24,445 nt of DNA from a virus: positions 1 to 24,445 of IMG/VR virus record IMGVR_UViG_3300027763_000234. One strand, given 5' to 3'. The translations under genes and the position numbers were made by a program. This document shows positions 1 to 24,445 of this stretch, in pieces (positions within the stretch are counted from its first letter, which is position 1; every line of letters begins with the position of its first letter). The notes beneath the pieces were generated by a model, which was not told the DNA's origin, made no database searches, and saw only the letters and a list, made by a program, of their open reading frames with translations.

Positions 1-1
1 C

Positions 2-877
2 ATGAACTCCAACCTATTGCAAGGTGGTTTGCAAACTGCTGGTGGTTTAATGCAAACCCAAGCGTCTAGGGATGCGGCACTCAGGGCGCAACAAGAATTG
101 TTGGCGGCAACAGGTTCAGCAACTACTGGTTCACAGTTCCGTCCAGTAGGTGTTACTACACGCTTTGGCTCATCAAACTTCAATATTGATCCTGCTACTG
201 GTCAACTGGTAAGCGCAGGATACACCGCCGCACCTGAAATTGTTTCTGCCCAAAATAAACTCTTGGGATTGGGTGCTAGTTATTTGGCGCAGACTCCTGA
301 AGAAGTTGCCCAACAGTACATGAACAAGCAATATGACTTGCTCGATCCAAGTCGCCAAAGACAGTTGGCTGGCATTAGAAACCAAAACTTCCAAACAGGT
401 CGTGGTGGTTTGTCAGTAGGTTCTACTGGTTTGCGTCCAAGTGGCGCACAAGGCTTGATGGGTGCTAATCCTGAGTTAGAGGCGTACTACAACGCATTGG
501 CACAACAAGATGCACAGTTGGCGGCACAGGCTCAAGCGGCTGGTCAGCAACAAGTAACTTATGGTGCGGGACTATTTGGTCAGGCTGGTAACTTAGAGAG
601 CATGGCACAACAACCATTTACTTTGGGAACTGGTTTGGGAACTTCTATCTCTGGTGCAGGGGCTAATGCAGGTCGTTTAGGACTTACTGGTGCTAGTTTG
701 GCGGCGGGTTATGGAACATCACCACAAGCCACAACAAGTCCAGGCGCATACATCTTGGGTGGATTGGGAAGCCCAACGTCATTGTTGGGTCAAGGATTGG
801 CTAGTTGGTTGACTTCTAATGCTCCATCAACGGGTGTTACATCAAATCAAGGCCCAGCAGACTTTTGGTCTTCTTAA
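2..877 (+). CDS. Virion-associated protein, Gly/Ala/Gln-rich (possibly 5'-truncated)
   Basis: A 291-residue frame that opens at an ATG at base 2, so the true start may lie upstream of the window. The protein is rich in Gly, Ala, Gln and Leu, has few charged residues, and shows repeated LLGLG/GGLGS-type stretches with a Gln/Ala-rich helix around residues 165-190. No enzyme motif is visible. It sits first in a same-strand run of three long genes upstream of the lysis cassette, where podovirus-like phages usually keep internal virion or tail proteins. That position supports a structural role, but the exact component is not identifiable. Glycine codons are mostly GGT, as in the portal and fibre genes at the other end of the window and unlike the genes that follow. 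A 14-base gap separates it from the next gene. Confidence 0.75.
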   Translation: MNSNLLQGGLQTAGGLMQTQASRDAALRAQQELLAATGSATTGSQFRPVGVTTRFGSSNFNIDPATGQLVSAGYTAAPEIVSAQNKLLGLGASYLAQTPEEVAQQYMNKQYDLLDPSRQRQLAGIRNQNFQTGRGGLSVGSTGLRPSGAQGLMGANPELEAYYNALAQQDAQLAAQAQAAGQQQVTYGAGLFGQAGNLESMAQQPFTLGTGLGTSISGAGANAGRLGLTGASLAAGYGTSPQATTSPGAYILGGLGSPTSLLGQGLASWLTSNAPSTGVTSNQGPADFWSS

Positions 878-891
878 AGTAAGGAATAATC

Positions 892-2130
892 ATGGCAACA
901 GATATCGTAGGTGGATTGTTTGGTATTACTCCTGAGATGTACCAACAACAAATGGCTCAACAGGGTTTAGCAGAAGGCGCAAAACTAGGGCAAATGGCTC
1001 CTGATGCCTTTGGTCGTTCAATGCTTTATGCTGGTAGCGCACAACTAGGGCGTGGCATTGGTGGTGCTTTGGGTGCTGAAGACCCACAGTTGAAGTTAAT
1101 CAGCGCACGAAATGCAGTAATGCAAGCGGTAGACCCTACTAATCCTGATTCGCTCATGGCCGGCGCGCAAAGATTAGCACAATTCGATCCTGAAGGGGCA
1201 AACAGATTGGCCAACGCGGCTAGAGAAGCGGCACTTAAAATTGCCCAAGCAACAAGATATTCGCGTGAAGGCCGTGCATTAAGCGTAGGCCAAGATGTAC
1301 TAAAAGCCGAAACGGAAGCAAGCTATTTAGCGGCTATTCGCCAATTACAAGGCATGGAACAAACGCCAGAAAATGCTGCCGCACTTCAAATTTATAAAGA
1401 TAAGTTAGCGGCGTTAACCCGCACTAAAGAGGCAGCGCCTCTCGATATCCAGAAAGCGCAAGACTACCGCAAAGCGCTAATTAAAGAAGGCGCGCCTCCA
1501 GCACAGATAGCTGAAGTTGATCGCTACATCAAAGGATTAGAAGGCGGTCGAGGAACTGCGATTACTAACGTCTTGCCTGGTCAAAAGGAATTTGTTGATA
1601 TCCCTAAATTTAGGGCAACTGTCCAAGGCACTGTTGATCCGCAATCTAAAACTGTATATGCGGCAGATCAGGCGTTGCAAAACATCAATGACTCAATATC
1701 TACTAACAACTTTTCCTCGTTTAGGGCAGCGCAAACGGGCTTTGCTAGAGCAATATCCGGAACTGGCGACCTAAGTCAAAAAGAATTGATAGCGGCTGGC
1801 GCCGATCCGTCATTGCTTGGCGGAACGGCCGATACGATATCTAAACTGTTTAGTGGCACGCCAACATTGGATACGCAAGAAAAAATGCGAAAGACCTTGC
1901 AAGCTATTCGTACTGTTGCGGCCAAGAAGGCCACTGATGAAATTGATCGTCAGGCTAAGATAGCAAGTAGACAACCTGGCTACACGCCTCAAATAATCAA
2001 CGAAGCGTTAGACTTCCCTGAATTCAAAACGCCTGGTGCCGCGCCAACTGCCGGCGGTCCATTCACAGATGCGGAAAAAGAAAAGCGCTATCAAGAATAT
2101 AAAAACTCACGGATAGGACAAAAGCCATGA
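892..2130 (+). CDS. Virion-associated protein, probable internal/ejection component
   Basis: A 412-residue protein with an AAGGAATAATC leader just upstream of its ATG. The first ~60 residues are Gly/Gln/Met-rich; the rest is mostly helical and charged, with heptad-like Ala/Leu/Gln content around residues 100-180 and a Pro/Gly-rich C-terminal tail. No catalytic motif is recognised. The stop overlaps the next start (ATGA at 2127-2130), so this gene and the large downstream one are probably translationally coupled and assembled together. The pairing of a mid-sized helical protein with a very large Gly/Ala-rich one resembles the internal virion protein sets of podoviruses; that assignment is inferred from position. 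Codon use shifts inside this gene: Gly is mostly GGT before about base 1150 and mostly GGC after. Confidence 0.8.
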   Translation: MATDIVGGLFGITPEMYQQQMAQQGLAEGAKLGQMAPDAFGRSMLYAGSAQLGRGIGGALGAEDPQLKLISARNAVMQAVDPTNPDSLMAGAQRLAQFDPEGANRLANAAREAALKIAQATRYSREGRALSVGQDVLKAETEASYLAAIRQLQGMEQTPENAAALQIYKDKLAALTRTKEAAPLDIQKAQDYRKALIKEGAPPAQIAEVDRYIKGLEGGRGTAITNVLPGQKEFVDIPKFRATVQGTVDPQSKTVYAADQALQNINDSISTNNFSSFRAAQTGFARAISGTGDLSQKELIAAGADPSLLGGTADTISKLFSGTPTLDTQEKMRKTLQAIRTVAAKKATDEIDRQAKIASRQPGYTPQIINEALDFPEFKTPGAAPTAGGPFTDAEKEKRYQEYKNSRIGQKP

Positions 2131-4763
2131 CCGAACAAGAAGAGTTTGAGTTTCGCCTTCGTTTCGAAAGTGAGCAGGCTACGGCAGCGCCTGCTGCACC
2201 CACACCTGCGCCTTCACCATCTATGGGCGCCCTTATAGCTGAAGGCGCGCGTAAAGGTTTTGCAGGTACTGTAGGCGCGGTGTCTGGGCTGGCTAATGTC
2301 ATAGATAGGGCCGGCATAAACCCATTCACTATGGGTATGCGCGCTGCAGGCACGCCTATACCTGCGCCCACTGGCGGTTTGGTAGAGACATTCCAACAAG
2401 GTCGTGAACCAGTTTATGGCGGCCTTATGCGGCTTATGGGGTCTACTGGTGTACAACCTCAGACTGGCCCTGAAAAGATGATATCCCAAGGCGCTGAAGC
2501 AGTTACTTCGCCTGAATCTTATGTATTTCCTGCGCTGTCTGTAATTAAACGTCTAGGCCCTGTTGCCCAAACATTACTGCGCCCAACTGAGCAAGCTATT
2601 GTTGGCGGCTCTGCGGAAGCTGGCGGTCAAGCCGGCGAATATGCAGGCGAAAAGGTAGGCGCGCCAGGTACTGGGCGATTTCTTGGTAGTCTGTTTGGCG
2701 GTATTGGCGGCGCCTATACCACTGGCGCTGCAATAAAAACTGGCGAATTAACTGGGAAAGGCATTAGTCTGGCAACAAGTCAGTGGAACAAAATCCGTGG
2801 CACTAACCCTGAAGATGAATTGCTCAAAGACGTTGACAACCGAATTAGCAACATCTTTATAGCTGCCGGTGCGGCCGACCCTAACTTTATGAAAGTGCTT
2901 ACTGAGGCGGCCAAAGCGCAGGAAAGCGTCTATCTAAAGGCGCCAGGCGGCACGCCCGTGCAAATGCCACTTAGTTCGTTGTTGGCCGATAACCCAGTTA
3001 TCAACAACTTCATCCAAAGCCTGTCGTCTAAAGACCCAGTATTCCGCGCTCAATACAGCGATCAGTTTGAAAAAGCCAAGCAGGCCATGGTGGCCAACCA
3101 GATCAAATTGTTTGGTGATCCATCTAAAGTACAAGTGAGTATTAAGCCTACTGATTTGGCTGCCCCACAAGCGCGTCGTCTTCGCACAATTGATGAGCAA
3201 ATTGCTGACGTATATAGCGACAAATCTATGGACCCAACTATGTTGGGCAACCGAATCGATAACTTGTTGGCTAAAAAAGAAGACGCTGCCTATAAAGAAG
3301 TGCGGCCGCTTTACACTGAAGCGTTCAATATCGCCAAAGATAAGAATGTCGAATTGCCTTCTACGGCAGTCGATGACATCTTTAACTCTGTAGCTGGCGC
3401 ACAAGCGTCTGATATCTTTAAGACGTTCCCGTCTATTTACAACCGCGTACGGGCAAAATTTAAACCAGAAACTGTTGAACCTAGCGCAATCCTAACGGCC
3501 GAGGGTAAACCCGCAATTGAAGGCGGCGTTAAGTTCTCTGCTGCCACAGTAGAAGACTTGGATTCTTTGAAACGCGAGATCAACAAGCAATTGCGTAAGA
3601 CCTCGGACCCTGCTGATATTCGTTTATTGACCGAACTCAAAACACGCGTCAGTGGCCACATTGACAACCTCGACCCTGAATTTGTCACGGCGTACCGAAA
3701 TGCGGATAATTCTTATTTGCAAAAAGTAGGTTTGCCGTTCAATTCGGATACGTTAAACAACATCGACCGCAAGAAGTTTGTTGAACAGATTGCGCCTGCA
3801 TTAATTGGCAACAAGTCCAACGTCAGCCAGTTTATCGACGCTACTGGCCAAGATGGCGTACGGGTAGCGCGCGATGCCTTTATGGATAGTTTCAGTCGCG
3901 CCGTATTAAAAGACGATGTAATTAATCCTAAACTTGCGGATAAATGGCTTAAAAAGAACCAAGGTGGCGTGTCTTTAATACCTGGTTTAGAGAATGAATT
4001 ACGTGGGTCTGTAACTAACGTGCAAGTGTTATTGGCAGAACGTAAACGTTTAGATGACGCATTTAGAGAAGTAGCTGGCAACCAGATCATTAAGGGTGAA
4101 GGGTTTAACAACGCGCAAGATTTAGTCACCAAAATGTATGGTGATGTTAATTTCACCAACAAATTTATGTCTAAGTCTGGGTACGGCGAGAATAAGGACG
4201 CCGTCAATGCAGTCCGGTCATTTATGTTGGACGATATCGTTAAGTCTGGCGATCCAATTGGGTTGTTAAACGACCGCAGTAAATCAGCCGTTTTTAACCG
4301 CGTGTTTGGGCCTACCTACGCGCAGAAGGTCGCTGACTTTGCAACAGTGTCTAACCGCATAACCAAAGACTTAACTAACGTGCCGTTTAGGACTGAGACT
4401 GTCGCTAAGACGCCGGTCGAAATGCTAACCGGTATTCCACCTGAACAAATCATTTCAAGAATTTACAACCCTGTGTCGGGCGTAACCTACGCTATTACAT
4501 CTTTGGCTAGTAAATTCTGGGCTAATCAAGCGTCTAAGATGACTGAGCAACGAATCAAAGAATTGCTGCTTAACCCTGCGGATGCGATTAAAGTATTCAA
4601 TGCTGTGCAACCAAAAATTAATCAGTTTGACCGCACTAAACTTGACGAGGCTATCGCCGTAGGTAAAAAGTACGGAATTAATTGGGTGGCCGATGCGGCC
4701 AACGACGCTATGTCTGGCGCGGCCCGTGGTGCAGTACAAGGCATACCCCAGCCGCAGGAGTAA
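2127..4763 (+). CDS. Large internal virion/ejection-type protein
   Basis: An 878-residue protein. The N-terminus starts MTEQEEFEFRLRFESE, an acidic/aromatic opening often seen in phage structural proteins, followed by a Pro/Ala linker (residues ~18-32). Residues ~35-210 contain several Gly/Ala-rich hydrophobic stretches (for example FLGSLFGGIGGAY near 186) that look membrane-active. The remaining ~650 residues are charged and mainly helical, without obvious enzymatic motifs. Size, hydrophobic Gly-rich segments and position as the last and longest gene of the virion block fit a podovirus ejection protein that leaves the capsid with the DNA. A tail-associated role cannot be excluded. The stop at 4761-4763 is followed four bases later by the proposed ATT start of the next gene, and GGAG inside the last codons can serve as its Shine-Dalgarno. 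Confidence 0.8.
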   Translation: MTEQEEFEFRLRFESEQATAAPAAPTPAPSPSMGALIAEGARKGFAGTVGAVSGLANVIDRAGINPFTMGMRAAGTPIPAPTGGLVETFQQGREPVYGGLMRLMGSTGVQPQTGPEKMISQGAEAVTSPESYVFPALSVIKRLGPVAQTLLRPTEQAIVGGSAEAGGQAGEYAGEKVGAPGTGRFLGSLFGGIGGAYTTGAAIKTGELTGKGISLATSQWNKIRGTNPEDELLKDVDNRISNIFIAAGAADPNFMKVLTEAAKAQESVYLKAPGGTPVQMPLSSLLADNPVINNFIQSLSSKDPVFRAQYSDQFEKAKQAMVANQIKLFGDPSKVQVSIKPTDLAAPQARRLRTIDEQIADVYSDKSMDPTMLGNRIDNLLAKKEDAAYKEVRPLYTEAFNIAKDKNVELPSTAVDDIFNSVAGAQASDIFKTFPSIYNRVRAKFKPETVEPSAILTAEGKPAIEGGVKFSAATVEDLDSLKREINKQLRKTSDPADIRLLTELKTRVSGHIDNLDPEFVTAYRNADNSYLQKVGLPFNSDTLNNIDRKKFVEQIAPALIGNKSNVSQFIDATGQDGVRVARDAFMDSFSRAVLKDDVINPKLADKWLKKNQGGVSLIPGLENELRGSVTNVQVLLAERKRLDDAFREVAGNQIIKGEGFNNAQDLVTKMYGDVNFTNKFMSKSGYGENKDAVNAVRSFMLDDIVKSGDPIGLLNDRSKSAVFNRVFGPTYAQKVADFATVSNRITKDLTNVPFRTETVAKTPVEMLTGIPPEQIISRIYNPVSGVTYAITSLASKFWANQASKMTEQRIKELLLNPADAIKVFNAVQPKINQFDRTKLDEAIAVGKKYGINWVADAANDAMSGAARGAVQGIPQPQE

Positions 4764-4766
4764 CCC

Positions 4767-5480
4767 ATTGACCCTTTCTCTCTTCTCTTACTGGCACAAA
4801 CTGCTTTTGGCGCTATCAAGCAGGGCTGCGACTTTTTACACCAAGGTCGTATTCAGCTTGAGTCTGCTAAAAAGACCATTGAGGGCGTGCAGTCAGACAT
4901 TAAGGCGGTCAAAGGAATATTTGACTGGTTCATTGGCCTCTTTATCTCTAAGCCAGACAAAGTCGACGTTGCAAAGCCTGTGGCGCAAACGAAAGCCAAA
5001 GCCGCAGCCAAGCAGTCCTACGAAGTCCTTGAACTGGAACTCATTAAAAGCGTGGGTGACAACCTTGGGACGCTCTTTGACACGCAACAACAAATAAACA
5101 ACTACTATTTAGAACTTGAAGAGGAATCAAAGACTAAGTACAACCCAGAACAGAACACGTCAAAGAAAGCAATCGAGCGTGCTTTGATTGAGTTGCAGAT
5201 GGAGAAGTTGATGGAGCAGACCAGAGAGGCAATGGTCTATGCCCCGCCTGAGTTGAAAGATTTGTATAGCAGATTCTTGGTGATGCATGGCAAGATTGAG
5301 CGTGAACAGGAATGGGCTAGGTCAGAGACGATTCGCAGGGCTAGGCAAGCAAGATGGCAAAAGGAACAAGAGGAAATTCGTAGGATCGAGATGGTAAGTA
5401 GCGCTATTGCTGTGACATTCATTTCTTTAATTTTTGGATGGTTGATGTGGGCAATACGAAACTTATCTGGTGGATTTTGA
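4767..5480 (+). CDS. Coiled-coil protein with C-terminal membrane anchor (probable ATT start)
   Basis: From the conventional GTG at 4887 the product is 197 residues. The frame stays open back to a TAA at 4761, and the ATT at 4767 lies six bases after GGAG (4757-4760). Starting there gives MDPFSLLLLAQTAFGAI and 237 residues. The M-D-P plus hydrophobic opening looks like a genuine N-terminus, and no Shine-Dalgarno suits the GTG. The middle (~100-200) is highly charged and Gln/Glu-rich, probably coiled coil. A C-terminal hydrophobic segment (SAIAVTFISLIFGWLMWAI) should span the membrane, followed by a short tail. It lies between the ejection protein and the lysis genes. It may be a membrane-anchored virion or lysis accessory protein; no family is recognised. 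The protein is well supported, the ATT start moderately so. Confidence 0.8.
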   Translation: MDPFSLLLLAQTAFGAIKQGCDFLHQGRIQLESAKKTIEGVQSDIKAVKGIFDWFIGLFISKPDKVDVAKPVAQTKAKAAAKQSYEVLELELIKSVGDNLGTLFDTQQQINNYYLELEEESKTKYNPEQNTSKKAIERALIELQMEKLMEQTREAMVYAPPELKDLYSRFLVMHGKIEREQEWARSETIRRARQARWQKEQEEIRRIEMVSSAIAVTFISLIFGWLMWAIRNLSGGF

Positions 5481-5614
5481 TAGGAGTGGCGGTATGCATA
5501 ATTGTTGGGGTTACCTCGATGGCGTACGTGGAAACCCTATACATGCGAGCGCAACTCAAGCAAGAAATGAAAGAGTTGCGTAAACTGAAACGAGAATTGA
5601 AGGAGTCAAAATGA
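5447..5614 (+). CDS. Small single-TM membrane protein of the lysis cassette
   Basis: A 55-codon frame starting GTG at 5447 and ending TGA at 5612-5614. Its start lies inside the end of the preceding gene, and its stop overlaps the holin ATG (ATGA at 5611-5614), the tight packing typical of phage lysis genes. Residues ~5-27 form one hydrophobic span (KLIWWILIGVAVCIIVGVTS), followed by a charged Lys/Glu-rich helix ending in KRELKESK. That layout, one membrane span plus a short charged helix, fits a small holin partner, antiholin or very short inner-membrane spanin-like protein. No sequence family is recognised. A GGATGG stretch upstream of the GTG is a modest ribosome-binding site. Confidence 0.6.
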   Translation: MGNTKLIWWILIGVAVCIIVGVTSMAYVETLYMRAQLKQEMKELRKLKRELKESK

Positions 5615-6084
5615 ATGAACTATTCGGTATTCTTAAAGGGCTTGCGCCTACTCTTGCTACTGCTGTTGCTGGCCCTCTGGGTGGTGCCGCTGTTAGTGCT
5701 ATTGCTAGCCGACTGGGTTGTAACGACTCTGTTGAAGCAGTAGCCAAAGCTATTGCTGGCGATCCTGCAGCGGCTCAGAAGATAGCAGAACTAGAGTTGG
5801 AAATGACTAAGGTAGCGGCAGACGCTATGAAGAACGAGGACAACAATGTTAGTAAGCGTTGGGACGCCGACATGATTAGCGACTCCTGGTTGTCTAAGAA
5901 CATCCGCCCAATGAGTCTTGTAGCTATTTTTGTAGGTTACTTTTTGTTTGCCATGATGTCAGCGTTTGGTTTAAACGCTAACGAGGCGTACGTTACCTTG
6001 TTAGGCCAATGGGGTATGCTTATCATGGGCGCATACTTTGGCGGCAGGACTGTTGAAAAACTAGCGGAGATGAAAAAGAAATGA
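5611..6084 (+). CDS. Three-TM holin (GTA_holin_3TM type)
   Basis: A 157-residue protein with a hydrophobic Ala/Gly-rich N-terminal helix (~10-33), a charged soluble middle containing AAAQKIAELELEMTK (~53-68), the segment DSWLSKNIRPMSL (~90-102), and two C-terminal hydrophobic spans (~102-121 and ~125-145) ending in a Lys-rich tail. The WLSK-NIRPM junction before paired C-terminal spans is characteristic of the 3-TM holin superfamily found in gene transfer agents and many proteobacterial phages. Holins form inner-membrane lesions that release the endolysin and time lysis. The ATG overlaps the preceding stop, and the gene's own stop overlaps the endolysin start (ATGA at 6081-6084), so holin and endolysin are probably co-translated. 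Confidence 0.85.
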   Translation: MNELFGILKGLAPTLATAVAGPLGGAAVSAIASRLGCNDSVEAVAKAIAGDPAAAQKIAELELEMTKVAADAMKNEDNNVSKRWDADMISDSWLSKNIRPMSLVAIFVGYFLFAMMSAFGLNANEAYVTLLGQWGMLIMGAYFGGRTVEKLAEMKKK

Positions 6085-6509
6085 ACCTCTCAGAACACTT
6101 CACTTTAGACGAATTAACGCACACAGATCACAGAGACTTGGACAATACGCCAAACGAGGCAGAATCTGCCAATTTGCGTAGGCTGGCCAGTTTTCTAGAA
6201 CAAGTCAAAACTGTACTTGGCGGCAAACCAATCATGGTCAACTCTGCGTTTCGATCTAAGGCGGTCAATGACGCAGTTGGGTCTAAGGATACAAGCCAGC
6301 ACCGCGTTGGTTGTGCAGCCGACATACGCGTGCCTGGCATGACGCCTGATGAGGTAGTGAAAGCTGTCATTGCGTCTGGTATTGGCTACGATCAGATCAT
6401 TAGAGAGTTTGATCGCTGGACACATATTTCTGTACCAAATTTATCAACAGCTATGCCAAGGCAACAAGCCTTAATCATCGACAAGCAAGGCACTAGAACT
6501 TACGCTTAG
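6081..6509 (+). CDS. Endolysin, peptidase M15A family (D-Ala-D-Ala/L,D-carboxypeptidase-like)
   Basis: A 142-residue single-domain zinc peptidase. It starts NLSEHFTLDEL, the usual opening of the M15A family, then shows VNSAFRSKAVN (~53-63) and the zinc motif SQHRVGCAADI with ligands His74 and Asp81, followed by WTHISV with the third ligand His115. All expected metal ligands are present, so the enzyme should be active in cleaving peptidoglycan stem peptides or cross-links. There is no signal peptide, consistent with release through the adjacent holin. Length is normal for this endolysin class. Its 3' end overlaps by a few bases the end of a minus-strand microprotein gene, marking a convergent junction. 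Confidence 0.92.
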   Translation: MNLSEHFTLDELTHTDHRDLDNTPNEAESANLRRLASFLEQVKTVLGGKPIMVNSAFRSKAVNDAVGSKDTSQHRVGCAADIRVPGMTPDEVVKAVIASGIGYDQIIREFDRWTHISVPNLSTAMPRQQALIIDKQGTRTYA

Positions 6510-6607
6510 TCCTCGCTACTTAGCATGAAGATGGCGACGGCGACTGTGACTACCACTACGCCTCCCATGACAAGCAGCATGACCGCCCAGGCAATTGTTT
6601 CAAGCAT
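6506..6607 (-). CDS. 33-aa single-TM microprotein
   Basis: A 33-residue frame (starting MLETIAWAVMLLVMGGV) that is almost entirely one hydrophobic helix (~5-28), ending in LSSED. The ATG at 6607 is preceded on the minus strand by GGAGCGCAAAG, a good Shine-Dalgarno. The start overlaps the end of the upstream 38-aa gene by 8 bases. It is the last gene of the minus-strand operon and converges on the endolysin gene with a 4-base overlap. An inner-membrane location is expected. The function is unknown. Confidence 0.6.
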   Translation of the reverse strand: MLETIAWAVMLLVMGGVVVVTVAVAIFMLSSED

Positions 6608-6716
6608 CTTTGCGCTCCTGATCGAGTTCACGTTTCATGTAAACAACAAAAGCCTCTACCAACTTTAAAAAGTATGGCAGTAGCGCGCCTAATACAAATA
6701 TTAAAACTTCATTCAT
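6600..6716 (-). CDS. 38-aa membrane-associated microprotein
   Basis: Starts at ATG 6716 behind AAGGAAAAACA on the minus strand and ends at TGA 6602-6600. The N-terminal ~28 residues (MNEVLIFVLGALLPYFLKL onward) are hydrophobic and the C-terminus (KRELDQERKDA) is charged, so a single membrane helix with a short cytoplasmic tail is likely. It overlaps the upstream gene by 8 bases and the downstream microprotein by 8 bases, a pattern of translational coupling that supports both. No family is recognised. Confidence 0.6.
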   Translation of the reverse strand: MNEVLIFVLGALLPYFLKLVEAFVVYMKRELDQERKDA

Positions 6717-6939
6717 TGTTTTTCCTTTTTAATGTAGCGTCAATGTGTCTAACCATTTCAAATATAGTTGAGCGCCCAGCCCCCGTCTGAAAATCTTCCC
6801 AGTCCCAGTAGTCTTCAACTTCATCATCTGTCAGCCCAACCCAAGGGCGTTTGTATTCCTGAATGTCATCATCATCTTCTTTGGCATTGCGCCTGATCTC
6901 TCTGGCGATACGCTCAAATTCTTCGTCTTCTGGTGTCAT
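6709..6939 (-). CDS. Conserved-type phage hypothetical protein, acidic
   Basis: The 76-residue form begins at ATG 6939 (MTPEDEEFERIAREI), preceded by AAGGAAACAAGC. A longer TTG-started form from 6984 is less likely because this ATG has a good Shine-Dalgarno and overlaps the preceding mini-gene stop. The protein is acidic and has a run of Asp at ~22-25. It contains the phrase WVGLTDDEVEDYWDWEDF and ends in a charged helix (VRHIDATLKRKNNE). Variants of the LTDDE plus terminal AIE/IDATLK helix layout recur in small proteins of proteobacterial phages, but no function is established. The stop at 6709-6711 overlaps the next start. Confidence 0.75.
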   Translation of the reverse strand: MTPEDEEFERIAREIRRNAKEDDDDIQEYKRPWVGLTDDEVEDYWDWEDFQTGAGRSTIFEMVRHIDATLKRKNNE

Positions 6940-6989
6940 GCTTGTTTCCTTGCTCTGATTGCGTCTGCTAGTTTGACTTTGCAAGTCAT
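6936..6989 (-). CDS. 17-aa mini-gene with strong ribosome-binding site
   Basis: An 18-codon frame, MTCKVKLADAIRARKQA, starting at ATG 6989 exactly six bases after AGGAG (7000-6996) and ending in TGA 6938-6936. Its start overlaps the upstream stop (ATGA at 6989-6986) and its stop overlaps the downstream start (ATGA at 6939-6936). This two-sided coupling is hard to explain by chance. It may be a real basic micropeptide, a decayed gene, or a coupling leader that carries ribosomes to the next gene. It is too short for homology-based assignment. Confidence 0.45.
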   Translation of the reverse strand: MTCKVKLADAIRARKQA

Positions 6990-7243
6990 GTCTTACTCCT
7001 TAATGCTTGAACAGGTGTAACCCACATTGATGCAACATTCCCCGACGATGGGTCTTGGTCATACACCCAAGGCAATTCAGCATCTCGAACATTAGGGGTG
7101 GCGTGTCGTGGAGGTGTCGGCTTGTAGATTTTGAATGCCACAGGCTCACTCTGCTCACGCTCTTGGTTCATTGCCCAACGAATAGCATCACGGGTGCTTG
7201 CATGACCTTGGATAGCCATCTCAATGATTTCATCTTGTGTCAT
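6986..7243 (-). CDS. Hypothetical phage protein (MTQDEIIEMA-type)
   Basis: An 85-residue protein starting MTQDEIIEMAIQGHAS at ATG 7243, behind AGGAGTTTAATCAA. The N-terminal helix is followed by a short segment rich in Pro and His (PTPPRHATPNV), and the C-terminus mentions WVTPVQALRSKT. The MTQDEIIEMA opening is common to many small phage proteins of unknown role. It is coupled on both sides: its ATG overlaps the 49-aa gene's TGA and its TGA overlaps the mini-gene's ATG. No catalytic or metal-binding motif is seen. Confidence 0.75.
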   Translation of the reverse strand: MTQDEIIEMAIQGHASTRDAIRWAMNQEREQSEPVAFKIYKPTPPRHATPNVRDAELPWVYDQDPSSGNVASMWVTPVQALRSKT

Positions 7244-7389
7244 TTGATTAAACTCCTATAAGCGTTGATTGCATCTTTCAAATCATTCTGTAATTGCTCA
7301 ATATAGTCCTGCTGCTGTTGCATCTTAATGTAAGACTCTTTGGCAAAGTTGGCTAGATTCTCTTGGCTCCATAATTCAAATGTTGGCAT
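7240..7389 (-). CDS. 49-aa helical hypothetical protein
   Basis: Starts at ATG 7389 (MPTFELWSQENLANFAK), which lies 5 bases after AGGAGT on the minus strand, and ends at TGA 7242-7240 overlapping the next ATG. The product is Gln/Lys-rich and predicted helical or coiled coil through its second half. It overlaps the zinc-ribbon gene upstream by 14 bases, with its Shine-Dalgarno inside that gene. The good ribosome-binding site and coupling on both sides argue that it is real. The function is unknown. Confidence 0.65.
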   Translation of the reverse strand: MPTFELWSQENLANFAKESYIKMQQQQDYIEQLQNDLKDAINAYRSLIK

Positions 7390-7567
7390 TTTTACTCCTA
7401 TCAAGTCTCTTTTGCTGTTCTTGTTTTATATCCTCTGGCGGCACCACGACTTCTTGCGTAGTAAACCTATGCTCATTAGCGCATTCCCGTCTACGGGTGT
7501 AGCCAAAGGTTGGCGATTTCTTAGTCTGTTTCACAATAGACCAAGCGTTACAAATGGGACACTTCAT
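7376..7567 (-). CDS. Small zinc-ribbon protein resembling NrdR N-terminus
   Basis: A 63-residue protein beginning MKCPICNAW with CPxC (Cys3, Cys6), then RRRECANEHRFTTQE (Cys29 and His33). This closely follows the NrdR zinc ribbon, which normally reads CPxC...RRRREC..C..RFTTxE. Here the fourth cysteine is replaced by the NEH sequence, where His33 may act as ligand. The ATP-cone domain of full NrdR is absent and the C-terminus is a Lys/Gln-rich helix. Full NrdR represses ribonucleotide reductase genes. This short form may instead be a DNA- or protein-binding zinc module. The ATG overlaps the preceding stop (ATGA at 7567-7564). Confidence 0.75.
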   Translation of the reverse strand: MKCPICNAWSIVKQTKKSPTFGYTRRRECANEHRFTTQEVVVPPEDIKQEQQKRLDRSKNANI

Positions 7568-7755
7568 GGGCGTCTTGCCTCCTGCAATATCTCGATGCGC
7601 TCGCGTGCAGCGCGCAAGGTTGTATAGCGCTGGTGCAGACGCTCCAAGACGGCCACACGTTTGCCAACTTCGCGTTCGTCGGTCAACATCTCCAGCACCT
7701 TGACTTCATCTAAGGTCCTAAGTTCAGCGTTTAATTTTCGCCAGGTAAGTGTCAA
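7564..7755 (-). CDS. 63-aa helical protein, TTG start
   Basis: Starts at TTG 7755, seven bases after GGAG on the minus strand, and ends in a TGA overlapping the zinc-ribbon ATG. The product (MTLTWRKLNAELRTLDEVK at its start) is charged, Arg/Glu/Leu-rich and predicted to be nearly all helix, probably coiled coil. It overlaps the upstream 55-aa gene by 32 bases, with its ribosome-binding site inside that gene. No family is recognised. The TTG start is chosen because of the well-placed GGAG; no ATG exists in the early frame. Confidence 0.65.
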   Translation of the reverse strand: MTLTWRKLNAELRTLDEVKVLEMLTDEREVGKRVAVLERLHQRYTTLRAARERIEILQEARRP

Positions 7756-7891
7756 TTTTTATCTCCAGTTTAGTGATTGTGTTTAGGGTTTTTACTAATG
7801 TTCGATTGGCGGCGTTAGCGTCTTTCTGATGTATTTTCAAGATGGACCGCGCGGCTTTAAGCTGCGCTTTCCACAGGTTTAGTCTAGTCAT
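7724..7891 (-). CDS. 55-aa basic hypothetical protein
   Basis: Starts at ATG 7891 (MTRLNLWKAQLKAARS) seven bases after GGAGG and ends at TGA 7726-7724. The start overlaps the helicase stop (ATGA at 7891-7888). The protein is Lys/Arg/Asn-rich with no acidic cluster and looks helical, so nucleic-acid or partner binding is possible but unproven. Its 3' 32 bases overlap the next gene in another frame. The strong Shine-Dalgarno plus overlap with the helicase gene support a real gene. Confidence 0.6.
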   Translation of the reverse strand: MTRLNLWKAQLKAARSILKIHQKDANAANRTLVKTLNTITKLEIKIDTYLAKIKR

Positions 7892-9183
7892 TTAAGTTCC
7901 TCCATTGCGATATCTGACAAGGCGCGCTTATCGTGTAACGCGCCCCAAATCTTCTCATCTACTGTTTTATTAGAAATCATTACGTAGCACCACACGTCAT
8001 GCCGCTGGCCGCTACGATGCAAACGCCCGATGGTTTGTTCATACAGTTCGAGCGACCAGGGCAGGGACAAGAAGACGATTCGACTGCCGCCGTGCTGCAG
8101 GTTGAGTCCATGGCCGGCTGACTTGGGGTGGACCAAAAGAAGTTCGATGCTCCCAGCATTCCATCGTTCAATAGCGCGGTCGTCGTCAAGGGTGGCGGCT
8201 TTGGGGTATCTACGTTTAAGTTCGGCCAACTCTTCTTTGTACGTGTACGCCACCAAAGTATTGGCATGTTGGTTTTCCTCCAGTAGTTCGTCAAGCCGCT
8301 CAAATTTAGATGTGTCAAACCATACGGGTTTATCCGCATATACAAAACCCGACGCCATTTGTTGCAGCTTGGCCGTCACGACGCCAGCGTTAATTGCAAT
8401 AGCGCGACTATTGGGGAACTGCGCGACAAACTCAGTCTTCATGTCGTCATAGGGTTTACGATTAGTTAGGTTACCGCGCACTTCAACTGTGTGCAGGGCC
8501 GGCAGTTTGTCTTTGTATTCGCCTGGCTCCAATACGAATGTCGCTGGCTTAATGCGTTCCATAACCAACGCCAAGGCGCCAGGGCGCGGCTGCCAATCGT
8601 TGTACTCGCGGTTGATCAGCACAAAGTACTGCTGCATAAACGCACCCTTGGCGCGGCCAAGCAGGTTCTGATCGACGATCTTGCACTGGCCAAAGACGTC
8701 CTCTAAGCCGTTGCTAGTGAAACTGCCGGTAAGGCCCCAGCGGATCACCATGGGCTCGATGACTTTGTTGAGCGCTTTAAACCGCGCGCCTGATGGATTT
8801 TTTAGCCGCGTGAGTTCGTCAAACACAATGGCATCAAAATCAAGTTCTTGTTCGGCCAGCCATTGCAGGTTGTCGTAGTTAGTCACAACGATGCGCGCGC
8901 TAGACGCCAGCGCTGCTAGACGCTCTTTCGGTGAGCCAACGGCCACAGCGATCTTTTGACGTGGCGCCCATTTAGGCTGCTCCACGGGCCACACGTCAGT
9001 GCAGACGCGTTTAGGCGCCAGCACTAGAAAACGTGTGACCTCGCCATTGGCGAGCATGTCTTGCATAGCCGCTAGGGTGATGGCAGTTTTACCAGCCCCT
9101 ACCGGCGCCAAGATCATGGCGCGATCGCGCTCATACAGAAAGTCAGCCGCCTCAATTTGATACGGCCTCAATAATCCAACCAT
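7888..9183 (-). CDS. SNF2-like SF2 helicase/ATPase
   Basis: A 431-residue superfamily 2 ATPase. It opens with LRPYQIEAADFLY (Q-like motif), then Walker A APVGAGKT (26-33), motif Ia LVLAPKRV (53-60), TNYDNL (101-106), a Walker B variant FDELTRLKN (121-129), motif III-like WGLTGSF (~149-155), and C-terminal motifs HPKSAGHGLNLQHG (~354-367) and QTIGRLHRSGQ (~385-395). DELT replaces the usual DEAH. The architecture is that of small phage SNF2/DEAD-like helicases commonly encoded beside a VRR-NUC nuclease, thought to act in DNA repair, recombination or replication restart. The ATG at 9183 has AAGGAG upstream; the gene overlaps the nuclease gene by 32 bases. Confidence 0.9.
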   Translation of the reverse strand: MVGLLRPYQIEAADFLYERDRAMILAPVGAGKTAITLAAMQDMLANGEVTRFLVLAPKRVCTDVWPVEQPKWAPRQKIAVAVGSPKERLAALASSARIVVTNYDNLQWLAEQELDFDAIVFDELTRLKNPSGARFKALNKVIEPMVIRWGLTGSFTSNGLEDVFGQCKIVDQNLLGRAKGAFMQQYFVLINREYNDWQPRPGALALVMERIKPATFVLEPGEYKDKLPALHTVEVRGNLTNRKPYDDMKTEFVAQFPNSRAIAINAGVVTAKLQQMASGFVYADKPVWFDTSKFERLDELLEENQHANTLVAYTYKEELAELKRRYPKAATLDDDRAIERWNAGSIELLLVHPKSAGHGLNLQHGGSRIVFLSLPWSLELYEQTIGRLHRSGQRHDVWCYVMISNKTVDEKIWGALHDKRALSDIAMEELK

Positions 9184-9433
9184 CTATTTGCTCCTTGCTC
9201 CATAAACATGCGTACTTCTGATTCATTAGCGCCATGTCTGACGCAAATATTTTTTGCAGTTCTGACAAACGCCCATCAGGCGCCTTCAGTTCGATAAACC
9301 AAGTCTGGCCATTTGGCAAACAAACTACTCTATCGGCCACGCCTCTGTGCGCTGGACTAGTAAATTTGTACGCCCTACCGCCAAGGTCCTTGACGCGTTG
9401 CACTAAATATTTTTCGATTATTTTTTCTTTCAT
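9152..9433 (-). CDS. VRR-NUC domain nuclease
   Basis: A 93-residue stand-alone VRR-NUC protein. Key residues are seen in HRGVADRVVCLPNGQTWFIE and the following LKAP: Asp34, Glu48 and Lys50 form the PD-(D/E)xK active site, and Gln60 in SELQ follows as in the family. These small nucleases are often next to a phage SF2 helicase, and family members act on flaps or Holliday junctions. It is the first gene of the minus-strand operon, about 70 bases from the divergent plus-strand gene. No convincing Shine-Dalgarno precedes the ATG (GTTAAACTTTTTGAC), so translation may rely on a short, A/T-rich leader. Confidence 0.92.
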   Translation of the reverse strand: MKEKIIEKYLVQRVKDLGGRAYKFTSPAHRGVADRVVCLPNGQTWFIELKAPDGRLSELQKIFASDMALMNQKYACLWSKEQIDGWIIEAVSN

Positions 9434-9443
9434 GTCAAAAAGT

Positions 9444-9473
9444 TTAACACACTATTATTTTTTGTGCTATAGT
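9444..9473 (+). promoter_or_regulatory. Candidate extended -10 sigma70 promoter for the replication operon
   Basis: TTAACA (9444-9449), 18 bases, then TATAGT (9468-9473), with TGC directly before the -10 as in extended -10 promoters. It lies 29 bases upstream of the 52-aa gene, which has AAAGGAGAG as its ribosome-binding site. No other plausible start for the rightward replication genes is visible. Confidence 0.55.
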
Positions 9474-9483
9474 TCAGTCTCAA
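9454..9483 (-). promoter_or_regulatory. Candidate sigma70 promoter for the VRR-NUC/helicase operon
   Basis: On the minus strand TTGAGA (9483-9478) is followed after 18 bases by AATAAT (9459-9454), about 20 bases before the VRR-NUC ATG. This is a moderate match. It overlaps the opposite-strand promoter, so the two may compete or be controlled together. Confidence 0.4.
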
Positions 9484-9502
9484 TCAACTAAAGGAGAGTC
9501 AA

Positions 9503-9661
9503 ATGAAGTTAACGATGACACAAGCCGAAGCAGAGAAAATCTTGCTTGAATGGGCGCAAAATAAGTTCCCTGATCAGTTCAATACAGTAGAGTTTGATAG
9601 CTACAGCTACAGTAAAACATTCACATTCACTAAAGAGGAAACTAAAGATGCAACACAGTAA
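9503..9661 (+). CDS. 52-aa hypothetical protein, first gene of the replication operon
   Basis: Starts at ATG 9503 (MKLTMTQAEAEKILLEWA) directly after AAAGGAGAGTCAA, one of the best Shine-Dalgarno sites in the window, and ends at TAA 9659-9661, overlapping the DUF2800 gene by 14 bases. The N-terminal half is a helix; the C-terminal half is rich in Ser, Tyr, Thr and Phe (FDSYSYSKTFTFTKEE), probably a beta hairpin. No family is recognised. Its position immediately behind the rightward promoter suggests early expression with the replication genes. Confidence 0.7.
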   Translation: MKLTMTQAEAEKILLEWAQNKFPDQFNTVEFDSYSYSKTFTFTKEETKDATQ

Positions 9662-10769
9662 TATTGTTGGCGGTTCAACCGCAAAGCGTGTGATCAACTG
9701 CCCAGGCTCAGTCGCCTTGGTGCAAAAGATGCCGCCCCAACCAAGTAACAAATACGCAGACGAAGGCACGCTGTTGCACAACGTCATTGCTGAAATCGTG
9801 ATGAGCGATAGAACGCCTGAGAGTTTTCTTGGTACTAAATACGAAGACCAAGTTCTCACGCAAGAACTGATCGACAACAAACTCAAGGTGGCATTGGCTG
9901 CGCTTGATGAGATCGACCCAAACAAAGAGATGCAAATTGAAGCTGAGACTCGCGTCGGCTTTGGTGATCTCTTGCCTGGCGTATTCGGTAGCACTGACCT
10001 TATCGGTCGTATCGGCACCCGCGCTATCGTTCTAGATTGGAAGTTTGGCGACGGCGTTGCTGTGGAAGCAGAAGAGAATGCACAGTTGATGTTCTACGCC
10101 GCTGCGGCCATGCGTACTGAAGGATCAAAGTGGGCGTTCGATGGCGCTACTGAGATCGAATGCATCATCGTGCAACCGCCTGCAATCAAGCGCTGGGTGA
10201 CTACACCGAAACGCATTGCAGAGTTCGAGGCGCAATTGATGCGTGCGGTTAAAGAAGCAGAAGATCCTAACGCGATGATCCGCACAGGCGATCATTGCCG
10301 CTGGTGTACGGCCAAACCTATCTGCCCTCAGATGACCGGCGCCGCTGATCGCGCGTTGCAAGTAGCGATCAAATCGTTAGACGCAAACATGATTAGCAGC
10401 TACTTGGCCAATGCTGATATATTAGAAGATTGGATCAAGGACCTGCGCGCCTTGGCCCATCAAATGTTGGATAGCGGCGCACCTGTGCCAGGGTATAAAC
10501 TGGTGCAAAAGCGCGCTACACGTCAGTGGGTGGACGATAAAAAAGCCGCCGACGCATTGACCGCAATGGGCTTAGAAGCCTACAAAGAACCAGAGGTCCT
10601 ATCGCCTGCACAGGCTGAGAAGGAACTCAAAAAGCGCAAGTTGGCATTGCCTGACGATCTTGTCGTGGCAGTGTCTTCAGGCACAACGCTTGCCCCGGAG
10701 AGTGATCCCCGGTCAGCAGTGTTGCAAATCGGGAAGCAGTTAACTGCAGCCCTTTCTAAAATCAACTAA
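9648..10769 (+). CDS. DUF2800 family RecB/Cas4-like nuclease
   Basis: A 373-residue protein from ATG 9648 (MQHSNIVGGSTAKRVINCPG), which has GAGG upstream; a longer TTG-started version is unlikely. The DUF2800 pattern is clear: INCPGS with Cys18, DEGTLLHNV with His44, GVFGSTDLIG with Asp117, IVLDWKFG with Asp130 and Lys132, then NAQLMFYA with Gln146. These are the PD-(D/E)xK residues of a RecB-type nuclease. GDHCRWCTAKPICP supplies Cys217, Cys220 and Cys226; with Cys18 they could hold an iron-sulfur cluster as in Cas4 and AddB. The likely role is a 5'-3' or single-strand exonuclease in phage recombination or replication. It lies directly upstream of the putative ssDNA-binding protein and DNA polymerase. 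Confidence 0.85.
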   Translation: MQHSNIVGGSTAKRVINCPGSVALVQKMPPQPSNKYADEGTLLHNVIAEIVMSDRTPESFLGTKYEDQVLTQELIDNKLKVALAALDEIDPNKEMQIEAETRVGFGDLLPGVFGSTDLIGRIGTRAIVLDWKFGDGVAVEAEENAQLMFYAAAAMRTEGSKWAFDGATEIECIIVQPPAIKRWVTTPKRIAEFEAQLMRAVKEAEDPNAMIRTGDHCRWCTAKPICPQMTGAADRALQVAIKSLDANMISSYLANADILEDWIKDLRALAHQMLDSGAPVPGYKLVQKRATRQWVDDKKAADALTAMGLEAYKEPEVLSPAQAEKELKKRKLALPDDLVVAVSSGTTLAPESDPRSAVLQIGKQLTAALSKIN

Positions 10770-10779
10770 GGAAAATCAA

Positions 10780-11412
10780 ATGAGTTTAGTAACCTTCTCT
10801 AAAGCAAACCTCCCCGCAGTCAGTTCGTTGGCAACGTCGTTGCGAACAATCCAATCCGAAGTAGGCGCAGCCGGCGTTGTCATCTTAAAGATGGACAAGA
10901 CCGGTCATTGGGTATTCGGTGCGGATCAAACCGAAGTCGAAGACGACTCTCTGTGGGCCATCAATCCCTTTTCTTTTGTCCATGGCTTTATCGCCTGGGG
11001 TGACGGCGAAGTGCTTGGTGAGAAGATGGCCAGCGTAAGCCAGCCGTTACCTGTATTGGATGAGGCCCCACCTCAAGCCAAGAAGGGTTGGGAGTCACAA
11101 GTTGGCATGTCTTTGAAATGCATATCTGGCGACGACAAAGGAATGGAAGCGCGCTACACCACTACTTCGGTAGGCGGTAAGCGCTCAGTGCAAACGCTCG
11201 CAGTGGCATTGGCTGATCAGGTCGACAAAGACCAGACCAAACCAGTGGCCGTCGTGCGTTTGAAGAAAGACCATTACGCGCATAAGTCCTACGGCAAAAT
11301 CTACACGCCTGTGTTTGAGATTGTCGAATGGATTTCTATGGACGCAGATGCCACCGACGTAAAAGTCGAAGCAGAAGCGGAGCAACCTAAGCGTCGTCGT
11401 CGGTCTGCCTGA
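10780..11412 (+). CDS. Replication-module protein, candidate ssDNA-binding role
   Basis: A 210-residue protein starting MSLVTFSKANLPAVSS behind AAGGAAAATCAA. It has a mixed alpha/beta appearance with beta-rich stretches (AGVVILKMDKTGHWVFG near 31-45 and a run of basic/aromatic residues around 150-185). It ends with an acidic linker followed by the basic tail PKRRRRSA. No catalytic motif is visible. The gene is sandwiched between a DUF2800 nuclease and DNA polymerase, and the stop overlaps the polymerase start (TGATG). In related phages this slot often holds a single-strand-binding or recombination mediator protein; that role is inferred from position. The basic rather than acidic C-terminus is unlike classical SSB. 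Confidence 0.75.
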   Translation: MSLVTFSKANLPAVSSLATSLRTIQSEVGAAGVVILKMDKTGHWVFGADQTEVEDDSLWAINPFSFVHGFIAWGDGEVLGEKMASVSQPLPVLDEAPPQAKKGWESQVGMSLKCISGDDKGMEARYTTTSVGGKRSVQTLAVALADQVDKDQTKPVAVVRLKKDHYAHKSYGKIYTPVFEIVEWISMDADATDVKVEAEAEQPKRRRRSA

Positions 11413-13349
11413 TGACTCTTTGGGTTGACTTTGAAACCCGTAGCGCCTGCGACCTAAAAGCCGCAGGCGTTTACAACTACGCACAAGATAGTTCGACTGA
11501 CGTCTTAATGATGTCGTACGCTTTTAACGACGGAGAAGTGCAAACCTGGTTGCCAGACCAACCATTTCCCGCTGCAGTAGCCCAGCACACCGGTTTGATC
11601 TACGCTCACAACGCGGCGTTTGAGCGCTTGATCTTTTGGTATGTGTTAGGGATCAATTTCAAGCTGGAGCAGTTCTACTGCACAGCAACGCAGGCCCGCG
11701 CCAATTGCGCGCCTGGCTCGCTAGAAGACGTTGGCCGCTTTGCTGGCGCGTCTATGAAGAAAGACCATCGCGGCGCGCAGTTGATCCGCTTGCTGTCTAT
11801 CCCGCAGGCCAATGGTTTATTCAGACAAGACGCTACGCTTATGGCTGAGATGATCTCCTATTGTGAGCAAGACGTGCGCGCCATGCGTGCGGTCAGTCTA
11901 GGTATGCGGCCATTGAGCGAAGAAGAATTGGCCGACTACCACGTCAACGAACGCATTAACGATCGCGGCGTCATGGTGGACGTGCCACTGTGTCAAGCTG
12001 CGGTTAAATTCGCAAGCGATGAAATGATCGAGATCGAGCAAATCGTCGACGAAGTAACCGAAGGCGCAATCACTAGCGTGCGCTCACCTAAGATGCGCCA
12101 GTGGGTGATTGATCGTGTAGGCCCGCAGGCGTTAAAGCTGATGGAGTCGCACAAAGACGGCGAGAAGAAATATTCAATTGACAAAACAGTGCGGGCTAAC
12201 TTGCTCGCTATGGAGAATCCAGATGAGATACCGCCCGCTGTTGCCGAGGTTATACAGTGCGCCGATGACCTATGGGCGTCGTCGGTTGCTAAGTTCAGCC
12301 GCCTTGCAGACCTTGCAGACGTCGAAGATCAAAGAGTTAGAGGCGCGTTTGTCTTCTCTGGAGGATCAGCGACAGGCCGCGCTAGTTCATACGGCGCCCA
12401 GGTCCACAACTTCACCCGTAAGTGCGCTGCCGAGCCCGACGCAGTCCGTAATGCTATGGTCAGAGGCCACACAATCATCCCCAAGTACGGCAAACGAGTT
12501 ACCGACGTACTTAAAGGAATGCTTAGACCAGCGCTCATCCCTGCAGCAGGCAAGCAATTGGTTGTGGCCGACTGGTCAGCAATCGAAGCAAGGGTAAACC
12601 CGTGGCTGTCTAACTGCTTTGCCGGCGAATGCAAGCTAGAAATCTTTGCCAAAGGCGAGGACGTTTACAAGGTCAACGCGGCCGCGACGTTTGGCGTGGC
12701 AGTCGATGCGGTAGACGATCGTCAACGTCAAATCGGCAAGGTGCAAGAGTTGGCCTGCGGCTTTGCAGGCGGCATTGGCGCCTTCGCAGCCATGGGCCGT
12801 GTCTACGGCGTGCATCTGCCTGAGTCCGACGCCAAGCGCATGGTGGACGCATGGCGCAGGGCCAATGCTTGGTCGGTGCCTTACTGGCAAAAGCTAGAGG
12901 AATCCTACACGCGCGCCATGCGAAACAAAGGCCATGAGTTCCCCGTCGGCCGCGTAACGTACATGTTTGACGGCCAGCACCTTTGGTACATGTTGCCCTC
13001 CGGCCGTGTGCTTTGCTACCCGTACGCAAGACTAGAACAAGACGGGATAAGCTATGCCAAGGCGGCATGGAAACCGGCAGCAGACGCAAAAGAATGGCCG
13101 CGTGCAAGACTTTGGAAAGGATTAGCGTGCGAGAATATCACCCAGGCCGTAGCCAATGATTTGTTGCGTCACGCCCTGCGCCAATTGGATGATGTAGTGC
13201 TACATGTCCACGACGAAATCGTGCTAGAAAGTACTGATCCAGTAGAAGCTGCCGCGAGGCTAGAGAAGGTAATGTGTACGCCGCCTGCATGGGCCAAGGG
13301 TTTGCCCCTTGCCGCCGGTGTGTCGGTTATGACAAGATACGGAAAGTAA
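11412..13349 (+). CDS. Family A DNA polymerase with 3'-5' exonuclease
   Basis: A 645-residue replicative polymerase. The exonuclease domain shows Exo I VDFET (Asp6, Glu8), Exo II AHNAAFE (~65-71) and Exo III YCEQD (Asp154). The polymerase domain shows the template/primer motif ATGRASSYGAQVHNFTR (~320-336), motif A VADWSAIEARV (Asp387, Glu392), motif B around RQIGKVQELACGF (Arg439, Lys443), and motif C VHDE (His600, Asp601). Motif B carries Phe at 451 where many family A enzymes have Tyr. There is no 5' nuclease domain, as usual for phage enzymes. It should copy the phage genome with proofreading. Its ATG overlaps the preceding stop, and a strong hairpin begins at its own stop codon. Confidence 0.95.
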   Translation: MTLWVDFETRSACDLKAAGVYNYAQDSSTDVLMMSYAFNDGEVQTWLPDQPFPAAVAQHTGLIYAHNAAFERLIFWYVLGINFKLEQFYCTATQARANCAPGSLEDVGRFAGASMKKDHRGAQLIRLLSIPQANGLFRQDATLMAEMISYCEQDVRAMRAVSLGMRPLSEEELADYHVNERINDRGVMVDVPLCQAAVKFASDEMIEIEQIVDEVTEGAITSVRSPKMRQWVIDRVGPQALKLMESHKDGEKKYSIDKTVRANLLAMENPDEIPPAVAEVIQCADDLWASSVAKFSRLADLADVEDQRVRGAFVFSGGSATGRASSYGAQVHNFTRKCAAEPDAVRNAMVRGHTIIPKYGKRVTDVLKGMLRPALIPAAGKQLVVADWSAIEARVNPWLSNCFAGECKLEIFAKGEDVYKVNAAATFGVAVDAVDDRQRQIGKVQELACGFAGGIGAFAAMGRVYGVHLPESDAKRMVDAWRRANAWSVPYWQKLEESYTRAMRNKGHEFPVGRVTYMFDGQHLWYMLPSGRVLCYPYARLEQDGISYAKAAWKPAADAKEWPRARLWKGLACENITQAVANDLLRHALRQLDDVVLHVHDEIVLESTDPVEAAARLEKVMCTPPAWAKGLPLAAGVSVMTRYGK

Positions 13350-13374
13350 AAAGCCGCCTGGCCGGGCGGCTTTT
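13349..13374 (+). terminator. Hairpin terminator after the DNA polymerase gene
   Basis: A perfect 10-bp stem, AAAAGCCGCC (13349-13358) with GGCGGCTTTT (13365-13374), and a 6-base loop TGGCCG. The T run on the 3' arm gives an intrinsic terminator; the A run on the 5' arm makes it active in the other direction as well. It starts at the last base of the polymerase stop and lies 20 bases before the primase-helicase start, so it could lower transcription into that gene. Confidence 0.8.
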
Positions 13375-13393
13375 CTGTCAACAAGGAGATGAC

Positions 13394-15661
13394 GTGGAGT
13401 TTTTAGATTATATCTGCAACTTAGCCCCAGAGGGCGAAACACCTTTAATAGTACGACAAAAACCACAGTTGAGAAACGGCGAAGTGCAGTTGCACGCTGA
13501 CGGCGCTATTGTCGCAACGTGGCCGTCGTATCTGCCGACCAAGCAAAAACCCAAAGAAGGTCAGGCGTGGTACGTGAACACCGGCAGCTTTATCGTTGAC
13601 CGATTCAAAGACGGCAAAGTCAGTGCGTCCAAGGACAATATTGAGTTTGTGCTTTGCCTGATGTTGGACGACATTGGGACCAAGTCCAAGGAGCCGCCAT
13701 TAGCGCCAACGTGGAAGATCGAATCGTCGCCTGGTAATTTTCAGTGGGGCTACGCATTCAGTGAGCAACCATCCAAGGCCGCGTTTGTTGCTGCGGTCGA
13801 CGCAATCGCAGAGGCCGGCTACACCGACCCAGGCGCGCGTAATCCGGTCCGTAACTTTCGACTGCCCGGCTCTGTAAACCTGAAACCTACGGCAGGCGGC
13901 TTCGTTAGCCGGTTGGCTGAATTCAATCCAGAGCGCGAATACACACTACAACAAATCTGCGATACTCTAGGTGTTATCCCTAAACCGGAGCAAGGGGACA
14001 CTTTACGCCCGATTAAGATGGCCGACGATGGCAACGACGACGTTTTACGTTGGCTATCGGATAACAGTTTGCTATTGTCAAAACCTAATGGGATAGGTTG
14101 GGCTGGCGTCATTTGTCCTAACAGCGCGCAACACAGCGACGGCAACCCTGAAGGTCGCTACATGCCGGCAACCCGTGCATATTGCTGCTACCACGGCCAC
14201 TGCCAAGAATTAAATTCCCACACGTTCTTAGAATGGGTGGCTGACAACGGCGGCCCTAAACATACGCCAGGGCTGCGCGAGGAACTCTTAACCCAAGCTA
14301 TGGATCAGGCGTTATCTAAACTCACGCCAACCGACATGTTCAAAGACGACGCTGCCGCGATCGTGGCTGAAACTGAACGCAAGGAACTAGGCCGGGTAGA
14401 AAAGTCTGAATGGTGGGACCGGTTTGCATACATTCAGGAAGACGACGCGTATTTTGATATGCAAGACCGGCGCGAACTCGCGCGTGGCACCTTCAACGCA
14501 TTGTTTAGGCATATCGGCTGCAAGTCGGTCCACAACGGCCGCAAGATAGAGGCGTCTTACTCCTTTGATGAGAACCGGCAAACCAAAGGCGCCAAGGCGC
14601 TAGTTGGCATCACCTACGCCGCAGGGTCATCGGTGTTAGTCGTGCGCGACGGGCAAACCTACGGCAACCGCTGGCGTGACGCTAGACCTAAACCCGTGCC
14701 AGGCGACGTCACCCCATGGCTGCGGCATATCGAGCGCATGGTGCCTGAAGCATTCGAGCGTGAGCACTTACTTAACGCGCTCGCGCATAAAGTCCAATTC
14801 CCAACGCACAAAATAAACCACGCGATCTTAATGGGTGGCAATCATGGCTCCGGCAAAGACACATTATTCGCCCCGTTCTTTTGGGCCATCGGAGGCGAGG
14901 CTAAGCATAATTGCTCGCTAGTCAAAAACGAAGACCTAAACTCGCAGTGGGGTTACGCGCTTGAATGCGAAGTTATGGAAATAGCCGAGTTACGCCAAGC
15001 TGAAGCTAAGGACCGGCGCGCGCTTGAGAATACCCTAAAGCCAATCATCGCCGCGCCGCCTGAATTACTGACAATCAACCGCAAGGGCCTTCACCCTTAC
15101 TACGCACTCAACCGCGTTTTTGTTGTCGCGTTCTCAAACGAACGCGTGGCAATCTCACTGCCAAGCGAAGATCGCCGGTGGTTTGTATTGTGGGCGGAGG
15201 CGTCAAAGCTAAACGAAGCGCAGGCAACGGCTTTGTGGAACTGGTACCAAAGGCGCGGCGGCTTTGCTGCAGTGGCTGAGTACTTACATAAACGCGACGT
15301 AAGCGCTTGGAATCCATCGGCGCCGCCGCCAATGACTGAGGCCAAGGCCATAATGATCGAGCACGGCATGAGCACGTCAGAGGCTTTTTTAGTCGATCTT
15401 ATTCGCAGGCGCTCCGGTGAATTCTCGCGCGGCGTGGTCGGCGCGCCCTTCCATGGCCTATGCGACCGGCTGCAAGGCCAGGCGCCAACCGGCGCCAAGA
15501 TAGTCCAAGGCGCGTTATTGCACGCGCTAAAGGAGGCCGGCTGGACCGATATGGGCCGCATTAAGTCGCGCGAGTATGACAACCGCAAGCATGTGTTTTG
15601 CGCGCCTGACATGGCCGGCATGTCAAAATCAGACCTTCGCCGCATGGTCGAGACAACATAA
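13394..15661 (+). CDS. PrimPol-SF3 helicase (RepB-like primase plus DUF5906-like helicase)
   Basis: GTG at 13394, five bases after GGAG, gives 755 residues; the upstream extension overlaps the polymerase gene and is unlikely. The N-terminal third matches RepB-type/archaeo-eukaryotic primase: LMLDDIG (Asp92, Asp93), SSPGNFQWGYAF (~111-122) and RNFRLPGSVNLKP (~153-165). A middle segment has a possible zinc site (Cys241, His247, Cys264/265, His267, Cys270). The C-terminal helicase has Walker A GGNHGSGKDT (481-490), Walker B-like VMEIAEL (~527-533), sensor VVAFSNE (~577-583) and arginine finger SEDRRWF (~591-597). This fits NrS-1-polymerase-like helicases. It probably primes and unwinds the phage origin. 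A hairpin terminator follows the stop at once. Confidence 0.88.
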   Translation: MEFLDYICNLAPEGETPLIVRQKPQLRNGEVQLHADGAIVATWPSYLPTKQKPKEGQAWYVNTGSFIVDRFKDGKVSASKDNIEFVLCLMLDDIGTKSKEPPLAPTWKIESSPGNFQWGYAFSEQPSKAAFVAAVDAIAEAGYTDPGARNPVRNFRLPGSVNLKPTAGGFVSRLAEFNPEREYTLQQICDTLGVIPKPEQGDTLRPIKMADDGNDDVLRWLSDNSLLLSKPNGIGWAGVICPNSAQHSDGNPEGRYMPATRAYCCYHGHCQELNSHTFLEWVADNGGPKHTPGLREELLTQAMDQALSKLTPTDMFKDDAAAIVAETERKELGRVEKSEWWDRFAYIQEDDAYFDMQDRRELARGTFNALFRHIGCKSVHNGRKIEASYSFDENRQTKGAKALVGITYAAGSSVLVVRDGQTYGNRWRDARPKPVPGDVTPWLRHIERMVPEAFEREHLLNALAHKVQFPTHKINHAILMGGNHGSGKDTLFAPFFWAIGGEAKHNCSLVKNEDLNSQWGYALECEVMEIAELRQAEAKDRRALENTLKPIIAAPPELLTINRKGLHPYYALNRVFVVAFSNERVAISLPSEDRRWFVLWAEASKLNEAQATALWNWYQRRGGFAAVAEYLHKRDVSAWNPSAPPPMTEAKAIMIEHGMSTSEAFLVDLIRRRSGEFSRGVVGAPFHGLCDRLQGQAPTGAKIVQGALLHALKEAGWTDMGRIKSREYDNRKHVFCAPDMAGMSKSDLRRMVETT

Positions 15662-15665
15662 AAAA

Positions 15666-15683
15666 AGGCCCCTTTCGGGGCCT
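15666..15683. terminator. Bidirectional terminator between convergent operons
   Basis: Seven-bp stem AGGCCCC (15666-15672) and GGGGCCT (15677-15683) with a TTTC loop. On the plus strand it follows the primase stop, with a broken T run (CTTACTTTTT). On the minus strand it is followed by seven T residues, a near-ideal intrinsic terminator for the leftward gene cluster. Confidence 0.8.
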
Positions 15684-15684
15684 C

Positions 15685-15756
15685 TTACTTTTTACGCCTG
15701 CCTAGAATCAACTGCAGGACATAAGCTGCTATCGCGTACCACATGCCTGCCCCCAT
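15685..15756 (-). CDS. 23-aa probable membrane microprotein
   Basis: A 24-codon frame starting MGAGMWYAIAAYVLQLILG and ending in basic residues RRKK, with TAA at 15687-15685, directly before the terminator. It overlaps the preceding gene; an alternative ATG lies at 15744. One hydrophobic helix with a positive C-terminal tail is the pattern of a small inner-membrane protein. The purine-rich GGGGGC before the second ATG could act as a ribosome-binding site. It is short, so support is limited. Confidence 0.45.
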   Translation of the reverse strand: MGAGMWYAIAAYVLQLILGRRKK

Positions 15757-15968
15757 GCGTTGACTAGCGCGGCCGCGTCATATTCCGGCAGCTTTTCGGC
15801 CACAGTAAACAGGCCAGCGCCGCGCCGTATCCGGCCCCAGGCGTCGTGCCGGTTTTGGTTTACAAGCTGGCCGCGCTTAACTGCAGCATATACCTGGTCG
15901 CGCGTATAGCCCTCAGTTTCGCATTCGTGCATGGTGCGTGGTATCGCACAGTAGTCGGTCAACGTCAT
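15729..15968 (-). CDS. 79-aa possible winged-helix-like DNA-binding protein
   Basis: Starts at ATG 15968 (MTLTDYCAIPRTMHECETEG), which overlaps the upstream stop (ATGA at 15968-15965); a longer frame from 16058 runs back into the previous gene. TRDQVYAAVKRGQLVNQN (~22-39) looks like a recognition helix, followed by GRIRRGAGLFTV, reminiscent of a wing. This suggests a small HTH/winged-helix regulator or DNA-binding protein. The C-terminus (DAAALVNAWGQACGTR) is helical. Family assignment is not certain. Confidence 0.65.
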   Translation of the reverse strand: MTLTDYCAIPRTMHECETEGYTRDQVYAAVKRGQLVNQNRHDAWGRIRRGAGLFTVAEKLPEYDAAALVNAWGQACGTR

Positions 15969-16198
15969 AAGCCGGCCCCCTTCATTGCTGCGGCTTTGCA
16001 CTGCTCCACCTGGTCGTCGGTTAAACCCTGCGCGAATTCTTCGGCCATGTCCGCGCATTGCTGCGCGGCTTTCGCATTCGGCGCCGTTAGTCCTAGCACC
16101 AAGGCGCGAATTACTAATTCAGTCGGCGAGGGTTTAGGCGCCGGCGGTGGCGCGAATGGTTTAAGCGCATCCTGCAAAATTTTGGGTATATTATTCAT
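15965..16198 (-). CDS. 77-aa hypothetical protein with Pro-rich linker
   Basis: ATG 16198 gives MNNIPKILQDALKPF, a Pro-rich stretch (PPPAPKPSPTE, ~17-27), and a helical C-terminal two thirds with ALVLGLTAPNAKAAQQ and EEFAQGLTDDQVEQCKAA. The start overlaps the upstream stop by 8 bases and the stop overlaps the next ATG. The purely helical C-terminal domain and Pro linker suggest a protein-protein adaptor; no family is recognised. Possible starts further upstream lie inside the preceding gene. Confidence 0.65.
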   Translation of the reverse strand: MNNIPKILQDALKPFAPPPAPKPSPTELVIRALVLGLTAPNAKAAQQCADMAEEFAQGLTDDQVEQCKAAAMKGAGL

Positions 16199-16481
16199 TG
16201 TCGGCCGCCTCGCTGTAGCTGTCTTCACCGACCGGCGGCAGGCACGGCAGCGCGCGTAGCTGGTCCCAGTCCCAGGGTAATAAATGTTTTACATGGTTCA
16301 AGTGCTCATAAGCGCCGACATAATCGGCCGTGCTCATGTCGGCCACAAATACCGGGTAAAACCGGCGCTCCGGTCCCTTAGACTTAACGCGCTTATGTTT
16401 ACCGGTGCATTTTGCGTGGTGCGCGAATATATCCGTGCGATTAGTCGTGTATCGTGTTTTCCCTATTGTTATCGTTTGCAT
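16191..16481 (-). CDS. 96-aa hypothetical protein
   Basis: Starts at ATG 16481 (MQTITIGKTRYTTNRTDIF), nine bases after GGAG. An early basic segment HHAKCTGKHKRVKSKG (~21-36) may bind nucleic acid. The middle reads RRFYPVFVADMSTADYV, and the C-terminus is acidic and ends SEAADNE. No known family is recognised. It overlaps the next gene by 8 bases and lies 2 bases downstream of the 27-aa membrane protein stop on the minus strand. Confidence 0.7.
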   Translation of the reverse strand: MQTITIGKTRYTTNRTDIFAHHAKCTGKHKRVKSKGPERRFYPVFVADMSTADYVGAYEHLNHVKHLLPWDWDQLRALPCLPPVGEDSYSEAADNE

Positions 16482-16483
16482 GT

Positions 16484-16567
16484 TTAGATTCTCCAGATAA
16501 ATAAATCAAGCGCTAGCACGGCCAGCGCGGCCAAATAAACTACTAATGTCAAGTGTTTAATATTCAT
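16484..16567 (-). CDS. 27-aa single-TM microprotein
   Basis: Starts at ATG 16567 behind AGGAAACTT on the minus strand and ends at TAA 16486-16484. The product MNIKHLTLVVYLAALAVL plus nine further residues is one membrane helix. Its ATG overlaps the TGA of the upstream 51-aa gene. The good ribosome-binding site and tight packing support a true gene. The function is unknown. Confidence 0.55.
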   Translation of the reverse strand: MNIKHLTLVVYLAALAVLALDLFIWRI

Positions 16568-16719
16568 AAGTTTCCTAAAAAAAAGTTGTCAAAATCAAAA
16601 ACGGCCACATAAAAGCCGCGCGGGCCAGCTTGTACTTCATAGCGCCAGGCGTCGGCATCCTGCGCGGCCAGTGAGTCGGCCAGCGCCTGCGCGGCGGCCT
16701 TGGTGGTGTAGTAGGTCAT
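16564..16719 (-). CDS. 51-aa hypothetical protein
   Basis: Starts at ATG 16719 (MTYYTTKAAAQALADSLA), overlapping the upstream TGA, and ends at TGA 16566-16564. An N-terminal Ala-rich helix is followed by a beta-like stretch (WRYEVQAGPRGFYVAVFDFD), consistent with a tiny alpha/beta domain. The coding strand contains eight consecutive T residues near the 3' end (FDNFFLGNL), a possible slippage point. It is coupled to its neighbours on both sides. No family is recognised. Confidence 0.6.
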   Translation of the reverse strand: MTYYTTKAAAQALADSLAAQDADAWRYEVQAGPRGFYVAVFDFDNFFLGNL

Positions 16720-16874
16720 GGCGCCTGCTCCCTGGCCAGCGCTTCGCGCGCCCGGTCGAGTGCATACGCTAGGCCTTCAATGCGGGCCGTGTCGGGCAGG
16801 TCCGGCGCCGCCTGGTCGGCGTAGAAAATAAGCGCTTCAAGCGCTTCGCGTAGGGTTTCCGGTTTATCAATCAT
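16716..16874 (-). CDS. 52-aa helical hypothetical protein
   Basis: Preferred start is ATG 16874 (MIDKPETLREALEALIFYA), which overlaps the previous gene's stop (ATGA at 16874-16871); a longer frame from 16910 runs inside that gene. The product is Ala/Leu/Glu/Arg-rich and predicted fully helical, ending REALAREQAP. The stop overlaps the next ATG. It is a small acidic helical protein of unknown role within the GC-rich cluster. Confidence 0.6.
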   Translation of the reverse strand: MIDKPETLREALEALIFYADQAAPDLPDTARIEGLAYALDRAREALAREQAP

Positions 16875-17113
16875 ATCGTGCAGCAGCCGCAACACGGCGC
16901 GTCGATACAACGGCCGCGCGCGTTACGGGTAAACGTGCGGTAGCGGCCCTGGTCGTTGAGCGTGATCGTGTTTATCTCTTGCGCGTCGTCCTCGCAAGTT
17001 ATATACGCGGTCCGTGTGGCCGTGTCGTATGCTATCTCGTCGCCTGGCCGTATCGGCGCGCCGGTCCGGCTGCAGCGGCCGGCGTATTTTGCTCGCATAA
17101 TTTTAATAGTCAT
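16871..17113 (-). CDS. 80-aa small protein with Cys motifs
   Basis: ATG 17113 gives MTIKIMRAKYAGRCSRTGAP; a TTG two codons earlier is possible. The N-terminal KYAGRCSRTGAPIRPGDEIAYD resembles small beta-rich phage proteins in which a CxxC knuckle is partly lost (here C-S-R-T). The middle has ITCEDD and the C-terminus has DAPCCGCCTI, a dense cysteine cluster that could bind metal. The start overlaps the preceding SH3-like gene by 11 bases. The biochemical role is unknown. Confidence 0.65.
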   Translation of the reverse strand: MTIKIMRAKYAGRCSRTGAPIRPGDEIAYDTATRTAYITCEDDAQEINTITLNDQGRYRTFTRNARGRCIDAPCCGCCTI

Positions 17114-17345
17114 ATACAACCCCGTTAGTCATAATTTTTGTCAAATTACCGGCCGGCACGTGCCGCACGGTGCCGCCGTTTTCGTGCGGCGACCAGGTGC
17201 CGGCAAAATCAACGGCCACCACCGGACCGTCGACGGCCACCACGCGGCCGCGCGCGTCGGCCGTGTGTTTATCGTGGCCAACGCGTGCCACTACGGCGCG
17301 AGAAAATGCGACGGTATCGCCTACATTAAATTTTAGCTTTTGCAT
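17103..17345 (-). CDS. 80-aa SH3/KOW-like small protein
   Basis: Starts at ATG 17345 (MQKLKFNVGDTVAFSRAVV). FNVGDTVAF, then ADARGRVVAVDGPVVAVDF, then VRHVPAGNLTKI form the repeated-strand layout of small SH3/KOW-like barrels often found in phages, which may bind nucleic acid or proteins. Instead of a classic Shine-Dalgarno it carries CGAAAGTAAA three bases upstream, an element shared with two other genes of this cluster. It is separated from the DUF7227-like gene by 74 bases. Confidence 0.7.
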   Translation of the reverse strand: MQKLKFNVGDTVAFSRAVVARVGHDKHTADARGRVVAVDGPVVAVDFAGTWSPHENGGTVRHVPAGNLTKIMTNGVVYDY

Positions 17346-17348
17346 GTT

Positions 17349-17358
17349 TTTACTTTCG
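17349..17358 (-). promoter_or_regulatory. CGAAAGTAAA leader element, copy 1
   Basis: An exact copy of a 10-base element (minus-strand CGAAAGTAAA) three bases upstream of the ATG at 17345. GAAAG is at most a weak Shine-Dalgarno, so this may be a cluster-specific ribosome-binding or regulatory sequence. Confidence 0.6.
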
Positions 17359-17419
17359 TTTACTGTTACCGGGTGAAATTACCCGCGCGTGGCCGCTGCG
17401 ACGGCCAGGCACTGAGAAT

Positions 17420-18079
17420 CTAGGCGGCCAGCTTGATATCTATCACGCGCTTTCGCGTGCCATGGGCAGGGAAACCGACAATGGCCGCGCGTTGTCGCTG
17501 GCATAGCTGGCAGCTTGCACACGTCACGTCGTCGCGTTGTGTGGCCGGGCAGATCACGACGGCACGGCCGGCCGGCGTCGTTGTGTTAGTCGTTGTTGTG
17601 CTTGGTAGCACGACGACGACCGGACCGGCCGCGTGATCGGCCAGCTTGTCGGCGTCGGCCAGGTCGTTAGCGCTTAGGTTAACTGTAAAGCCCCATGCAT
17701 TCGCATGGCGTATCCAATTAATGCTTGCGGCGTCGCGGTGGTGCGAATAGGTAAAGCCGCGCCGGCCGGTATTGGCCGCGACCAATTGGCCTAATTTGGC
17801 GGCGTCGATTGTCGCGCCGGCTTTCGGCAGGTCCCCGGCTTGATTGTGCCGCCATAGCTGGCCGTCGGGCAGCTGCGCGACCTGGTCGGTGAACATCGAC
17901 CAGTCCGTGCCGCGCGTGCCGGCGCCGACGGCGCGCCAGTGTAGCGCGAGCGGGCCGCTGGCCGCGTAGCATTCTTTTTTTAGCTTGCAATCATCGGGGC
18001 AGCTTTCGGGTTCAGTAGTGCTTACGGGTATTGGACCGGTTTTAGCGTTAGCGCTTTTTAGGGTTAAATGTGCTTGCAT
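17420..18079 (-). CDS. Cys-rich phage protein, DUF7227-like
   Basis: A 219-residue protein. Residues ~14-40 contain PIPVSTTEPESCPDDCK and then LKKECYAASG, with Cys27, Cys31 and Cys37; a second set lies in ICPAT (Cys177) and TCASCQLC (Cys187, Cys190, Cys193), followed by GFPAHG (~202-207). Between them are QLPDGQLWRHNQAGDLP (~69-85) and GFTVNLSAND (~130-139). This order is typical of a phage family annotated as DUF7227. The CxxxCx5C group recalls iron-sulfur or radical-SAM-like proteins such as phage Gp37/Gp68, but no SAM-binding motif is evident. Zinc binding is an alternative. A Thr-rich run (TTTTNTTTP, ~161-169) looks like a low-complexity insertion. It follows the 99-aa gene by one base. 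Confidence 0.75.
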   Translation of the reverse strand: MQAHLTLKSANAKTGPIPVSTTEPESCPDDCKLKKECYAASGPLALHWRAVGAGTRGTDWSMFTDQVAQLPDGQLWRHNQAGDLPKAGATIDAAKLGQLVAANTGRRGFTYSHHRDAASINWIRHANAWGFTVNLSANDLADADKLADHAAGPVVVVLPSTTTTNTTTPAGRAVVICPATQRDDVTCASCQLCQRQRAAIVGFPAHGTRKRVIDIKLAA

Positions 18080-18080
18080 A

Positions 18081-18380
18081 TTAGGCGCCTTTGACGTTGT
18101 CGGCCAGCGTGCGGATCGCGCGCAGCGTGTTTAAGTGTTCATCGTTATAGTTGTCGGCGTTTTTGTAGTCGCCGGCGTCATAGCTGCGCATAATGTCGCG
18201 TTGTGAAAATAGGCCGCAGTGTTTAACGTCGTCGCGCGATAAGCCGCCGGCTTGAATTAATCCCTCTATAAAGCGGTCGCGGTCGGTGAACATAATGTCG
18301 CCGTTGTCTAATAGGGCTGCAGCGATCCGCTGGCCGTGCTGGCCGTACATGCGGCCGGTGTTAAATGTTAGAGTTTCCAT
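18081..18380 (-). CDS. 99-aa hypothetical phage protein
   Basis: Starts at ATG 18380 (METLTFNTGRMYGQHGQRI) with CGAAAGTAAA two bases upstream. The N-terminus reads as beta strands (LTFNTGRMY...QRIAAALLDNGDIMFTDRDR), followed by helices ending TLRAIRTLADNVKGA. The F-N-T-G-R-x-Y-G-Q-x-G opening recurs in small phage proteins of unknown role. The TAA stop lies one base before the next ATG, so translation of the DUF7227-like gene is probably coupled. No active-site motif is seen. Confidence 0.7.
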   Translation of the reverse strand: METLTFNTGRMYGQHGQRIAAALLDNGDIMFTDRDRFIEGLIQAGGLSRDDVKHCGLFSQRDIMRSYDAGDYKNADNYNDEHLNTLRAIRTLADNVKGA

Positions 18381-18382
18381 GG

Positions 18383-18392
18383 TTTACTTTCG
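18383..18392 (-). promoter_or_regulatory. CGAAAGTAAA leader element, copy 2
   Basis: The same 10-base element, two bases upstream of the ATG at 18380. Confidence 0.6.
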
Positions 18393-18410
18393 GATAGGGT
18401 TTATTTTCGC

Positions 18411-18431
18411 GGCCAGGCTGCGCGCCTGGCC
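18411..18431 (-). other. Intergenic stem-loop
   Basis: GGCCAGGC (18411-18418), loop TGCGC, GCCTGGCC (18424-18431): a perfect 8-bp stem in the gap between two minus-strand genes. On the minus strand it is followed by GCGAAAATAAACCC rather than a T run, so it looks more like an RNA-stability or processing hairpin than a full terminator. Confidence 0.55.
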
Positions 18432-18439
18432 GGTCCGGT

Positions 18440-18631
18440 TTAGCTAACTATAAATTCAGGCGAGAATGCCGCGCCGCTGCGGATCGCATAGGCGCGTAAT
18501 TCGCTGGCCGTCGCTGCCTTACGTGTCGAGCGGATCATGGCCGACAATGCGCGCGCGACATAATGGATATCGAGCCCTGCGGCATGGTGCGCGAGCACTA
18601 GGTTAAATTCGCGTTGTTCTGATTTTGTCAT
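18440..18631 (-). CDS. 63-aa hypothetical phage protein, first gene of the leftward cluster
   Basis: Starts at ATG 18631 (MTKSEQREFNLVLAHHAAG) with CGAAAGTAAA five bases upstream. The protein is helical with a basic middle (ARALSAMIRSTRKAATASEL, ~27-46). The layout M-T-K-x-E-x-x-E-(F/M)...ARxLSAxIR is shared by short phage proteins with no assigned role. It is the first gene behind a near-consensus promoter and thus probably made early and strongly. Confidence 0.7.
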   Translation of the reverse strand: MTKSEQREFNLVLAHHAAGLDIHYVARALSAMIRSTRKAATASELRAYAIRSGAAFSPEFIVS

Positions 18632-18636
18632 GGTCG

Positions 18637-18646
18637 TTTACTTTCG
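18637..18646 (-). promoter_or_regulatory. CGAAAGTAAA leader element, copy 3
   Basis: The same 10-base element, five bases upstream of the ATG at 18631, within the 5' leader made from the promoter at 18687-18714. Confidence 0.6.
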
Positions 18647-18686
18647 TTTAGGTTAGTTACTGAGGTTTCCGGCGCCCGGTGTAATT

Positions 18687-18714
18687 ATTGTAAGGTTTTT
18701 CTTTACATTGTCAA
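18687..18714 (-). promoter_or_regulatory. Near-consensus sigma70 promoter for the leftward cluster
   Basis: Minus-strand TTGACA (18714-18709), 16-base spacer, TACAAT (18692-18687): perfect -35 and a -10 with one mismatch. Transcription should start near 18680, giving a ~50-base leader before the ATG at 18631. It is the best promoter match in the window. Confidence 0.8.
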
Positions 18715-18747
18715 GCATTATTTTACTAGGTGTTTTCCCTAATGGTT

Positions 18748-18806
18748 TGTGGGTCATGCGTGGGTCGCGTGTGGACTATGTTTTTTGACGACATGACCCA
18801 CACGCG
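18748..18806. repeat. Inverted GTGGGTCAT repeat group
   Basis: TGTGGGTCATG (18748-18758) and its exact inverse CATGACCCACA (18792-18802) form an 11-bp inverted repeat. A second inverted pair, CGCGTGTGG (18766-18774) with CCACACGCG (18798-18806), is nested with it, and GTGGGTC recurs 11 bases on from the first copy. The arms use the same unit as the tandem copies further on. Confidence 0.75.
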
Positions 18807-18837
18807 GCGCCAGTAAACATGCGGGTTATCGGCATTT

Positions 18838-18855
18838 GTGGGCCATGTGGGTAAT
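18838..18855 (+). repeat. Two tandem 9-bp units (GTGGGCCAT-GTGGGTAAT)
   Basis: Direct tandem units at 18838-18846 and 18847-18855, immediately left of the AT-rich block. They are in the same register as the reverse complement of the groups at 18961 and 19358. Confidence 0.75.
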
Positions 18856-18875
18856 GTTTTTATTTTATCCATGAA

Positions 18876-18897
18876 ATATATATATATATATATATAT
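18876..18897. repeat. (AT)11 dinucleotide tract
   Basis: Twenty-two bases of uninterrupted alternating A and T inside a wider AT-rich block flanked by 9-bp repeat groups. It would melt easily or extrude a cruciform, as expected of a DNA-unwinding element. Confidence 0.85.
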
Positions 18898-18960
18898 TAT
18901 TTTAAGAATATATGGCCGCGTAAATATTCCGTGAGAGGCCAGCGATTTAAAACGCGTGGC

Positions 18961-18982
18961 CACATGGCCCACATGACCCACA
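18961..18982 (-). repeat. Tandem 9-bp units right of the AT block
   Basis: CACATGGCC (18961-18969), CACATGACC (18970-18978), then a partial CACA. Read on the minus strand these are the GTGGGYCAT units, pointing opposite to the group at 18838, so the AT block lies between oppositely oriented arrays. Confidence 0.75.
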
Positions 18983-19000
18983 AAATTGTAGAATGTGGCC

Positions 19001-19207
19001 ATGGTCCGACCCTGCAAACCAGATACGTTATTTTTTAAGCGGCGCCTGCAGCCGGCGCAGCGGTCCATTATTAGGGCTGCCGGTGCCGGTGATTTATCGC
19101 GTGGGTTTAATGAATTGCTGGCCATATATGCCCACCTGCACGCGATCGGTTACCGGCCAGGCATGCGGCCGCACAATATCGGGTTAGTTCCTAATGATGA
19201 CGAATAA
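19001..19207 (+). CDS. 68-aa probable ribbon-helix-helix DNA-binding protein
   Basis: From ATG 19001 the product is MVRPCKPDTLFFKRRLQPAQ and 48 more residues. The pattern is a short basic strand (TLFFKRRLQ, ~9-17), a helix (PAQRSIIRAAG), a turn GDLSRGF (~30-36), and a second helix (NELLAIYAHLHAIG, ~37-50). This fits the Arc/MetJ/CopG ribbon-helix-helix fold, where the strand reads DNA and the turn packs a dimer. It lies between 9-bp repeat arrays, and its start sits in a related GTGGCCATGG sequence. Such proteins usually bind tandem short repeats near their own genes. The Shine-Dalgarno is weak, so the gene itself is probable rather than certain. Confidence 0.5.
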   Translation: MVRPCKPDTLFFKRRLQPAQRSIIRAAGAGDLSRGFNELLAIYAHLHAIGYRPGMRPHNIGLVPNDDE

Positions 19208-19357
19208 GAACCATTCGCATTACACTTTATGCACAATGGCACCTGGCCGGCCACTGCCGGCCCGATAGCTGGCCGGTCCATGGCCGTGTAGCTAGTAGCT
19301 GCCGGCGCCTGCCTGCCGGCCGCCTGGCCGGTTTCCCGCCGGTCCGAATTCGCTGGC

Positions 19358-19384
19358 CACATGGCCCACATGGCCCACATGGCG
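19358..19384 (-). repeat. Three tandem CACATGGCC units
   Basis: Units at 19358-19366, 19367-19375 and 19376-19384 (the last ending GCG). On the minus strand these are GTGGGCCAT-type repeats, in the same orientation as the 18961 group. They are the most regular array in the window. Confidence 0.8.
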
Positions 19385-19447
19385 CGCCTGGCCGCTGGCC
19401 GCCTGCCGCTGGCCGTGCGGCGCCTGGCCGCCTGCCGTGCGGAATAG

Positions 19448-19478
19448 TTGACACGGGGGGAGGGGTATTGGCTATGAT
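19448..19478 (+). promoter_or_regulatory. Candidate promoter for the terminase/portal operon
   Basis: TTGACA (19448-19453) followed after 19 bases by TATGAT (19473-19478). The -35 is perfect, but the spacing is 2 bases longer than ideal and the spacer is G-rich, so strength may depend on a regulator. The distance to the small terminase ATG is about 60 bases. Confidence 0.5.
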
Positions 19479-19539
19479 GAAACTTTTGATGGAGCCACCT
19501 ACCCACATAAAAAGGAAAATGGGGTTATAGTACGCAGCT

Positions 19540-19839
19540 ATGAGTTATAGGCCACCAAAAGTACTGCCAAAGACTGACTATCAAAAAGTTAAAGAACTTA
19601 AAGAGTTGATGTTGAAGTCCGGCGGCAAGCAGGTAGCGCAAAAAGTCATCGACATTGCGTTAAATGATGAGCATCCCGGACAAATGGCAGCGCTAAAGAT
19701 GTGTATGGATCGGACGCTGCCGGTCAGCATGTTTGAGAAAGACAAAGCGCAACGCGGCGCAGTGACGATTAATATCACTGGAATTGGTGCTACCACCATG
19801 GTAGAAGATATAACGGACATCGAACTAAAAGATGAGTGA
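19540..19839 (+). CDS. Probable small terminase subunit
   Basis: A 99-residue protein (MSYRPPKVLPKTDYQKVKEL at its start) placed directly upstream of the large terminase, with an 8-base overlap. The N-terminal basic and helical part and the phrase GGKQVAQKVIDIALNDEHPGQMAALKMC (~29-56, shown as key run VAQKVIDIALNDEHPGQMAA) are typical of short TerS-like proteins that recognise the packaging site. The C-terminus is beta-rich and acidic (TDIELKDE). Annotation rests mainly on position and size. The Shine-Dalgarno is weak; the transcript leader contains AAAAAGGAAAATG 26 bases upstream, which opens only a 3-codon frame. Confidence 0.7.
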   Translation: MSYRPPKVLPKTDYQKVKELKELMLKSGGKQVAQKVIDIALNDEHPGQMAALKMCMDRTLPVSMFEKDKAQRGAVTINITGIGATTMVEDITDIELKDE

Positions 19840-21091
19840 ACTTAACTTTAGCCTACTGCCTTGGCAGCAAGAGGTGTTCAAGGACGAAACGCGGTTCAAA
19901 GTTATAGCTGCCGGCAGGCGGTGTGGCAAGTCCAGATTGGCCGCGACTACTTTGTTAATAGAGGCGCTGCGTTGTCCGGTTGGCAGCGCGGTGTTGTACG
20001 TCGCCCCGACGAATGGCCAGGCGCGGCAGATTATTTGGGACGTCTTGATGGAACTTGGGCGGGAGGTGATCCAGTCTAGTCATATTAATAACCAGAACAT
20101 TATGACGATCAACGGCGCCAGTATTTATGTCAGAGGCGCAGACCGGCCGGACACCTTACGGGGTGTTAGCTTAACTTACGCAGTTCTTGACGAGGTGGCT
20201 GACATTAAGCCCGAAGCGTGGGAGCAGGTCATAAGAGCCTCGCTTTCGGACAAAAAAGGCAAAGCCATGTTTATTGGCACGCCCAAGGGAAGAAATTGGT
20301 TCTACGATCTGTACAAGCTAGGTCAAGAGGAGTCAGACCAGGATTGGAAGTCTTGGCACTTCACTACAAAAGACAATCCCCTAATAGACCCAACTGAGAT
20401 TGAGTCAGCCAAAAAAACCTTATCCACCTTTGCTTTTAAGCAGGAATACATGGCTAGTTTTACTAATGCTGGTAGCAATGTGTTTAAGGAAGAATGGATT
20501 AAGTATGGGGAAGAACCTCAGTACGGCAGTTATTACTTAGCGATTGACTTAGCAGGATTTGAGGAAGTTGCCAAACAAGCGGCTAATTCTAAGAAGAGGC
20601 TAGACCAGACTGCTATTGCTGTGGTCAAGGTAACTGAGGACGGCAAATGGTTTGTAAAAGAAATTGTTTATGGTAGGTGGGACATCCGTGAGACTGCGGC
20701 AACCATCCTGATGAAGATGCGAGATTACAGACCTTTGGCAGTAGGTATCGAGCGAGGTGCGTTAAAAAATGCAGTTTTGCCGTATCTTTCTGACCTTATG
20801 CGTAAAAATAATGTATATTCGCACATAGTAGACTTAACGCATGGCAACAGGAAAAAGGCTGACAGAATTATCTGGAGCCTCCAAGGTCGATTTGAGCATG
20901 GGCGTATTGTGCTGAACTCTGAGGAGGATTGGGATGAATTTAAAGATCAACTTCTACTTTTCCCAGCCATTGGAGTGCATGATGACTTGCCAGATGCTTT
21001 GTCATATATTGACCAGTTAGCCGTGACTTCTTACTTTGAGGATGTTGAAGAAGATGAGTGGGAGCCAGTTGACATAATTAGTGGGGTTTAA
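19832..21091 (+). CDS. terL: Terminase large subunit (packaging ATPase/nuclease)
   Basis: A 419-residue terminase. The ATPase domain shows Walker A AAGRRCGKS (26-34), Walker B YAVLDE (Asp120, Glu121) and the coupling motif FIGTPKG (147-153). The nuclease domain has YYLAIDLAG (Asp239), VGIERGAL (Glu307) and HDDLPDAL (Asp384, Asp388), the acidic triad of an RNase H-like fold. It drives ATP-dependent genome packaging through the portal and cuts the concatemer. The start overlaps TerS. Codon use changes within the gene: the first ~350 bases are rich in GGC/GGCC like the middle of the genome, the rest uses more GGT/GGA and almost lacks GGCC. This suggests a recombination joint inside the coding sequence. 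Confidence 0.95.
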   Translation: MSELNFSLLPWQQEVFKDETRFKVIAAGRRCGKSRLAATTLLIEALRCPVGSAVLYVAPTNGQARQIIWDVLMELGREVIQSSHINNQNIMTINGASIYVRGADRPDTLRGVSLTYAVLDEVADIKPEAWEQVIRASLSDKKGKAMFIGTPKGRNWFYDLYKLGQEESDQDWKSWHFTTKDNPLIDPTEIESAKKTLSTFAFKQEYMASFTNAGSNVFKEEWIKYGEEPQYGSYYLAIDLAGFEEVAKQAANSKKRLDQTAIAVVKVTEDGKWFVKEIVYGRWDIRETAATILMKMRDYRPLAVGIERGALKNAVLPYLSDLMRKNNVYSHIVDLTHGNRKKADRIIWSLQGRFEHGRIVLNSEEDWDEFKDQLLLFPAIGVHDDLPDALSYIDQLAVTSYFEDVEEDEWEPVDIISGV

Positions 21092-23161
21092 ATGGCAACA
21101 GACAAAGAAGTGAAGATCGAAAACGAAGGTGGCTACGATGAGCCTACACAGGCTGACAAGGACTTAACTGCCTTTGTTGTTGACCATTGTGATCGTTGGC
21201 GTGATTACAGAAATACCAACTTCCTTCCCGATTGGCTAGAGTACGAGCGCATCTTCCGTGGTGAATGGGCAGTAGAAGACAAAACCCGTGAATCAGAGCG
21301 TAGCCGTATTGTTACCCCTGCCACCCAACAAGCAGTTGAGACTCGCCATGCTGAGATTATGGAAGCAATCTTTGGTCAAGGAGACTTCTTTGACATTGAA
21401 GACAACATCCAAGATGTCAATGGCAACCCCATAGATGTGGAGATGATTAAGCGTCAACTTACAGAAGACTTCAAGAAAGACAAAATCCGCAAAGCCATTG
21501 ATCAGATTGAACTGATGGCTGAAATCTATGGCACAGGCATAGGTGAAGTTGTGGTGATGACTGAGACAGAGTATGTCCCGTCTACTCAGCCAATCCCTAA
21601 CCAGATGGGACAAGCGGCTATTGGAGTGTTAGAGAGAGAAAGAATTGCGGTCAAGATTTCTCCTGTAAACCCAAAGAACTTTCTGTTCGACCCCAACGGA
21701 ACTAGCGTAAGTGACTGTATGGGTGTGGCGATAGAGAAATACGTTTCTATCCACAAGATTGTCCAAGGCATTGAGGCTGGTATCTATCGCAAGGTAAACA
21801 TTACCACTTCTGGTGACGATTCTGACCTTGAGCCTACCCAAGAGGTAAGCCAATACCAAGATGAGAAAGTCTTGTTGTTGACCTACTACGGCTTAGTGCC
21901 ACGGGAATACCTAGAGAATTTAGAAGAAAACAAAGACATTGTTGACCTTTTCCCAGATAACTCTGAGGCAGAGGAATATGCTGACTTGGTAGAAGCCATT
22001 ATTGTTATTGCCAATGATGGGCAACTGCTAAAGGCTGAAGCCAATCCCTACATGATGAAGGATCGTCCCGTCTTGACCTATCAGGATGACACAGTTCCTA
22101 ATCGTTTGTTGGGCAGAGGAACAGTAGAAAAAGCGTTCAATATGCAAAAGGCTATTGACGCACAGACTCGCTCACACCTTGACTCCCTTGCTCTGACTAC
22201 TAGCCCCATGATTGCTATGGATGCTACCCGTTTGCCAAGAGGAATGAAGTTTGAGGTAAAGCCTGGCAAGGCAATCCTTACCAATGGCGCACCTTCTGAG
22301 ATTCTTTACCCCTTCAAGTTCGGAGCAACTGATCCCAACAACTTGGCTACGGCCAAAGACTTTGAAAGAATGTTGTTGCAAGCTACTGGAACATTGGATT
22401 CCCAAGGCATGATCAGCAATGTTTCGAGAGATGGTGGTCAAGGCGGTATGTCTATGGCTGTCGCCTCTATCATTAAGAAGTACAAACGCACTTTGGTGAA
22501 CTTCCAAGAGGATTTCTTGATCCCGTTCATCAAAAAGGCGGCTTTCAGGTTCATGCAGTTTGACCCAGAGCGTTATCCCTCAGTCGATATGAACTTCATA
22601 CCTACGGCAACGCTTGGAATTATTGCTAGAGAGTACGAACAACAACAGTTTATTGGCTTGTTGCAGACGCTTGGCCCTAACACTCCTGTCTTGCCTGTCA
22701 TTCTGAAGGGTATTTTGGCTAATTCAAGTCTGTCTAACAGGATGGAACTGATTGCAATGCTTGAGCAGATGGGTCAACCTGATCCACAAGCACAACAAAT
22801 GCAGCAAATGCAACAGCAATTGGCAATGCAAGCGGCACAAGCACAGATTGCAGTCAATACTACTCAAGCAGAACAGAATCGTGCAGAGGCTACCAAGTTG
22901 ACTGTTGAGGCTCAGTTAATGCCACAAGAAGTTCAAGCCAAGATGAGTGCTTCTTTGACCAAGAATCTCCCCAATGAGGCTGATGCCAACCAAAGGGAGT
23001 TTGATAAGAGAGTCAAGATTGCTGATTTGATGCTCAAAGAGGCTGACATCAAGAATAAGAGCAAGATTGTCGAGTTACAGATGGCAGACAAACTCAATTC
23101 TCAGTCCCAAGTTAAGCAAGACTTCCTTACTAAACTGACAAATGGCTTAAATAATGGCTAA
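21092..23161 (+). CDS. Portal protein (head-tail connector)
   Basis: A 689-residue protein immediately after TerL (the TAA is followed directly by ATG). Conserved-looking features include DWLEYERIFRGEW (~47-59), SRIVTPATQQAVETRHAEI (~70-88), LLTYYGLVPREYLE (~257-270), TYQDDTVPNRLLGRGTVEK (~326-344) and SMAVASIIKKYKRTL (~450-464). The C-terminus is Gln-rich and coiled coil (~565-620), as in podovirus portals with a long barrel or crown. The size is close to the P22-type portals. It forms the dodecameric ring through which DNA enters and leaves and on which TerL docks. The stop overlaps the fibre gene by 8 bases. Confidence 0.88.
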   Translation: MATDKEVKIENEGGYDEPTQADKDLTAFVVDHCDRWRDYRNTNFLPDWLEYERIFRGEWAVEDKTRESERSRIVTPATQQAVETRHAEIMEAIFGQGDFFDIEDNIQDVNGNPIDVEMIKRQLTEDFKKDKIRKAIDQIELMAEIYGTGIGEVVVMTETEYVPSTQPIPNQMGQAAIGVLERERIAVKISPVNPKNFLFDPNGTSVSDCMGVAIEKYVSIHKIVQGIEAGIYRKVNITTSGDDSDLEPTQEVSQYQDEKVLLLTYYGLVPREYLENLEENKDIVDLFPDNSEAEEYADLVEAIIVIANDGQLLKAEANPYMMKDRPVLTYQDDTVPNRLLGRGTVEKAFNMQKAIDAQTRSHLDSLALTTSPMIAMDATRLPRGMKFEVKPGKAILTNGAPSEILYPFKFGATDPNNLATAKDFERMLLQATGTLDSQGMISNVSRDGGQGGMSMAVASIIKKYKRTLVNFQEDFLIPFIKKAAFRFMQFDPERYPSVDMNFIPTATLGIIAREYEQQQFIGLLQTLGPNTPVLPVILKGILANSSLSNRMELIAMLEQMGQPDPQAQQMQQMQQQLAMQAAQAQIAVNTTQAEQNRAEATKLTVEAQLMPQEVQAKMSASLTKNLPNEADANQREFDKRVKIADLMLKEADIKNKSKIVELQMADKLNSQSQVKQDFLTKLTNGLNNG

Positions 23162-24350
23162 TATCAAGGAACTTATCCAAAGCATTGAGTCAACAGACTC
23201 ATCTTTTGATGAGAAGTTAGAGGCCATCAATAAGATGGAAGAAACCCTTGTGGCTATGCGCCAGCAAGAGGAAAAGGCTGTTCAAGACAATGTAGATTTG
23301 ATAGTTGAAGCCATCAAAGTGATGGAAAACAAGGTCACAAAACAACTAGAGGTTGCCAAGTCGATTGTTCCTGAGAAGGGTGACAAGGGAGACAAAGGCG
23401 ATAAGGGCGCAGATGGTCGGCAAGGGATAGATGGCAAGAATGGGCAAAACGGAGTAGACGGAAAAGACGGGATAGACGGAAAAGATGGTGTTTCTGTCTC
23501 AAATGCTCAGATTGACTTTGATGGTTCTTTGGTTATTACCTTGTCTACTGGTCAAGAGATCAATGTGGGTGAGGTGGTTGCTCCTGAATTGCAAGAAAGA
23601 ATCAAACTTGTGACTTCAGGTGGTGCGGGGACTGTTTTACCTGATCAAGCAAGCAATTCTGGAAAGTATTTAACTACTAATGGCTCTGCCCTTTCTTGGG
23701 CATCTGTCGCTGGTGGTCTGAGTTACCAAGGAACTTGGAACGCATCCACTAACACTCCTACATTGGCAAGTGGTGTGGGTGTAAATGGGTATTACTACAT
23801 TACGGCAACGGCTGGTTCTACTAATCTTGATGGCATAACTGATTGGCAAATAGGCGATTGGTTACTGTTTAATGGCTCTAATTGGCAAAAGATTGACCAA
23901 AGCAACCTAGTTATAAGCGTAGCAGGACGAACAGGTGCTGTTACTCTGACAACAGCAGATGTAAGTGGTTTGGGAACGATTTCCACACAAGCCGCTAACA
24001 ATGTCTCAATTACTGGTGGTTCAATCACAGGCATTACAGACTTGGCACTTGCAGATGGTGGCACAGGCGCATCTAATGCTTCAGGTGCTAGAACTAACCT
24101 TGGTTTGGTGATTGGCACAGATGTGTTAGCCCCAACTGGGTCAGCCGCATCCCTTACAGGATTCCCGACTTTCAATCAAAACACCACAGGAACTGCGGCA
24201 TCCACTCCTAAGTTGTTGACTACCAATTTCACGATTGAGGAATCAGGTGGAAAGTTGCTGTTTAAATATGGCGCAACTACAATTGCCTCAATGTCTTCAA
24301 CTGGAGTGATTACTTCAGCAACAAATATTATTGCAAATGGAACACCATAA
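23154..24350 (+). CDS. Collagen-like tail fibre/virion fibre protein
   Basis: A 398-residue protein in three parts. Residues 1-73 form a coiled coil (Glu/Lys/Met-rich). Residues 76-111 carry twelve consecutive Gly-X-Y triplets (GDK repeats, then GAD, GRQ, GID, GKN and so on), which should form a trimeric collagen-like rod. The C-terminal ~280 residues are beta-rich with typical phage fibre phrases, SVAGRTGAVTLTTADVSGLG and ADGGTGASNASGARTNLG. Trimeric fibres of this kind mediate adsorption or decorate the virion. It is unusual to find the gene directly behind the portal gene, where scaffold or capsid genes are normally expected. The ATG at 23154 overlaps the portal stop. Confidence 0.85.
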   Translation: MANIKELIQSIESTDSSFDEKLEAINKMEETLVAMRQQEEKAVQDNVDLIVEAIKVMENKVTKQLEVAKSIVPEKGDKGDKGDKGADGRQGIDGKNGQNGVDGKDGIDGKDGVSVSNAQIDFDGSLVITLSTGQEINVGEVVAPELQERIKLVTSGGAGTVLPDQASNSGKYLTTNGSALSWASVAGGLSYQGTWNASTNTPTLASGVGVNGYYYITATAGSTNLDGITDWQIGDWLLFNGSNWQKIDQSNLVISVAGRTGAVTLTTADVSGLGTISTQAANNVSITGGSITGITDLALADGGTGASNASGARTNLGLVIGTDVLAPTGSAASLTGFPTFNQNTTGTAASTPKLLTTNFTIEESGGKLLFKYGATTIASMSSTGVITSATNIIANGTP

Positions 24351-24359
24351 AGGAAAAAT

Positions 24360-24445
24360 ATGGCAACGACAGTAACCCTAAAACCTAATGCGATTGACCT
24401 CTCTGGTTCGACTTCAGGGACAACCACATTGCAAGCAACTGCGGT
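24360..24445 (+). CDS. Start of a virion gene (truncated by window end)
   Basis: ATG at 24360 follows AAAGGAAAAAT, nine bases after the fibre gene stop. The visible 28 codons read MATTVTLKPNAIDLSGSTSG and continue with a Thr-rich stretch. Repeated Ser/Gly/Thr of this kind is frequent at the beginning of phage fibre or fibre-associated proteins. The rest lies outside the window. Confidence 0.7.
   Translation, partial: MATTVTLKPNAIDLSGSTSGTTTLQATA

Follow-up and report, generated by a model that had tools for sequence, protein, structure and literature searches.

Arrays of a nine-base repeat as the very probable replication start of a large freshwater phage group, most of it unnamed

Several groups of a single 9-bp unit, GTGGGYCAT, lie together in a window of 24,445 bases (the whole stretch of DNA that was analysed, an IMG/VR virus record), and the locus raises the question of which protein reads these units and in which process. 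An earlier note on this DNA had described the groups as occurring in both orientations and in exact 9-base register, and every copy that it listed was located (Table 1). Eight exact copies are present in the 24.4-kb contig, seven of them within 18749-19378, where 0.04 are expected, and the stray copy at 10953 is the only one outside the hub. When 18640-19539 was simulated 5000 times under its own first-order Markov model, the mean was 0.036 copies and the maximum 2, in comparison with the 7 observed. Neither of the two findings that the note had set against its own claim, random scatter through the genome and absence from relatives, was made: the units are not scattered, and relatives carry the repeat. 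Leftward accessory ORFs (to 18631) bound the hub on one side; on the other, from 19540 onward, a small terminase-like ORF comes first, with TerL and portal behind it. Its description as non-coding fails for one part, in which a conserved 70-aa ORF is located between arrays C and D; homologues occupy the corresponding place in L194, L245-249, L313, L315 and others. ORFs 18440-18631 and 18081-18380 to the left gave no family match. The leftward promoter, called by consensus match only, is kept in sequence in L194, L245 and L247, and array D is kept in L017, L194 and L205. When hub DNA was compared with named phages, a single 50-bp match was obtained.

Table 1. Position of the repeat arrays, their surroundings and the proposed initiator in the window (units in 9-base register).
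Feature	Position	Strand	Details
PrimPol-SF3 primase-helicase, proposed origin-binding initiator	13274-15661	+	795 aa as called
Predicted winged helix of the primase-helicase	15449-15601	+	residues 726-776
Proposed specificity residues in the wing	764 = 15563-15565; 769 = 15578-15580	+	from covariation and AlphaFold2 model
Leftward accessory genes, left of hub	17420-18631	-	DUF7227 17420-18079; 18081-18380; 18440-18631
Sigma-70-like promoter of accessory operon, leftward	18687-18714	-	TTGACA-16-TACAAT, 11/12 consensus; next to array A
Array A	18749-18801	both	units 18749-18757 (+) and 18793-18801 (-); degenerate unit at 18760
Array B	18838-18855	+	tandem pair GTGGGCCAT GTGGGTAAT, units at 18838 and 18847, the latter GTGGGTAAT
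AT-rich stretch, candidate unwinding element	18852-18951		76% A+T, the contig's maximum over 100 bp; includes (TA)11, 18876-18897
Conserved phased element	18939-18963	-	reads GTGGCCACGCGTTTTA AATCGCTGG on the minus strand; follows array C immediately
Array C	18964-18981	-	tandem units at 18964 and 18973; degenerate third at 18955-18963
Small conserved ORF in hub	18995-19207	+	70 aa; homologues at corresponding place in relatives
Array D	19361-19378	-	tandem units at 19361 and 19370 with partial neighbours; upstream of terminase operon
Right flank of hub	19540-21091	+	small terminase-like ORF 19540-19839; TerL 19832-21091

Viral contigs were scanned for exact copies of two units in tandem, and at least 119 stretches matched; among the matches listed nearly all loci have genes or hub DNA in common with the window. 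Near-complete records with arrays hold one cluster of units each, with up to 13 copies in 500 bp, compared with 0-2 copies of the reversed pattern used as a control. Genes follow a conserved order, namely SNF2-like, nuclease, Cas4-like, ORF 10780, PolA, primase-helicase, leftward accessory genes, array and terminase. Two different terminase families adjoin the array on its right: either the TerL of the window (419 aa) or another TerL (~507 aa) with a P22-type portal. Sixty-one primase relatives were fetched without reference to the repeat, each with at least 3.5 kb of downstream sequence; a GTGGGYMAT cluster lies 1.4-3.7 kb downstream of the primase in 39 of them, and 172 units were counted in total, versus 29 reversed controls. 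No such cluster was observed in the 53 informative TerL relatives, which have enough upstream sequence and are without the full replication module (49 without any window-type replication gene, four with a Cas4-like match only). The array is thus present with the replication module and absent with TerL alone, so that it follows the former and not the terminase. Some primase relatives were found in contigs of MAGs with the labels Rhodoferax and betaproteobacteria, although chance binning of phage contigs may account for this. Freshwater Burkholderiales would be a first guess for the hosts.

The hubs share an order in which iterons are followed by TTTTNARTCGCTGG at fixed spacing and then by AT-rich DNA. 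A[AG]TCG[CG] (RTCGC) occurs at most 28 bp after a unit in 107 of 135 hubs, the reversed motif in 19 of 135. Across 88 non-redundant contexts, unit and element are most often 16 bp apart (37 contexts), less often 8 bp (14) or 24 bp (five), TTTT stands before the element and CTGG after it, and the units are on the strand opposite to the primase in 76. A+T content in non-redundant contexts is 60% in the 100 bp after the element versus 48% before the array. In the window, array C, the element and the AT-rich stretch form this core, in that order. Moreover, the A+T peak of the hub is high for its genome in 16 records (combined p 2e-6), about half of which hold the genome maximum there. Tandem short repeats are present at one place beside AT-rich DNA and near the gene of the proposed initiator, at a distance of ~3 kb and not adjacent to it. 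A minimum of GC skew at the hub, which the earlier note had proposed to look for, was seen neither in the window nor in the circular MW202483, and TTTTCCCTA, considered as a general hub element, was found in only 11 of 135 loci.

The architecture is retained where the letters of the unit differ. Primase relatives without GTGGGYMAT carry arrays of other units at the same place, namely GTGGACAAT, GTAGGCAAT and GTAAGCAAT, with units of ~8 bp in a few, and a further scan by primase alignment added GTGTGCCAT, GTTGGCTAT, GTAGTCAAT and GTCGGCTAT. In 112 non-redundant hubs, part of which were found through the repeat itself, a distance of 9 separates recurring exact 7-mers in 922 cases versus 244 for the next best distance, and 87 of the 112 have at least three such recurrences. 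In the 65 hubs of the further scan, about a dozen of which are re-fetched earlier contigs, the same period was counted 825 times versus 179 for the next. The data set comprises more than 130 loci with at least eight spellings of the unit. In MW202483 (Podoviridae sp. ctNMl277, GenBank, circular), whose primase is 51% identical to that of the window, the corresponding hub contains GTTGGTAGT units, AGTCGC and an AT-rich stretch.

The proposed initiator matches Pfam RepB_primase (weakly), Pfam DUF5906 and the PHROG family DNA primase, and a PDB profile match to the NrS-1 polymerase (6k9c/6k9e) was obtained at E 1e-11. The ORF as called overlaps the end of polA (13274-13394). In most relatives the alignment begins only near residue 40, which puts the probable start close to 13394 (~755 aa). 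A full-length model (pLDDT 71) was matched by Foldseek to the AEP domain of the S-2L PrimPol (6zp9, E 2e-6), to the C-terminal region of NrS-1 (E 6e-6) and to RepB' (3h25). An AEP primase (S-2L AEP and RepB' by Foldseek, RepB_primase weakly by Pfam) is fused to an SF3/D5-type helicase domain, which is indicated by DUF5906 and by NrS-1 in both profile and Foldseek searches. Behind these domains, a C-terminal domain spanning about residues 640-795 is predicted to have a winged-helix arrangement. AlphaFold2 modelling with 34 aligned C-termini gave a mean pLDDT of 83.7, with two helices (model positions 89-97 and 108-117) and two strands (121-126 and 135-139); residues 764 and 769 correspond to positions 127 and 132, both located in the predicted wing. 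When this domain was searched by itself, Foldseek gave weak matches (best E 0.02), with winged-helix proteins frequent among the highest-ranking.

The columns of eleven proteins were then scored for the share of variation in the letters of the unit that each explains. At position 3, which is G or A, three primase columns lead, 769, 764 and 790, with adjusted R2 of 0.67, 0.66 and 0.62 (n=99), followed by primase columns 709, 782 and 783, and all of these are located in the C-terminal domain. At the same position PolA gives 0.18 (n=72), and ORF 10780, the Cas4-like, SNF2 and nuclease proteins and most accessory proteins give at most 0.35; o184 reaches 0.57, in 18 loci only. For position 5, primase column 714 is best (0.47). 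For position 7, every protein gives no more than a diffuse association, which shared descent would lead one to expect. Where residue 764 is K, H or R, position 3 is G in 80 of 84 loci, and G is lacking in 29 of the 51 other loci (Fisher 1e-11). On a tree built from the rest of the primase, 17 independent pairs comprised 10.7 concordant, 0.0 discordant and 6.3 uninformative ones, with a median p of 0.001 that is descriptive because column 764 was chosen by scanning. Nearer to a test is the count in 34 loci outside the discovery set, several of them closely related to discovery loci: K, H or R goes with G in 12 of 12, and 17 of the 22 others are without G. The tree test restricted to these new loci, with 3.8 concordant pairs versus 0 among six, is underpowered. 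Residue 764 is not a full code, since Ala occurs there with G as well as with A or T. Of the 10 cases with Asn at 769, seven have T at position 4. This covariation suggests that the phage's own primase-helicase reads the 9-base repeats, the PrimPol having already been named in the earlier note as a possible binder.

Taken together, the hub repeats are likely to be the iterons of a theta-type replication origin of the phage, bound by its own primase-helicase, and across this large group of freshwater phages, most of them unnamed, such repeats would very probably mark where DNA copying starts. The covariation and the fold prediction support a first step in which the primase-helicase would bind tandem 9-bp units through its C-terminal winged helix, with the wing reading position 3. 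The anatomy of the hub would then allow several subunits to assemble on head-to-tail units, phased by TTTTNARTCGCTGG, and the AT-rich neighbour to melt. From the protein families, it can be expected that the SF3 helicase ring would load, the AEP domain prime and PolA extend, with assistance from nearby phage replication genes. Through arrays A and D, near promoters, the initiator may also regulate transcription, and some arrays may act in transcription too, A by the strong promoter and D upstream of the terminase genes.

Such positions also lend themselves to a different explanation, in which the units are operators by which a phage regulator, of the RHH or another type, switches the leftward accessory and rightward late operons. 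Array A adjoining the strong leftward promoter, array D upstream of the terminase genes and arrays in both orientations between divergent operons would all fit. We nevertheless regard this as unlikely: among the neighbours scored, no regulator-like protein covaries with the units (o157, o159, o161 and DUF7227 at most 0.35 at position 3 versus 0.67 for the primase wing; o184 at 0.57, in 18 loci only), and a phased RTCGC element with an AT-rich stretch is unexpected for an operator array. Autoregulation by the initiator is possible. The earlier note had offered iterons, a partition-like site and RHH targets as candidate functions; the iteron-initiator reading gained ground, since the arrays track the replication module and their letters covary with the PrimPol winged helix, and the RHH reading gained no support, the adjacent short ORF being without a family match and detected in only 22 of 112 loci.

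An origin dependent on DnaA, with the units as degenerate DnaA boxes of the host, is very unlikely, even though TGTGGGTAA differs from TGTGGATAA at one base and true TTATCCACA boxes are confined to hubs (15 of 135 loci). DnaA-box-like TTATCCACA has 16 matches in 326 kb of hub sequence and 0 in 1.08 Mb elsewhere, about half of the matches being possibly iteron variants (GTGGATAAT) and several coming from one lineage. The window itself has no TTATCCACA and just one TTATGCACA, on which grounds host DnaA boxes were rejected as its units, and the variation of unit letters with the phage primase is left unexplained by host DnaA; DnaA may assist at the origin. The least credible reading, in which the small terminase subunit would bind the units as a cos or pac site for packaging, was rejected, for although an array stands directly upstream of the terminase genes, where cos sites are often found, the units are absent from TerL relatives with another replication module (0/53), occur also beside an unrelated TerL/portal family, and follow replication instead of travelling with the terminase genes.

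The working principle of an iteron origin read by a primase-helicase is already known. The origin is likened here to those of SaPI Rep/SaPI ori and SCCmec Cch2, and structures of the SaPI5 primase-helicase match the full-length window model weakly in Foldseek. Those systems are staphylococcal islands, with 5-nt iterons, AAGTG, for Cch2, and their origin is directly downstream of the helicase gene, whereas the phages here are podovirus-like, with 9-bp units in arrays ~3 kb from the initiator gene and a phased RTCGC element. In P4 alpha a single protein acts as primase and SF3 helicase and binds the origin, and iteron-type repeats are found at P4 ori/crr. P4 differs in being a satellite with two cis regions and another repeat. 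Plasmid Rep initiators are not known to be primase-helicases. Iteron plasmids, with a Rep protein, tandem iterons and an AT-rich element, have an origin layout of the same general kind as the hub (PMC4980987). The polymerase of the deep-sea vent phage NrS-1, a sequence-related AEP and helicase protein, needs an 8-nt recognition sequence, the template site being present in two genome copies (PMC7102993); that site is a priming template sequence and not a tandem array as here. For AEP proteins encoded by mobile elements, origin recognition by a C-terminal winged helix has been suggested (PMC5862659). In the literature searched, no description was found of the phage group, the 9-bp unit, the phased RTCGC element or wing-iteron covariation. 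What is new is this group with its unit and element, and the natural covariation of one wing position with one iteron base.

A large, mostly unnamed freshwater phage group thereby gains a concrete predicted origin and initiator, together with a natural data set in which individual residues and bases can be linked to the specificity of such a primase-helicase, so that the recognition and evolution of initiator and origin become directly testable. More tentatively, and with the chances rather against it, iteron spelling may diversify together with the initiator wing, such that related phages in one host neither fire nor titrate each other's origins. If true, this would constitute a system of replication-level immunity or incompatibility groups in phages, with a partly readable code of one residue to one base, 764 with position 3 and Asn at 769 with T at position 4.

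Further observations concern the relatives and the right side of the hub. In L309-L313 the unit period is ~8 and not 9 (GTAGTCAT, GGTCACAT), and their primase-helicase should show how spacing is read. In G017-G020, TerL is ~89% identical to that of the window and the replication modules are wholly different, which is a clean case of module exchange at the hub. Besides its GTTGGTAGT iterons, MW202483 (L390, ~10200-10700) has many GTTTACATAAAC-like palindromes upstream of the terminase region; its 'DnaA HTH' protein showed no similarity to the window ORF 15729-16058. The 70-aa ORF follows the pattern RPCKxDT...AGAGDL...GF...IYAHLH...GYRP, and a relative of it is also present in L015, a TerL relative without the repeat. 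Finally, a G-run of the type GGGGGGAGGGG is located shortly upstream of the small terminase gene in the window (19453-19464) and in L012, L015, L020, L251, L275, L309 and L313. It recurs even where the hub differs, with a C-rich counterpart following in some relatives, and is possibly a packaging site or structure.
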